A stretch of DNA of 64,000 nucleotides from Bacteroides ovatus (GTDB lineage Bacteria; Bacteroidota; Bacteroidia; Bacteroidales; Bacteroidaceae). Under the pieces are notes generated by a model. That model saw only the letters and a list, made by a program, of their open reading frames with translations. It did not search any database and had not been told where the DNA came from. The DNA lies in the NCBI RefSeq assembly GCF_001314995.1, contig NZ_CP012938.1, positions 2,356,001 through 2,420,000 of the forward strand, given 5' to 3'. Shown here in pieces: positions 1 through 64,000 of this stretch (position 1 is its first letter; every line of letters begins with the position of its first letter). The position numbers were made by a program, and so were the translations under genes.

Positions 1-507
1 TTGCATGGAAAACAGGGTACAGGAAAAACGACTTATATCCGCCACCTTATCAATCTTGGAAAAAAGAGAATGATCTATATGAGTGGAGACCTGGTAGATA
101 AACTTTCGGATCCGAGCTTTATCACTTTCATCCGCCAACAAAAGAATTCTATCTTCATCGTAGAGGATTGCGAAGAACTATTGTCAAGCCGCAACGGAGG
201 CAACCGTATGAATGCCGGCTTAGTCAACATACTGAATATTAGCGACGGGCTATTGAGCGATGAATTGTGTATCAAATTTATCTGCACCTTTAATGCTCCA
301 TTAAAAGATATCGACGAAGCATTGCTTAGAAAAGGACGTCTGGCTGCCCGATACGAGTTTAAAGACCTGACTACTGATAAGGTTAATCAACTAATCAAGG
401 AAGAAAGCCTGGATATTCCCGAACAGACACACCCCATGACACTGGCTGAAATCTATAATTACGAAGGAATGGATTTCTCCCAGGGAAGAAAACGGGTAGG
501 ATTCTAA
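1..507 (+). CDS. AAA-family ATPase, C-terminal part (cut by window edge)
   Basis: The gene begins left of the window, so only about 168 residues of its 3' end are visible. They form one AAA+ core: Walker A GKQGTGKTT at residues 3-11, Walker B IFIVEDCE at about 51-58, a sensor-1-like strand ending FICTFN at about 94-99, and an arginine-rich stretch (RKGRLAAR, 111-118) where arginine fingers sit in BCS1/ClpX-like ATPases. It presumably couples ATP hydrolysis to remodelling of a protein substrate. The N-terminal domain that would define that substrate is missing here. A symmetric hairpin terminator follows at 630-662. The AAA assignment is firm; the cellular role is unknown. Confidence 0.8.
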   Translation: MHGKQGTGKTTYIRHLINLGKKRMIYMSGDLVDKLSDPSFITFIRQQKNSIFIVEDCEELLSSRNGGNRMNAGLVNILNISDGLLSDELCIKFICTFNAPLKDIDEALLRKGRLAARYEFKDLTTDKVNQLIKEESLDIPEQTHPMTLAEIYNYEGMDFSQGRKRVGF

Positions 508-629
508 AGATATTCTCCGGAATAGAATTGCCAGAGAAAAAACAGGCAATTATTATTGTGGAATACAAGTATATAAATTTTATCTACATCCGGACACGAT
601 TCGACATTTTTATACGTTTATTATACGTT

Positions 630-662
630 AAAAGAGTTGCCCTATTATTGAGCAACTCTTTT
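630..662. terminator. Bidirectional hairpin terminator
   Basis: An 11-bp perfect inverted repeat, AAAAGAGTTGC and GCAACTCTTTT, has an 11-nt loop. The stem ends are A-rich on one side and T-rich on the other, so it can terminate both the upstream ATPase gene and the convergent winged-helix gene. Confidence 0.8.
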
Positions 663-770
663 AAATATAAAACTTCTTAAGTTCAAACTTAACTTGTGAT
701 ACCTTATACGGACATATTCTTACTTATAAGTTAACGGAACTTCAAAGATATTCACTCACAAAACCTGCTA

Positions 771-995
771 TTATCCAAAGCTGAAGGGAAAAGCGCTTTC
801 ATCAGATAAAGCAATTAATCCATTTTTCCGTTGGATACAAATTTTGTTCTCTCGTGCCAACCAACCGGCGGCCAATGCTGTACTTTCTACGCTTAGGTTT
901 AATCTTCTCGCCAATTCAGGTATTGAAATTTCACCAATTTCTTTCAGGGCATACCAGACCTTTCCGGCATTGTTCCCTACAATTGTTTTATCCAT
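771..995 (-). CDS. Small winged-helix protein (DUF2582-like)
   Basis: A 74-residue protein. Residues 5-65 read as a compact winged helix: helix 1 NNAGKVWYALKEIG, then a helix-turn-helix ISIPELARRLNLSVESTALAAGWLARE, then a wing KICIQRKNGLIALS. Single-domain proteins of this type are common in Bacteroidetes and are annotated as DUF2582 or 'winged helix-turn-helix domain-containing protein'. It probably binds DNA, but no target is evident. It stands alone, convergent with the ATPase gene on its left. Some members of this family may act in protein contacts rather than as classical repressors. Confidence 0.75.
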   Translation of the reverse strand: MDKTIVGNNAGKVWYALKEIGEISIPELARRLNLSVESTALAAGWLARENKICIQRKNGLIALSDESAFPFSFG

Positions 996-1274
996 GGCTA
1001 TTTTTATTAATAATTCGGTTACAATATAATCATTTTAATAATAGTTTATAACAAAACCGGCTTTTTTATTTTAGTTTTTGACATTATTTAAAACAAGAAA
1101 ATCAATTTCGCAATTAACGGTTAAAAATTTGGTCATGGTTCACACCATAACACCACTGTAAGGTACATTATATATCAAAATAAATTCTCAAAACAGGTAT
1201 AGGGCAACCATAGAAAGAAAATAGAAAGTTGACATTTCCGCAATATCGGACAAGTCATTTCGCTTTTTTACCAA

Positions 1275-1282
1275 TACCTTTG
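1275..1282 (+). promoter_or_regulatory. Promoter -7 box of the AraC/GyrI-like gene
   Basis: TACCTTTG matches the Bacteroides -7 consensus TAnnTTTG. A weak TTTCG lies 17 bp upstream. The box falls inside the longest open frame, so transcription starts near 1290 and the ATG at 1307 is the real start. Confidence 0.65.
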
Positions 1283-1306
1283 CGAAGTGAAATACCAAAA
1301 TTAGTT

Positions 1307-2164
1307 ATGCAACAGAAAAAAACAACGAAAGAGGAATATCAAAAGTGCGTAAATGTTGTAGTGGAATACATCATCCAACATTTAGGAGAAGATATTGATT
1401 TAAAATCTCTGGCCAGAATTTCAAACTTTTCTCCTTTTTACTTTCACCGGATCATGAAAGCTTTTCTCGGTGAACCGATTGGTACGTTTATTGTCCGGAC
1501 GCGGACAGAAGCTGCCGCACGCCTACTCCGCTACTCGGATATTCCGATTGCTGACATCGCCTACCGGATTGGTTACGCATCCCCTTCTTCATTATCGAAA
1601 GTGTTCAAGCAATTTTATGGCATTTCACCTTTAGAATATAGAAACAATAAAAACTTTGTAATTATGAAACCAGCGATTATCAGGCCAGACCTGGAACTAA
1701 AAAAAGAGATCAGAAATGTCTCCGAACGGAATGTGATTTATATCCGCCTTACAGGCGACTACAAACTGAATGATTACGGTGGCACTTGGGGCCGTTTATT
1801 CCAATTCATCAAAGAACAAAAACTGCCGATGGGAGATTTCAGCCCGCTTTGCATCTACCACGATGATCCGAAAGTGACGCCAGCCGAGAAACTGCGTACA
1901 GACGTATGCATGGTAATGCCTGTAAAGGTTGCCCCCAAAAGTGATGTGGGATTCAAGGTTATCCCAGCCGGACGTTATGCTATTTTCCTTTATAAAGGCC
2001 CGTATGACAATCTGCAAGCTGTGTACGATACGATTTACGGAAAGTATCTGCCCGAAATGGAATGTACGATACGTGATGAAGCCAGTGCTGAACGCTATCT
2101 GAACAATCCATGTGACACTCCCCCCGAAGAGTTGTTGACGGAGATCTATATTCCGGTAGAATAA
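1307..2164 (+). CDS. AraC-family regulator with GyrI-like effector-binding domain
   Basis: 285 residues from the ATG at 1307. An upstream in-frame ATG at 1229 is rejected because the promoter box lies between the two. The N-terminal ~105 residues form a two-HTH AraC DNA-binding domain (HLGEDIDLKSLARISNFSPFYFHRIMKAF, then PIADIAYRIGYASPSSLSKVFKQFYGISPLEYR). From about residue 130 comes a GyrI-like/SOUL-type ligand pocket (KVIPAGRYAIFLYKGPYDNLQAVYDTIY). Proteins with this order, such as Rob and SoxS-like multidrug regulators, bind hydrophobic or cationic compounds and activate stress or efflux genes. No efflux gene is adjacent, so the target may lie elsewhere. Confidence 0.88.
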   Translation: MQQKKTTKEEYQKCVNVVVEYIIQHLGEDIDLKSLARISNFSPFYFHRIMKAFLGEPIGTFIVRTRTEAAARLLRYSDIPIADIAYRIGYASPSSLSKVFKQFYGISPLEYRNNKNFVIMKPAIIRPDLELKKEIRNVSERNVIYIRLTGDYKLNDYGGTWGRLFQFIKEQKLPMGDFSPLCIYHDDPKVTPAEKLRTDVCMVMPVKVAPKSDVGFKVIPAGRYAIFLYKGPYDNLQAVYDTIYGKYLPEMECTIRDEASAERYLNNPCDTPPEELLTEIYIPVE

Positions 2165-2182
2165 TCCGGATAAGGGGACGAA

Positions 2183-2214
2183 GGAACAGCAGTCACTTCC
2201 AGACAGGCTGTTCC
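2183..2214. terminator. Hairpin between convergent genes
   Basis: GGAACAGC and GCTGTTCC form an 8-bp stem with a 16-nt loop in the 64-bp gap between the convergent AraC and VOC genes. It is probably a bidirectional terminator, although the U-tract on the + strand is interrupted by cytosines. Confidence 0.6.
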
Positions 2215-2228
2215 CTCTTCCCTACCTG

Positions 2229-2600
2229 TTATTTTTCAGCATAGACGCCAATCCTGTTTCCTTCACTATCCGTGAATACGGCAAACCATCCTTTATCGTC
2301 TGCCTCAATCTTTGTTTTGGGAATGACAACTTTCCCTCCTTTCAGAAGCACTTTTTCCAACGTTTGTTCAATATCCTCACAGTTGAAATGGATAAGTACG
2401 CCATGCGTTGAAGGAAGAAAGTCGAAATTTGAAGCATAAGAAATAGCACCGACGGTTTCACCTTCTTCCGTGAAACAAGCCATTTTCTCTGTTTCACATT
2501 CAAAAGTCGGAAGTTGCACACCCAACACAGTTTCGTAAAAATCGACAGCCCGACGGAAATCGGTAGCAGGAATCTCAAAAAATGCAATTAATTTTTTCAT
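2229..2600 (-). CDS. VOC (glyoxalase/bleomycin-resistance fold) protein
   Basis: 123 residues forming two betaalphabetabetabeta modules of the vicinal oxygen chelate fold: FFEIPATDFRRAVDFYETVLGVQL at the N-terminus and LIHFNCEDIEQTLEKVLLKGGKVV in the second half. The C-terminal GWFAVFTDSEGNRIGVY motif contains the usual metal-site Glu/Gly-Asn region. Close relatives are annotated only as VOC family proteins, and the substrate cannot be predicted. A -7 box on the minus strand (CAAAAGTA read on +, 2647-2654) lies 47 bp upstream. The gene is followed by a convergent AraC regulator. Confidence 0.85.
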   Translation of the reverse strand: MKKLIAFFEIPATDFRRAVDFYETVLGVQLPTFECETEKMACFTEEGETVGAISYASNFDFLPSTHGVLIHFNCEDIEQTLEKVLLKGGKVVIPKTKIEADDKGWFAVFTDSEGNRIGVYAEK

Positions 2601-2646
2601 CTCGTTTCTTTTTTATGGTTACTACTAAGCCTTTGCAAAGACATTG

Positions 2647-2654
2647 CAAAAGTA
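2647..2654 (-). promoter_or_regulatory. Promoter -7 box of the VOC gene
   Basis: Read on the minus strand it is TACTTTTG, a full match to TAnnTTTG, 47 bp upstream of the VOC start codon. No convincing -33 TTTG at the usual spacing. Confidence 0.55.
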
Positions 2655-2694
2655 GGGTAACACGAGGAAGCCCGATAGGAAAAAAGAGACATCT

Positions 2695-3498
2695 TTAGAG
2701 TTCAGAGAAATAATCGGAATAAGGGGCGCATACAGAAAGATACTCCGCAGGGGTATAACCGGAAAAGAGTTTGAATTCCTTTATCATGTGAGACTGATCG
2801 GAAAAGCCACATTCATAAGCCACTTGTACAAAAGGAATCGTAGCATCCTGTTGCAGCATGGATAACGCCCGTTGCATACGGATAATACGAATAAATTCCT
2901 TGGGAGTAGTGCCAACATAATCGGCAAAGATACGCCCAAACTGCTTACTGCTCAAACAGGCTGTTTCCGACAAATGAGAAATATTGATTTGCGGCCGGAG
3001 GTTTATTTCATGAAAGACAGCAGACATCCGCTTGAGATTATACTCGGGAAGAGTGTATAAACGACGAAGAAAAAACTGCTCTATCAACCGAATACAAACT
3101 GCATTATCAGAAGTATCCGTGACCTGTTTCACTAAATCCGACAGTTCTACATCTTCCATCGCATCGATATCTACAGTCTGCCCACGGAACAAATGACTGG
3201 GTATATGAAACAATGCTTTTACCGCATAAGGTTGAAAAACAACAGTAATCATCTCTATCCTGCCTGTAGACATCACATCCGAGAAACCGACCGATTGTCC
3301 GGAAATAAAGGATTGGGGTTGCAGCTCCGACTCGCCCAACAAAAGAAGTTGTTTCCCTTTATGGAATACCAGTTGCATGCAGCCAATAGGCAGAGTCCGT
3401 TCGGAGACAGGAGCTATTGAGTCGTCTTGCAATATCCAGTAATGCCGTATATAGGGAGCCAGTGCAAAACAGGGTTTTATCAGTTGAAATGATTGCAT
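2695..3498 (-). CDS. AraC-family regulator with DUF6597-type sensor domain
   Basis: 267 residues. The N-terminal ~110 residues (LAPYIRHYWILQDD, then RTLPIGCMQLVFHKG) match the small beta-rich DUF6597 domain of AraC regulators of the PF20240 type. The C-terminal ~100 residues are an AraC HTH pair (INISHLSETACLSSKQFGRIFADYVGTTPKEFIRIIRMQRAL and PFVQVAYECGFSDQSHMIKEFKLFSGYTPAEYL). It probably activates a nearby or unlinked gene in response to a small ligand. The VOC gene on the same strand downstream has its own promoter. A -7 box sits at 3530-3537. Confidence 0.87.
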   Translation of the reverse strand: MQSFQLIKPCFALAPYIRHYWILQDDSIAPVSERTLPIGCMQLVFHKGKQLLLLGESELQPQSFISGQSVGFSDVMSTGRIEMITVVFQPYAVKALFHIPSHLFRGQTVDIDAMEDVELSDLVKQVTDTSDNAVCIRLIEQFFLRRLYTLPEYNLKRMSAVFHEINLRPQINISHLSETACLSSKQFGRIFADYVGTTPKEFIRIIRMQRALSMLQQDATIPFVQVAYECGFSDQSHMIKEFKLFSGYTPAEYLSVCAPYSDYFSEL

Positions 3499-3529
3499 AT
3501 AACAAAGATATTATTTCTTAATCCAAATG

Positions 3530-3537
3530 CAAAAGTA
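3530..3537 (-). promoter_or_regulatory. Promoter -7 box of the DUF6597 AraC gene
   Basis: TACTTTTG on the minus strand, 31 bp upstream of the start codon. A second match, TATCTTTG, lies at 3503-3510 but is too close to the ATG to leave a normal leader. Confidence 0.5.
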
Positions 3538-3649
3538 AAACTCCTGTTTAAAAGGGGATAGTAAAAAAAGGACTTCTTTACTTAATTAAAAAAGCATCCC
3601 CTGCTTGAAGAAGCATGATTGCAACTCATTCAAACAGAGGAAGAATTCT

Positions 3650-4519
3650 TTAGATAACGGAAAGTCCATATTCGTAGGCTTCCGACATCGCATTGTAATC
3701 TGCATCGGAATATGCGCCTTTATCTCTTGCTTTCTGCATATCTTTCATAAACGATTCCACAGAAGACAGGAAGCTATAATAATTCTTTTGCTCTTCATCA
3801 TAGCCTGTGACAGCAGGAAGTTTCTTTGCAGCTTCGAGTTCTTTCTTCAATTCTGCCATCTTCACATCAATGCGAGCACCCTCCAGTACATGTTTGCGGG
3901 AATAAAGATTCATTATGCTTTGCACAGTGCCGGACATCTTACGCATAGCCATGATTTGATCTTTCAACGGTTCGTCGGCAAGAAGTTCTTTTTCAGCCTG
4001 TTCCGTGAGAGGGCTTAGAATATCAAAAATCACTTGTTTATATTCGGACATTTCTACACTTAGCCGATAGTTTTCATCCAAGAGTTTGCCAGCCTTGGCT
4101 GTCTCTTTGGCCTGCTTGTAAGAGAGAAACTTATTAAAATTATCATAGAATTGCGCCCGTGCACTGAAAAGTCCTCTATAACTCTGCTTCAGATTCTGAC
4201 GGACTTGTATATTAAAGTAATCTCCCGGATCCATCAATTCCGCAGTGTCTCTGGCAGATACTTCAGGCGGTGCTATCGGAGATACTTCAGGAACTTTTCC
4301 TGTCTGTTCCATATATCCCAAGACCGCATTTACGTCTTTTGCATTAGCTACATGCCTCAACACGATGAGCGATGTATGATAATAGTTTATCACTTTACTG
4401 GCATTATCCAATTCCTCCGGAGTGACGGAGGACGCAGCCTGTTTCTTGTTTCCTCCCGAACAGGAAACCAATAAGAAAGCACCTATCAGTGCTCCAAACA
4501 ATAAGATATTCTTCTTCAT
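3650..4519 (-). CDS. DUF3829-family lipoprotein
   Basis: 289 residues with a lipoprotein signal (MKKNILLFGALIGAFLLVSC, lipidated Cys20). The mature part is almost wholly alpha-helical: ITPEELDNASKVINYYHTSL opens the DUF3829 (YiiG-like) domain, and several charged helices follow. It is predicted to sit in the periplasm or the outer-membrane leaflet. The family has no known activity. The gene stands alone between an AraC regulator on the same strand and a divergent cupin gene. The C-terminal stretch ARDKGAYSDADYNAMSEAYEYGLSV keeps the helical pattern, so the protein appears complete. Confidence 0.8.
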   Translation of the reverse strand: MKKNILLFGALIGAFLLVSCSGGNKKQAASSVTPEELDNASKVINYYHTSLIVLRHVANAKDVNAVLGYMEQTGKVPEVSPIAPPEVSARDTAELMDPGDYFNIQVRQNLKQSYRGLFSARAQFYDNFNKFLSYKQAKETAKAGKLLDENYRLSVEMSEYKQVIFDILSPLTEQAEKELLADEPLKDQIMAMRKMSGTVQSIMNLYSRKHVLEGARIDVKMAELKKELEAAKKLPAVTGYDEEQKNYYSFLSSVESFMKDMQKARDKGAYSDADYNAMSEAYEYGLSVI

Positions 4520-4641
4520 AATAATGGTTAGTTTATTGAGTCTTTCGTACTATAACAATAAAAATCGTTTTTTGTTATAGACAAACAATGCATATTCGAA
4601 AAGTGTTCTCTATATGATATTAACTTAAAAATAAAACAAAT

Positions 4642-4968
4642 ATGGAACAATCATTTCAAAAAGGAGTTGTGCTCCATTTGGCTTCTCTCATTGAATATAC
4701 TGAAGGAGGCGTTATCAGCAAACAGTTAATCAAAAGTCCGGCAGGAAATATCACTTTATTTTCTTTTGATAAAGGAGAAGGGTTAAGCGAACATCGTGCC
4801 CCGTTTGATGCGCTCGTGCAGGTATTGGAAGGGGTAGTGAATATTACTGTAAACGGAACTCTGTTCACCGTAAAAGCAGGAGAAAGTATCGTATTTCCGG
4901 CGAATGCGCCGCATGCCCTTACAGCAGTGGAGAGATTTAAGATGCTGTTGACTATGATTAAGGAATAA
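4642..4968 (+). CDS. Small cupin-domain protein
   Basis: 108 residues covering a single conserved beta-barrel cupin. Motif 1 is seen as LSEHRAPFDALVQVLEGVVNITVNG (about 49-73, with the metal-type His in SEHRAP) and motif 2 as VKAGESIVFPANAPHALTAVERFKMLL (about 77-103, with His in PHAL). Such stand-alone cupins bind a metal and are often called cupin 2 proteins; the ligand is unknown. The gene is divergent from the DUF3829 lipoprotein gene. Its 3' end is met head-on by the minus-strand sRNA-like unit at 4990-5095. Confidence 0.85.
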   Translation: MEQSFQKGVVLHLASLIEYTEGGVISKQLIKSPAGNITLFSFDKGEGLSEHRAPFDALVQVLEGVVNITVNGTLFTVKAGESIVFPANAPHALTAVERFKMLLTMIKE

Positions 4969-4989
4969 ACAATCATAGTGTATAAAAAC

Positions 4990-5058
4990 AAAAAATGGCT
5001 ACTCATCACGAGCAACCAATCTTTTGTTAACCTTAAATCTAATACTTATGAAAAAAAC
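4990..5058 (-). ncRNA. Candidate small RNA, copy 1 (minus strand)
   Basis: The predicted transcript starts near 5058 and ends at a terminator: stem GGTTGCTC/GAGTAGCC (positions 5017-5010 and 5004-4997) with a 5-nt loop, then a run of Ts. The body is AT-rich, contains GATTTAAGGTTAAC and is nearly identical to copy 2 at 6251-6316. The two terminator stems differ at several paired positions and every change keeps pairing, which supports an RNA under selection. Length is about 65-70 nt. No ORF of note. Multi-copy paralogous sRNA families have been reported in B. thetaiotaomicron, but I cannot confirm identity with one. Confidence 0.7.
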
Positions 5059-5064
5059 ACTGTA

Positions 5065-5095
5065 CAAAGGTACCATATTTCAGGTAAATAGCAAA
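5065..5095 (-). promoter_or_regulatory. Consensus promoter of sRNA copy 1
   Basis: On the minus strand: -33 TTTG (5095-5092), a 19-bp spacer, then -7 TACCTTTG (5072-5065). This is a full match to the Bacteroides housekeeping promoter. Three TTAA-type elements lie upstream at 5130, 5151 and 5173, about 21-22 bp apart. Confidence 0.8.
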
Positions 5096-5129
5096 TTTTA
5101 GAGCCTAAACAGCCCATATTATAACAGGG

Positions 5130-5185
5130 TTTAATACTCTGGGAAGCGCATTAACATTTCAGACTTCACACGTTAACATTTAACA
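5130..5185 (-). promoter_or_regulatory. Phased TTAA-element array upstream of sRNA copy 1
   Basis: Elements TTTAATA (5130), TTAACA (5151) and TTAACATTTAACA (5173-5185, itself a double TTAACA-type motif) start 38, 59 and 81 bp from the -33 CAAA edge. Copy 2 has the same elements at exactly the same offsets, while the sequence between them differs. The two-turn spacing suggests binding sites on one face of the DNA. Confidence 0.5.
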
Positions 5186-5280
5186 TATTCATTCACACAA
5201 GTTACTTCTTGGGTAAGTAAGAATACAAAAAAGAGGGAATCATTGAAACAACATCGTCTTTTTTTTTGTAACTTTGAACT

Positions 5281-6219
5281 ATGATAATCAGTGCCAGCCG
5301 CCGGACAGATATTCCGGCATTCTATTCCCAGTGGTTTTTCAACCGGATTAAAGAAGGATATGTATTAGTGCCCAATCCATATCATCCGAAAATGATTAGC
5401 AAGATCTCTCTATCTCCTGCTGTAGTAGATTGCTTTGTTTTCTGGACCAAGAACCCGGCACCTATGCTCAACCAACTGGAGAAATTGCAGGATTACAACT
5501 ATTACTTCCAATTTACACTTAACCCCTACGGAGAAAAGCTGGAAAATCATTTGCCCTCCATCAATAAACGAATGGATACCTTTAAAAAGCTGGCTGATAA
5601 AATCGGCAGGGAAAGGGTGATCTGGAGATATGATCCGATACTGACAAACGAGGAATACAATGTTTCTTTCCACCAGGAAGCATTTGCCCGGATTGCCGAC
5701 GAACTCAAAGACCACACTGCCAAATGTATGCTGGGATTCATAGATCATTACCAGCATATCCGGAACTCTGTACGGTTATTCAACATCCATCCGCTGACTC
5801 AAGAGGAAATAGAAGAAATGGCTGTCTCCTTTAAAAAAACAATCGACGTTTATCCCGACATACAGCTGGATACTTGTACTGTAAAAGTGGATTTAAGACA
5901 TTTAGGTATTCCGAGCGGCCTGTGTATTGATAAGGATCTGATAGAAAAGATCATCGGTTATCCTATCCTCGCCCAAAAGGATAAAAACCAGCGTAACATC
6001 TGCAACTGCATTGAAAGCATTGATATCGGAACTTATGAAAGTTGCCTGAACGGATGTATTTATTGTTATGCCATCAAAGGCAATTATAACACGGCAGTAT
6101 ATAATAGGAGAAAACATGATAAAAACTCACCGCTACTCATCGGCCATTTATCCGAAGATGATATCGTAAAGGAACGGGAGATGAAAAGCCTGCGGGATAA
6201 CCAATATTCGTTGTTTTAA
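5281..6219 (+). CDS. DUF1848 protein with C-terminal CX3CX2C cluster
   Basis: 312 residues. The N-terminus MIISASRRTDIPAFYSQWFFNRI and the segment CFVFWTKNPAPM are signatures of DUF1848. Near the C-terminus, at about residues 241-261, are CNCIESIDIG and then CLNGCIYCYA, i.e. CX3CX2C. This is the spacing of the radical-SAM [4Fe-4S] ligands, but it lies at the far end of the chain instead of the start. The upstream part could supply a partial TIM barrel (FCFVFWTKNP, YYFQFTLN, VIWRYDPI, CMLGFIDHY strands). Predicted to be a cytoplasmic iron-sulfur enzyme of unknown reaction. It sits between two copies of a minus-strand sRNA-like unit. Confidence 0.85.
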   Translation: MIISASRRTDIPAFYSQWFFNRIKEGYVLVPNPYHPKMISKISLSPAVVDCFVFWTKNPAPMLNQLEKLQDYNYYFQFTLNPYGEKLENHLPSINKRMDTFKKLADKIGRERVIWRYDPILTNEEYNVSFHQEAFARIADELKDHTAKCMLGFIDHYQHIRNSVRLFNIHPLTQEEIEEMAVSFKKTIDVYPDIQLDTCTVKVDLRHLGIPSGLCIDKDLIEKIIGYPILAQKDKNQRNICNCIESIDIGTYESCLNGCIYCYAIKGNYNTAVYNRRKHDKNSPLLIGHLSEDDIVKEREMKSLRDNQYSLF

Positions 6220-6250
6220 TCTCTTCGGTCTGCAGTTGACTTACAGGCAT

Positions 6251-6316
6251 AAAAAAAGGCTATCTATCCCAGACAGCCAATCTTTTGTTAACCTTAAATC
6301 TAATACTATGAAAAAC
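6251..6316 (-). ncRNA. Candidate small RNA, copy 2 (minus strand)
   Basis: Second copy of the unit at 4990-5058. The terminator stem is GGCTGTCT/AGATAGCC (6278-6271 and 6265-6258) with loop GGGAT, followed by seven Ts. Relative to copy 1, positions 6, 7 and 8 of the stem change together with their partners (C-G to T-A, T-A to C-G, C-G to T-A). The body keeps the GATTTAAGGTTAAC core. Transcription should start near 6316. It ends just beyond the DUF1848 stop codon, so it runs antisense toward that gene's 3' end. Confidence 0.7.
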
Positions 6317-6322
6317 ACAGTA

Positions 6323-6353
6323 CAAAGATACGTACTTTTCGGTTATCTCCAAA
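6323..6353 (-). promoter_or_regulatory. Consensus promoter of sRNA copy 2
   Basis: On the minus strand: TTTG (6353-6350), a 19-bp spacer and TATCTTTG (6330-6323), a full consensus match. TTAA-type elements follow at 6388, 6409 and 6431-6443, at the same offsets (38, 59 and 81 bp) as in copy 1. Confidence 0.8.
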
Positions 6354-6591
6354 TTTTGAGGCCAAAGCAGCGTATCTTATAACATGGTTTAATAGAATCA
6401 GAGCCGTATTAACAAATGAGTGGGCAGGCATTAACATTTAACAGTTTTCTTAAATAATCAGAGCGTAAAACTGGAAAAGATGCAAAAGTTTTCGAATCGA
6501 ACACCTTATCTTATTAAAGAGAGTTTATAAGGGCTAACAAATTCCTCTGCCAGCTGTTTCTAATAGAAGGTAATCATCAAATTCCCATTAT

Positions 6592-7371
6592 ATGAACAGA
6601 TTCGAAAATAAAGTAGTTGTCATCACCGGTGCCGCCGGTGGTATCGGCGAAGCAACCACACGCCGCATTGTCTCCGAAGGAGGCAAAGTAGTCATCGCTG
6701 ACCATTCCGAGAAAAGAGCGGAGCAGCTTGCCAACGAACTCACGCACGCAGGGGCTGACGTGCGTCATGTCTATTTCTCCGCCACCGAACTCCAGAGTTG
6801 CAAAGAGTTGATTGATTTTTCCATGAATGAATATCAAAGAATAGACGTACTGATTAATAATGTAGGAGGAACTGATCCCAAACGTGACCTTAGCATCGAA
6901 AAGCTGGACATCAACTACTTTGACGAAGCATTCCATCTGAATCTCTGCTGCACGATGTATCTTTCCCAACAGGTCATTCCTATCATGACTGCCAATGGTG
7001 GTGGGAACATTGTCAACGTAGCTTCCATAAGCGGACTTACGGCTGATGCCAACGGTACTTTATACGGCGCCAGCAAAGCGGGTGTCATCAACCTGACGAA
7101 ATATATCGCTACTCAAATGGGAAAGAAAAACATCCGTTGCAACGCCGTAGCTCCGGGACTGGTACTTACTCCCGCTGCATTGGACAACCTGAATGAGGAT
7201 GTACGTAATATCTTCCTCGGTCAATGTGCCACTCCTTATCTGGGAGAACCGGAGGATGTTGCAGCTACCATCGCTTTTCTGGCTTCGAACGATGCCAGAT
7301 ACATCACTGGACAAACGATTGTGGTGGATGGCGGACTGACCGTTCATAATCCGACAGTGGCGTTATCATAA
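6592..7371 (+). CDS. SDR-family NAD(P)-dependent oxidoreductase
   Basis: 259 residues, the usual length of a classical short-chain dehydrogenase. Visible motifs: the glycine-rich cofactor loop TGAAGGIG (about 13-20), NNVGG in place of NNAG (about 88-92), the catalytic Ser in VASISG (about 143), YGASK (Tyr-X3-Lys, about 156-160), and the C-terminal [14 protein letters not shown]. The reaction is NAD(P)-linked oxidation or reduction of a hydroxyl/keto group; the substrate is unclear. FabG-like enzymes share this pattern, but no fatty-acid genes are nearby. A TetR gene follows 137 bp downstream on the same strand with its own promoter. Confidence 0.88.
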
Positions 7372-7448
7372 AACGACCGGATAACGTATTATCGGTAAAG
7401 ATGATAGGCTATTAACCGGCAACCATTACAAAAAATAATCTCTTTTTC

Positions 7449-7489
7449 CTTGATGTTACCGATAGGAAACATATCTTTGTGACCAGTCA
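7449..7489 (+). promoter_or_regulatory. Promoter and possible operator of the TetR gene
   Basis: CTTG (7449-7452), a 19-bp spacer and TATCTTTG (7472-7479) form a near-consensus promoter. The 10-bp palindrome TGACCAGTCA (7480-7489) sits directly over the predicted start site, a suitable place for TetR autorepression. Confidence 0.6.
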
Positions 7490-7508
7490 GTAACAAAAGT
7501 ATCAAAGT

Positions 7509-8114
7509 ATGGAAAAAGAGATTACTAAAAACAGACAGGCTACGGAAATGACCCTGATTACAGCCGTCAACGACATCATTGAAGAAAGCGGTTTCGAGGG
7601 GTTGGGGATCAATGCGGTAGCAGCCAAGGCCAAAGTTTCAAAAATGCTTATCTACCGTTATTTCAATTCGCTGGATGGACTGATAGCAGCCTACATTCAG
7701 CAGAACGACTATTGGATTAATTTCGATGAAGAGTTACCGGATCAGGCTCATTTAGCCGCATTTATCAAGCAGATATTCAAAAGACAAATCATGTGGTTAC
7801 GGGAGAATTATACATTGAAACGCCTGTATCGCTGGGAACTGACAACGGACAATAAGTTTGTGAAAGAGTTGCGCAACAAACGGGAAGAGAAAGGAATCTG
7901 GCTGGTAGAGGCAGTCAGCAAACTATCAAAACATCCGAAAAAAGAGATTGCTGCTATGGCTTCCATCATCACCGCAGCCATCAGTTATCTGGCATTGCTC
8001 GAAGAAAACTGCCCGGTCTACAACGGCCTCAAGATTCAGCAGGAAAGCGGCTGGGAGGAATTGGAAGAAGGCATCAATCTATTAGTAGACCTCTGGTTAC
8101 AAAAACAACTCTAA
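7509..8114 (+). CDS. TetR/AcrR-family transcriptional regulator
   Basis: 201 residues. An N-terminal TetR HTH occupies about residues 12-58 (TLITAVNDIIEESGFEGLGINAVAAKAKVSKMLIYRYFNSLDGLIAAYI). A helical ligand-binding domain follows, unlike named families. TetR proteins usually repress an adjacent gene until a small molecule binds. The stop codon is only 4 bp before the next gene (8119), so the regulator and the DUF2271-like lipoprotein gene form a transcription unit. A palindrome over the start site suggests autoregulation. Confidence 0.88.
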   Translation: MEKEITKNRQATEMTLITAVNDIIEESGFEGLGINAVAAKAKVSKMLIYRYFNSLDGLIAAYIQQNDYWINFDEELPDQAHLAAFIKQIFKRQIMWLRENYTLKRLYRWELTTDNKFVKELRNKREEKGIWLVEAVSKLSKHPKKEIAAMASIITAAISYLALLEENCPVYNGLKIQQESGWEELEEGINLLVDLWLQKQL

Positions 8115-8118
8115 TCAA

Positions 8119-8844
8119 ATGAATAAAATGACAATAATGGGAATATGGTTTCTTTCTCTATTGATAAATAGTGGATGCAACCGGGATTTAGTAGAATACG
8201 ACAGTAACGATCTTAAAATATCTATTGAAAAAGGGGAAGAGTGGTTGCATAATTTTCCTTTGTTTCTAGGCATCAACATCAAAAATCCGCCCCAGATTGC
8301 AATCTGGACTGAAGACATGGAAGGGAATTATCTGTCCACCGTGTATGTGACACACAAAATAGCCACTCAATCCTGGCAAGCCTCCGGCGGTAACCGCCGA
8401 AAGGAAGCGCTGCCGCATTGGTGTTATCAACGGGGAATCCAATATGAAGACGGGTTATATCTCCCTAGCAAAAAGGAACCGTTGACGGACGGTATCAGCG
8501 GAGCTACTCCGAAAGGTAGTTTTAATGTGAAGATGTCGCCAACCGGGAAGTTGAAGAAGTTTATAGTCAAAATTGAAATCAATCATTCTACAGATTTCAA
8601 TGATGCATATCCGAAATCGGCCAAAGAAGGAGACGCCAATTACTCCGGTGGAAAAGAAGGGAGCGGACAGCCTGCCCTTGTCTACGCAGCAGAAGTGGAT
8701 TTGACTTCCGGCAAGAAAGAATTTACAGCCAAACTGATCGGACACGGTAGCCCGGATGGAAGTAATGGAGATCTTACCAAAGATACTTCTTCACTCACAA
8801 CTGCATTGCATATCGTTAAAAGTATAACCGTGTATGTGCAATAG
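8119..8844 (+). CDS. DUF2271-like exported protein
   Basis: 241 residues. The N-terminus MTIMGIWFLSLLINSGC reads as a lipoprotein signal with Cys at about 20; the upstream MNK may be an alternative start. The central pattern IAIWTEDMEGNYLSTVYV...ALPHWCYQRG...TDGISGATPKGSF...KIEINHS follows the DUF2271 signature (W-x-ED-x-G strand, later D-x-SGAT-x-x-G). Proteins of that family are periplasmic and often sit near PepSY/flavin-linked redox genes, which are absent here. It is co-transcribed with the upstream TetR regulator and followed after 44 bp by a small barrel gene. Function unknown. Confidence 0.65.
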   Translation: MNKMTIMGIWFLSLLINSGCNRDLVEYDSNDLKISIEKGEEWLHNFPLFLGINIKNPPQIAIWTEDMEGNYLSTVYVTHKIATQSWQASGGNRRKEALPHWCYQRGIQYEDGLYLPSKKEPLTDGISGATPKGSFNVKMSPTGKLKKFIVKIEINHSTDFNDAYPKSAKEGDANYSGGKEGSGQPALVYAAEVDLTSGKKEFTAKLIGHGSPDGSNGDLTKDTSSLTTALHIVKSITVYVQ

Positions 8845-8888
8845 CAGTAGCTAACCATAATATTATCAGACTCTATCCTTGCATCATT

Positions 8889-9419
8889 ATGAAGAAATTT
8901 ATATTCATCTTTGCGCTGCTATCTTTCATCACTGTATGTGCCGACGGACAAACAGACAGCAGACGTCTCTCTTACACTACATATATCGGGACAGGTTTTT
9001 CTATGAATCAGCCTTCTTACACGCCTTTCAACTGGCAAATCGTCAGTCACTACCACATCAGTCAACGGTTTGCCATCGGTGCGGGTAGCGGACTTTCTGT
9101 TTATGAAAAACTACTCATTCCGCTTTATGCCAGTGCGCAATTTTATATAACGAAGCCCAGGAGACTGACTCCTTATCTGGAATGTCATATCGGTGGGTCT
9201 TTTGCCACAGACAGAGAAGCAAACGGAGGCTTTTACCTCTCTCCTTCCATCGGTGCACAATTTAAGGTCAACCGGAAATTTAAACTGAATTTGATGGCAG
9301 GTTATGAACTCCAGAAACTGGAACGGACAAAGAAACAGGAAGATCCGTATTTCCATACGACGTTTAAGGAAGAATTGTCGCACCATTCCATTACGCTGAA
9401 AATCGGCTTGACTTATTGA
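8889..9419 (+). CDS. Small outer-membrane beta-barrel protein
   Basis: 176 residues with a clear signal peptide (MKKFIFIFALLSFITVCADGQ). The mature part alternates hydrophobic and polar residues in about eight strands (SYTTYIGTGFSM, YHISQRFAIGAGSGLSV, IPLYASAQFYI, LTPYLECHIGGSF, GFYLSPSIGAQFKV, FKLNLMAGYELQKL, HSITLKIGLTY). The last strand ends in an aromatic residue, as barrel proteins handled by the BAM complex usually do. The size fits an eight-stranded OmpX/OmpW-like barrel. It is probably co-transcribed with the TetR and DUF2271-like genes. Confidence 0.75.
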   Translation: MKKFIFIFALLSFITVCADGQTDSRRLSYTTYIGTGFSMNQPSYTPFNWQIVSHYHISQRFAIGAGSGLSVYEKLLIPLYASAQFYITKPRRLTPYLECHIGGSFATDREANGGFYLSPSIGAQFKVNRKFKLNLMAGYELQKLERTKKQEDPYFHTTFKEELSHHSITLKIGLTY

Positions 9420-9588
9420 GGTAAGTATAATAAGAGATAAGGAATTTGCCATTGCAAACAGAATATATATTCAGATCCTGGCTTTATTCCCCTCGAATAA
9501 AAAAAGGCATAATTATTAATGATTAAGTCGTTATATTATTCAACAAATACTAACTTTACGACGTTATAAAATATAAAGAGCGAACGAA

Positions 9589-10764
9589 ATGATTGTTAAG
9601 ACATTACTAGATACCGATCTTTATAAGTTTACCACATCGTATGCTTATATCAAACTGTTTCCCTATGCAATGGGCACGTTTAGTTTCAACGACCGGAATG
9701 AAACTCAATATACCAAAGATTTCCTGAAGGCACTCAAGGCAGAGATCAAGAATCTTAGTCAGTTGAGGTTTACGGAAGAGGAGCTGGAATATATGACGAA
9801 AAACTGCAGATTCCTTCCGAGAGTCTACTGGGAGTGGTTGTCTTCTTTTCGTTTCGATCCGAATAAGATTGATATTCATCTGGATGAAGCTTGTCATCTC
9901 CACATCGAAGTGACTGACTTGCTTTATAAAGTGACTTTATACGAAGTGCCTTTGCTCGCTATTGTCTCCGAAATCAAAAACCGTTTCTTTGGCAATGTAG
10001 CAGACATGAACGAGATTCTTTGCAAGCTGTCGGAGAAAATAGAATTGTCGAATCAACATCAGCTTCGCTTTTCAGAGTTCGGCACACGGAGAAGATTCTC
10101 CATTGATGTGCAGGAAACGGTTATCAAGAAGCTGAACGAAACAGCGCAATATTGCACCGGAACTTCCAACTGTAACTTTGCAATGAAATATGGAATGAAA
10201 ATGATGGGAACTCATCCACATGAATGGTTTATGTTTCATGGAGCACAGTTCGGATATAAACATGCCAACTATATGGCACTCGAAAACTGGGTGAATGTTT
10301 ATGACGGTGATTTAGGTATCGCACTTTCCGATACATATACTTCCGGCATCTTCCTTAGCAACCTTAGCCGTAAACAAGCCAAACTTTTCGATGGAGTGCG
10401 GTGTGATTCCGGCAATGAATTTGAGTTTATCGATAAGCTGGTTGCCCGCTACAAAGAGTTGGGAATCGACGCGACAACCAAAACCATCGTATTCAGCAAT
10501 GCCCTAGACTTTACAAAAGCATTGGATATTCAAGAATACTGCAAAAACAAAATCCGCTGCTCTTTCGGGATCGGTACCAATCTCACCAACGATACCGGGT
10601 TCGAACCTTCGAACATCGTGATGAAACTGACACAATGTAAGATGAATGTCAATCAGGAATGGAGGGAATGTATCAAACTGTCTGATGATGAAGGAAAACA
10701 TACCGGCAGCCTTGAAGAGGTACAGGCTTGCCTGTATGAGTTACGACTCAACAGAAAGCAATAA
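9589..10764 (+). CDS. pncB: Nicotinate phosphoribosyltransferase
   Basis: 391 residues, the normal length for PncB. The enzyme joins nicotinate and PRPP, with ATP hydrolysis, to form nicotinate mononucleotide in NAD salvage. Recognisable blocks: the N-terminal LLDTDLYKFTTSYAYIKLFP, FSEFGTRRRFS (about 163-173), GTHPHEWFMFHGAQ (about 206-219; the His carries the regulatory phosphate in the family), ALSDTYTSGIFL (phosphate-binding strand) and GVRCDSGNEFEF. nadD, the next enzyme of the pathway, lies elsewhere in this window at 39031-39600. The gene is monocistronic with a strong downstream hairpin. Confidence 0.95.
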   Translation: MIVKTLLDTDLYKFTTSYAYIKLFPYAMGTFSFNDRNETQYTKDFLKALKAEIKNLSQLRFTEEELEYMTKNCRFLPRVYWEWLSSFRFDPNKIDIHLDEACHLHIEVTDLLYKVTLYEVPLLAIVSEIKNRFFGNVADMNEILCKLSEKIELSNQHQLRFSEFGTRRRFSIDVQETVIKKLNETAQYCTGTSNCNFAMKYGMKMMGTHPHEWFMFHGAQFGYKHANYMALENWVNVYDGDLGIALSDTYTSGIFLSNLSRKQAKLFDGVRCDSGNEFEFIDKLVARYKELGIDATTKTIVFSNALDFTKALDIQEYCKNKIRCSFGIGTNLTNDTGFEPSNIVMKLTQCKMNVNQEWRECIKLSDDEGKHTGSLEEVQACLYELRLNRKQ

Positions 10765-10768
10765 AAAT

Positions 10769-10817
10769 AAAGAAAAGCAGGAAGTACCTCACCGGAGAAT
10801 ACTTTCTGCTTTTCTTT
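10769..10817 (+). terminator. Terminator after pncB
   Basis: AAAGAAAAGCAGGAAGTA pairs with TACTTTCTGCTTTTCTTT across a 13-nt loop, an 18-bp stem with one mismatch. The T-rich end suits both pncB and the convergent thioredoxin gene. Confidence 0.8.
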
Positions 10818-10901
10818 ATGCATATTAGAAGTATGCCAGACAAAGACATACCAGCATAGAATCAGCTACGCATATCATTGTAACAAACTATGCAATAATC
10901 G

Positions 10902-11225
10902 TCAGGATTTGAATCCTTTCACTGCTCTTTCCAATCTTTCCAAAGGTAATTCGCCGGATTGTCTCCAGAGCTGTTGTCCTTTTCTAAAAAGAATAAAGGT
11001 AGGAGTCGACTCAACTGTATAGAAATCTGTAAGGGCAGGTTCCTGATCGATGTCTACCAATACCACTTCCAATGTTCCTTCCATCAGTTTCTTAAATTCT
11101 TCAACAACCGGTTTCATACGTTGGCAATGAGGACACCACGTTGCATAAAACTCTGCCATTACCCAATCACCGTTAGCCAGTTTCTCCTGATTTCTTTCTT
11201 CACGAGCTATTTTCTTTTCTTTCAT
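10902..11225 (-). CDS. Thioredoxin-family protein with CPHC active site
   Basis: 107 residues, one thioredoxin fold without a signal peptide, so cytoplasmic. The active site is WCPHC (about 30-34) instead of the usual WCGPC; a Pro-His pair is DsbA-like and makes the cysteine pair more oxidising. The cis-proline is in ESTPTFILF (about 73-81). The first 20 residues are very charged (MKEKKIAREERNQEKLANGDW), an extension not needed for the fold. It probably reduces or isomerises disulfides in an unidentified partner. It converges with pncB. Confidence 0.85.
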   Translation of the reverse strand: MKEKKIAREERNQEKLANGDWVMAEFYATWCPHCQRMKPVVEEFKKLMEGTLEVVLVDIDQEPALTDFYTVESTPTFILFRKGQQLWRQSGELPLERLERAVKGFKS

Positions 11226-11394
11226 ACGAATATCTCCTTTTAATTAATTACTATCAACCTAACAATATCAGGAGAAATATAGTTTAGAAAAGTAGCAAGG
11301 TTATACACTAATTAAAGAATCCTTATTTAAAGACAAGCATTGCACAAAAATGAAACTTTCGTGCAAAAAAGGAACATCTTATTTAATATTTATT

Positions 11395-11402
11395 TATCTT
11401 TG
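11395..11402 (+). promoter_or_regulatory. Promoter -7 box of the carboxylase operon
   Basis: TATCTTTG about 10 bp before the first conserved base of the cobalamin riboswitch, so the RNA should start at about 11410 with the aptamer at its 5' end. No TTTG at the normal -33 position. Confidence 0.65.
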
Positions 11403-11409
11403 CCCCCCG

Positions 11410-11632
11410 AAATGGTTCAGAATCCGTATCCAACGGACGACGATTAATAGGGAATCGGGTGTAAGTCCCGAACAGTCCCGCTGCTGTGAAGCTCTGTTCA
11501 ATGTCTTATAATTGAACTAATTTAACGCCACTGATGTTAATCGGGAAGGCAAATAAGACAAGAGTCAGTCAGAAGACCTGCCATTTTGTGTAAGACGCTC
11601 CCCTCCTCGTGGGTTAGGAGAAAGAGCATCAC
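11410..11632 (+). promoter_or_regulatory. Cobalamin riboswitch with expression platform
   Basis: The aptamer core GGGTGTAAGTCCCGAACAGT and CCGCTGCTGTGAAGC (11457-11492) and the B12 box AGTCAGAAGACCTGCC (11567-11582) are canonical. Downstream, GACGCTC (11594-11600) can pair with GAGCATC (11624-11630), enclosing TCCT/AGGA, as an expression-platform hairpin ahead of the biotin carboxylase start at 11732. Cobalamin riboswitches generally shut expression off when adenosylcobalamin or a related form binds. Confidence 0.93.
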
Positions 11633-11731
11633 TTGTTAAGCCCCAAATCAAAAAAATACTGTTTTTCGTCGGGTGGAGTATGTCCATTAGATGGGAAGAC
11701 ATTAATAAGTATGTACTTAATTGAAAAAAGT

Positions 11732-13246
11732 ATGATAAAAAAAATCTTAGTAGCCAATCGCGGTGAAATTGCCGTAAGGGTGATGCGCTCCTGCCGGGAG
11801 ATGGAGATAACGAGTATCGCTATCTTCTCCGAAGCAGATCGGACCGCGAAGCATGTGCTTTATGCAGACGAAGCTTATTGCGTAGGGCCGGCAGCATCCA
11901 AAGAGAGTTATCTGAATATAGAAAAAATCATCGAAGTGGCGAAAGCAGCTCATGCGGACGCCATCCATCCGGGTTACGGCTTCTTGTCCGAGAATGCTAC
12001 CTTCGCCCGTCGATGTCAGGAAGAAGGAATCATCTTTATCGGACCTAATCCGGAAACAATGGAAGCCATGGGGGATAAAATTGCTGCCCGTATCAAAATG
12101 ATCGAGGCGGGAGTACCCGTTGTTCCCGGCACACAAGACAATTTGAAAAGTGTGGAAGAAGCCATAGAACTTTGCAATAAGATCGGATACCCGGTGATGC
12201 TGAAAGCTTCTATGGGCGGTGGTGGAAAGGGTATGCGCCTCATCCACAGTGCCGAAGAAGTGGAAGAAGCTTATACTACTGCCAAGAGCGAATCGTTGTC
12301 TTCCTTTGGCGACGACACGGTTTATCTGGAGAAGTTCGTTGAAGAGCCTCATCATATCGAGTTCCAGATTCTTGGTGACAAGCATGGAAATGTCATTCAT
12401 CTATGCGAACGCGAATGTTCCGTGCAACGCCGTAACCAGAAAATCGTAGAAGAGACTCCTTCGGTTTTCGTCACTCCCGAACTACGGAAAGATATGGGTG
12501 AAAAGGCGGTAGCTGCGGCTAAAGCGGTGAACTACATCGGTGCGGGTACTATCGAATTTCTTGTTGACAAACACCGCAACTATTATTTCCTTGAGATGAA
12601 CACCCGTTTACAGGTGGAGCATCCGATTACGGAAGAAGTGATTGGGGTAGATTTGGTAAAAGAGCAGATTAAAGTTGCCGACGGACAAGTGCTTCAACTG
12701 AAACAAGAGGATATCCGGCAACGCGGGCACGCTATCGAATGTCGTATCTGTGCCGAAGACACTGAAATGAATTTCATGCCAAGTCCGGGTATCATCAAAC
12801 AGATTACAGAGCCGAACAGTATCGGTGTGCGTATTGACAGTTATGTGTACGAGGGATATGAAATTCCAATCTACTACGACCCGATGATCGGTAAACTGAT
12901 TGTATGGGCTACCAACCGCGAATACGCTATCGAGCGGATGCGCCGCGTACTCCACGAATATAAGTTGACCGGTGTGAAAAACAACATCAGCTATCTGCGT
13001 GCCATCATGGACACTCCCGATTTCGTGGAAGGTCACTATGATACAGGATTCATCACCAAGAACGGCGAATATCTGCAACAACGCATCATGCGCACCAGCG
13101 AACATTCCGAAAATATTGCTTTGATTGCCGCCTATATGGACTACTTGATGAACCTCGAAGAGAACAACAGCGGTATGGCTACCGACAACCGTCCTATCAG
13201 CAAATGGAAAGAGTTCGGACTGCACAAGGGAGTGTTGAGAATCTAA
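11732..13246 (+). CDS. Biotin carboxylase subunit (acyl-CoA carboxylase type)
   Basis: 504 residues from the ATG at 11732, where the family's usual MIKKILVANRGEIAVRV start lies; the open frame extends upstream without conservation. It is a biotin carboxylase: N-terminal preATP domain, ATP-grasp domain with the glycine loop KASMGGGGKGMRLI, catalytic EMNTRLQVEHPITE, and a C-terminal biotin-carboxylase domain (GHAIECRICAED). It carboxylates biotin on the carrier subunit using ATP and bicarbonate. The gene is followed by the carrier (22 bp) and the carboxyltransferase, all behind a cobalamin riboswitch. It resembles propionyl-CoA or methylmalonyl-CoA type complexes more than the acetyl-CoA carboxylase AccC. 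Confidence 0.92.
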   Translation: MIKKILVANRGEIAVRVMRSCREMEITSIAIFSEADRTAKHVLYADEAYCVGPAASKESYLNIEKIIEVAKAAHADAIHPGYGFLSENATFARRCQEEGIIFIGPNPETMEAMGDKIAARIKMIEAGVPVVPGTQDNLKSVEEAIELCNKIGYPVMLKASMGGGGKGMRLIHSAEEVEEAYTTAKSESLSSFGDDTVYLEKFVEEPHHIEFQILGDKHGNVIHLCERECSVQRRNQKIVEETPSVFVTPELRKDMGEKAVAAAKAVNYIGAGTIEFLVDKHRNYYFLEMNTRLQVEHPITEEVIGVDLVKEQIKVADGQVLQLKQEDIRQRGHAIECRICAEDTEMNFMPSPGIIKQITEPNSIGVRIDSYVYEGYEIPIYYDPMIGKLIVWATNREYAIERMRRVLHEYKLTGVKNNISYLRAIMDTPDFVEGHYDTGFITKNGEYLQQRIMRTSEHSENIALIAAYMDYLMNLEENNSGMATDNRPISKWKEFGLHKGVLRI

Positions 13247-13268
13247 TTTTAACAAAGAGAATTCAATT

Positions 13269-13778
13269 ATGGAAATTCATATAGGAAACCGTGTGGCCGA
13301 AGTAGAGTTGGTCAGCAAGGAAGATAACAAGGTGGTGCTTACCATTGATGGAAAACCGTTTGAAGCAGATGTAGTGATGGCGGAAAACGGCACTTGCAAC
13401 ATCTTGATGGACGGACGCAGTTCGAATGCACAGCTGATTCGCCGTGATAACGGGAAAAGCTATAAAGTGAATACGCATTATAGCAGTTTCAATGTAGAAA
13501 TTGTGGACAGCCAGGCGAAATATCTACGGATGCGCAAGAAAGGGGAAGAGGAACAGAATGACTGTATCATTTCTCCGATGCCGGGCAAGGTAGTGAAAAT
13601 ACCTGTTGTAGTCGGTCAGGAAATGAAAGCGGGAGATACTGTCATCGTTATCGAAGCAATGAAGATGCAGAGCAACTACAAAGTGACTTCGGATTGCCGC
13701 ATTAAAGAAATTCTGGTTCAAGAAGGTGATAGCATAACCGGCGAACAGACATTAATAACATTAGAACCGATTGCATAA
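13269..13778 (+). CDS. Biotin carboxyl carrier protein
   Basis: 169 residues. The C-terminal ~70 residues are a biotinyl domain with EAMKMQ; the biotinylated lysine is Lys132. The N-terminal ~95 residues (HIGNRVAEVELVSKEDNKVVLTIDGKPFEADVV) form a beta-rich domain of a kind seen in the carrier subunits of methylmalonyl-CoA decarboxylase and propionyl-CoA carboxylase of Bacteroidetes. It carries carboxybiotin between the carboxylase (upstream) and the carboxyltransferase (20 bp downstream). No membrane subunit (beta chain of a Na+-pumping decarboxylase) is encoded here. Confidence 0.92.
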   Translation: MEIHIGNRVAEVELVSKEDNKVVLTIDGKPFEADVVMAENGTCNILMDGRSSNAQLIRRDNGKSYKVNTHYSSFNVEIVDSQAKYLRMRKKGEEEQNDCIISPMPGKVVKIPVVVGQEMKAGDTVIVIEAMKMQSNYKVTSDCRIKEILVQEGDSITGEQTLITLEPIA

Positions 13779-13798
13779 TAATAAGAACGGATTGCATT

Positions 13799-15334
13799 AT
13801 GGAAGAAATAAATAAAGCATACGCCACGTTCGAGGAACGTGACCGCATCGCTTCTCTTGGTGGAGGCGTTGATAAAATAGAGAAGCAACATGAAAGCGGT
13901 AAAATGACTGCCCGCGAACGTATCGAGATGTTACTCGATAAGGGTACTTTCGTTGAACTGGATAAGTTGATGGTTCACCGTTGTACGAACTACGGTATGG
14001 ATAAGAACAAAATTCCGGGAGATGGTATCGTATCCGGTTACGGAAAGGTGGACGGTCGCCAGGTGTTTGTTTACGCTTATGACTTTACGGTATATGGCGG
14101 CTCACTGTCAGCTTCCAATGCTAAAAAGATTGTGAAAGTACAACAACTTGCATTGAAGAACGGTGCCCCGATTATCGCTTTGAATGATTCGGGCGGTGCA
14201 CGTATCCAGGAAGGGATCGAGAGCCTTTCCGGTTATGCTGATATTTTCTATCAGAATACAATGGCCAGCGGTGTGATTCCACAGATTTCGGCAATCCTGG
14301 GTCCTTGCGCCGGAGGTGCCTGCTACTCTCCTGCCCTGACCGATTTCATCTTTATGGTGAAAGAAAAAAGTCACATGTTTGTGACTGGTCCGGATGTAGT
14401 AAAAACTGTGATTCATGAGGAAGTAAGTAAAGAAGAGCTGGGTGGCGCAATGACACATAGCAGCAAAAGCGGTGTGACTCACTTTATGTGCAATACCGAA
14501 GAAGAATTGCTGATGAGCATCCGTGAACTGCTTTCTTTCTTACCGCAGAATAATATGGATGAAGCTAAGAAAAAACCTTGCACTGACGAAACAAACCGCG
14601 AAGATACTTCTCTGGATACAATCGTTCCGGTAGACCCGAACGTACCGTATGACATGAAAGACATTATCGAACGTGTTATAGACAACGGCTATTTCTTCGA
14701 AGTGATGCCGAACTTTGCTAAGAATATTATCATTGGCTTTGCCCGTATGGCAGGTCGTTCGGTAGGTATCGTAGCGAATCAGCCAGCTTATCTTGCCGGT
14801 GTTCTCGATATTGATGCCAGCGACAAAGCAAGCCGTTTTATCCGTTTCTGCGATTGCTTCAATATTCCATTGATTACATTCGAAGATGTTCCGGGATTCC
14901 TTCCGGGATATACGCAGGAAAACAATGGTATCATCCGTCACGGTGCAAAAATAGTTTATGCATTTGCAGAAGCCACTGTTCCCAAACTGACAGTGATTAC
15001 CCGCAAAGCTTACGGTGGTGCTTATATCGTAATGAACTCCAAGCAGACCGGAGCTGACGTGAACTTCGCTTACCCAAGTGCAGAAATTGCTGTGATGGGT
15101 GCGGACGGCGCCATCAATATCCTGTTCCGCAAAGCTGACGAAGCAACAAAGGCCAAGGAACTGGAAGCCTACAAAGAAAAGTTTGCCACTCCGTATCAGG
15201 CTGCCGAGCTGGGATATATTGACGAAATCATTTATCCGAGACAGACTCGCAAACGTCTGATTCAGGCACTGGAAATGACGGAAAACAAGATGCAGACAAA
15301 CCCGCCCAAGAAGCATGGTAATATGCCTTTATAA
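13799..15334 (+). CDS. Acyl-CoA carboxyltransferase subunit (propionyl-/methylmalonyl-CoA type)
   Basis: 511 residues with two crotonase-like carboxyltransferase halves. N-terminal landmarks are LNDSGGARIQEGIESLSGYADIF (about 122-144) and GPCAGGACYSPAL. C-terminal landmarks are DVPGFLPGYTQENNGIIRHGAKI and RKAYGGAYIVMNSKQTGADVNFAYPSAEIAVMGADGAI. The size and motifs match PccB/MmdA. It transfers CO2 between carboxybiotin and propionyl-CoA (or the reverse from methylmalonyl-CoA). Last gene of the riboswitch-controlled operon, with a terminator at 15371-15420. The direction cannot be read from sequence; the absence of a membrane pump subunit favours ATP-dependent propionyl-CoA carboxylation. Confidence 0.92.
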   Translation: MEEINKAYATFEERDRIASLGGGVDKIEKQHESGKMTARERIEMLLDKGTFVELDKLMVHRCTNYGMDKNKIPGDGIVSGYGKVDGRQVFVYAYDFTVYGGSLSASNAKKIVKVQQLALKNGAPIIALNDSGGARIQEGIESLSGYADIFYQNTMASGVIPQISAILGPCAGGACYSPALTDFIFMVKEKSHMFVTGPDVVKTVIHEEVSKEELGGAMTHSSKSGVTHFMCNTEEELLMSIRELLSFLPQNNMDEAKKKPCTDETNREDTSLDTIVPVDPNVPYDMKDIIERVIDNGYFFEVMPNFAKNIIIGFARMAGRSVGIVANQPAYLAGVLDIDASDKASRFIRFCDCFNIPLITFEDVPGFLPGYTQENNGIIRHGAKIVYAFAEATVPKLTVITRKAYGGAYIVMNSKQTGADVNFAYPSAEIAVMGADGAINILFRKADEATKAKELEAYKEKFATPYQAAELGYIDEIIYPRQTRKRLIQALEMTENKMQTNPPKKHGNMPL

Positions 15335-15370
15335 CAACTAGATAAGGTGCGCAAAAGCACCACTCATACA

Positions 15371-15429
15371 ACGAGCTTGCAAAGATTCTATGATATACTT
15401 TAGGAGATTTGTAAGCTCGTTTCTTATTT
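15371..15429 (+). terminator. Terminator of the carboxylase operon
   Basis: ACGAGCTTGCAAA pairs with TTTGTAAGCTCGT (13 bp, one G-U) across a 24-nt loop and is followed by TTCTTATTT. Confidence 0.8.
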
Positions 15430-15457
15430 GTAAGCCTGCCGTTTCTTTATATGTGAC

Positions 15458-15656
15458 AAAAAAAACGGCACCTCGATTCACATCGCAGCACCGTCACAAC
15501 ACAAACACAAAATAAAACACGACAAAACTACTATGCAATCTTCCTGTCATGCCGGGGAGGCATACCTTGCTTGACTTATCTATATTCGCATACACACAAG
15601 AAGCTTTATCAGGCGATTTGCACAATAAATAACATACATTTCCGGATTTTGTTCAC
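15458..15656 (-). repeat. Tandem ~195-bp repeat, unit A (possible small RNA)
   Basis: Nearly identical to unit B at 15732-15924; the first 100 bp are aligned without gaps at an offset of exactly 273 bp. Read on the minus strand it carries a hairpin GCC-TCCCC-GGC type (stem ATGCC/GGCAT, 15549-15563), a candidate -7 box TAGTTTTG (15530-15523), a T-rich stretch, and a terminator stem ACGGTGC/GTGCCGT (with inner CGAT-GTGA-ATCG) followed by eight Ts. No ORF and no terminal inverted repeats. A -33 TTTG is lacking, so transcription is uncertain. Confidence 0.6.
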
Positions 15657-15731
15657 AGGATTGATAAGATTTTATTCAATAATATGATAAGAAAATGAAA
15701 TAGCACGCCCTTTAAGGAATTCAAGAGAAAC

Positions 15732-15924
15732 GAAAAAACGGTACCCCGATTCACATCGCAGCACCGTCACAACACAAACACAAAATAAAACACGACAAAA
15801 CTACTATGCAATCTTCCTGTTATGCCGGGGAGGCATATTCACTAGCCTATATATATTCGCATACCTACAAGTAGCCATCAGGCGATTTGCATATATAAAA
15901 CATTCAGATTTTTATTTTGTTCAC
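15732..15924 (-). repeat. Tandem ~195-bp repeat, unit B (possible small RNA)
   Basis: Second copy, directly behind the amidase gene. The terminator stem reads ACGGTGC/GTACCGT: the G-U pair of unit A has become a U-A pair, keeping the stem. The ATGCC/GGCAT hairpin (15822-15836) and the TAGTTTTG box (15803-15796) are unchanged. It may also serve as the amidase terminator region. As with unit A, the function is unknown. Confidence 0.6.
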
Positions 15925-15943
15925 GAAAGGAGAAGTAAAAATG

Positions 15944-16984
15944 TTATTTCTTCTCCTTATAGTCTTTCAGGAAGCCTTCCATCAGCCATTTGGCGAGTGC
16001 CTGACGATTGGAATTCATCACCAACCGACGCTGATCGAACGTATTCTGGATATTACCCAACTCCACAAAGACGGAAGCGGGAGTGGTATGGGAAAGTACG
16101 TATAAGTTACGCCCGCTTACTGTGCCGGAAAAGCCCCGGTTGGGTTGATGCTTATCATATTTTGACTCAAACGTATCTTTCATATTATTTGCCAATCGTT
16201 TGCTTTCTCCCTTTTTATTCGAATAATAGAAAAAGACATCCGTTTGTTTTCCCTTACTACGGCTATCAATATGAATAAAAATCGCCCTGCAATAAGAGTA
16301 GTTCTTACGGTCTTTCCGGTAAAGAGCGTTTATTTTATCACAGCGTTGCTGTAAGCGTTGCACCTGATTCAAAGGAATTGGATCACCCATACAAGTCTCC
16401 CGTTTACTGTTTGACAGGTATGAATCATCACGGATACCATCTTTAGCATCTTGAATGATGATACGGACTTCGGCCCCTTCCTGCATCAGGTTACGTGCCA
16501 GACGGAGGGCAATATCATAAGCGTATTCATCTTCGTGCAATTCGTATTTACCAACTTTCCCGATAGCACCCGGATCAGGACCTCCATGTCCGCTGACCAC
16601 ATAGAAGCAAGCACCGGCAAGACGGTTGGAAGTGACTTTCACATTAGCCAGTTGCTTTCCAAACAAAGGTTCGTTGATAGTGGTTCCTATTTTTGTTGAT
16701 TTAGCTTTCGGAGATTGTTGCTTTGTCCCGGTATTTTCGGAAGGTGATTTCTTGATGGGAGGAATAACATACGTCACGCCCACTTTAAGCACATTGTTCT
16801 TTCCCAGTTTCTGTTTATTCAGCTCAATAAAGTCGTCGTAATACTTCTTCGGAGAGCGGTTGTGCCTCAACAGAAAAGAAGAGATACCTTCACCCGCCTT
16901 CGGGGTTGCCTTCTGCTGTGCCCAAAGAGTTGTGCCCGAAAAAAGAAAAGCTAAGAATAAAAGAATATAGAGTTTATTTTTCAT
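15944..16984 (-). CDS. N-acetylmuramoyl-L-alanine amidase with LysM-like domain
   Basis: 346 residues with a signal peptide ending near AQQ (about 22-24). An N-terminal LysM-like module (about 30-75: GEGISSFLLRHNRSPKKYYDDFIELNKQKLGKNNVLKVGVTYVIPP) precedes a linker rich in Lys/Ser. An Amidase_3 domain follows with zinc-type residues in VVSGHGGPDPGA (His), ELHEDEYAYD (Glu), AIFIHIDSRS (His) and the catalytic Glu in ASVFVELGN. It should cleave the bond between N-acetylmuramic acid and L-Ala in the periplasm, acting in cell separation or wall turnover. It is divergent from metY, sharing the 130-bp region at 16985-17113. Confidence 0.9.
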   Translation of the reverse strand: MKNKLYILLFLAFLFSGTTLWAQQKATPKAGEGISSFLLRHNRSPKKYYDDFIELNKQKLGKNNVLKVGVTYVIPPIKKSPSENTGTKQQSPKAKSTKIGTTINEPLFGKQLANVKVTSNRLAGACFYVVSGHGGPDPGAIGKVGKYELHEDEYAYDIALRLARNLMQEGAEVRIIIQDAKDGIRDDSYLSNSKRETCMGDPIPLNQVQRLQQRCDKINALYRKDRKNYSYCRAIFIHIDSRSKGKQTDVFFYYSNKKGESKRLANNMKDTFESKYDKHQPNRGFSGTVSGRNLYVLSHTTPASVFVELGNIQNTFDQRRLVMNSNRQALAKWLMEGFLKDYKEKK

Positions 16985-17036
16985 AACTACATTAACTATC
17001 TCCTTCGCAAGAGTATCATTTCACTCATAAACAGGG

Positions 17037-17065
17037 CAAAAATACAATTATTTTCCCTACTTTTG
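17037..17065. promoter_or_regulatory. Divergent promoters of the amidase and metY
   Basis: Minus strand TATTTTTG (17044-17037) points to the amidase start at 16984; plus strand TACTTTTG (17058-17065) points to metY at 17114. Both match TAnnTTTG and lie back to back, 13 bp apart, so the two genes may share control. Confidence 0.55.
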
Positions 17066-17113
17066 CAGCATTAAAACATTTTTTGAAATAAAACATTAAA
17101 ACCCGATAACATT

Positions 17114-18394
17114 ATGGCAAAACAATTCAAACCGGAAACCCTGTGTGTACAGGCAGGATGGACGCCTAAAAAAGGCGAACCACGCGTATTGCCCATCTAT
17201 CAAAGTACAACTTTCAAATACGATACCAGCGAGCAGATGGCCCGCCTGTTCGACCTGGAAGACAGTGGTTACTTTTATACCCGCCTGCAAAATCCAACGA
17301 ATGACGCTGTTGCCGCCAAAATCGCTGCCCTTGAAGGTGGTGTAGCCGCTATGCTGACTTCCAGCGGCCAGGCTGCCAACTTCTATGCCATTTTTAATAT
17401 CTGTCAGGCAGGAGATCACTTTGTTTGCTCTTCCGCTATTTACGGAGGTACGTTCAACCTGTTTGGCGTGACTATGAAGAAGCTAGGCATCGATGTGACT
17501 TTCGTTCATCCGGATGCCAGCGAAGAAGAAATTTCTGCAGCTTTCAAACCGAATACAAAAGCTTTATTCGGTGAAACGATTTCCAACCCTTCTCTTGAAG
17601 TACTGGATATTGAGAAATTTGCACGCATCGCACACAGTCACGGGGTTCCCTTGATTGTTGACAACACTTTCCCGACCCCGATCAACTGCCGCCCATTTGA
17701 ATGGGGAGCTGACATCGTGGTTCATTCTACTACCAAATACATGGACGGACACGCTACAAGCGTAGGTGGCTGTATCGTAGACAGCGGTAATTTTGACTGG
17801 GATGCTCATGCTGAAAAATTCCCGGGACTTTGTACTCCGGACGAGTCATACCACGGACTGACTTATACCAAAGCATTCGGCAAAGGTGCTTATATCACCA
17901 AAGCAACTGCCCAACTGATGCGTGACCTCGGCAGCATCCAAAGCCCGCAAAATTCTTTCTTATTGAATCTGGGACTTGAAACGTTGCACCTGCGTATGCC
18001 TCAACACTGCCGCAACGCGCAGAAAGTAGCCGAATATCTTTCTAAAAATGAGAAAGTTGCCTGGGTAAACTATTGCGGACTGCCGGACAATAAATATTAT
18101 AGCCTTGCACAGAAATATATGCCGAATGGTTCCTGCGGAGTCATCTCCTTCGGACTGAAAGGCGGACGTGACGTATCTATCAAGTTTATGGATTCACTGG
18201 AATTCATTGCGATCGTTACTCACGTGGCGGATGCACGTAGTTGCGTGCTCCATCCGGCGAGCCATACTCACCGCCAGTTGACGGATGAGCAACTGATGGA
18301 AGCAGGTGTACGCCCGGACTTGATCCGTCTATCGGTAGGTATCGAAAATGCGGATGATATTATTGCTGATATCGAACAGGCATTGAACGCATAA
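17114..18394 (+). CDS. metY: O-acetylhomoserine aminocarboxypropyltransferase (sulfhydrylase)
   Basis: 426 residues, the length typical of MetY; cystathionine gamma-synthase is about 40 residues shorter. A Cys/Met-metabolism PLP enzyme: Lys208 in HSTTKYMDGH binds PLP, with TYTRLQNPTNDAVAAKIAALEGG early and SVGIENADDIIADIEQAL at the C-terminus. It makes homocysteine from O-acetylhomoserine and sulfide in methionine synthesis. It is single and ends in a strong hairpin at 18425-18456. No SAM riboswitch is visible ahead of it. Confidence 0.94.
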   Translation: MAKQFKPETLCVQAGWTPKKGEPRVLPIYQSTTFKYDTSEQMARLFDLEDSGYFYTRLQNPTNDAVAAKIAALEGGVAAMLTSSGQAANFYAIFNICQAGDHFVCSSAIYGGTFNLFGVTMKKLGIDVTFVHPDASEEEISAAFKPNTKALFGETISNPSLEVLDIEKFARIAHSHGVPLIVDNTFPTPINCRPFEWGADIVVHSTTKYMDGHATSVGGCIVDSGNFDWDAHAEKFPGLCTPDESYHGLTYTKAFGKGAYITKATAQLMRDLGSIQSPQNSFLLNLGLETLHLRMPQHCRNAQKVAEYLSKNEKVAWVNYCGLPDNKYYSLAQKYMPNGSCGVISFGLKGGRDVSIKFMDSLEFIAIVTHVADARSCVLHPASHTHRQLTDEQLMEAGVRPDLIRLSVGIENADDIIADIEQALNA

Positions 18395-18424
18395 GAATAC
18401 CGTAAAGGCATAAAATAATAAGAG

Positions 18425-18456
18425 AAGGCACGGGAATGAAATATTTCCCGTGCCTT
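18425..18456 (+). terminator. Terminator after metY
   Basis: Perfect 12-bp stem AAGGCACGGGAA/TTCCCGTGCCTT with an 8-nt loop, then CTTATTTT. Confidence 0.88.
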
Positions 18457-18532
18457 CTTATTTTCCACAAAAAGAAAGTTAATTTCGAAGAGAATCATTT
18501 CAAATGTGAACCGATAAATCCTCCCGGATGTT

Positions 18533-18540
18533 TATCTTTG
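18533..18540 (+). promoter_or_regulatory. Promoter -7 box of the MBL-fold hydrolase
   Basis: TATCTTTG 24 bp before the ATG at 18565. This supports that start over the in-frame ATG at 18436, which lies inside the metY terminator. Confidence 0.6.
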
Positions 18541-18564
18541 CAGGGAACCAAATTCTGCAGAGAT

Positions 18565-19332
18565 ATGAAAAAGAATCTATTAGTAGCATTCGTATTATGC
18601 CTTTCTTACGGATTTTCTTATTCCCATTCGTTTGATAAACCAATTAATCAGACAGCAAAGATGTCAAACTTTGAAATGGATTCGTTTACCACCAAGAATG
18701 GTAAAAGCTTGAAGATCACTTTCTTCAAACATGCCAGCTTATTACTGGACTATGCAGGACAAAAAATATTCATTGATCCTGTTTCCGATTATGCCGACTA
18801 TACACAACAGCCGAAAGCGGATTTCATTCTGATTACGCATGAACATGGCGACCATTTCGATACTAAAGCAATAGCAGCTATCGAAACAAACCAGACCAAA
18901 ATTATAGCTAATCCTAACTGCCGGAAAAAGCTGAATAGAGGACAAGAGATGAAGAACGGTGATGTGCTTCAACTCGCCAAAGATATCAAACTGGAAGCCG
19001 TACCCGCCTATAATACGACTCCCGGCAGGGATAAATTTCATCCCAAAGGACGTGACAACGGATATATTCTGACTTTAGGAGGAACTCGTATTTATATTGC
19101 CGGAGATACGGAGGATATTCCGGAACTAAACCAAGTGAAAGATATTGATATCGCTTTTCTGCCGGTTAACCAACCATATACCATGACACCGGAACAAGCG
19201 ATACGGGCAGCCAAAATCATCAAGCCACGTGTTTTGTACCCTTATCATTACGGAGAAACAGATATCCATAAAGTAAAAGACGGATTGAAAAATGAGACAG
19301 GCACAGAAGTACGTATCCGGGCTTTGCAATAA
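18565..19332 (+). CDS. Exported MBL-fold metal-dependent hydrolase
   Basis: 255 residues from the ATG at 18565. A signal peptide (MKKNLLVAFVLCLSYGFSYSHS) sends it to the periplasm. It has a metallo-beta-lactamase fold of the UlaG/YycJ-like Zn-dependent type: HASLLLDYAGQKIFIDPVSDYAD, HxHxDH as ITHEHGDHFD (about 90-99), GDTED (about 181-185), and final strand YPYHYGETD with its metal His. It probably hydrolyses a small lactone or phosphoester. Proteins of this group are often annotated as MBL fold metallo-hydrolases only. A near-perfect inverted repeat at 19400-19445 follows. Confidence 0.85.
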   Translation: MKKNLLVAFVLCLSYGFSYSHSFDKPINQTAKMSNFEMDSFTTKNGKSLKITFFKHASLLLDYAGQKIFIDPVSDYADYTQQPKADFILITHEHGDHFDTKAIAAIETNQTKIIANPNCRKKLNRGQEMKNGDVLQLAKDIKLEAVPAYNTTPGRDKFHPKGRDNGYILTLGGTRIYIAGDTEDIPELNQVKDIDIAFLPVNQPYTMTPEQAIRAAKIIKPRVLYPYHYGETDIHKVKDGLKNETGTEVRIRALQ

Positions 19333-19399
19333 GATATACGTAAATAATCAGAAAGTGGCTGAAAATATACTCACCTGAATATCCGAAAGGACCTTGAAT

Positions 19400-19445
19400 A
19401 AAGTGCACTCCAAAAGTTAGATCTAAAACTTTTGGGGTGCACTTT
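19400..19445. repeat. 19-bp inverted repeat between convergent genes
   Basis: AAAGTGCACTCCAAAAGTT (19400-19418) and AACTTTTGGGGTGCACTTT (19427-19445) differ at one position, which would be a G-U pair in RNA. The centre is the palindrome AGATCT plus AA. It may be a bidirectional terminator for the MBL hydrolase and the convergent lipoprotein gene, though there is no T-run, or the remains of IS ends. Confidence 0.7.
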
Positions 19446-19538
19446 AATATCTCAATAAGAATGATTTTCGCTTCAAGGGCTTTCCAAACATTCAGTCCCT
19501 TATAAAGAGCTTTTCCTTTTTTAATCAGTTACTTCCAA

Positions 19539-20429
19539 TCACACAGCCTCGGCAGACAAACTGGAAATCACTGTATCCACCCAATATACAACTGTTCTAT
19601 CCGCCGGCAAAACTCCTTCCAGATAAGGTGAATCGGATACCTCCTCCAACCATGCCGTAGTAATCGGTCCTCTTTCTCTTGTAGAACTTTGAGTTCCTAA
19701 ATACGGACTAAAATTAAAAAACGTGTGTTGTTGCTCTACATTATTTTTATCTATATATGTAAAAACAAAAGCCTTTTTCTGTTTTCCACCCAATGAAGCC
19801 CACTCTATCTGGTATGTTCCTTCAACAAGAATTTGCTCATCCTCTGTCTTATAAATGAATTTCCCTCCTGTTCCTTCTTCAGATAAATGATATACATCAT
19901 CCGGCCGCAAAATGCAGATATCTCCTTTATTTATAAAAGAATAAGGAGCCATTGCCACATTTACTTTTTCCTGCAACTCGCTTTCCGAATCCAATGACAA
20001 CATATCTTCACTGGGTCTGGAAACCTGAAATTCAGGTTGGTCGACGCACATAAATGTCAATACGCCATAAGAAACAGTCACAGGCAGGGTGACATAATTA
20101 CCATCCTTATCAGTAACGGTAACCGTTACTTTCCCTTTTTTACCATGCGAACTAAGCCATAATCGGTTGTCGATGACTGTTGCTGTCACAATTGTTTCAT
20201 CGGAGCTTTGTGCAGAGTAGCCACCTTTTCCATTGGCTATCCCGATATTCTCCGCTTCCCATCCGTTAAGATACAAGACTGTAGAAGAAACTGTGTTTGT
20301 ACAAGTTCCTGTTTCGTCAACCAGTTCGGAACCACTAAATAAGATAATCTCTGCATCATCTTGACAGGCTGATACACAAAAAGCCATAACAGAAAGAAGA
20401 AAGAAGCCTAATAAAGTTTTTGTTTTCAT
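19539..20429 (-). CDS. Lipoprotein with a BIG2/Ig-like domain
   Basis: 296 residues from the ATG at 20429 (MKTKTLLGFFLLSVMAFCVSAC, lipobox Cys22); an upstream in-frame ATG at 20459 would bury the signal peptide. After CQDDAEI, an acidic run suggesting surface export, residues 25-130 have the pattern of a bacterial Ig-like BIG2 domain (VSSTVLYLNGW...SSDETIVTATVIDNRLWLSSHGKKGKVTVTVTDKDGNYVTLPVTV). The rest (130-296) is Ser/Glu-rich beta sequence of no recognised family. Probably an outer-membrane surface lipoprotein. No operon partner is obvious. Confidence 0.7.
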   Translation of the reverse strand: MKTKTLLGFFLLSVMAFCVSACQDDAEIILFSGSELVDETGTCTNTVSSTVLYLNGWEAENIGIANGKGGYSAQSSDETIVTATVIDNRLWLSSHGKKGKVTVTVTDKDGNYVTLPVTVSYGVLTFMCVDQPEFQVSRPSEDMLSLDSESELQEKVNVAMAPYSFINKGDICILRPDDVYHLSEEGTGGKFIYKTEDEQILVEGTYQIEWASLGGKQKKAFVFTYIDKNNVEQQHTFFNFSPYLGTQSSTRERGPITTAWLEEVSDSPYLEGVLPADRTVVYWVDTVISSLSAEAV

Positions 20430-20473
20430 ATTTTCAGTGGTATGGTTAAATCCCGGCATATGCCATTGTTTTG

Positions 20474-20510
20474 CAAAGATATAAAGTATTTGTAAAAAAC
20501 ACTATCTTTG
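20474..20510. promoter_or_regulatory. Back-to-back -7 boxes (divergent)
   Basis: CAAAGATA (20474-20481, minus-strand TATCTTTG) feeds the lipoprotein gene, whose ATG is at 20429. TATCTTTG (20503-20510) faces right, where no ORF starts within 300 bp. The two boxes are a perfect 8-bp inverted repeat. Confidence 0.5.
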
Positions 20511-20596
20511 TATGAAAAGTTACCAATAGTACAGATCCACTAGATTCTTCCATACAGCGTAAGTTATATGAGATATACAACAGAAGGTCGTTGAAA

Positions 20597-20643
20597 AGGA
20601 CGTTCCCGGGGGAAAAAGGGAATGGGAAATACGGGAACGTCCT
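20597..20643 (-). terminator. GC-rich hairpin after the DUF4369 gene
   Basis: Perfect 12-bp stem AGGACGTTCCCG/CGGGAACGTCCT with a 23-nt purine-rich loop, 157 bp beyond the DUF4369 stop. On the minus strand it is followed by TTTTC, so it can terminate that unit. The rest of the gap at 20430-20799 holds only the -7 boxes. Confidence 0.55.
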
Positions 20644-20799
20644 CAAAACATAACAATACAGAAATATGGACTTTCACAAGGGCGCATTTCTGTCTCTCTT
20701 ATGCAACATTCCCTTCTATAAAAATATGGAGGAAATATCTGGAGAGGATATTATTATGTGGGAAATTTAGTTTATAGTCTTAAAAGCAATCTGATTGCA

Positions 20800-21342
20800 T
20801 CAAAGTGATGAACGATAGGCAGTCCGAATATATTCTCCTACTGCATTGTCATCATTGATTTCTATGTATTTTTTCAATAAATCCGCAAATCCGGATTTTA
20901 TCTGTTCCGTTTGCTTGTTCTCGCAGGCTGTAGAATATTCATCAACAGCCATGAGAAAATCCTGCATTCGTTCATTCAGCATTGTTCCTCCTGTGCAAAC
21001 CACATCGGAAATATAGGCTTGGATACTACCATTTTCTATGACAACAGGGAGGCGGTATTCCAGTCCCGATTTGCCGGCACGAATAGAAAGCACTTTTACT
21101 ACGGGCGACACAATAGTCACCGTATCGGAAAAATCAAACTTTCCGTGGACTATTTCTGCACTATCTACCAGCTGCCCGCTCGAAAAATCTTTCATATAAA
21201 CCATTTTTCCTTCGAATTCGGGCAAAGGTGTACTACCGTTAATCTCGTAACCTTTTATCTGATGCCCGGTGCAAGCCACTATCAGACATATTCCCGGAAG
21301 AAAAGATAAAAGTTTCACATATCTGTTCATTAAGCTCTTCAT
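20800..21342 (-). CDS. DUF4369-type lipoprotein without a thioredoxin domain
   Basis: 180 residues. The lipoprotein signal MNRYVKLLSFLPGICLIVAC has Cys at about 24; a second in-frame Met precedes it. The mature part (GYEINGSTPLPEFEGKMVYMKDFSSGQLVDSAEIVHGKFDFSDTV) is the DUF4369 beta-sandwich. In Bacteroidetes this domain normally heads thioredoxin/AhpC-type disulfide reductases, but the chain ends after about 70 further helical residues (TTACENKQTEQIKSGFADLLKKYIEI) with no CXXC. It may be a truncated gene or a stand-alone partner. An OMP gene lies upstream on the same strand. Confidence 0.7.
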   Translation of the reverse strand: MKSLMNRYVKLLSFLPGICLIVACTGHQIKGYEINGSTPLPEFEGKMVYMKDFSSGQLVDSAEIVHGKFDFSDTVTIVSPVVKVLSIRAGKSGLEYRLPVVIENGSIQAYISDVVCTGGTMLNERMQDFLMAVDEYSTACENKQTEQIKSGFADLLKKYIEINDDNAVGEYIRTAYRSSL

Positions 21343-21426
21343 TCTTCTTTAAAAAAGAAAAGCCGTCCGCACTATCAGCTGAACGGCTTTCTCTTTTCAT
21401 TCATACATTTGTATAATCATTCATCC

Positions 21427-22293
21427 TTAGAATCTGAATCCCAGTTTCACTACAGGCATTTCAAATATTTTGATATTGTGGTGACTGGCGTTATATTTAT
21501 CAAATCCTTTCGGGCAAATCTGTATCAAGTCATAGCGGTAAGCCAGAGGGTGCATTTCGAAACCGAAAACAAAACCTTTGGCAATGCTATACTCAATACC
21601 TGCTACGGCAGCTACTTTGAAACCGTACATCTGACCGGCTTTACTTCCGGAAACATAGACCTGTGACGGAAGTTCTTCCGAGTCGTCACTATCCTTATAG
21701 GTGTCTCCGGTGTATGGTTCGGTTGTTTCAATGCGTGCCATCTGGAAGCCGAGTGCGCCTCCAAGATACGGATGAATACGTTCGTTGCGAGTCTTGAAAT
21801 AGTAGTTGGAACCGACAGATACATACCAGTTGTTAGTCATCTGTGCATTGATATAACTTTGCGCAGGGATAATCATGTCGGGTACACTGTTGTCTCCTTC
21901 TACATAGTCTTTCTTAGGAGTGAGGCTGACGTTCATGCTGAACTGGAAATTTACATCCCAATTGTCAGACACAAAATACTTACCTTCAATTCCGGCTATA
22001 TTGACCAGACTATTATTATTCAGACTCCCGATGTTCAGATAGCGGTTCAGATCGCCGGAGTTATCCGTCCCTCCATTTGGAAGTCCGACTACTCCTCCAT
22101 CATTGGAGAACTTGGGAAGCAGATAAGAAGTGTTTTCATTAAAAAACTTTCCGCTACCAAGCAGGACTGAAACCTGCCACTGTCCTTTCTTCGGGACAAA
22201 CGACGCATCATCACTGCTGCTGTAACGCTGCGCCATTGAAGGCGCAGCTGTCATACAGGTCAGCAAAAGTAATGTGCATAGTTTTTTTATCAT
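21427..22293 (-). CDS. Outer-membrane beta-barrel protein next to the coiled-coil lipoprotein
   Basis: 288 residues with a cleavable signal (MIKKLCTLLLLTCMTAAPSMAQ). The mature chain shows at least ten amphipathic strands (WQVSVLLGSGKFF, VNIAGIEGKYFVS, WDVNFQFSMNVSL, NWYVSVGSNYYFK, IHPYLGGALGFQMARIE, MYGFKVAAVAGIEYSI, FVFGFEMHPLAYRYDL) and ends VVKLGFRF, with a C-terminal Phe as in BAM substrates. A Tyr/Ser/Asp-rich loop (PYTGDTYKDSDDSEE) would face outside. It is 26 bp downstream of the 857-residue coiled-coil lipoprotein on the same strand, so both are very likely one operon controlled by the invertible segment at 24979-25284. Confidence 0.8.
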   Translation of the reverse strand: MIKKLCTLLLLTCMTAAPSMAQRYSSSDDASFVPKKGQWQVSVLLGSGKFFNENTSYLLPKFSNDGGVVGLPNGGTDNSGDLNRYLNIGSLNNNSLVNIAGIEGKYFVSDNWDVNFQFSMNVSLTPKKDYVEGDNSVPDMIIPAQSYINAQMTNNWYVSVGSNYYFKTRNERIHPYLGGALGFQMARIETTEPYTGDTYKDSDDSEELPSQVYVSGSKAGQMYGFKVAAVAGIEYSIAKGFVFGFEMHPLAYRYDLIQICPKGFDKYNASHHNIKIFEMPVVKLGFRF

Positions 22294-22319
22294 CTTGTTA
22301 CTTTTACGTAGTTAGGGAA

Positions 22320-24893
22320 TTATTTCAAGAAGATAGCAAGAAGTGCTTTCAATTGAGCGCTTGCAGCATCATAGTCTGCCTTGGCAGCATCATATTCAGC
22401 CTGTTTTACTTTGATATTTTCCTGAATACTTGCCAATGATTCAGTAATATAATCTGTATCAGTATAAGTACCTGCCGCTAATTTCTCTATATTTCTCTTA
22501 GCTTTAGCAACATCGGCCTTAGCGGCAGTGACATTTGCCAGAGCAATCATGTATTCTTCCTTAACCAAGTTTTTGATAGCTTCCAAGGAACCTAAATCAC
22601 CATTAGTAAAGTTATTATTCAAATAAACAGTGATTTCCGTTTCAATCTTACCTTTGATAATTTCATTATTGCCGTATTCTTTTTGTACTGTTTCAATATT
22701 ATCATTTACTTCTTTAAAGACTTTATCATAAGCAGCCTGGGCTTCGTCGTTAGCTTTCTTAGCTTTATCTACAGCATCCGCCAAAGCAGCATTTGCTTTA
22801 TCTTGAGCAGCCTGCTCTACAGCTTTTTGAGCAGTAAATGCTTCTTTCAAAGCTTTGTAAGTTTCTACCTGATCAATTATAGCCTGTAGACTAGCCGTTT
22901 CTGCTGTTGCCCAAATCATCTTACCAAGAGAACCATAATTACCATTCTTCAAAGCGTCTACATGGTTACCACCAGCCGCAGCTATTACTTCGTCCTTAGA
23001 TACTGGCAATCTTCTTGGATTATTACCTGAATTGAAATTATCGCTAAATACAGCAGAAGAAGCAGATTTCCACTTTTCCAATGGAGTCTTTACACTGGAA
23101 TCTTGCTCTACATCTATTAATTTTCCAATATTTTCTTTACTAATTTCATTTGCAGTAGCAATGTCACCAGCATCCCAAATGATAAAGCCTAAATCTACTC
23201 CAACAACTTTTTTAAAGTTATCAGCGTCTGCTATCAACCAAGCAGAGATTTTTTTCGTATCACTTCCTTTTGTTGCAGTTGCCTTAGTAACTTGTGCTTC
23301 TTTAGCCAATGCATCCTTATAGTATGCAACTAAAGCCGTAGCTACAGCATCAATATTAGCTTCTTTTTTTCTATCTTCTGGTTTAAGTCCATTATATTTC
23401 TTTATTGCAGCATTAGCGGCTGCCTCTGATTTCTCCAAATCTATTTTCAGACTTTCATCATAAGCTGCCATTGCATCTTCCCATGCTTTATAATCTTTAG
23501 CATAGTTCTCTTCTGCTTCTTTTTGTGCTGCAAGAGCTGTAGCCAATTGTGGTTTGGCCCATTCTATATTTTCCAAATCAACACCTTTAGTAGCCTTATC
23601 AATCAGCTTAACCCAACCATCAATCTGACTTTGTGCTTCAGTAATTTGTATACCTTTAGCATAGGCAAAAGTACCAGTATTAGAATTATAACCAGCAACA
23701 GTTGTTCCACCAGATATTGCATCATTTAATCCTTTCTTTACACTTTCAGCCTCCACTTTCTTAGAATAAGCTGCAGCTGTTTTAGCTTTGTTCTTGTTAG
23801 AGTTCTGGTTATTTTTAGCAGTCTCCAACTTATTGCTAGTAGCTTCCAAGTCAGATATCAGTTTAGGATTAGCAACTTCCAGCTTACCTTTTTCAATATT
23901 ATATTGTTGTTCCTTGACTTTTGCAGCAGCAATCTCTTCTTCCAGCTTCTTGACTTCTGCTTCCCAATCTGCAACAGTAGTATACTCATTATCCAAGATA
24001 GCTTTCAAGTTATCAGCATACTTCTGCGTCATTTCTAAAGCAAATTCTGCATTTTTCAATGCATTATCCAAAACCGCTTCTAAATTATTATCAGCTACTA
24101 TATCAGAATAGTTAGCTAATTGCTCCTGAAGTTTTTTTAAGCTACCGGCTTTATAGCCATCCACAGACTGGGTAGGATCTTCAGTAATAAGATAAACATA
24201 ATACTTAGTCGTAGAAGAATTAGTCTCCGTGCTTTCATCCGGATTTGTAGTAGTAGTGGAATTTGCAACTTCCGATGACAGAATTCTTTTGATAACAGTT
24301 GTTGAATATCCATACATTGCCTTGTCCATTGCTTGTTTTGCATAGGCGACTTGCGCTTGTACACCATTCAAACGAGCTTGTTCTTCATCTGTCAGCAATA
24401 ACTTGGAAGCTTCAATCTGTTCCATAGCTTGCTTGTAAGCTTCCTGTGCTTTAGCAGTGACAGTTTCGGCAAGAAGCATTTTTTCCTTATACTGCTCAAC
24501 AATCAATGCCTTTTCATTTTCCCACTTAGTTTTGTCAGCTTCCGCTTTTGCAATGGCAGCTTCCGCTTCCGCTTTAGCTTGTGCAGTAGCAGCTTCTTCC
24601 TTTTCAATCAGGAGTTGCTTCAACTGAATATTCAGTTCATGCAACTGCAAATCAATTTCTGCAGATTTATTCTGAAGTGCCAAACCTGCATTAACTAACT
24701 CTTGCTCTGCAACCTGTGCTTTTCTCAATTCAGCCTCTACAAGCTCAACTGCAGCTTGAGCTTTGATAAAATCAGACTTTGCTCCCCTAAGTTCTGCAAT
24801 GCCTTCCGGTTCATCGGTATCAATACATCCCGTGAATGTCGCCGTCGTACCTGCCATGAGCAAGGTTGCGACTAAATACGTCCATTTTCTCAT
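22320..24893 (-). CDS. Very large coiled-coil lipoprotein (857 residues), surface-exposed candidate
   Basis: A lipoprotein signal ends in TFTGC (Cys23). The residues after it, CIDTDEPEGIAEL, are acidic like a Bacteroidetes surface-export signal. From about residue 35 the chain is heavily charged and rich in Ala, Glu, Lys and Gln (AELVEAELRKAQVAEQELVNAG, AEAEAAIAKAEADKTKWENEKALIVEQYKEKMLL), with heptad-like spacing. A shorter non-coiled part occupies about residues 195-240 (Thr/Ser-rich, NSTTTTNPDEST) and another about 540-650. No catalytic motif. It likely forms a long surface fibre, stalk or adhesin. The promoter region is flanked by 20-bp inverted repeats and a recombinase gene. A barrel gene follows 26 bp downstream. 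Confidence 0.75.
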   Translation of the reverse strand: MRKWTYLVATLLMAGTTATFTGCIDTDEPEGIAELRGAKSDFIKAQAAVELVEAELRKAQVAEQELVNAGLALQNKSAEIDLQLHELNIQLKQLLIEKEEAATAQAKAEAEAAIAKAEADKTKWENEKALIVEQYKEKMLLAETVTAKAQEAYKQAMEQIEASKLLLTDEEQARLNGVQAQVAYAKQAMDKAMYGYSTTVIKRILSSEVANSTTTTNPDESTETNSSTTKYYVYLITEDPTQSVDGYKAGSLKKLQEQLANYSDIVADNNLEAVLDNALKNAEFALEMTQKYADNLKAILDNEYTTVADWEAEVKKLEEEIAAAKVKEQQYNIEKGKLEVANPKLISDLEATSNKLETAKNNQNSNKNKAKTAAAYSKKVEAESVKKGLNDAISGGTTVAGYNSNTGTFAYAKGIQITEAQSQIDGWVKLIDKATKGVDLENIEWAKPQLATALAAQKEAEENYAKDYKAWEDAMAAYDESLKIDLEKSEAAANAAIKKYNGLKPEDRKKEANIDAVATALVAYYKDALAKEAQVTKATATKGSDTKKISAWLIADADNFKKVVGVDLGFIIWDAGDIATANEISKENIGKLIDVEQDSSVKTPLEKWKSASSAVFSDNFNSGNNPRRLPVSKDEVIAAAGGNHVDALKNGNYGSLGKMIWATAETASLQAIIDQVETYKALKEAFTAQKAVEQAAQDKANAALADAVDKAKKANDEAQAAYDKVFKEVNDNIETVQKEYGNNEIIKGKIETEITVYLNNNFTNGDLGSLEAIKNLVKEEYMIALANVTAAKADVAKAKRNIEKLAAGTYTDTDYITESLASIQENIKVKQAEYDAAKADYDAASAQLKALLAIFLK

Positions 24894-24981
24894 AAAAGTA
24901 AATTAAATGTTATACAATTAATAAATAAAAAATTTGTTTGTACTAATTCATGATTTATTTCGCTTCACTCCCCCTCTTCCC

Positions 24982-25001
24982 GTTACTTTGTAGGTAACGG
25001 G
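24982..25001 (+). repeat. Left recombination site of invertible segment
   Basis: Arms CCCGTTAC/GTAACGGG flank the 7-bp centre TTTGTAG (full site 24979-25001). The 20 bp from 24982 to 25001 are the exact reverse complement of 25262-25281. Two inverted arms around an asymmetric centre are the usual layout for a tyrosine-recombinase crossover site. Confidence 0.85.
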
Positions 25002-25215
25002 AAAACCCTTGTGCCTGCTCTTTTGGAGTAGTCTATACTAGAAAATAATACGATATATGACGAATCTTCTTACCCCTGCTTATGAGAAAAAGTAGAGGGG
25101 CGGGAAATCTATTGCAAAATTTAGACGTTAACAAAGCTCTAAGACAAAGAATCCACGTGTTCTTCTGTGTTTATTCCTATTTTGAGTAGTTTATTAGAAA
25201 AAATGTACGATTTTG

Positions 25216-25247
25216 TTTGGATGTTTTAAGAAATATGCTCATATTTG
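25216..25247 (+). promoter_or_regulatory. Promoter inside the invertible segment, pointing away from the lipoprotein gene
   Basis: TTTG (25216-25219), a 20-bp spacer and CATATTTG (25240-25247, one mismatch) give the best promoter in the segment. As drawn it fires rightward across the right site into the 3' end of the recombinase gene, antisense. After inversion it would sit at about 25047-25016 on the minus strand, with a start near 25008 and a leader of about 115 nt to the lipoprotein ATG. Confidence 0.65.
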
Positions 25248-25261
25248 CAGCGTCTTTTCTC

Positions 25262-25281
25262 CCCGTTACCTACAAAGTAAC
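25262..25281 (-). repeat. Right recombination site of invertible segment
   Basis: CCCGTTAC, centre CTACAAA, GTAAC: the left site in inverted orientation. It ends 15 bp before the recombinase stop codon (25297). The enclosed segment is about 260 bp (25002-25261) and contains no ORF. Confidence 0.85.
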
Positions 25282-25296
25282 AGCACTATTAATCAG

Positions 25297-26235
25297 TTAC
25301 TTGCCACAAATATAGTTCCTCTTCAGCGAAGATAGAATCGTCACATTCGCTTCATCTATTTTCTTATTCTTAAAAGGTTTTAGATAAGTCTCTGTGACGA
25401 TAATAGATGAATGTCCCATCGCCTCTGAAATAATGCCTGGATGTATCTCGCAATAATATGCCATTGTAGCCCAAGTATGCCGAGCCGTATATGAGCTTAA
25501 ATCAGAAGTCAATGCAAGTACTTGTTTCAGCAACAGAAGCTGATAGTTAAAATTACGCAAAGCTATCTGATATTCCCTGTAGGTAGCTTCGGTACTTTCT
25601 CCGCCAGTCAGTATGGGAAAAAGATAAGGAGAAGCAGAATCGGTGTTCATATACTTTTTTATTAGTTTCATAGTTTCCGGCAGAAGCGTCACAGTTAGAA
25701 GCCGCCCGGTTTTTCTACGACGATAAGTAAGCACATTCCCCACCATATCCTGCTTTTTAAGATAGGCAAGATCTACAAACGGCATACCACGAAGCATGAA
25801 CATTAAGAAAAAGTACGCGCGCGTACGTTGTAATTCTTCCCTTCCCTGATGAATTTGTTTGGGAAGCTCTTTCATCAATCGTTCCATATCCTCCTTTTCC
25901 AGTGCACGCTTTCTGTCAGCACGCGTTCCTGTATAAACATACCGGAAATGATGCGGTATATAAGATGCCATACGACGGTCAACCGCGCGGTTGTACACCG
26001 CCCTCAATGTACGCATATAGGTTGAAACCGTGTTCCAACTACAATCCTTTTCCCGCAAATACGTTTCAAAACTTTTAAGAAACTCCTGATTCACTTTCTT
26101 GAATGACAGATTCCTGCTCCCATTAAATGCAATGATAGCATTCATGCTACTCCTGTAAACATGAGCAGTTCCATAATTCCCACTTTTTCGAAGCCCTTCA
26201 GCTACTTCCTTCATAAATGAAATCAAATTCCCCAT
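25297..26235 (-). CDS. Tyrosine recombinase, likely invertase for the adjacent promoter
   Basis: 312 residues, the length of Bacteroides Tsr-type invertases. An N-terminal SAM-like core-binding domain (about 1-100) precedes the catalytic domain: Arg149 in MFMLRG, Lys175 in RRKTGRLL, Arg252-His253 in SYTARHTWA (Tyr249 stands where most integrases have His), His275 in MGHSS, and the nucleophile Tyr284 in TETYL. The C-terminus is short, as in the invertase subgroup. Its 3' end abuts the right crossover site, and inversion would reorient the promoter serving the 857-residue lipoprotein. The HU-like gene 116 bp upstream on the same strand may encode an accessory factor. Confidence 0.88.
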   Translation of the reverse strand: MGNLISFMKEVAEGLRKSGNYGTAHVYRSSMNAIIAFNGSRNLSFKKVNQEFLKSFETYLREKDCSWNTVSTYMRTLRAVYNRAVDRRMASYIPHHFRYVYTGTRADRKRALEKEDMERLMKELPKQIHQGREELQRTRAYFFLMFMLRGMPFVDLAYLKKQDMVGNVLTYRRRKTGRLLTVTLLPETMKLIKKYMNTDSASPYLFPILTGGESTEATYREYQIALRNFNYQLLLLKQVLALTSDLSSYTARHTWATMAYYCEIHPGIISEAMGHSSIIVTETYLKPFKNKKIDEANVTILSSLKRNYICGK

Positions 26236-26351
26236 TTTTATTAATTTTAGTTATCACTCAAGCACATCCCTGAAGAAAAGCGCCCTCACCGCAATTCCCC
26301 CCAATGCTCTTAATTCAAAATCTCAAAGTATCATCATACAAATATGATGAA

Positions 26352-26978
26352 TTATGTTTTCTTTATATACACCCGATGTGTTCCTCTGCCATCAATCCCG
26401 ATACCGGAACCGGGCGTATACGCCCATTGGCGCAATTCATTGGTAGCCGCCGTGCGCAGCAGACCTGTCAGTTTCCGGTATTCGTAGACCGTCAGAAAAG
26501 GATGTTCCTCCAGATATCTAACAGCCAATGCTAGTCGTTGCTCCGGTGTATACTTCTGTGAAGAGCGTTGCGACTTCCACGGAGCTCTTTCCAGCAGACA
26601 TCTTCCGTTGATACGCCTCACCATCTTCCTGTCTACACGAAAGTTCACGCTCCCCACCACAATGCTTCGTGCGTTACGATGGGTTTCACCCTCTCCGGTC
26701 TTTTCGCGTTCTTTATCTTTGCATAACGCCAACGAAGGAGAGAATGTTCCGATACCATCCAGCTTCACAGACTTGCCTTCTGCCATCTGATGTGCCATTT
26801 CAATACCGATCTGTGTAATTACGCCTTCCACATCTCCGACATTAAAGCCACTGCTGGATGCTATCTGACGTATTAAATCCTCGGTAGATACCTGATCTAT
26901 CATTGCAAACCGAGGATAAAGTACCTGTTCGCCCGTTCCATGAATATCGGGCATTTCTTCCATTACGTACATTGCCAT
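26352..26978 (-). CDS. HU-like DNA-binding protein with C-terminal tail
   Basis: 208 residues. About residues 29-115 are an HU/IHF-like domain (VSTEDLIRQIASSSGFNVGDVEGVITQIGIEMAHQMAEGKSVKLDGIGTFSPSL, then a beta arm VNFRVDRKMVRRING), preceded by a short extension (MAMYVMEEMPDIHGTGEQVLYPRF) typical of the Bacteroidetes HU-like family. The C-terminal ~75 residues (YTPEQRLALAVRYLEEHPFLTVYEYRKLTGLLRTAATNELRQW) look like an extra winged-helix module. It probably bends DNA, perhaps at the recombination sites of the following integrase. Its transcript starts near 27180 and carries a leader of about 200 nt with 21-bp repeats. Confidence 0.82.
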   Translation of the reverse strand: MAMYVMEEMPDIHGTGEQVLYPRFAMIDQVSTEDLIRQIASSSGFNVGDVEGVITQIGIEMAHQMAEGKSVKLDGIGTFSPSLALCKDKEREKTGEGETHRNARSIVVGSVNFRVDRKMVRRINGRCLLERAPWKSQRSSQKYTPEQRLALAVRYLEEHPFLTVYEYRKLTGLLRTAATNELRQWAYTPGSGIGIDGRGTHRVYIKKT

Positions 26979-27090
26979 AATACTAAAGTTTATTTGAAAT
27001 ATTGATTATTAATAGAAAACTTACTCGCTATAGGTAGAAAACTTGTTCTCCCCTACAGGAAAAGTTGTTTTTCCTATAGGACAAACTAAA

Positions 27091-27169
27091 ACCGCAAGTT
27101 CTGGTTTTATAACTGAAACTTCTGATTACATAATCAAAAGTTCCGGTTTTATAATCAGAACTTGCGGTT
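27091..27169 (-). repeat. Four imperfect 21-bp repeats and a 14-bp inverted repeat in the HU-gene leader
   Basis: Read on the minus strand, units of exactly 21 bp follow each other with consensus AASTTnnGRTTATaaAACCrG. The outer ends, AACCGCAAGTTCTG (27091-27104) and its exact complement at 27156-27169, would fold into a large hairpin. Downstream, toward the ATG, CTATAGG/CCTATAG-type elements continue to 27030. The array lies between the promoter and the HU start. An in-frame 62-codon reading frame exists with a heptad-like pattern (DYKTG...YKTR), but there is no sign that it is translated. Confidence 0.65.
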
Positions 27170-27185
27170 ATAGTTTTCTTACCAA

Positions 27186-27217
27186 CAAAGATACGTTTTC
27201 CTGCCGGGATAAGCAAG
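27186..27217 (-). promoter_or_regulatory. Promoter of the HU-integrase unit
   Basis: Minus strand CTTG (27217-27214), a 20-bp spacer and TATCTTTG (27193-27186). The -33 differs from TTTG at one base. The leader to the HU ATG at 26978 is about 200 nt. Confidence 0.65.
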
Positions 27218-27262
27218 TTTAATCCCTATGAAAAAGAAGTTTGATTACAATTCAGTTACTTA

Positions 27263-27769
27263 TCACCGTTTCTTTACTTTATATCCTTTCAGGGTAAAAC
27301 CAACTTCAAACAGGTTCAAAAGGGCTATCCGGATGTTATCTTCTATATAGGTCTCCATATTATCATATTTTGCAAAGTTGACGGGAAGGAGTCTGTTATT
27401 CCTCCTAAAGCTTTCATCCGGTATTTTACCGGTAAAACGTCCTTTCTTCTTCACTCCCCAACGAATGGTTTTACTACAAGGAAGAGGTATACCTATCGTC
27501 AGCACTTTTTCTTTAGTTACCGTATCGGTGATTCCATGTTTCCAGATACTGATATGGTTGGCTCCCAAATAAGTGCCGATATAAAGGACAACGGTCAGCG
27601 TCCAATCGTCCAAAGCCTCATCGGTTTGAATACCATTCACCAAATCAGAGAAATAGCCTTCAACCATTTCTCTGTCAAAACAGTTTAGTTCAGGCCATTC
27701 ACATTTCTCAAACAGTTGATGCACATTGACAGGAACCAGTAAGGTGGTTATTTCTAACTGATATTTCAT
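27263..27769 (-). CDS. Uncharacterised 168-residue protein
   Basis: No family is recognised with confidence. The chain (MKYQLEITTLLVPVNVHQLFEKCEWPELNCFDREMVEGYF) has no signal peptide or membrane segment, is mixed alpha/beta, and has conserved-looking aromatic spots (EKCEWPELNCF, DDWTLTVVLYIG). The C-terminus is basic (RRNNRLLPVNFAKYDN ... GYKVKKR). It lies directly upstream of the HU promoter on the same strand, about 46 bp before it, so it is a separate unit from HU. Immunity or toxin-neutralising proteins of this size are common in Bacteroides islands, but nothing here proves that role. Confidence 0.6.
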   Translation of the reverse strand: MKYQLEITTLLVPVNVHQLFEKCEWPELNCFDREMVEGYFSDLVNGIQTDEALDDWTLTVVLYIGTYLGANHISIWKHGITDTVTKEKVLTIGIPLPCSKTIRWGVKKKGRFTGKIPDESFRRNNRLLPVNFAKYDNMETYIEDNIRIALLNLFEVGFTLKGYKVKKR

Positions 27770-27892
27770 TCATTTCGTTTTTATATCATTGCATCTAAAA
27801 TCGTCTCAAGTATCTTATCGACTATAAATATACAATTTTACCAGATCAAATGCTAAAGAGTAGAACTTTTTTTAAACCTATTTCTGAAAAAG

Positions 27893-27948
27893 AAAGGACT
27901 GTTTGATACACCCCTCCTATATAAACAGGGTTTATCAGACAGTCCTTT
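27893..27948 (-). terminator. Terminator of the PiT transporter gene
   Basis: AAAGGACTGTTTGATA and TATCAGACAGTCCTTT form a 16-bp stem with one mismatch across a 24-nt loop. It lies about 55 bp beyond the transporter stop codon. The T-run is short. Confidence 0.7.
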
Positions 27949-28002
27949 CCGTGCGGAGTATGATTCGTCCGTTATTCAGTGGACGATCCTTGCTTTTCGT
28001 CC

Positions 28003-30252
28003 TTACGGCATTTCAGTTTCCATCTGGAACTTACGGCTTACTTTCATCAAATTGATAGTGTAAGTGACTACGTTCTGTGCTTCCTGAACCATCGTGAGAT
28101 ACACCATGCTTACCCGGATGCTTCCTGATTGGCTTTGGATGCGTTGCAGTTCCTTACGTTTCAATAGTGAAAGCTGTCCGTTGAGGTCGTTGGCACGACG
28201 GATTTCTTCTTCGAAGTCGTTGTACTCGTTGTTTTCCATTTTCTTACGACACTGCTGAATCAGATAGGTGATATCTTCGGAAACATCGCTGAATTCACCT
28301 TTCTGGATGGCGTCCAATGGGTTGAAGTTGTTGTCGATATGTTCGAGGCAAGGTTCGCAGAGGCGGGAAATACTGTAGACCAATTCGCTGGCGAAGTCGT
28401 TGCCTTGATAGTAATAAAGTCCTTTTTCGAGTACGGTGTTATTGTCGAGACGACACATGGCGACGGTGCCCGAACGTTTCATCTGTTTGATGAGCTGTTT
28501 CTCAAATTTAGTGGACCCCATGGCACGACGCAATCCTCGCAGATTTTCATGAAGGAATGAAGTGACAGTCAGTTCGAAATTTGTTTCTGCATATTCCAAT
28601 ACTTTGGAAAGTTCTTCGCGGGTGTGCTTACGCATCAGTTGCAGGGCTTCTGTGCTGTCTGTGGTTTGCATCAGTTGCTTCAGCGTTTCGTTACCTTGTT
28701 CTTTCGCTTTGCGTTTCTTGTACATCACCTGGCTACGGATCAAGATGAATACAGCTATACCGATGAGGGCGATGATAGAGATGTTACCTCCATAATGGAG
28801 TACGAGAGCTACGAAGAAACAGATGGTGAAGGCGGCTCCGGCGGTGATGAACCAGCCTCCGATGACGCTTAATACGCCGGTGATACGGTAAACGGCTGAA
28901 TCACGTCCCCAGGCGCGGTCGGCCAAAGAAGTACCCATAGCTACCATGAAGGTTACGTAGGTGGTGGAAAGGGGAAGTTTCAGGGAGGTTCCCAAGGCGA
29001 TGAGCAGACCGGCCAATACCAGGTTGACAGAAGCGCGGACAAGGTCGAAAGCAGCTCCGTCGGCAATGATTGCTTCGTCTTTGCGGAAGCGGGAGTCAAG
29101 CCATTTTTTGCTGCCGTCCGGCATTATTCGGGAGATTCCATTGGCAAGTGTCATGCTGATGCGGACTACTGTGCGGGCGATCGGAGTACTTCCGAATGCT
29201 TCTTCTCCTTCATCTTGGCGGGAAAGGTCGACAGATGTTTTAATTACAGCATGTGCTTTTTTAGAGGTGCAGAGGGCGTAGACCATGACGGCTCCGGCTC
29301 CGATAAGAAAATACCACGGTGTTTTAGCAGGTCCCAGCAAGGAGGTCATCAGGAAGCCGTTCGGATTTCCTTCTCCGTTGGCGGTGTAATCTAAAAAAGA
29401 GGAGAAACCTGCGAGGGGAACGCCAATAAAGTTGACAAGGTCGTTACCGGCAAAAGCGAGAGCCAGAGCGAAGGTTCCCATCAGTACGACGACTTTGAAA
29501 ACATTGATTTTCATCCAGTGAAGGATTTGCATCAGTACGGTGAAGAATACAAAGAAAACGGTGATTAGCATCAGTGTGTTGTCTTGTATCCAGTGTTTGT
29601 TTTCAGAGGTCATGAAGGAACTGTCTTTCAGTCCTTTGATAAGCATGAAATAGATGATAGCGGTAGCGGCTACACCTCCGAAGAGGGCAATGCTGTATTT
29701 CATCTTTTTCGTATAGTTGAAAGTGAATATCACACGGGCAAGCCATTGTACAAGCATTCCGAAGAAGAAGGCGATAGCGACGGAGACGAAGATCGCCATG
29801 ATGACGGAGAGGGCTTTGTCGGTGTTTATGAGGTCGCCCAGACCGAGGGTATCGCTATTATGTACTTTGATAAGTGAGAGGGCAAAGGTACCTCCGAGTA
29901 GTTCAAAGACTAGTGAAACGGTGGTAGAGGTAGGCATCCCCATGGAGTTGAATACGTCCAGCAGTACTACGTCGGTCAACATGACGGCCAGCAGAATGCA
30001 CATGATTTCGGCAAAGTAGAAGTGCTCGGGCTGGTAGATGCCGTGCCGGGCAATGTCCATCATACCGTTGGACAGGGAAGCGCCAATGAATATACCAATA
30101 CCGGCTATGAAAAGAATGGTTTTAAACGAAGCGGCCTTGGCGCCTACCGCAGAGTTCAAAAAGTTAACTGCATCATTACTGACTCCGACTATCAGATCGA
30201 AAACAGCTAGTACAAAGAGGAAGATGATAATGCATAAATAAATAGTCTCCAT
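28003..30252 (-). CDS. PiT-family inorganic phosphate transporter with regulatory C-terminal domain
   Basis: 749 residues, much longer than the ~500 of E. coli PitA. Two inverted repeats of the PHO4 fold carry the signature motifs: FDLIVGVSNDAVNFLNSAVGAKAA (about 19-42) and FAGNDLVNFIGVPLAGFSS in the second half, with about 10-12 membrane helices. After about residue 510 come roughly 240 residues of charged helices (HTREELSKVLEYAETNFELTVTSFLHENLRGLRRAMGSTKF ... ENNEYNDFEEEIRRANDLNGQL), a PhoU-like/DUF47-type cytoplasmic domain. It imports phosphate with protons or sodium. The polyphosphate kinase gene lies on the same strand 459 bp upstream, linking uptake with storage. Confidence 0.9.
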   Translation of the reverse strand: METIYLCIIIFLFVLAVFDLIVGVSNDAVNFLNSAVGAKAASFKTILFIAGIGIFIGASLSNGMMDIARHGIYQPEHFYFAEIMCILLAVMLTDVVLLDVFNSMGMPTSTTVSLVFELLGGTFALSLIKVHNSDTLGLGDLINTDKALSVIMAIFVSVAIAFFFGMLVQWLARVIFTFNYTKKMKYSIALFGGVAATAIIYFMLIKGLKDSSFMTSENKHWIQDNTLMLITVFFVFFTVLMQILHWMKINVFKVVVLMGTFALALAFAGNDLVNFIGVPLAGFSSFLDYTANGEGNPNGFLMTSLLGPAKTPWYFLIGAGAVMVYALCTSKKAHAVIKTSVDLSRQDEGEEAFGSTPIARTVVRISMTLANGISRIMPDGSKKWLDSRFRKDEAIIADGAAFDLVRASVNLVLAGLLIALGTSLKLPLSTTYVTFMVAMGTSLADRAWGRDSAVYRITGVLSVIGGWFITAGAAFTICFFVALVLHYGGNISIIALIGIAVFILIRSQVMYKKRKAKEQGNETLKQLMQTTDSTEALQLMRKHTREELSKVLEYAETNFELTVTSFLHENLRGLRRAMGSTKFEKQLIKQMKRSGTVAMCRLDNNTVLEKGLYYYQGNDFASELVYSISRLCEPCLEHIDNNFNPLDAIQKGEFSDVSEDITYLIQQCRKKMENNEYNDFEEEIRRANDLNGQLSLLKRKELQRIQSQSGSIRVSMVYLTMVQEAQNVVTYTINLMKVSRKFQMETEMP

Positions 30253-30345
30253 AATAAATATATGTGTATGTTGTTTCCGGCTGCAAAGGACGGGATTTGA
30301 CGTTGCAGGGAGGTGTCATACATGTTACATTTATGTTACAATCGT

Positions 30346-30512
30346 CTTTCTTTTGTCTTGAAACAAAAGAAAGAAGCAAAGAAAAATTCAAGGCTGACTT
30401 TTTTCTCCTACTCGCTCCCTGCACTGCGCTAAAGGGCAGAAACTCGCTACGCTCAAACAGTCTGCCCTTTTTGACGCTCCGTTACGGGGGCTCGCTTGAC
30501 GGAGAAAAAAGT
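30346..30512. repeat. GC-rich block with three nested palindromes
   Basis: In the 459-bp gap between ppk1 and the PiT gene: (a) CTTTCTTTTGT/ACAAAAGAAAG (30346-30356 and 30363-30373); (b) ACTTTTTTCTCC/GGAGAAAAAAGT (30397-30408 and 30501-30512), enclosing (c) AAAGGGCAGA/TCTGCCCTTT (30431-30440 and 30461-30470). From 30500 to 30660 the DNA is very G-rich compared with its surroundings and has no credible ORF. Similar blocks recur in Bacteroides intergenic DNA, as far as I recall. Palindrome (c) plus T-run could terminate a transcript; the rest is unexplained. Confidence 0.6.
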
Positions 30513-30711
30513 AGGCCGGAGGGGCGTGCGGGGTGGGCGTTGTGGGGGAGGTTGCATGAGATGTCGGTGTGGTTGTTGCGAGGGAAGCCATATAGTAAGG
30601 GCGTATAACGGGGATGTGCAGCGGGAACGTTGCGGGAAGGCCGTGTGGGGCGTTGTAAGTTGCAGGACACGGGTATGGGATTCTTATGTTAGTTAATTAG
30701 TTGGTTGTTTT

Positions 30712-32799
30712 TTAGTTATTTGTTTTGTTTAACCAGTCATAGAAGGTGTATTGGGCTCGTACAGCGGGGGTGCCGGGCGCTCTTTTTTTGAATATATTTC
30801 GCAGGTTGTCGTCTACCCAGCAGGCTTTTTGGTTGTCGGCGAGCTGGATATTAAGCATTTCGATGAGGCTGTCACGCAGGTCGGGGGCGAGAATGGGGGT
30901 GATGGCTTCGATGCGGCGGTAGAGGTTACGACGCATCCAGTCGGGGGAGCCCATGAAGACTTTGGGTTTGCCGTCGTTGCCGAAGTACCAGATACGGGCG
31001 TGTTCGAGGAAACTGTCTACAATACGGGTGACACGAATGTTACGACTGTATGACTGTCCGGGGATAAGACAACAGATTCCACGGACGATGAGGTCTATTT
31101 GTACGCCGTGTTCGGAGGCTTCGTAGAGACGGTCGATCATGGCGGGGTCTTGAAGGGCGTTCATTTTTAAGATGATACGGCCTTGTTTGCCTTCGTCGGC
31201 GAGGGCGATTTCCCGATCAATCAGGCGGTTCAATTCGGGGATGAGGTTGAAACGGGCGACAAGAAGGGTGGTGAACTTCGGGTCTTCTTTGCCTTGCAGG
31301 GTGCGGAAGAGGTTATAGAGGTCGGCCACTATCTTCGGACGGCAGGTGAAAAGGCCACAGTCGGCGTAGAGGGTGGCGGTCTTTTCATTAAAGTTACCGG
31401 TGCTGATATAGGCGTAGCTGGGTATTTTTTCACCGTTCAGTCCGCGGCGGCGGATAAGGGCTACTTTGGCGTGTACTTTCAGACCGGGTATGCTGTATAT
31501 TATTTTAATGCCGGCGGCTTGCATCATTTCGGCCGTGGCAAGGTTGTTTTCTTCGTCGAAACGGGCTTTCAGTTCCACGAATACGGTGACTTTCTTGCCG
31601 TTTTGGGCGGCGGCTATCAGGGTGTTGATGACGGCGGAGTTTTCAGCTACGCGGTATTGGGTTACCATGATTTCACGGGTTTCCGGGTTGTGCACGGCTT
31701 CATACAGGAAGTGGATGAAGTGCTCGAAAGAGTGATAAGGGTAATATAATAACAGGTCCTTCTTGGCAACGTAGTTGAAGATAGATTCTTTTTCGTCGAG
31801 GATGGTCAGCTTCATTGGCTTCGGCTTTTCGAGGCTGTGAAGAGATTTGTTCGGGTTGGGAAGATGACGCAGGTCTTCAAGATTCAGGTGCTTGTCGCCG
31901 GGGACAAGTTCATCACGCTGAATATGGAAGGCGTCTACCAGAAAGTCCAGAAAGTCATGAGGCATACCACGGTCGTAGACGAAACGGCAGACGTCACCGA
32001 TCTTACGTTTCTTCACTTTCTTCTTGAGTTGAGCGACAAGGTCGGCACTGCTGGCGGTGTCGTCAATTAATATGTCAGCGTCACGGGAGATTTTGATGCA
32101 GTAGCTGGAATCAACATCGTAGCCGGGGAAAATAAGGTTGAGGTTTGCCTTGATTATATCTTCGGTAAACATCAGGTAATGGTTTTTCTCGCGGGATGGA
32201 AGTTCGATGAAGCGGGGCACTTTGGCGTAGGGTTGCTTCATCACGAAGTAAAGAGGTTGCCGGGATTCTGTTAGACTGGTAGTTCCTTCATTTCCTTCTT
32301 TCTTCGGATAGACTCGTATGGCCAGGTAAAGGCGGTTATCCCGCAGGAAGGAGACTATTTTATCTTTGGATACAGGCACAGGCTGCAGGTAGGGAAAAAT
32401 TTCTTCCCGGAAAAAGTCTTTAATAAACTGCTGGTGGAACGGTTCTACATGTCTGTCCTGATAAAAGATGATGTGATTCTTGCGCAGGGCAGGTAGTAGT
32501 TTCTCTTCATAAATGCGTACACGGTCATCCAGCTGGCGGGTGACTTCTTTATTTATTTCTTCTACCAGTTCGCGGGCGGATTGTACGGTTTCTTCATCAC
32601 TTTCCGTAGCGCCGGAGGCAACAGCTTTATGGTCGGCTACACGGATTTTGTAAAACTCTTCGAGGTTGGAAGAGTAGATAGAGATGAAGTTGATACGTTC
32701 GTAGAGCGGTAGACGCTCGTCCAGAGCCTCCAACAATACGCGGTAATTGAATGAGAGCCAACTAATATCTCGCTTGAAATAATTATATTTGCTTTCCAT
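30712..32799 (-). CDS. ppk1: Polyphosphate kinase 1
   Basis: 695 residues, the normal PPK1 length. The N-terminal domain (YFKRDISWLSFNYRVLLEALDERLPLYERINFISIYSSNLEEFYKIRV) and the two phospholipase-D-like catalytic domains are clear. The phosphohistidine motif is GLKVHAKVALIRRR (about 435), with FVELKARFDEENN before it and LIVRGICCLIPG after. HARIWYFGNDGKPKVFMGSPDWMRRN is the second histidine region. It polymerises the gamma-phosphate of ATP into polyphosphate. Its start is 56 bp from the divergent phosphodiesterase gene, and the PiT phosphate transporter lies downstream on the same strand. Confidence 0.95.
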   Translation of the reverse strand: MESKYNYFKRDISWLSFNYRVLLEALDERLPLYERINFISIYSSNLEEFYKIRVADHKAVASGATESDEETVQSARELVEEINKEVTRQLDDRVRIYEEKLLPALRKNHIIFYQDRHVEPFHQQFIKDFFREEIFPYLQPVPVSKDKIVSFLRDNRLYLAIRVYPKKEGNEGTTSLTESRQPLYFVMKQPYAKVPRFIELPSREKNHYLMFTEDIIKANLNLIFPGYDVDSSYCIKISRDADILIDDTASSADLVAQLKKKVKKRKIGDVCRFVYDRGMPHDFLDFLVDAFHIQRDELVPGDKHLNLEDLRHLPNPNKSLHSLEKPKPMKLTILDEKESIFNYVAKKDLLLYYPYHSFEHFIHFLYEAVHNPETREIMVTQYRVAENSAVINTLIAAAQNGKKVTVFVELKARFDEENNLATAEMMQAAGIKIIYSIPGLKVHAKVALIRRRGLNGEKIPSYAYISTGNFNEKTATLYADCGLFTCRPKIVADLYNLFRTLQGKEDPKFTTLLVARFNLIPELNRLIDREIALADEGKQGRIILKMNALQDPAMIDRLYEASEHGVQIDLIVRGICCLIPGQSYSRNIRVTRIVDSFLEHARIWYFGNDGKPKVFMGSPDWMRRNLYRRIEAITPILAPDLRDSLIEMLNIQLADNQKACWVDDNLRNIFKKRAPGTPAVRAQYTFYDWLNKTNN

Positions 32800-32816
32800 G
32801 TGCTTTAAGATTTTTC

Positions 32817-32833
32817 CAAATATAGTATCTTTG
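32817..32833. promoter_or_regulatory. Overlapping divergent promoters, ppk1 and phosphodiesterase
   Basis: TATATTTG on the minus strand (32824-32817) serves ppk1 (ATG at 32799). TATCTTTG on the plus strand (32826-32833) serves the phosphoesterase (ATG at 32855). The two boxes almost touch, so the two transcription starts may compete. Confidence 0.6.
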
Positions 32834-32854
32834 TGGGATTAAACAAAGAAATTT

Positions 32855-33349
32855 ATGACAAGAATTGGATTATTATCTGATACTCACGCTTACTGGGACG
32901 AGAAATATCTGGAATATTTTGAACCGTGTGACGAAATCTGGCATGCCGGAGACATCGGTTCGCTGGAAGTAGCGGAAAAGTTAGCCGCCTTCCGTCCATT
33001 CCGGGCGGTATATGGAAATATTGACGGACAGGAAATCAGAAAGCTGTATCCGCAAATAAACCGTTTCACGGTGGATGGTGCAGAAGTGCTGATTAAACAT
33101 ATCGGCGGTTATCCGGGGAAATACGATCCTTCCATCATCGGCAGTCTGATGGCACGTCCGCCCAAACTTTTTATCAGCGGACATTCTCATATATTAAAGG
33201 TGAAATATGATAAAACACTGGATATGTTGCATATTAATCCGGGAGCTGCCGGCATGTCCGGTTTCCACAAGGTACGGACTTTGGTACGTTTTGTTATCAA
33301 CCAGGGGGCCTTTCAGGACTTGGAAGTCATCGAATTGGCGGACAAATAA
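32855..33349 (+). CDS. YfcE/MJ0936-type metallophosphodiesterase
   Basis: 164 residues, the typical size of small cytosolic calcineurin-like phosphodiesterases. Motifs in order: LLSDTHAY (D-x-H), WHAGDIGS (GD), VYGNIDGQEI (GN-D), and SGHSHILKVKY plus LHINPGAAG at the C-terminus (GH-x-H). It binds two divalent metals and hydrolyses phosphodiesters, probably cyclic or linear nucleotides. Divergent from ppk1. The rfbA promoter follows within the next 100 bp. Confidence 0.88.
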   Translation: MTRIGLLSDTHAYWDEKYLEYFEPCDEIWHAGDIGSLEVAEKLAAFRPFRAVYGNIDGQEIRKLYPQINRFTVDGAEVLIKHIGGYPGKYDPSIIGSLMARPPKLFISGHSHILKVKYDKTLDMLHINPGAAGMSGFHKVRTLVRFVINQGAFQDLEVIELADK

Positions 33350-33388
33350 AATAAATGTTCCTGCCAGATTGAAAAATTATTTTAAAAT

Positions 33389-33419
33389 TTTGCCACGTCG
33401 GAATTCTTTCCGACCTTTG
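33389..33419 (+). promoter_or_regulatory. Promoter of rfbA with a palindrome in the spacer
   Basis: TTTG (33389-33392), a 19-bp spacer and GACCTTTG (33412-33419, one mismatch). Within the spacer and touching the -7 box is a 7-bp inverted repeat, GTCGGAA/TTCCGAC with a 4-nt loop (33397-33414), which could be an operator. Confidence 0.6.
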
Positions 33420-33448
33420 CACGCAGTTAATGAATAACTCAGACGAAC

Positions 33449-34318
33449 ATGAAAGGAATTATTCTAGCCGGTGGTAGTGCCACCCGACTTTATCCGCTCT
33501 CTAAAGCGATTTCCAAACAAATCATGCCTGTGTATGACAAGCCGATGATTTATTATCCGTTGTCAACACTTATGTTGGCAGGAATACGCGAAGTGTTGAT
33601 TATTTCGACTCCACGCGACTTGCCGATGTTCCGCGACTTGTTGGGAACGGGTGAGGAACTGGGTATGTCTTTCTCCTATAAAATTCAGGAACAACCTAAC
33701 GGACTGGCACAAGCTTTCGTATTGGGAGCCGATTTCCTGAACGGCGAACCGGGCTGTCTGATTCTTGGGGATAATATGTTTTACGGACAGGGCTTCTCCG
33801 CCATGCTCCGCCGGGCTGCCAATATAGAAAAGGGCGCCTGCATCTTCGGTTACTACGTGAAAGACCCGCGCGCTTATGGTGTAGTGGAATTTGACGAACA
33901 GGGAAAAGTGATTTCACTGGAAGAAAAGCCGGAAGTGCCGAAAAGTAATTATGCCGTTCCGGGACTTTATTTCTACGATGCCAGTGTGACGGAAAAAGCA
34001 GCGGCTCTTCGTCCTTCAGCACGTGGAGAGTATGAGATAACAGACTTGAACCGTCTGTATCTGGAAGAAGGTACATTGAAAGTGGAACTCTTCGGACGCG
34101 GATTTGCATGGCTCGATACGGGTAACTGCGACAGTCTGCTGGAAGCTTCCAACTTCGTGGCCACTATTCAGAACCGCCAAGGTTTTTACGTCAGCTGTAT
34201 TGAAGAAATCGCCTGGCGTCAGGGATGGATTCCGACGGAGCAGTTGCTTCTACTGGGTCAACAGCTCGAAAAAACCGAGTATGGAAAGTACCTTATCGAA
34301 TTGGCTAAACAATCCTAA
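33449..34318 (+). CDS. rfbA: Glucose-1-phosphate thymidylyltransferase
   Basis: 289 residues, matching RmlA/RfbA. The N-terminus [38 protein letters not shown] is diagnostic for the nucleotidyltransferase. [27 protein letters not shown] and [14 protein letters not shown] are also present. It makes dTDP-glucose from dTTP and glucose-1-phosphate, the first step toward dTDP-rhamnose and related sugars for surface polysaccharides. rfbB follows 21 bp later; the rfbC and rfbD genes are not in this window. Confidence 0.96.
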
Positions 34319-34339
34319 AATCAACATAAAGAATAAAAT

Positions 34340-35476
34340 ATGAAAACTTATCTAGTGACCGGTGCCGCAGGATTTATCGGGGCAAATTACATCAAGTACA
34401 TCTTAGCCAAACATAACGACATCAAAGTCGTGATATTGGACGCTTTGACGTATGCAGGTAACTTAGGAACGATTGCCAAAGACATCGACAACGAACGCTG
34501 TGTCTTTATCAAAGGAGACATTTGTAGCCGCGATGTGGTAGACGGTCTTTTTGCTGAGTATCGTTTTGACTATGTGGTGAATTTCGCTGCCGAGAGCCAT
34601 GTGGACCGCAGCATTGAAAATCCGCAACTGTTTCTGATTACCAACATTCTCGGAACACAGAACTTACTGGATTGTGCACGCCGTGCATGGGTAATGGGGA
34701 AAGACGAACAAGGATATCCGACCTGGAGAAAAGGTGTACGCTATCATCAGGTATCTACCGATGAGGTGTATGGTTCATTGGGAGCCGAAGGGTATTTCAC
34801 TGAAGCAACTCCGCTTTGTCCTCACAGCCCATACAGTGCTTCTAAGACAAGTGCAGACATGGTGGTAATGGCTTACCACGACACTTATAAAATGCCGGTA
34901 ACGATTACCCGTTGCTCCAACAACTACGGTCCGTACCACTTCCCGGAAAAATTGATTCCGTTGATTATCAAGAATATCCTCGAAGGAAAGCATCTCCCCG
35001 TCTACGGTGACGGTAGCAATGTGCGCGACTGGCTTTATGTGGAAGACCACTGCAAAGCAATCGACCTCGTTGTGCGTGAAGGTCAAGACGGAGAAGTGTA
35101 CAACGTTGGTGGACACAACGAGAAAACAAACCTCGAAATCGTGAAACTGACAATTTCGACTATCCACCGTCTGATGGCAGAAAATCCCGAATATCGTCAG
35201 GTTCTCAAAAAGAAAGTGAAAGACGAAAACGGAGATATTTCGATCGAATGGATCAACGAAGATCTGATTACTTTCGTTAAGGACCGTCTGGGACACGACC
35301 AACGTTATGCTATCGACCCCACCAAGATAACAAATGCCTTAGGATGGTATCCCGAAACTAAATTCGAGGTAGGTATCGTAAAGACAATCGAATGGTATTT
35401 AGCCAACCAAGCTTGGGTGGAAGAAGTTACCAGCGGAGATTATCAGGGTTACTACGAAAAGATGTACGGGAAATGA
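34340..35476 (+). CDS. rfbB: dTDP-glucose 4,6-dehydratase
   Basis: 378 residues, an extended SDR enzyme. The Rossmann motif GAAGFIGANY (about 7-16), DALTYAGN, STDEVYGSLG, YSASKTSADM (catalytic Tyr-X3-Lys), RCSNNYGPYHFPEKLIPL and VYGDGSNVRDWLYVEDHC are all as expected. It makes dTDP-4-keto-6-deoxyglucose. The chain is about 20 residues longer than the average RfbB because of an insertion near 300 (KKKVKDENGDISIEW). It is co-transcribed with rfbA and convergent with menA, whose stop is only 4 bp away. Confidence 0.96.
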   Translation: MKTYLVTGAAGFIGANYIKYILAKHNDIKVVILDALTYAGNLGTIAKDIDNERCVFIKGDICSRDVVDGLFAEYRFDYVVNFAAESHVDRSIENPQLFLITNILGTQNLLDCARRAWVMGKDEQGYPTWRKGVRYHQVSTDEVYGSLGAEGYFTEATPLCPHSPYSASKTSADMVVMAYHDTYKMPVTITRCSNNYGPYHFPEKLIPLIIKNILEGKHLPVYGDGSNVRDWLYVEDHCKAIDLVVREGQDGEVYNVGGHNEKTNLEIVKLTISTIHRLMAENPEYRQVLKKKVKDENGDISIEWINEDLITFVKDRLGHDQRYAIDPTKITNALGWYPETKFEVGIVKTIEWYLANQAWVEEVTSGDYQGYYEKMYGK

Positions 35477-35479
35477 TTC

Positions 35480-36373
35480 TCAATTTATCAACATTCCTAT
35501 TGCAATAAGAATACCCATAAGCAGCATATTACGCGAAGTCTCGCCTAATATGCTGTTTAATTTTTTACCGCTGTATATTTTCACCATCCGTTTCCAGGTA
35601 AGGAAATGAGGGATCAGATAAAGTTGCGGAAGAAAAGCGGCGTAGAAATGACCTTCACGAAGGAAACACAAGCAGAGAAGAGAAGCGGTAATCCCCAGCA
35701 TCAAATAAAAATAGCGACCGAATTTCTCGCCAAAACGAACGATCACTGTCCTTTTTCCACTGCGTGCATCCGCTTCGCGGTCACGATAATTATTGACTAC
35801 CAACAATGTATCGATAAGCAGTCCGCAGATTAAAGAGGCGATAGTGACATCCGGTGTCCAAGTTAGCGCCTGTACGTAATATGTTCCGCCTACGGGTACA
35901 AAACCGAAAAAGACAATCACCAATACATCGCCCCAACCGTTGTAAGAAAGAGGATAAGGACCGGTGGTATAAAGAAAGGCAAATAACACACAAAGCACTC
36001 CTACGATAATCAATTCCCACCCGGCAAAGAAGAGCAACGTACAGCCGATAAGGCAGGCAAGAGCAACCGTAATAATAATCCCGGTTTTCATCGCTTGCGG
36101 AGAAATCCATCCTTGCGCACAAGCACGTTCGGGGCCTAACCGGTCTTCCCGGTCTGTCCCTTTGAGGAAGTCGAAAAGGTCATTGATGAAATTAGCGGCA
36201 ATTTGCATCAGACTTGCAAACAGACAGCAGATCAGTGCAGGCAACCAGTGAAAACGTCCGTCCATTGCAGCAAGAGCAGTACCTATCATAACCGGAGTTA
36301 TGGCCCCTGTCAGCGTTTTGGGACGTGCAGCTAATATCCATGCTTGTAGCGAGTTACGCTTTACTTCTTCCAT
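35480..36373 (-). CDS. menA: 1,4-dihydroxy-2-naphthoate polyprenyltransferase
   Basis: 297 residues with about nine membrane helices, a UbiA-family prenyltransferase. The two aspartate motifs are NFINDLFDFLKGTDRED (N-D-x-x-D) and NNYRDREADARSGKRT (D-x-x-D). The N-terminus LQAWILAARPKTLTGAITPVMIGTALAAM is characteristic of MenA. It prenylates 1,4-dihydroxy-2-naphthoate to demethylmenaquinone, used in the fumarate-reducing respiration of Bacteroides. Divergent from the lipoprotein phosphoesterase; the shared promoter region is at 36405-36432. Confidence 0.93.
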   Translation of the reverse strand: MEEVKRNSLQAWILAARPKTLTGAITPVMIGTALAAMDGRFHWLPALICCLFASLMQIAANFINDLFDFLKGTDREDRLGPERACAQGWISPQAMKTGIIITVALACLIGCTLLFFAGWELIIVGVLCVLFAFLYTTGPYPLSYNGWGDVLVIVFFGFVPVGGTYYVQALTWTPDVTIASLICGLLIDTLLVVNNYRDREADARSGKRTVIVRFGEKFGRYFYLMLGITASLLCLCFLREGHFYAAFLPQLYLIPHFLTWKRMVKIYSGKKLNSILGETSRNMLLMGILIAIGMLIN

Positions 36374-36404
36374 ACTTTAATATATTATAAATAGTTTTGA
36401 CGGA

Positions 36405-36432
36405 CAAAGATACATGATTTTTCGTATCTTTG
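36405..36432. promoter_or_regulatory. Divergent -7 boxes of menA and phosphoesterase
   Basis: Minus-strand TATCTTTG (36412-36405) faces menA (ATG at 36373); plus-strand TATCTTTG (36425-36432) faces the phosphoesterase (ATG at 36462). The boxes are an inverted pair 12 bp apart. Confidence 0.6.
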
Positions 36433-36461
36433 CACCCCGAAAAACTTCAAACTAAGAGAAG

Positions 36462-37523
36462 ATGAAGAAAATAAAAACAATCTACCCTGTTATCCTGTTG
36501 ACATTGCTTTTGCTGGCTTCCTGTAAGTCGAAAAAGAATATGGTGGCTACCTTGCCACGCCCTGTTTTAAATTCAGATTCTATTTATCCGGATACGGCTA
36601 ATGCTATAGCCGGGTTATTCTCCCCCGACCACTCGCAACTCAAAGAGCTGAATGTTTCCAAAAACAAAAAGCAGAATACAAAGAAAAAGACTTCTACCGA
36701 TACACACGAATCGTCGGATCTGGTACTGCGGGGAACAAAAATCACTTCTTCCAGCGTAGATGTATCTTCTGTCTATACCGGAGTGGACCGCGTAGTAAAA
36801 TATGACTTTACCCACCGCGATGTTCCCGAAGCCTTTGAAGGTTTCCGTATCGCTTTCATTTCCGACTTACACTACAAAAGTCTGCTGAAAGAAAAAGGCC
36901 TGAACGACCTTGTCCGCCTACTGATTGCTCAAAAGGCTGATGTGCTTCTAATGGGTGGTGACTATCAGGAAGGTTGTGAATATGTGGAACCTTTGTTTTC
37001 CGCACTGGCACGCGTAAAAACACCGATGGGCACTTATGGGGTAATGGGCAATAACGACTACGAACGTTGCCACGACGATATTGTGAATACAATGAAACAT
37101 TACGGCATGCGTCCGTTAGAACATGAAGTAGATACGCTTCGTAAAGACGGGCAGCAGATCATTATCGCTGGAGTGCGCAATCCTTTTGATCTGGGGCGCA
37201 ACGGAGTATCGCCTACTCTGGCACTCTCTCCCAAAGATTTTGTCATCTTACTGGTTCACACCCCGGATTACATCGAAGATGTTTCAGTAGCTAACACCGA
37301 CCTTGCCCTGGCAGGACACACCCACGGCGGACAAGTCCGTGTATTCGGAGTTGCCCCGGCACTTAACTCACACTATGGCAATCGTTTCATCACCGGACTG
37401 GCATATAATTCTGCAAAAATACCTTTGATTATAACAAACGGAATAGGAACCTCCAAATTACCAATCCGTGTTGGCGCTCCGGCGGAAATCATCGTTATTA
37501 CTCTTCATCGATTAACGGAGTAA
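36462..37523 (+). CDS. Lipoprotein metallophosphoesterase (YkuE/YaeI-like)
   Basis: 353 residues. A lipoprotein signal (TLLLLASC, Cys21) is followed by about 110 residues of low-complexity basic sequence (KNKKQNTKKKTSTDTHESS). Then comes a calcineurin-like domain: FISDLHYKS, MGGDYQEG, VMGNNDYERCHDD, LLVHTPDY, LAGHTHGGQVRV. The pattern D-x-H, GD, GNxD, H, GHTHGG matches YkuE/YaeI-type enzymes that act on envelope lipids such as UDP-diacylglucosamine (LpxH2-like in some lineages). Predicted to be anchored in the envelope. The linker could span the periplasm. Confidence 0.85.
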   Translation: MKKIKTIYPVILLTLLLLASCKSKKNMVATLPRPVLNSDSIYPDTANAIAGLFSPDHSQLKELNVSKNKKQNTKKKTSTDTHESSDLVLRGTKITSSSVDVSSVYTGVDRVVKYDFTHRDVPEAFEGFRIAFISDLHYKSLLKEKGLNDLVRLLIAQKADVLLMGGDYQEGCEYVEPLFSALARVKTPMGTYGVMGNNDYERCHDDIVNTMKHYGMRPLEHEVDTLRKDGQQIIIAGVRNPFDLGRNGVSPTLALSPKDFVILLVHTPDYIEDVSVANTDLALAGHTHGGQVRVFGVAPALNSHYGNRFITGLAYNSAKIPLIITNGIGTSKLPIRVGAPAEIIVITLHRLTE

Positions 37524-37569
37524 AGTATCGTAGCTTGGTATGAAAAAACAACCCGAATAGTAGCATCCT

Positions 37570-37668
37570 ACATTTTAAGGTACGACTTTCTGTGATATAC
37601 CACACTTTTAGGATACGACTTTTTGTTAAAGATCACATTTTTAAGGTACGACTTTTTTTGTTAATATC
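37570..37668 (+). repeat. Three tandem 33-bp repeats before the AAA/DUF4143 gene
   Basis: The core TACGACTTT recurs at 37581, 37614 and 37647, i.e. exactly every 33 bp. Each unit also has CA(T/C)TTTTAAGG before the core and a T-rich tail (TTGTTA). The array ends 54 bp before the ATG at 37723. There are no spacers, so it is not CRISPR. It may be regulatory: a series of binding sites or repeated promoter-like boxes. Confidence 0.7.
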
Positions 37669-37722
37669 CCTTTTAATGCTTACATTTGCATCTATAAGTA
37701 GCTGATAATAAAAGAAAGAAGT

Positions 37723-39012
37723 ATGAGAAGAGATGCAATGCAAGAATTGTATGACTGGAAAGAAAAGTCTACACGAAAGCCTTTGATTATTCGCGGAGCC
37801 CGTCAGGTAGGAAAGACATGGCTCATGAAAGAGTTTGCGGCTACTGCTTACAAACAGTTTGCTTACATCAACTTCGAAGACAATGAAGTGATGAAGGAGA
37901 TTTTCCAAAAAGATTTTGATATCGAACGTATTTTAATGGCTATCCAATTAGTTACCGGAAAAGTAGTAAATACGGATACTTTAATTCTTTTTGACGAGCT
38001 TCAGGAAGCTCCACGCGGTTTGACAGCTATGAAGTATTTCCAAGAGAAAGCACCACAGTATCATGTCATTGCAGCTGGTTCTTTATTGGGGATCGCGATG
38101 CATCAAAATGATTCTTTCCCAGTAGGAAAAGTCGATTTTATAGACTTATATCCACTTTCTTTTTCCGAGTTTTTAGAAGCTATCGGACAAGAACCTTTTG
38201 CCAGCTTGCTCGCTAAACAAGATTGGAACCTGATTTCTACCTTCCGCTCTAAACTCACCGACTTCCTTAAACAGTATTATTTCGTAGGAGGAATGCCTGA
38301 AGTAGTCAATGCCTTTATTGAACACAAAGACTATACCGAAGTCCGCCAGTTACAACAAAATATACTGGATTCTTATGATCGTGATTTCTCCAAACATGCT
38401 CCTATTGCCGAAGTACCCAGAATTCGTATGGTATGGCGTTCGATTCCGGCACAGTTGGCAAAAGAAAATCGCAAATTCATTTATGGAGTTATAAAAGAAG
38501 GAGCAAGAGCCAAAGATTTTGAACTGGCTATGGAATGGTTGATAGATGCCGGCCTTATTTATAAAGTAAACCGGGTAAAGAAAGGTGGAATACCTTTATC
38601 GGCATACGAAGATTTTTCTGCATTCAAGCTATTTATGCTGGATACCGGATTAATGGGAGCAATGAGCGGACTCCCCCCACAGGCATTATTGGAAGGAAAT
38701 ATTTTATTTACCGATTATAAAGGAGCAATTACCGAACAATATGTGTTACAACAACTGAAATCGGTGAAAGGCTTGAATATTTATTACTGGTCTTCAGATA
38801 CTTCCAAAGGAGAGTTGGATTTTCTATTGCAAAAAGAAATCTATATTATTCCGGTTGAAGTGAAAGCAGAAGAAAACTTACAGTCGAAAAGTCTGCGTTC
38901 TTTTGTTGAAAAAAATCCAGGACTACATGGCATTCGTTTTTCCATGTCAGATTACCGGCAACAGGAGTGGCTGACAAATTATCCGTTATATTCTGTCGGA
39001 TATATATTTTAA
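37723..39012 (+). CDS. AAA ATPase with DUF4143 domain
   Basis: 429 residues. Walker A GARQVGKTW (about 25-33) and Walker B LILFDELQEAP (about 86-96) give the ATPase core, with the LPLYPLSFSEFLEAIG-like helix following. The second half (from about 230, IRMVWRSIPAQLAKENRKFIYGVIKEGARAKDFELAMEWLIDAGLIYKV) is the DUF4143 winged-helix/nuclease-like C-terminal domain ending in PVEVKAEENLQSKSLRSFVEK, a PD-(D/E)XK-like strand. Such ATPases are common in accessory regions, often in many copies per genome, and their role is not settled. It is isolated and may have been acquired. Confidence 0.87.
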   Translation: MRRDAMQELYDWKEKSTRKPLIIRGARQVGKTWLMKEFAATAYKQFAYINFEDNEVMKEIFQKDFDIERILMAIQLVTGKVVNTDTLILFDELQEAPRGLTAMKYFQEKAPQYHVIAAGSLLGIAMHQNDSFPVGKVDFIDLYPLSFSEFLEAIGQEPFASLLAKQDWNLISTFRSKLTDFLKQYYFVGGMPEVVNAFIEHKDYTEVRQLQQNILDSYDRDFSKHAPIAEVPRIRMVWRSIPAQLAKENRKFIYGVIKEGARAKDFELAMEWLIDAGLIYKVNRVKKGGIPLSAYEDFSAFKLFMLDTGLMGAMSGLPPQALLEGNILFTDYKGAITEQYVLQQLKSVKGLNIYYWSSDTSKGELDFLLQKEIYIIPVEVKAEENLQSKSLRSFVEKNPGLHGIRFSMSDYRQQEWLTNYPLYSVGYIF

Positions 39013-39030
39013 TATATTCAAAGACGTATA

Positions 39031-39600
39031 TTATCTTTCTTTTATAGTCTCCCAGACCTTTGGATGCACAAAGTATCGAACATCTTTCCCTGCATCCAAT
39101 GCTTCTCGAATAAAAGTAGAACTGATTTCAAATACAGGAGAATGAACAAGACGCACCGTTTCCGGCAATTCCTCCTCTTTGACGGGAAAGCCGGGACGGG
39201 GGTAAATAAGAATCTGATTCTCTTTAATGATACGTTCGGACTGATACCAATATCCAAAACGTTCCCAATTATCGGAACCGATAATGAAATAAAACTCGCG
39301 ATCGGGAAATGCCTCACGCAGTTTCTCCAACGTATATACGCTATATGAGGGGCGAGGCAAATGAAACTCAAAATCTGAAGCCTGAAAACGAGGATAGTCA
39401 CTGATGCTCAACTTTACCAGTTCGAGACGTAATTCATCATTCCATAACTTCTCCTGTGCTTTCAAAGGATTCTGCGGACTCACCATAAACCAGATTTCAT
39501 CCAATCCTTCATACTCACAAAGGTAGTTGGCTAGAGCAAGATGTCCGATGTGAATCGGATTGAATGATCCGCTGAAGATTCCGGTTTTCTGCTTATTCAT
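39031..39600 (-). CDS. nadD: Nicotinate-nucleotide adenylyltransferase
   Basis: 189 residues. The signature [21 protein letters not shown] (about 7-27) has Asn where most NadD have Asp in GSFDP. SPQNPLK, IIGSDNW and [10 protein letters not shown] (about 165-174) complete the nucleotidyltransferase pattern. It converts nicotinate mononucleotide and ATP to deamido-NAD. Its ATG overlaps the gmk stop by 4 bp, so yicC, gmk and nadD form a minus-strand operon. PncB at 9589-10764 makes its substrate in salvage. Confidence 0.94.
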
Positions 39601-40163
39601 TGTTCCAAAAACTCTTTGATAACTTTCAAAGCTTCCGCTTTAGCAGTTTCCAAATTATCATTGACAATCACACAATCGAATTGCGAAGCAAAACTCAATT
39701 CATATTCCGCCTTAGCGATGCGACTTTCAATCACTTCCGGCGCATCCGTTCCACGTCCTTCCAACCGGCAGCGTAATTCTTCCACCGAAGGCGGCTGGAT
39801 AAACACCGACAACGCACGATCGCCATAAAACTTCTTGATATTGCATCCGCCAACCACATCTACGTCAAACACCACATTCTGACCCGCTTCCAATTGCTTT
39901 TCTACCTGCGCTTTCAGCGTTCCGTAATAACGGTCCTTATACACCTCCTCATACTCCAGAAATTCGTTGTTCTCAATGCGTTGGCGAAATTCTTCCGGCG
40001 TAAGGAAGAAATATTCAACCCCATGCTGCTCCGTTCCACGCGGAGGACGGCTGGTAGCAGAAATAGAAAACGCTAAATTCAAGTTCTGCGTCAGCAGATA
40101 ATTGATTATAGTAGATTTGCCCGAACCCGACGGAGCAGAGAAAATAATTAGCTTACCGGTCAT
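39597..40163 (-). CDS. gmk: Guanylate kinase
   Basis: 188 residues, the standard length. Walker [12 protein letters not shown] (about 9-19), [23 protein letters not shown] (GMP-binding) and [12 protein letters not shown] (Walker B region) are conserved. It phosphorylates GMP to GDP using ATP. It is the middle gene of yicC-gmk-nadD, with 43 bp to yicC upstream and a 4-bp overlap with nadD. Confidence 0.95.
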
Positions 40164-40206
40164 AAGTTTAATGAAGAATTAAGAATTAAAAATGATAGAT
40201 ACTGTT

Positions 40207-41088
40207 TTACATCACGTTCAGCACCTGTTCCTTAATCTGTTCCAGTTCATCCTTCATCTGAACTACGATCTTCTGCATTTCAGCATGATTGGACTTGCTG
40301 CCTAACGTATTGATCTCCCGACCCATTTCCTGGGCGATAAAACCAAGCTTCTTACCCTGTCCGCTACCACTTTCCATCGTGCTGATGAAATATTTCAGAT
40401 GGTTGCTAAGACGTTGTTTTTCCTCGTTGACATCCAGTTTTTCGATGTAGTAAATCAGTTCCTGTTCCAGACGATTCTTGTCGTAGTCTACGCTTAACGT
40501 CTTTTCGAGAGCATCAGTGATGCGTTCCTTCACTTTCTCTACACGTTCTTTCTCGTAAGGAGTAATCTGTTCGAGCAAACTGTTGATGTTGGCAATCTTC
40601 TCACGGAATTTCTTTTCCAATGCAGCCCCCTCCTGTTTGCGGAAATCGACCAAATGACTGATGGCTTCAAGTATGGTAGCATGCACCATGCTCCATTCCT
40701 CTTCCGTCAGTTCCTGAATTTCCGTTTTCGTCATCACGTCCGGCATGCGGAGTAATAGTTGGAGCCAGTCTTCCGGTGCGGGACAAGGAATCCCCAGTTC
40801 GCGGCTTATCGAATCCAACTGGCTATAATAACTTTTCAGTACATCCTTATTGATGGGAGCAGCATCCGCACCCTCCTTCTTCTCTATCCACAGGCTGAAG
40901 TCAGCTTTTCCACGTTCCAGAACTTTAGAAATCTCATTACGGATTTCAATCTCTTTTTCACGATACGCCGGAGCGATGCGAGTGGACAAATCCATTGCCT
41001 TGCTGTTGAGCGACTTGATTTCTACATTTATTTTTTTATCAGGAAGTTCGGCCGTAGCTTTACCGTATCCTGTCATAGACTGTATCAT
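40207..41088 (-). CDS. yicC: YicC/YloC-family endoribonuclease
   Basis: 293 residues, the family length. Starts MIQSMTGYGKATAELPDKKINVEIKSLNSKAMDLS, the conserved YicC N-terminus, and ends NHAEMQKIVVQMKDELEQIKEQVLNVM. The C-terminal DUF1732-type segment (RLSNHLKYFISTMESGSGQGKKLGFIAQEMGREINTLGSKSNHAEM) is intact. YicC-like proteins cleave RNA and affect small-RNA stability in E. coli. First gene of the operon with gmk and nadD; divergent from tsaB. Confidence 0.92.
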   Translation of the reverse strand: MIQSMTGYGKATAELPDKKINVEIKSLNSKAMDLSTRIAPAYREKEIEIRNEISKVLERGKADFSLWIEKKEGADAAPINKDVLKSYYSQLDSISRELGIPCPAPEDWLQLLLRMPDVMTKTEIQELTEEEWSMVHATILEAISHLVDFRKQEGAALEKKFREKIANINSLLEQITPYEKERVEKVKERITDALEKTLSVDYDKNRLEQELIYYIEKLDVNEEKQRLSNHLKYFISTMESGSGQGKKLGFIAQEMGREINTLGSKSNHAEMQKIVVQMKDELEQIKEQVLNVM

Positions 41089-41105
41089 AACCTTAAAGTT
41101 TTGTG

Positions 41106-41153
41106 CAAAAGTACACGAATATTTTAAGAATTGGAAATAATCATGTAAATTTG
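41106..41153. promoter_or_regulatory. Divergent promoters of yicC and tsaB
   Basis: Minus-strand TACTTTTG (41113-41106) faces yicC with a very short leader. Plus-strand TAAATTTG (41146-41153) faces tsaB. The plus-strand box argues for the tsaB ATG at 41178 instead of the in-frame ATG at 41103. Confidence 0.6.
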
Positions 41154-41177
41154 CGACAATTTAATAAGCTGATTTTT

Positions 41178-41867
41178 ATGTCGTGTATACTGAATATTGA
41201 AACCTCTACCTCTGTTTGCTCGGTAGCGGCCAGTCAAGACGGACAGACGATTTTTGTGAAAGAAGACTTGAAAGGCCCTTCACACGCCGTGTCTTTAGGA
41301 GTTTTTGTAGATGAAGCATTGTCGTTCATAGACAGTCATGCCATCCCTTTGGATGCCGTTGCAGTGAGTTGCGGACCGGGTTCGTACACCGGACTCCGAA
41401 TCGGGGTTTCTATGGCGAAAGGAATTTGTTACGGGCGCAATATCCCCTTGATCGGTATCCCGACGCTGGAAGTATTGAGTGTTCCGGTGCTGTTGTATCA
41501 CGACTTGCCCGAAAACGCTTTGCTTTGTCCGATGATCGACGCCCGCCGCATGGAAGTATATGCAGCCGTCTATGACCGTCGTCTACAAGTGAAACGTACA
41601 GTTGCCGCCGACATCGTAGATGAGAACTCTTACCTGGAGTTCCTGAACGAACAACCGGTTTATTTCTTTGGAAACGGAGCCGACAAATGCCGCGAACAGA
41701 TCACGCATCCGAACGCACATTTTATCGACAATATCCATCCGTTGGCTAAAATGATGTTCCCACTGGCAGAAAAAGTAGTGGCCGATGAAGACTATAAAGA
41801 CGTGGCTTACTTCGAACCTTTCTACCTGAAAGAATTCGTTGCCTCCATGCCGAAAAAGCTTCTTTAA
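41178..41867 (+). CDS. tsaB: tRNA threonylcarbamoyladenosine biosynthesis protein TsaB
   Basis: 229 residues from the ATG at 41178, where the family start MSCILNIETSTSVCSVAASQDG lies; the extra 25 upstream codons are excluded by the promoter. ASKHA fold: DAVAVSCGPGSYTGLRIGVSMAKGICYG (about 64-91) and MIDARRMEVYAAVYD are the hallmark segments. TsaB is the non-catalytic partner of TsaD in t6A tRNA modification. First gene of a probable run tsaB-DUF4290-murA-rimM-M23-dxr-rseP, all on the plus strand with small gaps. Confidence 0.93.
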   Translation: MSCILNIETSTSVCSVAASQDGQTIFVKEDLKGPSHAVSLGVFVDEALSFIDSHAIPLDAVAVSCGPGSYTGLRIGVSMAKGICYGRNIPLIGIPTLEVLSVPVLLYHDLPENALLCPMIDARRMEVYAAVYDRRLQVKRTVAADIVDENSYLEFLNEQPVYFFGNGADKCREQITHPNAHFIDNIHPLAKMMFPLAEKVVADEDYKDVAYFEPFYLKEFVASMPKKLL

Positions 41868-41903
41868 TTTTTTAATTTTTAATTCTCAATTTTAATTTAA
41901 CAA

Positions 41904-42515
41904 ATGCAATACAATACTCAACAGAAAAGAATGCCGCTTCCCGAATACGGACGTAGCATCCAGAACATGGTAGATTATGCGTTGACCATTCAGGATCGTG
42001 CAGAACGTCAGCGTTGTGCCAACACCATCATCAACATTATGGGAAATATGTTCCCCCATTTGCGTGATGTACCCGATTTCAAGCACAAGCTTTGGGACCA
42101 CCTGGCTATCATGTCCGGTTTTGAGCTGGATATTGACTATCCGTATGAAATCATCCGCAAGGACAATCTGGTGACCCGCCCGGACCATATCCCCTACTCC
42201 ACTGCCCGTATGCGTTACCGTCACTACGGACATACGCTGGAAGTACTGATAAAAAAAGCGATCGAATTCCCTGAAGGAAACGAAAAGAGAAACCTGATTG
42301 CCCTTATCTGCAACCACATGAAAAAGGATTACCTGGCATGGAACAAAGATACAGTGGACGACAAAAAGATTGCCGAAGACCTGTACGAACTGTCTAACGG
42401 GGAACTCCAAATGACCGACGATATCGTCCGGCTGATGGCAGAACGCCTGAATCAGAACTACCGTCCGAAGACGAACTATACCAACAATCGTCAAAACAAT
42501 AAAAGAAGATACTAA
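41904..42515 (+). CDS. DUF4290 protein
   Basis: 203 residues. The sequence MQYNTQQKRMPLPEYGRSIQNMVDYALTIQDRAERQRCANTIINIMGNMFPHLRDVPDFKHKLWDHLAIM is characteristic of DUF4290, a family confined mainly to Bacteroidetes and conserved next to murA. All-helical, soluble and without a known activity. The C-terminus is Asn/Arg-rich (NQNYRPKTNYTNNRQNNKRRY), suggesting a nucleic-acid or membrane contact. It lies 36 bp after tsaB and 29 bp before murA. Confidence 0.88.
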   Translation: MQYNTQQKRMPLPEYGRSIQNMVDYALTIQDRAERQRCANTIINIMGNMFPHLRDVPDFKHKLWDHLAIMSGFELDIDYPYEIIRKDNLVTRPDHIPYSTARMRYRHYGHTLEVLIKKAIEFPEGNEKRNLIALICNHMKKDYLAWNKDTVDDKKIAEDLYELSNGELQMTDDIVRLMAERLNQNYRPKTNYTNNRQNNKRRY

Positions 42516-42544
42516 ACACTTTATACTTAATACTAAAAAAATTA

Positions 42545-43849
42545 ATGGCTTCATTTGTAATCGAAGGAGGACATCGGCTTAGCGGAGAAATCCACCCGCA
42601 AGGAGCTAAAAACGAAGTTTTGCAGATAATCTGTGCCACGTTGCTGACCGCAGAGGAAGTGACGGTGAACAATATACCTGACATTCTTGATGTCAACAAC
42701 CTGATTCAGCTCTTGCGGGAGATGGGAGTGACGGTTGCGAAGAAAGGCATTGATTCTTATAGTTTTAAAGCAGAAAATGTAGACCTGGCTTATTTGGAAA
42801 GCGATGAATTCCTAAAGAAATGTTCCAGTCTGCGAGGCTCTGTGATGCTTATAGGTCCCATGGTGGCACGTTTCGGCAAGGCATTGATTTCCAAGCCGGG
42901 AGGAGATAAAATCGGTCGCCGCCGTCTGGACACTCACTTTGTAGGTATTCAGAATTTAGGGGCCGACTTCCGCTACGACGAAGAGCGGGGTATCTACGAA
43001 ATAACGGCCGACAGACTTCAGGGAAGCTATATGCTACTGGACGAAGCATCTGTCACCGGAACAGCCAACATCGTCATGGCAGCCGTACTTGCCAAAGGTA
43101 CGACCACCATTTACAATGCCGCCTGCGAACCCTACGTGCAACAACTCTGCCGGTTACTCAACCGGATGGGAGCCAAAATCAGCGGTATCGCATCCAACCT
43201 GCTCACCATCGAAGGCGTGGAAGAACTGCACGGCACGCAACACACCGTACTGCCCGACATGATTGAAGTGGGCAGCTTCATCGGCATGGCGGCAATGACG
43301 AAAAGCGAAATTACCATCAAGAATGTTTCTTACGAAAATCTTGGAATCATCCCCGAGAGCTTCCGCCGTCTGGGCATCAAGCTCGAACAAAGAGGAGACG
43401 ATATTTACGTTCCCGCACAGGAAACATACCAGATAGAATCATTTATCGACGGCTCCATCATGACGATAGCCGACGCCACTTGGCCGGGACTGACTCCCGA
43501 CTTGCTAAGTGTGATGCTCGTTGTAGCCACACAAGCCAAAGGCAGCGTACTGATCCATCAGAAAATGTTCGAAAGCCGCCTGTTCTTTGTGGACAAGCTG
43601 ATCGACATGGGTGCACAGATCATTCTCTGCGACCCTCACCGCGCCGTAGTCATCGGACACAACCACGGCTTCAAGCTGCGCGGCGCCCGCCTGACTTCAC
43701 CGGATATACGTGCCGGTATCGCCCTTCTGATTGCCGCCATGAGCGCCGAAGGCACCAGTACCATTAGTAACATCGAACAGATAGACCGTGGTTATCAGAA
43801 CATCGAAGGACGTCTGAACGCTATCGGAGCCAGAATCACCCGGATATGA
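42545..43849 (+). CDS. murA: UDP-N-acetylglucosamine 1-carboxyvinyltransferase (Asp-type active site)
   Basis: 434 residues, an EPSP-synthase-fold enzyme catalysing the first committed step of peptidoglycan precursor synthesis (enolpyruvyl transfer to UDP-GlcNAc). Conserved parts: [15 protein letters not shown] (KN of the substrate site, about 21-35), [16 protein letters not shown], and [19 protein letters not shown]. The loop that holds the fosfomycin-reactive Cys115 in E. coli (PGGCTIG) reads PGGDKIG here, with Asp121 instead of Cys. This change is known to remove the fosfomycin adduct site, for example in mycobacteria. rimM overlaps its stop by 4 bp. Confidence 0.95.
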
Positions 43850-44388
43850 TAAAGAAAGAAGAAGTATACAAGATAGGATTATTCAATAAACCGCACGGCA
43901 TCCACGGCGAATTGCAATTTACCTTCACGGACGATATTTTCGACCGTGTGGACTGTGATTACCTGATATGCCTGCTCGATGGCATTTTCGTGCCTTTCTT
44001 CATCGAAGAATACCGCTTCCGTTCAGACTCCACCGCCTTGGTGAAACTGGAAGGAGTCGACAGTGCCGAACGTGCCCGAATGTTCACCAACATTGAAGTC
44101 TACTTCCCCGTGAAACACGCCGAAGAAGCGGAAGACGGCGAACTGTCCTGGAACTTCTTCATCGGTTTCCAAATGGAAGACATCCATCACGGACTTCTGG
44201 GAGAAGTCATAGATGTAGATACCACTACGGTAAACACCCTTTTCGTGGTTGAAGGAGCGGAAGAAGAGGAACTGCTCGTTCCCGCCCAGGAGGAATTTAT
44301 CGTAGGAATAGACCAGAAACAGAAACTCATCACGGTGGAACTTCCCGAAGGGTTGCTCAATCTGGAGGAATTGGAAGATGACCGGTGA
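43846..44388 (+). CDS. rimM: Ribosome maturation factor RimM
   Basis: 180 residues with the two RimM beta-barrel domains: [21 protein letters not shown] opens the N-terminal domain and [34 protein letters not shown] ends the PRC-barrel domain. It binds ribosomal protein S19 and helps process 16S rRNA. Its ATG overlaps the murA stop (ATGATAA). In other bacteria rimM sits with rpsP-trmD-rplS; here the partner is murA, so it is displaced relative to E. coli. Confidence 0.92.
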
Positions 44389-44463
44389 GAACGAATCAAA
44401 CGATGAGCCGCTCATCCACTGAAAATAGTAAATAGTAAATCGTAAAAACAGTAAATACCCGAG

Positions 44464-45324
44464 ATGCCAAAGAGAAGACGAAGTAAAGCTTTCTGGAAAA
44501 ATTTCAAGTTCAAGTATAAACTAACGATCGTTAATGAAAATACACTTGAAGAAATTGTCGGACTTCGCGTATCCAAGCTCAATGGACTTTCCGTATTACT
44601 TTGCGTGCTGGCGGTACTTTTCCTGATCGCTTCCTGCATCATCACCTTCACCCCGCTGCGCAACTACCTCCCCGGATACATGAACAGTGAAGTCCGTACA
44701 CAAATCGTGGACAATGCCCTGCGTGTAGACTCTTTACAACAAGTGCTCAACAAGCAGAATCTTTACATCATGAACATTCAGGATATCTTCAGTGGAAAAG
44801 TATCCATCGACAGCGTGCAGACACTCGATTCACTGACCACTGCCCGCGAAGACACACTGATGGAACGTACCAAACGGGAAGAAGAATTCCGCCGTCAGTA
44901 TGAAGAGAATGAAAAATATAACCTGACCTCCATCACTTCCCAACCGGACGTGACCGGACTCATTTTATACCGTCCGACACGAGGTATGGTGTCCGACCAC
45001 TTCAATGCCGAGAAGAAACATTACGGCACCGACATCGCCGCCAATCCCAACGAAAGTGTATTGGCAACCATGGACGGGACCGTCATCCTAAGTACATACA
45101 CCGCCGAGACAGGTTATCTGATTGGCGTACAACATAACCAGGATTTAATTTCAATCTATAAACACTGCGGCTCCCTCCTGAAAAAGGAAGGTGAACGCGT
45201 GAAAGGAGGCGAAGCCATCGCTCTGGTAGGAAACAGCGGCACACTTAGTACAGGGCCGCACCTCCATTTCGAACTTTGGTATAAAGGTCATCCGGTGAAT
45301 CCCGAAAAATACATCGTATTTTAA
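44464..45324 (+). CDS. M23-family (LytM-type) metallopeptidase, membrane-anchored
   Basis: 286 residues. An N-terminal basic segment precedes a single membrane helix (about 38-62, GLSVLLCVLAVLFLIASCIITF), then a periplasmic coiled-coil-like stretch (VDNALRVDSLQQVLNKQNLYI). A C-terminal M23 domain has H-x(3)-D (KKHYGTDIAANP) and GPHLHFELWYKG. The catalytic pattern appears intact, so it should cut peptidoglycan cross-bridges or act as an activator of amidases. It is in the murA-rimM-dxr-rseP group, consistent with cell-envelope assembly. Confidence 0.87.
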   Translation: MPKRRRSKAFWKNFKFKYKLTIVNENTLEEIVGLRVSKLNGLSVLLCVLAVLFLIASCIITFTPLRNYLPGYMNSEVRTQIVDNALRVDSLQQVLNKQNLYIMNIQDIFSGKVSIDSVQTLDSLTTAREDTLMERTKREEEFRRQYEENEKYNLTSITSQPDVTGLILYRPTRGMVSDHFNAEKKHYGTDIAANPNESVLATMDGTVILSTYTAETGYLIGVQHNQDLISIYKHCGSLLKKEGERVKGGEAIALVGNSGTLSTGPHLHFELWYKGHPVNPEKYIVF

Positions 45325-45338
45325 GTGATAATAGAAAA

Positions 45339-46508
45339 ATGAATATAGAGACTAACAAAAAGAAAAAACAAATAGCTATCCTAGGCTCAACAGGCTCCAT
45401 CGGGACGCAGGCTCTGCAAGTCATCGAAGAACATCCCGACCTGTACGAAGCCTATGCGCTGACAGCCAACAACCGCGTGGAACTACTGATTGCCCAGGCA
45501 CGGAAGTTCCAGCCGGAAGTGGTAGTGATAGCCAACGAAGAAAAGTATTCCGAACTGAAAGAAGCATTGAGCGACCTGCCTATCAAAGTGTACGCAGGCA
45601 CAGACGCTATCTGTCAGATTGTAGAAGCAGGCCCCATCGACATGGTGTTGACAGCCATGGTCGGTTATGCCGGACTAAAACCAACCATCAACGCCATCCG
45701 CGCCAAGAAAGCGATTGCGTTGGCCAATAAAGAAACATTGGTAGTAGCGGGCGAACTGATTAATCAGTTGGCACAACAATATCGCACTCCGATTCTGCCG
45801 GTAGACTCTGAACACTCTGCTGTTTTTCAGTGTTTAGCGGGAGAAGTGGGTAACCCGATCGAGAAAGTGATATTGACAGCCTCCGGAGGTCCGTTCCGCA
45901 CTTGCACCTTGGAACAGCTGAAATCCGTCACAAAGACGCAAGCCTTGAAACATCCCAACTGGGAAATGGGAGCAAAAATCACAATCGACTCCGCTTCCAT
46001 GATGAATAAAGGTTTTGAGGTGATCGAAGCCAAATGGTTGTTTGGTGTTCAGCCCAGCCAGATCGAAGTGGTGGTGCATCCGCAATCAGTCATCCACTCG
46101 ATGGTGCAGTTTGAAGACGGAGCTGTCAAGGCACAACTTGGGATGCCAGATATGCGCCTGCCCATCCAGTACGCATTCTCCTACCCCGACCGTATCAGCT
46201 CTTCTTTCGACAGGCTCGATTTCTCCCAATGCACGAATCTGACGTTTGAGCAACCCGATACGAAACGGTTCCGCAACCTGGCACTCGCCTACGAAGCGAT
46301 GTACCGCGGAGGGAATATGCCCTGTATCGTCAATGCTGCCAATGAAGTAGTGGTAGCCTCTTTCCTGAAAGACGGCATCAGCTTCCTCGGCATGAGCGAC
46401 GTAATAGAGAAAACAATGGAACGGGTTGCCTTCATCGCCAATCCGACATACGACGATTATGTAGCTACGGATGCGGAAGCAAGGAAAATAGCAGCCAGTC
46501 TGATATGA
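45339..46508 (+). CDS. dxr: 1-deoxy-D-xylulose 5-phosphate reductoisomerase
   Basis: 389 residues, the length of DXR (IspC). N-terminal NADPH loop GSTGSIGTQALQVIEEHPD (about 15-33), ALANKETLVVAGELI, PVDSEHSAVFQCL, TASGGPFRT and KITIDSASMMNKGFEVIEAKWLF are all diagnostic. It converts DXP to MEP in non-mevalonate isoprenoid synthesis, supplying undecaprenyl and menaquinone side chains. It is followed by rseP after a 129-bp gap with a weak hairpin at 46576-46617. Confidence 0.96.
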   Translation: MNIETNKKKKQIAILGSTGSIGTQALQVIEEHPDLYEAYALTANNRVELLIAQARKFQPEVVVIANEEKYSELKEALSDLPIKVYAGTDAICQIVEAGPIDMVLTAMVGYAGLKPTINAIRAKKAIALANKETLVVAGELINQLAQQYRTPILPVDSEHSAVFQCLAGEVGNPIEKVILTASGGPFRTCTLEQLKSVTKTQALKHPNWEMGAKITIDSASMMNKGFEVIEAKWLFGVQPSQIEVVVHPQSVIHSMVQFEDGAVKAQLGMPDMRLPIQYAFSYPDRISSSFDRLDFSQCTNLTFEQPDTKRFRNLALAYEAMYRGGNMPCIVNAANEVVVASFLKDGISFLGMSDVIEKTMERVAFIANPTYDDYVATDAEARKIAASLI

Positions 46509-46575
46509 TCCGCTTCATCCCATTGATGAACAAAGAAAATAAAGAAATTGATTAGTATTAATATAAATTGAAAAT

Positions 46576-46617
46576 AGCCTTTATATCCTCTCTTCGGTAG
46601 AGAATTAGTTGAAGGCT
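46576..46617 (+). terminator. Hairpin in the dxr-rseP gap
   Basis: AGCCTT/AAGGCT outer stem with an inner CTCT-CTTCGGT-AGAG hairpin. It has no T-run, so it may be an attenuator or a processing site in place of a full terminator. Confidence 0.4.
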
Positions 46618-46637
46618 TTAAACTGTAAATAGACTAT

Positions 46638-47993
46638 ATGGAAACATTTTTGATTCGTGCCCTGCAATTGATTATGAGCTTATCCTTGCTCGTTATCGTT
46701 CATGAAGGCGGGCATTTTCTTTTTGCCCGTTTGTTTAAGGTGCGTGTAGAAAAATTCTGCTTATTTTTTGACCCTTGGTTCACCCTTTTTAAGTTCAAAC
46801 CCAAGAAAAGTGACACAGAGTATGCAGTAGGCTGGTTGCCATTGGGCGGTTATGTCAAAATAGCCGGCATGATTGATGAGTCGATGGATACCGAACAGAT
46901 GAAACAACCCGAACAACCGTGGGAGTTCCGTTCCAAGCCGGCGTGGCAACGTCTGCTGATAATGGTGGGTGGCGTACTGTTCAACTTCCTGTTGGCACTG
47001 TTCATCTACTCCATGATTCTTTTTGCATGGGGCGACCAATATATAAAGGTACAGGAAGCCCCTCTTGGTATGGAATTCAACGAGACTGCCAAAGCGGTAG
47101 GTTTCCAGGACGGTGATATCCTCCTTTCTGCCGACGGTGTTCCTTTCGAACGTTATGACGGCGACATGTTGAGCCAGATTGCCGATGCACGCGAAGTAAG
47201 CGTCATCCGTAACGGGGCAAAAGCCTCCGTCTATATCCCGGAAGACCTGATGCAACGCCTCTTGGCAGACAGTGTCCGCTTCGCCTCCTACCGTTTCCCG
47301 TACGTTATAGACAGCGTAATGGTGAACTCTCCTGCCGCACAAGCAGGAATCCAGGCAGGTGACAGCATCATCGCCCTGAACGGAACACCGATCTCTTTCT
47401 CCGACTTCAAAGAAGCGATGGCAGAACGTAAGAAAAACGAAGCAACCCTGCTCAAAGACAGCATAGATCCGCGTCTAATCACGCTGACTTATGTGCGTAA
47501 CGGTGCAACAGACACGCTAAGTATGCGTGTAGACTCCGCCTACCTGATGGGTGTAACCGCCTGTCTCGTCACAGACCGTCTGCTCCCTATGGTAAAAAAA
47601 GAATATGCCTTCTTTGAATCCTTCCCCGCAGGTGTCTCCCTCGGTGTGAAAACCCTGAAAGGCTATGTAGGAAACATGAAATACCTCTTCTCAAAAGAAG
47701 GAGCCAAACAACTGGGCGGCTTCGGAACGATCGGCAGCATCTTCCCCGCTACCTGGGACTGGCACCAGTTCTGGTATATGACAGCCTTCCTTTCCATCAT
47801 CCTGGCTTTCATGAACATCCTCCCTATCCCCGCATTAGACGGTGGCCACGTGCTCTTCCTCTTCTACGAGATGATAGCCCGCCGCAAACCGAGCGACAAG
47901 TTTATGGAATACGCCCAGATGACCGGTATGATTCTGCTCTTCGGTCTGTTGATATGGGCTAACTTCAATGATATTTTGCGATTCTTCTTCTAG
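46638..47993 (+). CDS. rseP: RIP metalloprotease RseP (site-2 protease)
   Basis: 451 residues. HEGGH (His22, Glu23, His26) in the first helix and PIPALDGGHVLF near the C-terminus are the zinc motifs. Two PDZ-like parts lie between (about 130-190, LSADGVPFERYDGDMLSQ; about 225-300, SPAAQAGIQAGDSIIALNGTPISFSDF). About four membrane helices. It cuts anti-sigma factors within the membrane and clears signal peptides. Most relatives in Bacteroidetes lie next to dxr, as here. A perfect terminator follows at 48038-48089. Confidence 0.94.
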   Translation: METFLIRALQLIMSLSLLVIVHEGGHFLFARLFKVRVEKFCLFFDPWFTLFKFKPKKSDTEYAVGWLPLGGYVKIAGMIDESMDTEQMKQPEQPWEFRSKPAWQRLLIMVGGVLFNFLLALFIYSMILFAWGDQYIKVQEAPLGMEFNETAKAVGFQDGDILLSADGVPFERYDGDMLSQIADAREVSVIRNGAKASVYIPEDLMQRLLADSVRFASYRFPYVIDSVMVNSPAAQAGIQAGDSIIALNGTPISFSDFKEAMAERKKNEATLLKDSIDPRLITLTYVRNGATDTLSMRVDSAYLMGVTACLVTDRLLPMVKKEYAFFESFPAGVSLGVKTLKGYVGNMKYLFSKEGAKQLGGFGTIGSIFPATWDWHQFWYMTAFLSIILAFMNILPIPALDGGHVLFLFYEMIARRKPSDKFMEYAQMTGMILLFGLLIWANFNDILRFFF

Positions 47994-48037
47994 CGAATAT
48001 AACAATAGAAAGATAGAGAAAACATATAAAAAGAATC

Positions 48038-48089
48038 ATCCCGGATGAAAAAGGTTTTAAAAACCAATTTTCATCCGGGATCTTTTTTT
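48038..48089 (+). terminator. Terminator of the murA-rseP group
   Basis: ATCCCGGATGAAAA/TTTTCATCCGGGAT, 14-bp perfect stem, followed by CTTTTTTT (48082-48089). The strongest terminator in the window. Confidence 0.93.
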
Positions 48090-48103
48090 ATTGTTGTTTG
48101 TCT

Positions 48104-48985
48104 TTAAATCTTCAACATCTTCTTCTCTCTCTCCAAATCCGTCTCATCCAACTTAGGTGAAGGCACCGTGCACGTTTTGATATAATCTCCCTCCTGACAC
48201 GTATAATTATAGTACACCTCCAATTCCGGAGTCAATTCCGCCCGCGGAACCAGACACCCTTCCATCTCCAGAAACTGATTAACATCCGTACTATCCGACT
48301 GTTTCACCAGTACAATACGACGCGCAATCGGATTATGATTGTAGTCCAGACAGAGATAAAGCCCTTTCAGCATATTCGGAAACTCATAATGCGGAAGTTG
48401 CAGGTAAATAGTCACCAGCGCAAACTGTGGCAAATCCCTTTCGTTGAACATCAGGTAAGAGTTCTGATGATTACTGATAATCCCGCTCCCCCAATGCACC
48501 GACTTATACGCATTAATCATCCCCACCTTCACATACTCATTATTCTCGGAAGCACAAATCATGTACGGCTCGATCTTCAAGCTATCCGTAGAAGACGACA
48601 AACTGTAACTAAGATACATACCGCTATAATTATACACCTCCTGCACAGACTCCTTCGCCTCTTTCCCCAGCAACTTGATAAAAGAGTTGCCACTCTCCGC
48701 CTCGCTCTGCACGTCCGGCTCCATCTCCTGAAGCAACAGCCTCACCGATCCCACATTATTTAATAAGCGTTTCTTGGAAACATTATTCACCAGTGCCAAA
48801 GCTTCATCCAGCGCCTCGTCCGGTGTGCGTGTTTTCAATAAGTCGATATAAGCGGGAAGCACACTCGAATACAAAGCAGACAACACACTCGGAGCCATAT
48901 CCACCCGGTCGGCAATTTCTTTCATCTTCACCCCGTTGTTGCGCAGGTACTCTATTCTTTTATAAATATCCGTAAGTTCGTCCAT
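48104..48985 (-). CDS. HTH protein divergent from the phosphonate operon
   Basis: 293 residues from the ATG at 48985 (MDELTDIYKRIEYLRNNGVKMKEIADRVDMAPSVLSALYSSVLPAYIDLL). The upstream ATG at 49051 would precede a plausible -7 box (TTCCTTTG, minus, about 49015). The first ~55 residues form a helix-turn-helix resembling lambda/MarR-type DNA-binding segments. The rest is mixed alpha/beta with no recognised domain (KIEPYMICASENNEYVKVGMINAYKSVHWGSG; LYLCLDYNHNPIARRIVLVKQS). It could regulate the divergent DUF5690-phnX-phnW operon, but no operator can be read. A role as an unrelated regulator is equally possible. Confidence 0.6.
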   Translation of the reverse strand: MDELTDIYKRIEYLRNNGVKMKEIADRVDMAPSVLSALYSSVLPAYIDLLKTRTPDEALDEALALVNNVSKKRLLNNVGSVRLLLQEMEPDVQSEAESGNSFIKLLGKEAKESVQEVYNYSGMYLSYSLSSSTDSLKIEPYMICASENNEYVKVGMINAYKSVHWGSGIISNHQNSYLMFNERDLPQFALVTIYLQLPHYEFPNMLKGLYLCLDYNHNPIARRIVLVKQSDSTDVNQFLEMEGCLVPRAELTPELEVYYNYTCQEGDYIKTCTVPSPKLDETDLEREKKMLKI

Positions 48986-49141
48986 GATTTTTCGGTTTGT
49001 TAATTGATTCCGTTGCAAAGGAATGACTAAGGTATTATGTTTGTATTGCATGAATATTACATTAATATTTCAGTACACTTAAAGGCTCATATATACAATA
49101 TGATTCATTGAAATTCATTTTTTCGTTCGCTCCGACACCCT

Positions 49142-49149
49142 TACTTTTG
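49142..49149 (+). promoter_or_regulatory. Promoter -7 box of the phosphonate operon
   Basis: TACTTTTG 25 bp before the DUF5690 ATG at 49175. TTTT instead of TTTG lies 19 bp upstream. The AT-rich region to the left (49050-49110) may hold binding sites. Confidence 0.6.
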
Positions 49150-49174
49150 CACCGGAAACAAAAAAAATAGCATT

Positions 49175-50512
49175 ATGAATTTCAAAGAAAAACTGTCGCC
49201 TTCGGCCCAAAAGAAACTTTCCGATTTACTCTTTATCCTTTATGCGGGAGGAGCGGCACTGCTATCCTATTCATTAGTCTACGCACTACGCAAACCGTTC
49301 ACCGCCGCCACGTTCGACGGCATGGAACTATTTGGTATGGACTATAAGATAGCCACCAGCATCATCCAGATATTCGGATATATGGTATCCAAGTTTATCG
49401 GGATCAAACTTATTTCCGAACTGAAGAGAGAAGGCCGCCTGAAATTCATTCTTGTTTCTATTTTAGTGGCCGAACTCTCTTTGGTTCTTTTCGGATGCCT
49501 ACCCCGCCCGTTCAATGTGTTGGCGTTGTTCTTCAACGGACTGTCGCTTGGCTGTATGTGGGGAGTCATCTTCAGCTTCCTCGAAGGACGCCGGGTGACG
49601 GATCTGCTCGCTTCCCTTTTCGGACTTAGTATCGCAGTCAGTAGCGGCACAGCCAAATCCATCGGACTTTTCGTTGTCGACACCCTGCATGTCAGTGAAT
49701 TCTGGATGCCTGCACTGATCGGTGCGGTAGCATTGCCCTTGCTGGCAGGACTGGGCTATATCCTCGATCACCTGCCCAAACCGACTGCCGAAGACAAAGC
49801 ACTGCGTGTGGAACGTGTCACTCTCAACAAACAACAACGCTGGAACCTGTTCCGCAGCTTTGCTCCCATATTGACACTGCTTTTCTTCGCCAACCTCTTT
49901 CTCACCGTTTTGCAAGATGTCAAGGAAGACTTTCTGGTGAAAATCATAGACGTCAATGCCGCCGGACTTTCCCCGTGGGTATTCGCCAAAGTGGACGGTG
50001 TAGTCACACTGATTATCCTAGCCATTTTCGCCACCCTGGCAGTGATGAAAAGCCACATCAAAGTACTTTCCGTTCTATTGACCCTTGTCATTGCGGGAGC
50101 AATCACACTTAGCACTGTGGCATTCAACTACCATACCCTGCAACTTTCTCCGCTCGTGTGGTTATTTATCCAGAGCCTCTGCCTCTATTTTTCTTACTTG
50201 AGCTTTCAAACCATCTTCTTCGACCGCTTCATCGCCTGTTTCCGCATCAAGGGAAATGTAGGTTTCTTCATAGCGATGGTCGATTCCATCGGCTACACAG
50301 GCACAGTGGTGGTATTGGTAGTGAAAGAATGTTTCAACCCGGATTTGAATTGGCTGGAATTCTACAATACGATGGCAGGGACAGTAGGAATCGTCTGCAC
50401 CTTTGCGTTCACCTTAGCAATGATTTATCTGACACAAAAATACAGAAAAGGGAAACAGGGTGAAATACGCGGGAACGAATCTTGCCCCGTCCCCTCCCTC
50501 GCTTCTTACTAA
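49175..50512 (+). CDS. DUF5690 membrane protein, likely 2-aminoethylphosphonate importer
   Basis: 445 residues with about 12 hydrophobic segments. The first loop has ALRKPFTAATFDGMELFGMDYK, which resembles the conserved segment of MFS phosphate-ester antiporters (UhpT/GlpT-like). DUF5690 is found in Bacteroidetes next to phnX and phnW. Those enzymes degrade 2-aminoethylphosphonate (AEP) in the cytoplasm, and no AEP ABC transporter is nearby, so DUF5690 is the obvious uptake candidate. Charged residues at the cytoplasmic end (KYRKGKQGEIRGNES) are consistent with an inward C-terminus. Confidence 0.8.
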   Translation: MNFKEKLSPSAQKKLSDLLFILYAGGAALLSYSLVYALRKPFTAATFDGMELFGMDYKIATSIIQIFGYMVSKFIGIKLISELKREGRLKFILVSILVAELSLVLFGCLPRPFNVLALFFNGLSLGCMWGVIFSFLEGRRVTDLLASLFGLSIAVSSGTAKSIGLFVVDTLHVSEFWMPALIGAVALPLLAGLGYILDHLPKPTAEDKALRVERVTLNKQQRWNLFRSFAPILTLLFFANLFLTVLQDVKEDFLVKIIDVNAAGLSPWVFAKVDGVVTLIILAIFATLAVMKSHIKVLSVLLTLVIAGAITLSTVAFNYHTLQLSPLVWLFIQSLCLYFSYLSFQTIFFDRFIACFRIKGNVGFFIAMVDSIGYTGTVVVLVVKECFNPDLNWLEFYNTMAGTVGIVCTFAFTLAMIYLTQKYRKGKQGEIRGNESCPVPSLASY

Positions 50513-50549
50513 TTTCTGACGAATAAACCAATATTATATAGAAACAAGA

Positions 50550-51335
50550 ATGAAAAAGATTGAATGTATTATTATGGACTGGGCTGGTACAGCCGTTGAC
50601 TATGGATGTTTTGCCCCCGTGGCTGCTTTTATCGAAGCATTTGCCGAAAAAGGACTGGTAATCGATGTTGTACAGACCCGCAAACCAATGGGACTACCCA
50701 AAATTCAACACATCCGCGAACTACTTTCCATGCCTGACGTGAACGAACAGTTTACCGCCCGTTACCAACGCGCCTGGACGGAAGAAGACGTGGTAGAACT
50801 AAACCGCCTTTTCGAGAAGCATCTCTTCGCCTCTCTCGAAAACTACACAGACCCTATTCCGGGAGTAATCCCAACTTTGGAAAAATTGCGTGCCGCAGGT
50901 ATTAAAATAGGATCGACCACCGGCTATACCCGCGAAATGATGGATGTAGTTCTCCCCGCCGCACAGGCAAAAGGATACCACGTGGATTATTGCGCCACTC
51001 CCAACCTACTTCCCGCCGGACGTCCCGCTCCTTACATGATTTTTGAGAACCTGACGAAATTAGCAGTCCCCAGCCTCGACGCCGTTATAAAAGTGGGTGA
51101 TACGATTGCCGATATTCTCGAAGGAGTGAACGCGAAAGTGTATAGTGTAGGCGTGATTCTCGGCAGCAATGAAATGGCACTTACCGAAGCAGAAACAAAA
51201 TCAATGCCTGCCTCCGAACCCGAAGCCCGCATCGCCGATGTCAAAGAGCGCATGCTTGCCGCAGGAGCTTCTTACGTGATACGCACTATCGAAGAACTTC
51301 CCGCACTGATTGAAACGATCAACGCCGGCAACTAA
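50550..51335 (+). CDS. phnX: Phosphonoacetaldehyde hydrolase (phosphonatase)
   Basis: 261 residues of the HAD superfamily. The nucleophile Asp is in [13 protein letters not shown] (about 8-20), with the Ala in DxA typical of phosphonatase. The cap domain has [15 protein letters not shown], containing the Schiff-base lysine region. [12 protein letters not shown] and [28 protein letters not shown] are HAD motifs 2-4. It splits the C-P bond of phosphonoacetaldehyde into acetaldehyde and phosphate. phnW follows 75 bp later. Confidence 0.95.
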
Positions 51336-51409
51336 CATTCAAGCCCGCACCCAACAATCAGAAAAGAAACAAAATCATTTATTTATTCATTTCTAAAGAA
51401 AACATCATT

Positions 51410-52498
51410 ATGAAACCATATTTGTTATTAACTCCGGGACCTCTAACCACCTCTGAAACAGTAAAAGAAGCCATGATGACCGACTGGTGTACATGGGACG
51501 AAGACTACAACCTCGGCATTGTTCAGGAACTCCGCAAAGACCTGGTTAACATCGCCACTAAAAAACCGGAAGAATACACTTCCATCCTTTTACAGGGAAG
51601 CGGAACCTATTGCGTGGAAGCCGTTTTGGGCGCCACCATCACCCCGAAAGACAAACTCCTGATTTGTAGCAACGGAGCCTATGGCGACCGTATGGGCAAC
51701 ATTGCAGAATATTACCATCTCGACTACGACATGCTGGCTTTTGAAGAAACAGAGCAGGTATCAGTTGAATATGTAGACGATTATCTTAGCAATAACTCCG
51801 ATATCACACATGTCGCTTTCGTTCATTGCGAAACAACGACCGGTATCCTGAATCCGATCAAAGAACTGTCCCACATCGTCAAGATGCATGGTAAAAAGCT
51901 GATTGTAGACTGTATGAGCAGCTTCGGAGGTATTCCCTTAGATGTAAACGAACTCGGTATCGACTTCCTAATCAGCAGTTCCAACAAGTGTATTCAGGGT
52001 GTACCGGGATTCGGATTCATCATCGCCCGCCGTTCGGAATTAAAATATTGCAAAGGAGTGGCACGCTCTCTTTCCCTGGACATCTACGACCAATGGGAAA
52101 CAATGGAAAAAGGACACGGAAAATGGCGCTTCACTTCACCGACACATGTTGTCCGTGCTTTCAAACAAGCCTTGACCGAATTGCTTGAAGAAGGAGGCGT
52201 AGAAGCACGTTACCAACGCTACTGCGAAAATCACCGTATTTTGGTGGAAGGTATGCGTGCACTCGGATTCAAAACACTGCTCGAAGATGACATCCAGTCG
52301 CCTATCATCACTTCTTTCCTTTATCCGCATGAAGGATTCGACTTCAAAACATTCTATTATGCACTGAAAAATAAAGGATTCGTGATTTACCCGGGAAAGA
52401 TTTCAAAAGCAGATACCTTCCGTATCGGAAACATCGGTGATGTGCATCCGGAAGACTTCCGCCGTCTGGTAGAAGTCATACGGGAAACGAAATACTAG
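51410..52498 (+). CDS. phnW: 2-aminoethylphosphonate--pyruvate transaminase
   Basis: 362 residues. The start [34 protein letters not shown] is characteristic of PhnW. The PLP lysine is Lys193 in [40 protein letters not shown] is the conserved C-terminal part. It moves the amino group of AEP to pyruvate, producing phosphonoacetaldehyde for PhnX. It closes the operon; a hairpin at 52563-52598 is the terminator. Confidence 0.95.
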
Positions 52499-52562
52499 AA
52501 AGTCAAATCTTTCAAGTTCATCTTGAATGATTGCTTACTGATATGTTGTATGATGTTCCTGT

Positions 52563-52598
52563 GAAGTTCTGAAAGACTTAATCCTCTTTCAGGACTTC
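52563..52598 (+). terminator. Terminator of the phosphonate operon
   Basis: GAAGTTCTGAAAGA pairs with TCTTTCAGGACTTC (14 bp, one G-U) across an 8-nt loop, followed by ATTATTTTCTTTT. It also serves the convergent DHA2 exporter, which ends at 52600. Confidence 0.8.
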
Positions 52599-52599
52599 A

Positions 52600-54003
52600 T
52601 TATTTTCTTTTCAGGGTGGAAGGCTGTGATAGCCTCAAGCTACTGACGATAGCTGCCACAACGGCAAACCCACTCCCCACCATCAGGCAAACAGCCGTGC
52701 TCCGGCTATGAGTGACAAAGCTGAAAAGCAAGGCAACCAATGTTGTTCCGGTGGTCTGTCCCAACAGGCGGGCCATTCCCAGCATCCCACTGGCCCCTCC
52801 CGAACGCTGCGTAGGAGCGGAAGAGATAATCGTGCTATTGTTCGGCGTCTGAAACAATCCGAAGCCCGCACCACACAACATCAAACGCAGGATGATACTT
52901 ATATCAGATGATTCGGCAGTCAGACTGGAAAGCGAGAAAAGCCCGATGGCAAACAAAACCATCCCGATACTTCCCAGTATACCGGGGTGAATACGCTCCA
53001 CGAGATACCCTGCCAATGGAGCCGTGACCAGCGTAGCCAACGGCCACGGAGTAAGCAAAAGTCCGGTCATCACCTCACTGTGTCCTAAAGTGTTCTGCAG
53101 GAAAAAAGGCAGGGAAACCATTGCCGACATTTGAGCGATAAAGGAACAAATGGAAGTCAGGATGGATAACCGGAAAATCGGAATCCGCAACAGGTCGAGC
53201 GGCAATAGCGGAGTAGTCTGCGTGAGTTGCCGGCGCACATAGTACGTGCCTACCACTGCCAATACAACCAGTTGGATGAAAAGGAAATCCATTTCCTCGT
53301 GATGGGCGAATCCGTCCAGCGTATATATAAGCAGGCCGAAGGTAACCGCATTCGCTATGGCGCTGATATAATCAAACTTGCGTTTCGAGCGTTCCTCCTG
53401 CCTTGGCAGATGTTTGATGCCGAGGAACAATGCGGTAAGTCCTAACGGAACATTAATAGCAAATAACCAGTGCCAGCTGGCAATAGAAAGAATACCGCTC
53501 GCCACAGAAGGCCCGGCGGCAGCCGATATGGCAACGACCATCGCATTAATCCCCATTCCCCGCCCAATCTGGCTCTTCGGATAGATGTAACGTAGCTGTG
53601 CCGTATTCACGCTGGTGATGGCAGAGGCACTGAACCCCTGAAAAATACGGGCGACGGTTAGCGTCCAAAACGAATCGGACAAGGCACAAATCAACGAAGT
53701 GATGCAAAACAGACCGATACCTGAAAGAAAGACTTTCCGGTAACCGATGATTTCACCCAAAGCGGAAAAAGACAGTAGCGATATGACGATAGCCAGCTGA
53801 TAGCCGTTGATAATCCAGGTTGTTACAGCGGGAGAAGTCCCAAAATCATGCGAAAGCGTGGGTAGTACGATATTGACGATGTTAATATCCAATACCGACA
53901 TACAAAGAGCGAATCCGACGGACACCACCGCCCAAATACGCTTAGGCATCGGCAATCCGTCGGTTTCCTCTATTTTTTGAGTTGAATTTATCGATTGTAC
54001 CAT
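52600..54003 (-). CDS. DHA2-type MFS multidrug exporter
   Basis: 467 residues with about 14 membrane helices (DHA2, EmrB/QacA subfamily). N-terminal motif A-like LSFSALGEIIGYRKVFLSGIGLF (about 75-97) and motif C-like GPSVASGILSIASWHWLFAINVPLG are visible, with MDINIVNIVLPTLSHDF-type motif D1 at LCMSVLDINIVNIVLPTL. It exports drugs or metabolites with protons. No regulator of the TetR or MarR type is next to it. It is convergent with phnW and has a 205-bp AT-rich upstream region. Confidence 0.88.
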   Translation of the reverse strand: MVQSINSTQKIEETDGLPMPKRIWAVVSVGFALCMSVLDINIVNIVLPTLSHDFGTSPAVTTWIINGYQLAIVISLLSFSALGEIIGYRKVFLSGIGLFCITSLICALSDSFWTLTVARIFQGFSASAITSVNTAQLRYIYPKSQIGRGMGINAMVVAISAAAGPSVASGILSIASWHWLFAINVPLGLTALFLGIKHLPRQEERSKRKFDYISAIANAVTFGLLIYTLDGFAHHEEMDFLFIQLVVLAVVGTYYVRRQLTQTTPLLPLDLLRIPIFRLSILTSICSFIAQMSAMVSLPFFLQNTLGHSEVMTGLLLTPWPLATLVTAPLAGYLVERIHPGILGSIGMVLFAIGLFSLSSLTAESSDISIILRLMLCGAGFGLFQTPNNSTIISSAPTQRSGGASGMLGMARLLGQTTGTTLVALLFSFVTHSRSTAVCLMVGSGFAVVAAIVSSLRLSQPSTLKRK

Positions 54004-54208
54004 AAAAACTTATTCTTGTAAGTAGTCATTCTTTTTTCACCATAAAGCAACGCAGGGATGCAAACACAAACACCACCGACTACAAAAAAAGCACCGCGTT
54101 ACTCCGTGATGAAAAATGATTCACTTGGTTTCGTAAAGGTAAACAAAACAATGGTACAGGTGTTTTTGTTTCCTTTGAAAAATAAGTTTTTTTAGTGGAG
54201 AAAAGTCG

Positions 54209-54667
54209 TTACTTCAACTTCAAGATCCGTTGATTACTGCTTCCCCTGAACTCCAGATACGGAGAGAAAAGAGCCTGCTCGAAGCGTCCGTCCACCAACA
54301 CATCTATATAATCAAGAGCAGCACTCAAGCGGGGCTGTGCCTTGATTTCTTCGTAGCTATATCCTGTATAGCACCACACATTCATCCCCGTCTCCTCTTT
54401 CACCCGTTTCAGTAAAAGCAGAAACTCCTCCGGATGGAAGAACGGATCACCACCGGAAAAAGTAACACCGTCCAGCAAAGGATTTGCCTTGATTTCACGG
54501 ATGATGGACTGTATTTTTTCTTCCGTCAACTCTTCCCCCGCCCTCGGATTCCAGCTCTCCGGGTTGTGGCAACCAGGACAGTGATGGGAACATCCGGCAA
54601 GATAAATAGAGTACCGGATGCCTTCACCATCGACAATCGTTTCAGGATAAGTTCCTAATAAATTCAC
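54209..54667 (-). CDS. nrdG: Anaerobic ribonucleotide reductase activating protein
   Basis: 152 residues, the length of NrdG. Radical-SAM cluster CX3CX2C at Cys26, Cys30 and Cys33 ([12 protein letters not shown]), with [14 protein letters not shown] (GGDP) and [11 protein letters not shown] following. It uses S-adenosylmethionine to install the glycyl radical on NrdD. The gene starts 2 bp after nrdD ends, so both lie in one transcription unit under the cobalamin riboswitch at 57120-57277. Confidence 0.95.
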
Positions 54668-54669
54668 TT

Positions 54670-57063
54670 CTACAGGTGTTTTACGCGGTCTTGTTCTTCT
54701 GCCCGTTTAGCAGAGTTCCAGGAACTCAAATCGCCTGTCAGGTAACCGGTTATACGGCGCATACGAAGGATGCTTTCACTCTGGCACACCGGACATTTAT
54801 CGAAGATAACCCCTTTGTAACCACAGTTATGGCAAGTATCTACCGGGTGATTGATAGAGCCGTAGCCAATCCCCTCGTCGTGCATCACTTTCACAATCTT
54901 GGCGATGGCACGTACATTCTTCTGTGCTTCACCGTCCAGTTCTACATACGTGATATGTCCGCCGCGCGTAATGGCGTGGAACGGAGCTTCACGCTTGATT
55001 TTCTCAACGATGCTGATCGGTTCTTTCACGTCTACGTGAAAAGAGTTGACATAATAGTCGCGGTCTGTCACTCCGGGGATTTTTCCATATTTCCGACGAT
55101 CCATTTTAGTGAAACGTCCCGAAAGTCCTTCGGCAGGAGTAGCCAGAACGGAGTAGTTCAGGTTATATTTCTCTTTATATTCGTTTACCACTTTATTCAT
55201 TTCCATCACCGCTTCATACAGCGTGTCCCATGCTTTCTGGTTGTGGCCGTGACCTTGTCCGTAGAGAGCCACCATCGCGTTGTGTCCGCCGATAAATCCG
55301 ATACCCAGCGTACCGCTGCGCAATGCATCACCCACCTGTTCATTCGGGTTCAGCTCACCGCCGCCTTTCCACACATTATTTCCCATCATGAACGGGAACT
55401 GACGTGCCAGGGCCGTACGCTGATACTGATAACGCTCGTAAAGCTGATCGGCTACAAGCACGGACATTTGGTGTACGGATTCGATGAAAATTTCTTTTGC
55501 CTTCTGTTCAATGGCATCCTTGTTGCGTTCATCCTCTATCAGGTTTTCCGCCTTGATGCGGGCTTCAATCGCCAGTCTCGGCATATTCAGCGTAGTGAAT
55601 GAAAGATTGCCACGACCTAAAGAAGATTTTTCTCCTGCCACGTTTTCAAAGACACGGGTGCGACAACCCATCGTCGCCAATTCGTAGATGTAACGTTTCG
55701 GATCGTCCGCTCTCCATTTCTCGTTCTGATTGAAAGGTGCGTCGAGGAACATGAAGTTCGGGAACAATGCTTTCGCCGTAGTCTGGCAAGCCTTCAACAA
55801 CAAGTCGAAGTTGGGAGCCTCGTAACGGTCGGTCATTGCCTCTTCGATATTTTCCGCTTTCATTGCTTTCTCAAAGTCTTTTTCCGAGTAAGAAACTCCG
55901 TCTTTCACCTTGAAAATCTGGATCGGGAATACAGGCACCTCACCTCTTGTACCCAATCCTTCAATGGTAGCTTTCAGCAATTCTTCGATCACCATGCGGC
56001 CTTCGGCAGAAGTGTCCGTACCGTAGTTGATGGAGCTGAATACCACCTGATTACCGCCACGTGAATGCATCGTGTTCAGGTTGTGGATAAATCCTTCCAT
56101 GGCCTGATGGGTATCTTTGCGAGTCTGCTGATAAGCTTTCTCAACGATACGGGCAAGGTGTTCCTTATCTATAATAATCTGTAAAGCCACCAAAGCAATG
56201 CGCAATGTTTCGCGTTCGGCTTCAGTAGTCTTGATAGACGGAAGATATTCTTTAATCAATGTGCGGATGGATTTCTCATCGGCCTGATTTCCGTTTTCCA
56301 TGGCGACATAGAAATTGATGAACGATGCCAGATGCTTGCGGAAAGATTTGGCCACACCTTTTGCCATGAAGAAATCGAAAGCAGGAATTGCCTGTCCGCC
56401 ATGCTGCTCATTCTGATTCGTCTGGAAAATAATAGTAGCCAACGTAGCATAACTCTGGATGCTTTGCGGGGTACGGATACTACCGTTCTTGGTGCGAAAA
56501 CCACGTTCAAAGAGGTCATCCATATCATATTGGATACAGGTCGTCGTCTTTGTCGGATAATAATCCAAGTCGTGAATGTGAATATCTCCCAACTGGTGCG
56601 CTTCGGCAAAACGTTTCGGCAACAGGTATTTATACGTATAATCTTTGGTTACTTCGGAAGCGAACGTCATCATCTGTCCGGCAGGCGTGTGACTGCTCAT
56701 GTTGGCATTGCTCAAGTTGACATCGTTCTTGTCGATAGCAACGATGCCGTCCATCACTTGCTTCATCTGGGTTTTCTTATCGCGCTCCGTATTCCGCCAT
56801 TCGCGATAAATAATATATTTCTTCGCTACTTCCGGGCGTACTTTCATCAACGACTTTTCTACTAAATCCTGAATCTCTTCTACGGTAATAGTAGGAGTAG
56901 TAAACTGACTGATTACGTTCATAGTGATGTCAGCCACCAACTGCTGCTCATCCTGAATACCTGTTGCACTGAATGCTTTACTAATTGCATTCTTGATCTT
57001 ACTGATAGAGAAATCTTCTCTCTTACCATCACGTTTGATGATACAAATTTCCGCGTAGTTCAT
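54670..57063 (-). CDS. nrdD: Anaerobic ribonucleoside-triphosphate reductase (class III)
   Basis: 797 residues. An N-terminal ATP-cone ([27 protein letters not shown], about 8-35) senses ATP/dATP. Catalytic thiyl and substrate motifs are in the centre. A zinc knuckle [17 protein letters not shown] (CX2C ... CX2C) and the radical glycine motif [25 protein letters not shown] close the chain. It reduces ribonucleotides to deoxyribonucleotides without oxygen. The long leader at 57064-57290 contains a cobalamin riboswitch, and the start codon region can pair (AACTTT ... AAAGTT, 57064-57083), so translation is probably switched off by B12. Confidence 0.96.
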
Positions 57064-57119
57064 AACTTTAACTCCCGAAAGTTTAAATTTAAAATATTGA
57101 TAACTAAAAGAAAAAGTTC

Positions 57120-57277
57120 CGGCAGGTCTTCTGACTTATCCCTCCCTCGCAACACCTTCCCACACCGACATCGATGCAGTGGCTTATTGTGCGGATTCTT
57201 AGAGAATTACAGCAGCGGGTACTGTCGCCGATTTACACAGCGTTCCCTCATTGACTAAACCTCTTTTAGCTCCGAAA
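57120..57277 (-). promoter_or_regulatory. Cobalamin riboswitch controlling nrdD-nrdG
   Basis: Read on the minus strand: GAGGGAACGCTGTGTAAATC, GCGACAGTACCCGCTGCTGTAA and the B12 box AGTCAGAAGACCTGCC (57136-57121) are canonical. The -7 box TATCTTTG at 57292-57285 puts the RNA start near 57277. The aptamer is followed by the hairpin at the ATG of nrdD. Confidence 0.95.
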
Positions 57278-57284
57278 CCAGATA

Positions 57285-57292
57285 CAAAGATA
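57285..57292 (-). promoter_or_regulatory. Promoter -7 box of nrdD
   Basis: TATCTTTG on the minus strand, about 10 bp upstream of the first riboswitch bases. No clear -33 TTTG. Confidence 0.6.
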
Positions 57293-57363
57293 GAAGATAA
57301 TCTAATAGCTTGGTTAGCTTTTAACATTAAATTTCGGGAAACATTTCTTTCTCGCTGATACAG

Positions 57364-57391
57364 AAAGTTTTCCAAAACGGAAAACTTTTTT
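57364..57391. terminator. Hairpin downstream of the Rpn-type gene
   Basis: AAAGTTTTCC/GGAAAACTTT, a 10-bp perfect stem with loop AAAAC. The T-run is on the plus strand, so for the minus-strand nuclease gene it is a weak terminator. The remaining 57293-57578 is AT-rich with nothing else recognised. Confidence 0.55.
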
Positions 57392-57578
57392 CTGATTTTA
57401 ACGTGGATAATATTCCAATTCCGTTTATTTCACCCAAAAGACATATATAGTTTTTAGCTACTTCACTCTTAGCGAAAAAAGAATGTGTTAAAAGTCTCCA
57501 CAACTATCTTTTGCTTCATAAGTTACAGACTATTTTTCACTTTCGACCAAACCTTTCTTTCCGATAAAATGAAAGAAA

Positions 57579-58415
57579 TTATAATTTTTCGATTTCTTCT
57601 TTCGAAAGCCCGGTAGATTTTATGATAATATCGTCAGCCACTCCTAATTCTTTCAAATTACGAGCTGTTTCTTCTTTACCTTTTTGCAAGCCTTTCTGCA
57701 CCCCCTTCTGTTCAGCAAAGTCCAACGTATTAAAATAATCGTTATAAACTTTCCATTCTTCTTCATACCGGGCTCTTTCCTCCTGGGTCATATTTGCTTT
57801 GGAAGCCAACTTTTCAAGTCGCTCGAAGACGGCCTTGCGAGCCTTGAAAGGCATCCGGTCAAGTGTATCCATATGCTTTAGTATATAAATCCAGCGTTCA
57901 AAATCATTTTCACATTCATCCTCCTCTTTGTTGAAGTTCGGCAGTTCGATAAAAATCTGCCGGAACTTGTTGCTGAAGAGCTTCCCCGTATCCCTGTCAG
58001 AAAGAACGATATCCGTTCTGATTTTAGAGGGCATATCCTTGTCCATCACGAAATTCATGAAGAACACTCCGTACACGGCATCCAATTGAAAGTTCCAAAC
58101 TCCCCTTTTCGCCTGCTGCGTAATGGCCCTAGAAAGATAGAAGAGGGCACGATCTTTAAAGTAAGGCTGTTCCCGGTTCTGCATTTCTACGATAATACGT
58201 TCACCGGTATCGGTTACGCAATAGATGTCGTAGATAAGACCTCGTTCTGTTTTTACTTCCGGCTGCTGTTCACTGTTAAGGAACTGAATGTCGGTAATCA
58301 CATGCTCTCCTACGAGCAAATCGTTCAAGAAGTCGATTAACAACTCCTTTTCTACCTCTCTGCCGAATAAAAACTTAAAGCCAAAATCGGTAAAGGGATT
58401 GATAAATCTTCCCAT
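57579..58415 (-). CDS. Rpn-family PD-(D/E)XK nuclease/transposase-like protein
   Basis: 278 residues. The opening MGRFINPFTDFGFKFLFGREVEKELLIDFLNDLLVGE is typical of Rpn/PD-(D/E)XK transposase-like proteins that are often multicopy in Bacteroides. The nuclease core is YDIYCVTDTGERIIVEMQNREQPYFKDRALFYLSRAI (D...E-x-Q). The C-terminus has a short repeat, KGVQKGLQKGKEETARNLKELG, seen in many relatives. It probably nicks DNA or promotes recombination. A -7 box (TATCTTTG, minus, 58448-58441) lies 25 bp upstream. Confidence 0.88.
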   Translation of the reverse strand: MGRFINPFTDFGFKFLFGREVEKELLIDFLNDLLVGEHVITDIQFLNSEQQPEVKTERGLIYDIYCVTDTGERIIVEMQNREQPYFKDRALFYLSRAITQQAKRGVWNFQLDAVYGVFFMNFVMDKDMPSKIRTDIVLSDRDTGKLFSNKFRQIFIELPNFNKEEDECENDFERWIYILKHMDTLDRMPFKARKAVFERLEKLASKANMTQEERARYEEEWKVYNDYFNTLDFAEQKGVQKGLQKGKEETARNLKELGVADDIIIKSTGLSKEEIEKL

Positions 58416-58440
58416 TATATGCTGTGTCTCAATTACAAAA

Positions 58441-58448
58441 CAAAGATA
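58441..58448 (-). promoter_or_regulatory. Promoter -7 box of the Rpn-type gene
   Basis: TATCTTTG on the minus strand, 26 bp from the ATG. No TTTG at -33. Confidence 0.6.
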
Positions 58449-58497
58449 GAGTTTTTTTGTTGAATACGGTCAAGAATAGAAAAAAATAAATGGGTAC

Positions 58498-58537
58498 AAA
58501 AAAAGAAGCTGCCTCATTCATCGGGAGACAGCTTCTT
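58498..58537 (-). terminator. Terminator of the HU-like gene unit
   Basis: Minus strand: AAGAAGCTG/CAGCTTCTT, a 9-bp stem with a 17-nt loop, followed by seven Ts (58504-58498). It lies 378 bp after the HU stop codon, leaving room for the two small reading frames between. Confidence 0.8.
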
Positions 58538-58554
58538 CATTTGAACCTTGAGCC

Positions 58555-58647
58555 TTACTTTACTTTCACTTTATGAGTTGCTCCACGTTTGTTACCGGTT
58601 CCGTGAGCTATGTGCGGGCGGCACGTTTCGTTTTTTTTCAGGATCAT
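58555..58647 (-). CDS. Possible 30-residue basic microprotein
   Basis: ATG at 58647, 30 codons and a TAA at 58557-58555, placed between the small ORF upstream and the terminator. The product (MILKKNETCRPHIAHGTGN ...) is very basic, ending in GATHKVKVK. No homologue is known to me. A short DNA stretch can hold such an ORF by chance, so this is weak. The position inside an HU transcript resembles the Bacteroides arrangement HU followed by tiny 'smalltalk' proteins, but the sequence does not match that family. Confidence 0.3.
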   Translation of the reverse strand: MILKKNETCRPHIAHGTGNKRGATHKVKVK

Positions 58648-58662
58648 TTTTTTACACGTACA

Positions 58663-58752
58663 CTAATCTTTTTCCGTCTTACTGCTTCTCCGATGACGGA
58701 ACCGCAGAACAGCCTCAAGAATGTCTAACAACTTTTCCAGTAATAATTTCAT
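58663..58752 (-). CDS. Possible 29-residue amphipathic microprotein
   Basis: ATG at 58752, 29 codons and TAG at 58665-58663. The N-terminal MKLLLEKLLDILEAVLRF is a strongly amphipathic helix, then the tail RHRRSSKTEKD is basic. It is downstream of the HU-like gene and upstream of the terminator. Amphipathic small peptides of this type are sometimes toxins or membrane regulators; nothing proves translation. Confidence 0.35.
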   Translation of the reverse strand: MKLLLEKLLDILEAVLRFRHRRSSKTEKD

Positions 58753-58828
58753 TCGCTTTTCTATTAAGGTTGATAATCTATTTTATATCGGTCGAAGTGC
58801 AACCATCAGCTATACCCGATTCGCGGCT

Positions 58829-58877
58829 ACTGATAAGTCTATCAATAAGCTTTAGTTTGCCTGACAAACTTATCAGT
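58829..58877 (-). repeat. Hairpin between the HU-like gene and the microproteins
   Basis: ACTGATAAGT/ACTTATCAGT (58829-58838 and 58868-58877), 10-bp perfect stem, with TTTG...CAAA inside. It is 38 bp after the HU stop and could act as an attenuator or a stabilising 3' end. Confidence 0.55.
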
Positions 58878-58914
58878 TAATCCCTACGGATTCAGCTGCC
58901 AGCTGCACTTCCGG

Positions 58915-59427
58915 TCAAGCGGCCGGGTCCGGCGCTTCTCCTCCTCCGCCACCGGGTTCGTCGCCGTCATCCGGGTCTTTGTCAACGACATCGTCGGCCA
59001 CAAACGAACCCGCTACATCCTTGATGTGCACAAACTCCACTCCGGTGGTCAATGCGCGGGTAGCACTTCCGTTAGCGGCACGGGTGTATTCAGGGGTAAA
59101 CTGACAACGCAATGAAGTGATCTGCGAACTGCTGACTTTACTCTCCAACTCCACTCCTTTTCCTCCTGCTTTGGCAATCATTGTAAATGTTCCCAAGCCT
59201 TCGAGGCGCACCGTGCGGCTGTTGAGCAACTGTTCGCGCATCACCGACATCAGGTTACGAATCACGTTATGAACATCACCCGCCGTCAGCGAGGCTTTTT
59301 CTGCAATCAATTCCGCCATTTTCTGCGTATTGACCATTTTCCCGAATTTCACCAGACGGGGATAATAAAGTTTCTGTCCTTCCTTGTTGGCAAGTGTTGC
59401 CTGATAAGGTTTGTAAATTAATGGCAT
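58915..59427 (-). CDS. HU-like DNA-binding protein with acidic Gly-rich tail
   Basis: 170 residues. The HU-type core (TQKMAELIAEKASLTAGDVHNVIRNLMSVMREQLLNSRTVRLEGLGTFTMIAK) is preceded by a 30-residue extension (MPLIYKPYQATLANKEGQKLYYPRLVKFGK), typical of the Bacteroidetes HU-like family (DNA-binding domain HU-HIG type). The C-terminus DKDPDDGDEPGGGGGEAPDPAA is an acidic, flexible tail. The -7 box TACTTTTG on the minus strand (59498-59491) is 64 bp upstream. DUF4248, divergent from it, is the usual neighbour in such islands. Confidence 0.85.
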   Translation of the reverse strand: MPLIYKPYQATLANKEGQKLYYPRLVKFGKMVNTQKMAELIAEKASLTAGDVHNVIRNLMSVMREQLLNSRTVRLEGLGTFTMIAKAGGKGVELESKVSSSQITSLRCQFTPEYTRAANGSATRALTTGVEFVHIKDVAGSFVADDVVDKDPDDGDEPGGGGGEAPDPAA

Positions 59428-59490
59428 ACTGTTTTCCTTTCTTTTTTGATTGATGAATAAATAACTACTGTTTGTAACCGATTACGAAGA

Positions 59491-59498
59491 CAAAAGTA
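59491..59498 (-). promoter_or_regulatory. Promoter -7 box of the HU-like gene
   Basis: TACTTTTG on the minus strand, giving a leader of about 55 nt to the ATG at 59427. Confidence 0.55.
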
Positions 59499-59629
59499 CA
59501 CGAAGAGAAAAAAGCAGGGAAACACGATGTTACAACCCGTCGCAAGAGAGAACAGACAAACACAATTTGATACGATTCATGCCTACAAAGGCTTCTGTAC
59601 AAAACAGAACCAACCGACATAAAAAGGCG

Positions 59630-59637
59630 TACCTTTG
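59630..59637 (+). promoter_or_regulatory. Promoter -7 box of the DUF4248 gene
   Basis: TACCTTTG, 40 bp upstream of the ATG at 59678. The -33 position lacks TTTG. Confidence 0.6.
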
Positions 59638-59677
59638 CATGAGTTCATACAAAATAAACCTCTAAAAAACAGTCAAT

Positions 59678-59929
59678 ATGAAAACAGAAACAACTCCAAA
59701 AGCAGAAACAGAGAGCCGTACCCGCATACAAGCCTATAGCAAAAGCCAGTTGGCCGGACTTTACCTACCTCACATACAGTCCGCCTCGGCACGACGCACC
59801 CTCCGTAGTTGGATTGCCAAGAACACTGCACTGCAAGCCGCACTCGCTCAAACCGGATATAGTGAAAAAGCCATCCTGCTCACTCCGGCACAAGTAAGGC
59901 TGTTCTTCAAGTTTTTAGGAGAGCCCTGA
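59678..59929 (+). CDS. DUF4248 protein
   Basis: 83 residues. The sequence RIQAYSKSQLAGLYLPHIQSASARRTLRSWIAKNTALQAALAQTGYSEKAILLTPAQVRLFFKFLGEP matches DUF4248, a small helical family found in Bacteroides beside HU-like proteins and, in many islands, a DUF3987/VapE helicase (absent here). It resembles a helix-turn-helix adaptor, so DNA binding is possible but unproven. It is divergent from the HU-like gene, with both promoters inside a 250-bp intergenic region. Confidence 0.85.
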   Translation: MKTETTPKAETESRTRIQAYSKSQLAGLYLPHIQSASARRTLRSWIAKNTALQAALAQTGYSEKAILLTPAQVRLFFKFLGEP

Positions 59930-60009
59930 AACGACTCTTTTACAAAGAAAATATCATTCGGAGAAAGATAAAGCCAAACAAGGCAAGAAAAAAGGCAAGC
60001 CAAAGCAAA

Positions 60010-60102
60010 GCGGACATTTCATCACAGATCACGCGAATCAAATTATAACTTGCTGATTGCTGTTATAAAGAGTCCAAGATAATCTGTAACGAACTGTCCG
60101 CT
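60010..60102. repeat. Symmetric 93-bp imperfect palindrome
   Basis: Three nested stems: AGCGGACA/TGTCCGCT (60010 and 60095), ACAGAT/ATCTGT, and TTATAAC/GTTATAA around a 12-nt loop. The unpaired stretches are equal on the two sides (7 and 7, then 13 and 13 nt). It lies between the DUF4248 gene and the convergent lipoprotein gene. No T-run follows on the plus strand. Confidence 0.6.
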
Positions 60103-60125
60103 CATTATATAAAAAAAGGATTATA

Positions 60126-60653
60126 TCATTCCGGAGTACCTTCTCCCGACGGCTTCATCAAATCGGCTGTAACCTCCGCTTTAAAACGGACACCGTCGTG
60201 AAGCCGCAGATTCAATTTGACAGTAACATTCTCATCGTTGTTACGCTTCACATAAAACGTTCCCGTCACCCTTTTATATTGGGAATAATAATAGAACGGA
60301 TCTTCGTAAATAAAGAAATACTGGTCGTTTTGGTACAAGGTCGATGCATCCACCACTTGCCCCTCCCAATACATACCCAGAGAAAACAAAAAATAAGTAC
60401 TAGTTTTCCCGTCCTGTATCTTTTCCGGAGAAAAGATACAGGTAAAATAACCACCGTCCATAGTAGCCTCACCGGACACGATCCTGTTCGCTTCCCCCCG
60501 GAATGAATAAGTACCGATGGAAGGCAATTCCTCCACATCCGGACCGGGATTTACCGGATCATTATCTTTATCGTCACTACATCCGGCAAAACCCACCAGA
60601 AGCAATCCCGATAAAACATATAAATTTAAATATTTCAATAAGATTTTCTTCAT
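60126..60653 (-). CDS. Surface lipoprotein, single-domain member of the repeat family
   Basis: 175 residues. A lipoprotein signal (LYVLSGLLLVGFAGC, Cys25) is followed by SDDKDNDP, an acidic export signal for the outer surface. The mature part (GEATMDGGYFTCIFSPEKIQDGKTSTYFLFSLGMYWEGQVVDAST ... GTFYVKRNNDENVTVKLNLRLHDGVRFKAEVTADL) reads like one copy of the domain that occurs four times in the neighbouring 597-residue protein. Last of three minus-strand lipoprotein genes, 20 bp apart from its neighbour. No enzyme motif. Confidence 0.7.
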   Translation of the reverse strand: MKKILLKYLNLYVLSGLLLVGFAGCSDDKDNDPVNPGPDVEELPSIGTYSFRGEANRIVSGEATMDGGYFTCIFSPEKIQDGKTSTYFLFSLGMYWEGQVVDASTLYQNDQYFFIYEDPFYYYSQYKRVTGTFYVKRNNDENVTVKLNLRLHDGVRFKAEVTADLMKPSGEGTPE

Positions 60654-60673
60654 GAATACACTTCATTAAATCG

Positions 60674-62467
60674 TCACTCTATTACTGTCACCGCACCTTT
60701 ATAGTAGCCGGACAAACTGGCATCGCCATATTTCTTAATACCTACCACTTCAAAAGTCATTTCAACTTCATTGCCCTGAAGAGACACCGAAGTCCGGCCT
60801 CCCAGAGCCAGATTGCCCAATGTGGTATTAGCCCGACTGTAAGTCACTCCTTCATACGTAATCGAGATTTTCACATTTTCATCATCACCGGAGAATCCGC
60901 GGAGCACTCCATCCAGCATTGTTTTCGAAAGACGCACCACTGCATCCGCTGCCGACATTCCCGCCACAGTAGTGATACCTGGTTGTCGTGAAAGGTAAAT
61001 AACACAAATATCCGCATCCGTCTTATCTATCACCACAGACTGGATAGTGACCGGAGTACCGTCCGCCCCTAAGCGATATTCATTCGGGATCGTCGTATCA
61101 TACACCGCGAAAGCACCGTTATAGTTACCTGATATTTTAAGGCTATTATCACCCAAATATTTGAGGTTAAGCGTCAATGAATATTCATTATCCGCTGATT
61201 TCGATACACTGAACGTACCTGCCGCATCCTCCAGGTGACCTTTGGATATTTGTATTCTTTCTTCGTCATACGGGCTATAATAAGTAAACTCAAAAGCCAG
61301 ATTGGTATCTGTAATATCCACCTCCTGCCCGTTAAGTCCTGCATTCGGAACAAAAAGGCGCACATAATACGAGTTTACATTTTCCAAGTCCGCAGCAGAT
61401 GAAATTCCCGACGGAGTGAGATACAACGCTACTCCTGCATCTGTCTTTTCATAGAAAGTAGCTTTGATGTCACGCGTTTTTTCTCCGTTCAACGTTAATA
61501 TATTCGTCGTACTCTGCTTAATTTCAGAATAAGCACCCTCATAAGAACCTTCGAACTTTTCACCCGAAAGCAAAGTAAAGCTAAAAGTTACTTTCACATG
61601 ATCGTCCGTCTTTTCTACTTTGAACTTACCTGCCGAACATATTTCAGACCATCCATAAGGCTCCACCGCAGTCAGGTCGTCAGCTCCCAATTCTGTCATA
61701 TTATAGAAAGCATAATCCATACCGTCATAAGACGTGATATCCAATACCTGTCCCAACATAGCGGGATTGATTCCGATCATCAGGAACTCCGTATCCGACA
61801 TATCTTCCACCGTTGTCAGTCCTGCGTACGGACTAAGATAAAAATATTGAATTCCCCCGATGACAGTAGCCACCACCGATTTCAACGGACGCACTTCACT
61901 TCCGAAAGAAAATTCACTGGGCAACTTTGCAGGAGCCTTGTAGCTACAACCAGCCTCCCCTGTAAACTTACCGCCACTTTTCAGCGTACAATCAAAAGTA
62001 GCTTTCACAGCCGATGTTTCATTCTCACCCGGAGTCATCGTCAAGGTGAACTTACCTTGCGTCAGCACCTCTTTCCACTCATAAGGATTGACAGCCAGAA
62101 TAGCCTCACCATCGGCATCCATGTAATAAAGCACATAATTGTCATCTTCAGAGCCGCCTATCGTAACCGGGCTGCCCACCAGACTCTTACTCACTCCCAA
62201 CATCACATATTCCTTACCGCTGTTCATAAAGTCTTCAAGCGTTTCCAAACTCTGCAACGGACTCATACACACATACACAATGCCATCCTGTTCAAAACAA
62301 GACACCGATTGGGCTTGTATGGTCTTATCCTTATACGTGTACGTATTCACAGTTTCCACAGGTTCCGGCTCCGGTTCGGGATCAGTGGCCGGATCATCGT
62401 CACTACATGCCACAAAACAACTCATTGCCAACATGAATAAGAAAAAGGAAATAAATCTAGTTTTCAT
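60674..62467 (-). CDS. Surface lipoprotein with four tandem domains
   Basis: 597 residues. Signal with lipobox MLAMSCFVAC (Cys21), then SDDDPATDPEPEPEPVE, an acidic Pro-rich linker. About 520 residues follow as four units of ~130 residues, each with (F/L)YLSP-type, then MLG/VNPAMLGQ-type, GKFT(L/V)-type and GxFxGxYxGA-type strands: VYVCMSPLQSL ... CSYKAPA; FYLSPYAGL ... YEGAYSE; LYLTPSGIS ... YNGAFAVYD; IYLSRQPGI ... YYKGAVTVIE. It probably forms a string of beta domains on the cell surface. It is co-transcribed with similar single- and double-domain lipoproteins. Ligand unknown. Confidence 0.7.
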   Translation of the reverse strand: MKTRFISFFLFMLAMSCFVACSDDDPATDPEPEPEPVETVNTYTYKDKTIQAQSVSCFEQDGIVYVCMSPLQSLETLEDFMNSGKEYVMLGVSKSLVGSPVTIGGSEDDNYVLYYMDADGEAILAVNPYEWKEVLTQGKFTLTMTPGENETSAVKATFDCTLKSGGKFTGEAGCSYKAPAKLPSEFSFGSEVRPLKSVVATVIGGIQYFYLSPYAGLTTVEDMSDTEFLMIGINPAMLGQVLDITSYDGMDYAFYNMTELGADDLTAVEPYGWSEICSAGKFKVEKTDDHVKVTFSFTLLSGEKFEGSYEGAYSEIKQSTTNILTLNGEKTRDIKATFYEKTDAGVALYLTPSGISSAADLENVNSYYVRLFVPNAGLNGQEVDITDTNLAFEFTYYSPYDEERIQISKGHLEDAAGTFSVSKSADNEYSLTLNLKYLGDNSLKISGNYNGAFAVYDTTIPNEYRLGADGTPVTIQSVVIDKTDADICVIYLSRQPGITTVAGMSAADAVVRLSKTMLDGVLRGFSGDDENVKISITYEGVTYSRANTTLGNLALGGRTSVSLQGNEVEMTFEVVGIKKYGDASLSGYYKGAVTVIE

Positions 62468-62533
62468 ATTTCTCGTTTTTTGGGGTTAATTATAAAATCG
62501 CGTTATTAGTAAAATGATGCCATCCACCCGTGT

Positions 62534-63733
62534 TTACTGCGGACGATAATCAAATACGGTAATAGGAGCATCCTGCGAATAAGTGGTACGTACATGATTC
62601 GGGTGTTCCTTATCACAGTCAATAAAATCTATCGTCAGCGTGTGTTTGTCACCGTCGCGTGCCACAGTCATGGTTCCGCCGTCTATGCGTGCATATTCTT
62701 TCATGGCTCCGTTCTGAAGTTTCTCATACCAGGTTCCTCCCGGATAAGTAAAGCCGTTAGGATAGCCCGAAGCTAGGTTTCCCGGTTTCAGCAACTCGCG
62801 CGGGATACCATATGATTCCTTATCACGCGCCACCACCGTATAAGTACCTGCCGGAATACCCTGTGTTACATCCGTAGCCCATTCCACGAAAAATTCCACC
62901 TTCAATACTCTTCCATTACCGGCCGGCCAAGTGTCGACAAGACTTATACTCTCTTCCGCCAGATAAAGCTCGACTACCCGGCACGACTCATCTTGCAGAT
63001 AATAAGAATCGCCCTTATCCTGCAGGCGGGCTTGCGTCCATCCATTCAGTGCAATATCGGTGGTCAGCGTAGAATTAGGAGTTTCATCCTTGCTTTCGTG
63101 ACGGTCGATGGTGATTACTTTTCCCGTATAGGTGAAATAACGTTTCAAGGAAAGATCGCCCACCAATGTTCCGCTAATCGAATATTCACCACCGGACAGC
63201 CGTTTCACCGTCATTTTACCACCGGAAAGCAAATCGGCATCGACACTCGTAGAGTAAGATTTCACATCACCGTAGAAAGTTCCGGCAGGAATATCCACCT
63301 TTCCGGTCGGGAGATCGATTTGATTCATATATCCGAGGTTGAATGTCCATTCATCAAACGTGTATCCGTTCAATGCTGCATCAAAAGTGCCTTCAGGGAG
63401 CGGAAATTCCGTAGCTTCCGAAGCAAATGGCGGGACATTCAGGCTGAACGCCATGATCTTGCCCGGTCCTATCGGATTACCAGTAGCATCTACTTCCATA
63501 TCCGTATAAAGCGTCAATACAAAATGATCTGTGCCCACTCCGTCTTTATCTCCCCAGTACACCAGGTTGGAGTTGACAAACTCCACCACTTCCGGCGCCG
63601 GGTTTACGTCTTCTCCACCGGGTTTTCCTCCCTCCGGATTTTCGGCGTCATTGTCACTGCAAGCGGTCAACACCCCCACAGACGCAACAGCGAACAGGCA
63701 GACACCCAATAACTTCATTATTTTCTTATCCAT
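62534..63733 (-). CDS. Surface lipoprotein with related beta domains
   Basis: 399 residues, first in the operon. A lipoprotein signal (MKLLGVCLFAVASVGVLTAC; the first five residues may be skipped in favour of Met6) precedes SDNDAENPEGGKPGGEDVNP. The mature chain has two similar halves with FVLTLYTDMEVDATG, LLSGGKMTVKRLSGGEYSISGTLVGDLSLKRYFTYTGKV and RVLKVEFFVEWATDV ... IDGGTMTVARDGDKHTLTIDFIDCDKEHP, which look like the repeated domain of its neighbour. 66 bp separates it from the next gene. A GC-rich hairpin upstream at 63795-63853 may control the operon. Confidence 0.7.
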   Translation of the reverse strand: MDKKIMKLLGVCLFAVASVGVLTACSDNDAENPEGGKPGGEDVNPAPEVVEFVNSNLVYWGDKDGVGTDHFVLTLYTDMEVDATGNPIGPGKIMAFSLNVPPFASEATEFPLPEGTFDAALNGYTFDEWTFNLGYMNQIDLPTGKVDIPAGTFYGDVKSYSTSVDADLLSGGKMTVKRLSGGEYSISGTLVGDLSLKRYFTYTGKVITIDRHESKDETPNSTLTTDIALNGWTQARLQDKGDSYYLQDESCRVVELYLAEESISLVDTWPAGNGRVLKVEFFVEWATDVTQGIPAGTYTVVARDKESYGIPRELLKPGNLASGYPNGFTYPGGTWYEKLQNGAMKEYARIDGGTMTVARDGDKHTLTIDFIDCDKEHPNHVRTTYSQDAPITVFDYRPQ

Positions 63734-63794
63734 ATCAGACTGATTTATATATTTTACATCATTGAAAAGAACTTCCGTAGCGACCGGGAATCAT

Positions 63795-63853
63795 AAAAAA
63801 GGCGGAGTAAGCTCGGGAAAAGGATTCCCATTCTTCGCACGAGTATCCCCGCC
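63795..63853 (-). terminator. GC-rich hairpin upstream of the lipoprotein operon
   Basis: On the minus strand, GGCGGGGATACTCG pairs with CGAGCTTACTCCGCC with a small bulge and is followed by six Ts. It lies about 60 bp before the ATG at 63733: either a terminator for a gene beyond 64000, or an attenuator in the leader of this operon. The remaining 63854-64000 shows nothing recognisable. Confidence 0.6.
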
Positions 63854-64000
63854 TGTCATATAGTAAAGTTAAATTAAGAGAGAATTAGTAAATTCTCATT
63901 CCGTTTCACAACGGTAGTTCTTTTCTTTATTCATCAATGTTATGTTCGTTTTATCTGAAAAGTGCAATATCCGGGAAAAGGATACAATCTTTCAGTGTCC

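Follow-up and report, generated by a model that had tools for sequence, protein, structure and literature searches.

A probable promoter switch of the BT1927 S-layer type in Bacteroides ovatus

The 64,000-nucleotide stretch of Bacteroides ovatus DNA analysed here (the window; contig NZ_CP012938.1, positions 2,356,001 to 2,420,000) contains a locus that is very probably an inverton, or phase-variation switch, of the BT1927 S-layer type, in which a promoter-bearing segment between two inverted recombination sites would control a lipoprotein–barrel–DUF4369 operon. Since a BT1927-type switch is already in the literature, the locus is a further example of an established kind of system, and a well-documented addition to the Bacteroides S-layer switches. 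The comparison of related loci turns the claim of inversion into a testable pattern, in which site cores vary between loci and agree within a locus. From the sequences compared, we infer inversion and silence of the OFF state in the window strain, the acting recombinase and the assembly of an S-layer.

Taketani 2015 and Porter 2020 are reportedly the primary papers on the BT1927–BT1926 locus. In Bacteroides thetaiotaomicron, according to the excerpts of published work drawn on here, BT1927 is transcribed from an invertible promoter, which a mutation in one of the repeats locks in the ON or the OFF state; its S-layer has roles against phages and complement, resistance to both being reported (PMC12548429). 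BT1926 is predicted to be an 8-stranded barrel that may act as an anchor or as a secretion partner (PMC12578637), and two further genes of the operon rise together with BT1927 (PMC12118408). The earlier note on this DNA had considered the link of such a switch to this pair of lipoprotein and barrel to be new, which does not hold, as the excerpts already place BT1927/BT1926 under an invertible promoter (PMC12548429, PMC12578637).

Architecture of the switch and its operon

The switch is bounded by two 20-nt sites (Table 1) that, as the earlier note had described, form an exact inverted repeat (100% complementary, with 260 nt between the copies) of GTTAC and GTAAC arms around a 7-bp centre; both read GTTAC-N7-GTAAC, and the core of the left site is equal to that of the right, TTTGTAG. 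The right site, CCGTTACCTACAAAGTAAC, agrees at all positions with the consensus CCGTTACCTABVRAGTAAC, already published, in the part of the source drawn on, as lying beside a site-specific integrase (PMC12118408). Homologues of the invertible segment are present at three further loci of the same genome and in relatives, and the plasmid collection searched with the segment gave no match. The segment had been described as free of ORFs, and none above 40 aa lies inside or overlaps it with ATG, GTG or TTG starts. RNAalifold on the aligned segments returned a weak covariation term (-2.35 kcal/mol), with both-side change in 8 of 40 pairs, most often within the site cores themselves. A scan of 24800-25400 for terminator-like sites found none, which says little, as shuffles average only 0.3.

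Table 1. Features of the switch and the putative operon, in window coordinates.
Feature	Position	Strand	Remarks
Third gene (DUF4369 protein, 180 aa)	20800..21342	-	PF14289; probable third gene of putative operon
OmpA-like barrel, 288 aa	21427..22293	-	PF16961, 62 bits, cut-off 26.6; BT1926-type counterpart
Lipoprotein, 857 aa	22320..24893	-	lipobox FTGC, Cys23; N-terminal 191 aa match BT1927_fam, rest divergent
Left recombination site	24982..25001	.	GTTAC-TTTGTAG-GTAAC-GGG; lipoprotein-proximal; exact inverted partner of 25262-25281
Invertible segment	25002..25261	.	260 nt; OFF orientation as assembled
Promoter-like TTTG-N20-CATATTTG	25216-25247	+	Bacteroides-type; now faces recombinase
Right recombination site	25262..25281	.	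recombinase-proximal; matches published BT1927-type consensus
Tyrosine recombinase, 312 aa	25297-26235	-	PF13102 + PF00589 above cut-off; likely invertase

Bacteroides promoters have a -33 box TTTG and a -7 box TAnnTTTG, with approximately 19–21 nt between the boxes. Against this consensus, the promoter-like sequence of the segment has one mismatch in its -7 box and a spacer of 20. Four more one-mismatch promoter rows lie in the segment on the reverse strand, at three start positions (25148, 25135 and 25118); these face the lipoprotein as assembled and are counted against the inverton reading. The candidate promoter proposed in the earlier note is singled out by conservation across loci, not by sequence score, its block being the most conserved part of the aligned segments in the conservation lines for 14 loci. 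Its direction, away from the lipoprotein and into the recombinase, is as had been claimed, and the assembly accordingly holds the OFF orientation that had been suspected. Inversion on paper brings the end of the -7 box to 25016 and predicts a 5' leader of approximately 116 nt if transcription starts 6–7 nt onward, in keeping with the roughly 115 nt ahead of the lipoprotein ATG given earlier.

The gene of the tyrosine recombinase ends 15 nt from the right site, at the distance previously noted. Its frame is open, and the R-H box and C-terminal tyrosine, both of which have catalytic roles in tyrosine recombinases, are common to the window protein and ten relatives in its own genome. A recombinase search of this genome (6,472,489 bases in one contig) gave 14 matches, four at 63–100% identity (the S class, which includes the window recombinase), seven at 41–45% and three at 29–35%. 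GTTAC-N7-GTAAC pairs at such spacing occur at 10 places in the genome, and the reversed control pattern at 0; an 11th pair has one mismatch, and a further near-match at 5925275 has two mismatches and no exact site nearby. Each of the 11 pairs adjoins one of the 11 related recombinases of the 63–100% and 41–45% groups, and the three S-class paralogues, 63–65% identical to the window recombinase, each adjoin an inverton of their own. Ten of the 11 invertons are OFF and one is ON, with all four S-class loci OFF. The remaining loci (n=7, core TTCTTAG, mostly capsule loci) comprise six OFF and one ON (L014), the orientation of L013 and L014 being judged from the -7 box alone. The sole ON inverton of the genome (G000:C1 1410309-1410594) precedes a gene that we take to be UpxY-like, as we presume the first gene to be at five of the seven loci of this class; L011 and L016 are followed by other genes.

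These seven loci belong to a second known class, the CPS-locus invertons with core TTCTTAG, which the published excerpt describes in Bacteroides xylanisolvens and B. thetaiotaomicron (PMC12118408). The window locus resembles them in site architecture, in the order recombinase, inverton, operon and in its related recombinase (41–45% identical), and differs from them in its promoter; their core is TTCTTAG throughout. A second locus of the genome, at 2310969/2311270, shares the core TTTGTAG with the window, and the two TTTGTAG loci, 70 kb apart, are in opposite relative orientation when XB1A, a strain of B. xylanisolvens, is compared with this genome. A large inversion between the two was considered and rejected: the alignments run in a single direction through each locus, which places the breakpoints away from the sites.

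Against the NCBIfam equivalog model NF053619 (BT1927_fam), the lipoprotein scores 332.5 bits with a cut-off of 1300 and is therefore not an equivalog by the NCBIfam rule; three stretches pass, the best comprising residues 1-191, and the cut-off is missed because the protein is divergent beyond approximately residue 200. At E 1e-30, BT1927_fam is found in 5 of 99 genus genomes, the window's own included, and in none of 14 control genomes. Three of these five have a gene above the cut-off (G001, G085 and G012), and since each such gene adjoins an S-class recombinase 77–78% identical to that of the window, the locus on this comparison corresponds to the BT1927 type, with most of the predicted displayed protein changed. 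The gene order of lipoprotein, OmpA-like barrel and third gene, all on one strand, likewise matches a BT1927-type locus. Among the S-class loci examined, 15 of 15 continue with a large ORF of 857–1083 aa on the recombinase strand. At all four loci of the window type, this ORF is followed by the genes of a 288-aa barrel and of a third protein of 174–180 aa; ten of the other eleven share a different N-terminus, and the L025 ORF is called from another start.

The DNA of B. xylanisolvens XB1A (L056) is 97–100% identical to the window across the inverton and approximately the first 500 nt of the lipoprotein gene, 54–67% identical across 2 kb (window 24400 to 22401) and 96–100% identical from the gene end through the barrel, as if a 2-kb cassette within the gene had been exchanged between the two. 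The barrel protein of XB1A shares 99% identity with that of the window, and those of two more distant loci (L020 and L021) share 93–94%. With switch and anchor constant and the middle of the lipoprotein replaced, the comparison suggests that the exposed coat is exchanged between strains. For B. xylanisolvens, preliminary nanopore evidence of recombination hotspots is mentioned in the published excerpt (PMC8042965).

Core identity and orientation across related loci

S-class loci came from three sources: named genome contigs (39 loci), 119 genus genomes, 34 of which together had 66 recombinase matches at E 1e-95, and five stretches of viral-contig records. Left and right sites were located independently in 70 fragments, resulting in 53 non-identical pairs, the four own loci among them, together with 1 exact duplicate (the L139 run), 15 fragments without a pair of the geometry used and 1 with an N gap. 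Dropped before this count were L080 (at a contig edge, with a failed orientation check), L061 (from the split gene of XB1A, N-terminal half), L137 and L138 (copies of L136), any named-contig locus that the genome set already contained and, of the named-contig loci, the more distant L030-L055; G082:C171 (a frame with one TGA), G148 and G078 stand outside it.

The left core equals the right core in 51 of the 53 loci, among which 11 kinds of core are present. Shuffling the right sites among the loci (20,000 trials) gave 14.8 matches on average and never more than 25, on a set of related loci from which exact duplicates alone had been removed, in which the window and XB1A count separately, and with a shuffle that ignores kinship. 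An earlier set had equal cores at 15 of 15 loci, with a shuffled mean of 3.1 and maximum of 10. Such identity within a locus is the pattern expected of a strand exchange that depends on core homology. The two unequal pairs are L130 (5834-6135), a locus with a split recombinase that is ON, and L108, where the recombinase frame is open. An invertible promoter with a surface lipoprotein as its target, the central proposal of the earlier note, is supported by these cores together with the promoter conservation and the lipobox.

A comparison of orientation across related genomes, which the earlier note had recommended, finds both orientations: the promoter is OFF in 45 of the 53 loci, ON in three (L026, L069 and L130) and without a call in five, of which a looser rule reads one as ON, one as OFF, two as 'off?' and one as none. 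The earlier note had named, as grounds against its proposal, a one-way orientation combined with an independent promoter upstream of the lipoprotein gene; three loci are ON, and the lipoprotein strand has no promoter-like pair within one mismatch of the consensus from the left site to the ATG.

Four of the stretches recovered, L136 to L139, are IMG/VR 'viral' contigs of approximately 14 kb with an S-class inverton that is flanked on both sides by a module of genes labelled by eye as DnaB-, HU- and amidase-like. Their 'viral' label is doubtful, since a similar module adjoins the own locus L010.

Proposed mechanism and competing explanations

In the mechanism that we propose, the recombinase would bind the two inverted GTTAC-N7-GTAAC sites, and strand exchange inside their identical TTTGTAG cores would flip the 260-bp promoter segment. 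Because the promoter faces the recombinase as assembled, the lipoprotein–barrel–DUF4369 operon would be OFF in this state; in the inverted state it would be transcribed from the promoter placed approximately 116 nt before the lipoprotein ATG. The product would most likely be an S-layer-type surface coat, tethered through a lipid anchor together with an 8-stranded barrel, with a strain-variable exposed part. As far as published descriptions go, the BT1927–BT1926 locus has the same elements, namely an invertible promoter between GTTAC/GTAAC sites, a neighbouring site-specific integrase, a large surface lipoprotein partnered by an 8-stranded barrel, a third operon gene and an OFF majority; the window locus differs from it in the lipoprotein past approximately residue 200, and its inversion is deduced from sequence comparison.

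The recombinase genes end -5 to 34 nt from the site among the compared site pairs, which fits an antisense geometry. In the OFF state the promoter may dampen the recombinase by antisense transcription, as it faces the 3' end of the recombinase gene and no terminator-like site was found between them; the excerpts drawn on from two B. thetaiotaomicron transcriptome papers do not mention antisense control of the recombinase. In the fimE-fimS system of Escherichia coli the recombinase gene reads towards the invertible element. The window locus is alike in that its recombinase gene points to the element, and orientation could feed back on the recombinase; unlike that system, it has one local recombinase, and its OFF promoter faces the 3' end of this gene.

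The inverton may be real and the adjacent recombinase not its invertase, or not the only one, the segment being flipped in trans by a sister enzyme. In its favour, the genome has a second locus with the core TTTGTAG and four S-class recombinases 63–100% identical to that of the window, and the cores have remained equal in XB1A, L135, G148 and G078 despite a split local recombinase. Against it, one recombinase adjoins each site pair at 11 of 11 own loci, and the two S-class loci of Bacteroides bouchesdurhonensis with a split recombinase both have decayed sites, with unequal cores in one, which is ON, and the second site missing in the other; we regard flipping in trans as rather unlikely. Far less probable is a dead relic, fixed OFF in this lineage with the lipoprotein silent or otherwise expressed. 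The OFF state of all four own S-class loci and of the corresponding locus in XB1A would fit such a relic, as would the one-mismatch promoter-like rows on the lipoprotein strand inside the segment as assembled, but the frames of the recombinase, lipoprotein, barrel and third gene are open and the site cores equal. BT1927 is likewise strongly OFF, with approximately 1 in 1,000 cells ON according to the published excerpt (PMC12548429).

Doubt of another kind attaches to the product, as the lipoprotein could be a different coat or an adhesin that uses the same switch and anchor without being an S-layer protein. Over residues 201-800 the lipoprotein shares just 16–27% identity, per 100 aa, with the L020 and L021 proteins, and a PDB sequence search with it gave no match at E 0.1. 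The N-terminus, the barrel, the kind of third gene and the switch are nevertheless all common to the window and these two loci, and the L021 protein (as G012) scores above the BT1927_fam cut-off, which leaves the alternative coat improbable, though still to be taken seriously. The S-layer switch flipped by its adjacent recombinase is the reading that we prefer.

Element ends within recombinase genes

At the locus of XB1A that corresponds to the window, the recombinase is interrupted at codons 248-253 by approximately 42 kb, and B. bouchesdurhonensis has two recombinase genes with an interruption at codons 248-253 as well. In L135, an IMG/VR record, the C-terminus of the recombinase starts at residue 249 and adjoins a different element end. 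A transposase-like ORF lies close to the B. bouchesdurhonensis locus without a second site and may be the cause of that loss.

A search of 158 genomes for a 20-letter element end, one mismatch being allowed, found 11 occurrences in 8 of them and none of the reversed control. At ten of the 11 ends, the next base opens a tyrosine recombinase C-terminus that begins Y-x-[AGS]-R-H-T; these are L165 (XB1A), L158 and L166 (B. bouchesdurhonensis), L159, L161, L162, L163, L164, L167 and L168, with L160 the sole exception. Five of the ten are closest to the S-class recombinase (59–97% identical) and five to other recombinases, the weakest being L159, with 29 aa aligned at E 4e-4. The one copy scanned, L127, has two tyrosine integrases at its element end, both with arm-binding domains.

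Integrative elements of one family may recognise the codons of the Y-x-A-R-H-T catalytic box, which tyrosine recombinase genes have in common, and split the genes at this point; where an S-layer invertase is the target, the coat could be frozen ON or OFF, and the two cores could then diverge. We give this proposal an even chance. Alternatively, some of the five matches to other recombinases may be nested elements or fragments carried by elements. A literature search returned no title on the targeting of a recombinase catalytic box by an element, which does not prove absence. If the proposal is true, the catalytic motif of a host phase-variation gene is a target through which parasitic DNA can disable that gene.

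Elsewhere in the window, a 46-nt inverted repeat (27083-27176; 85% complementary, with 2 nt between the arms) adjoins an Imm9 immunity gene (27263-27769).
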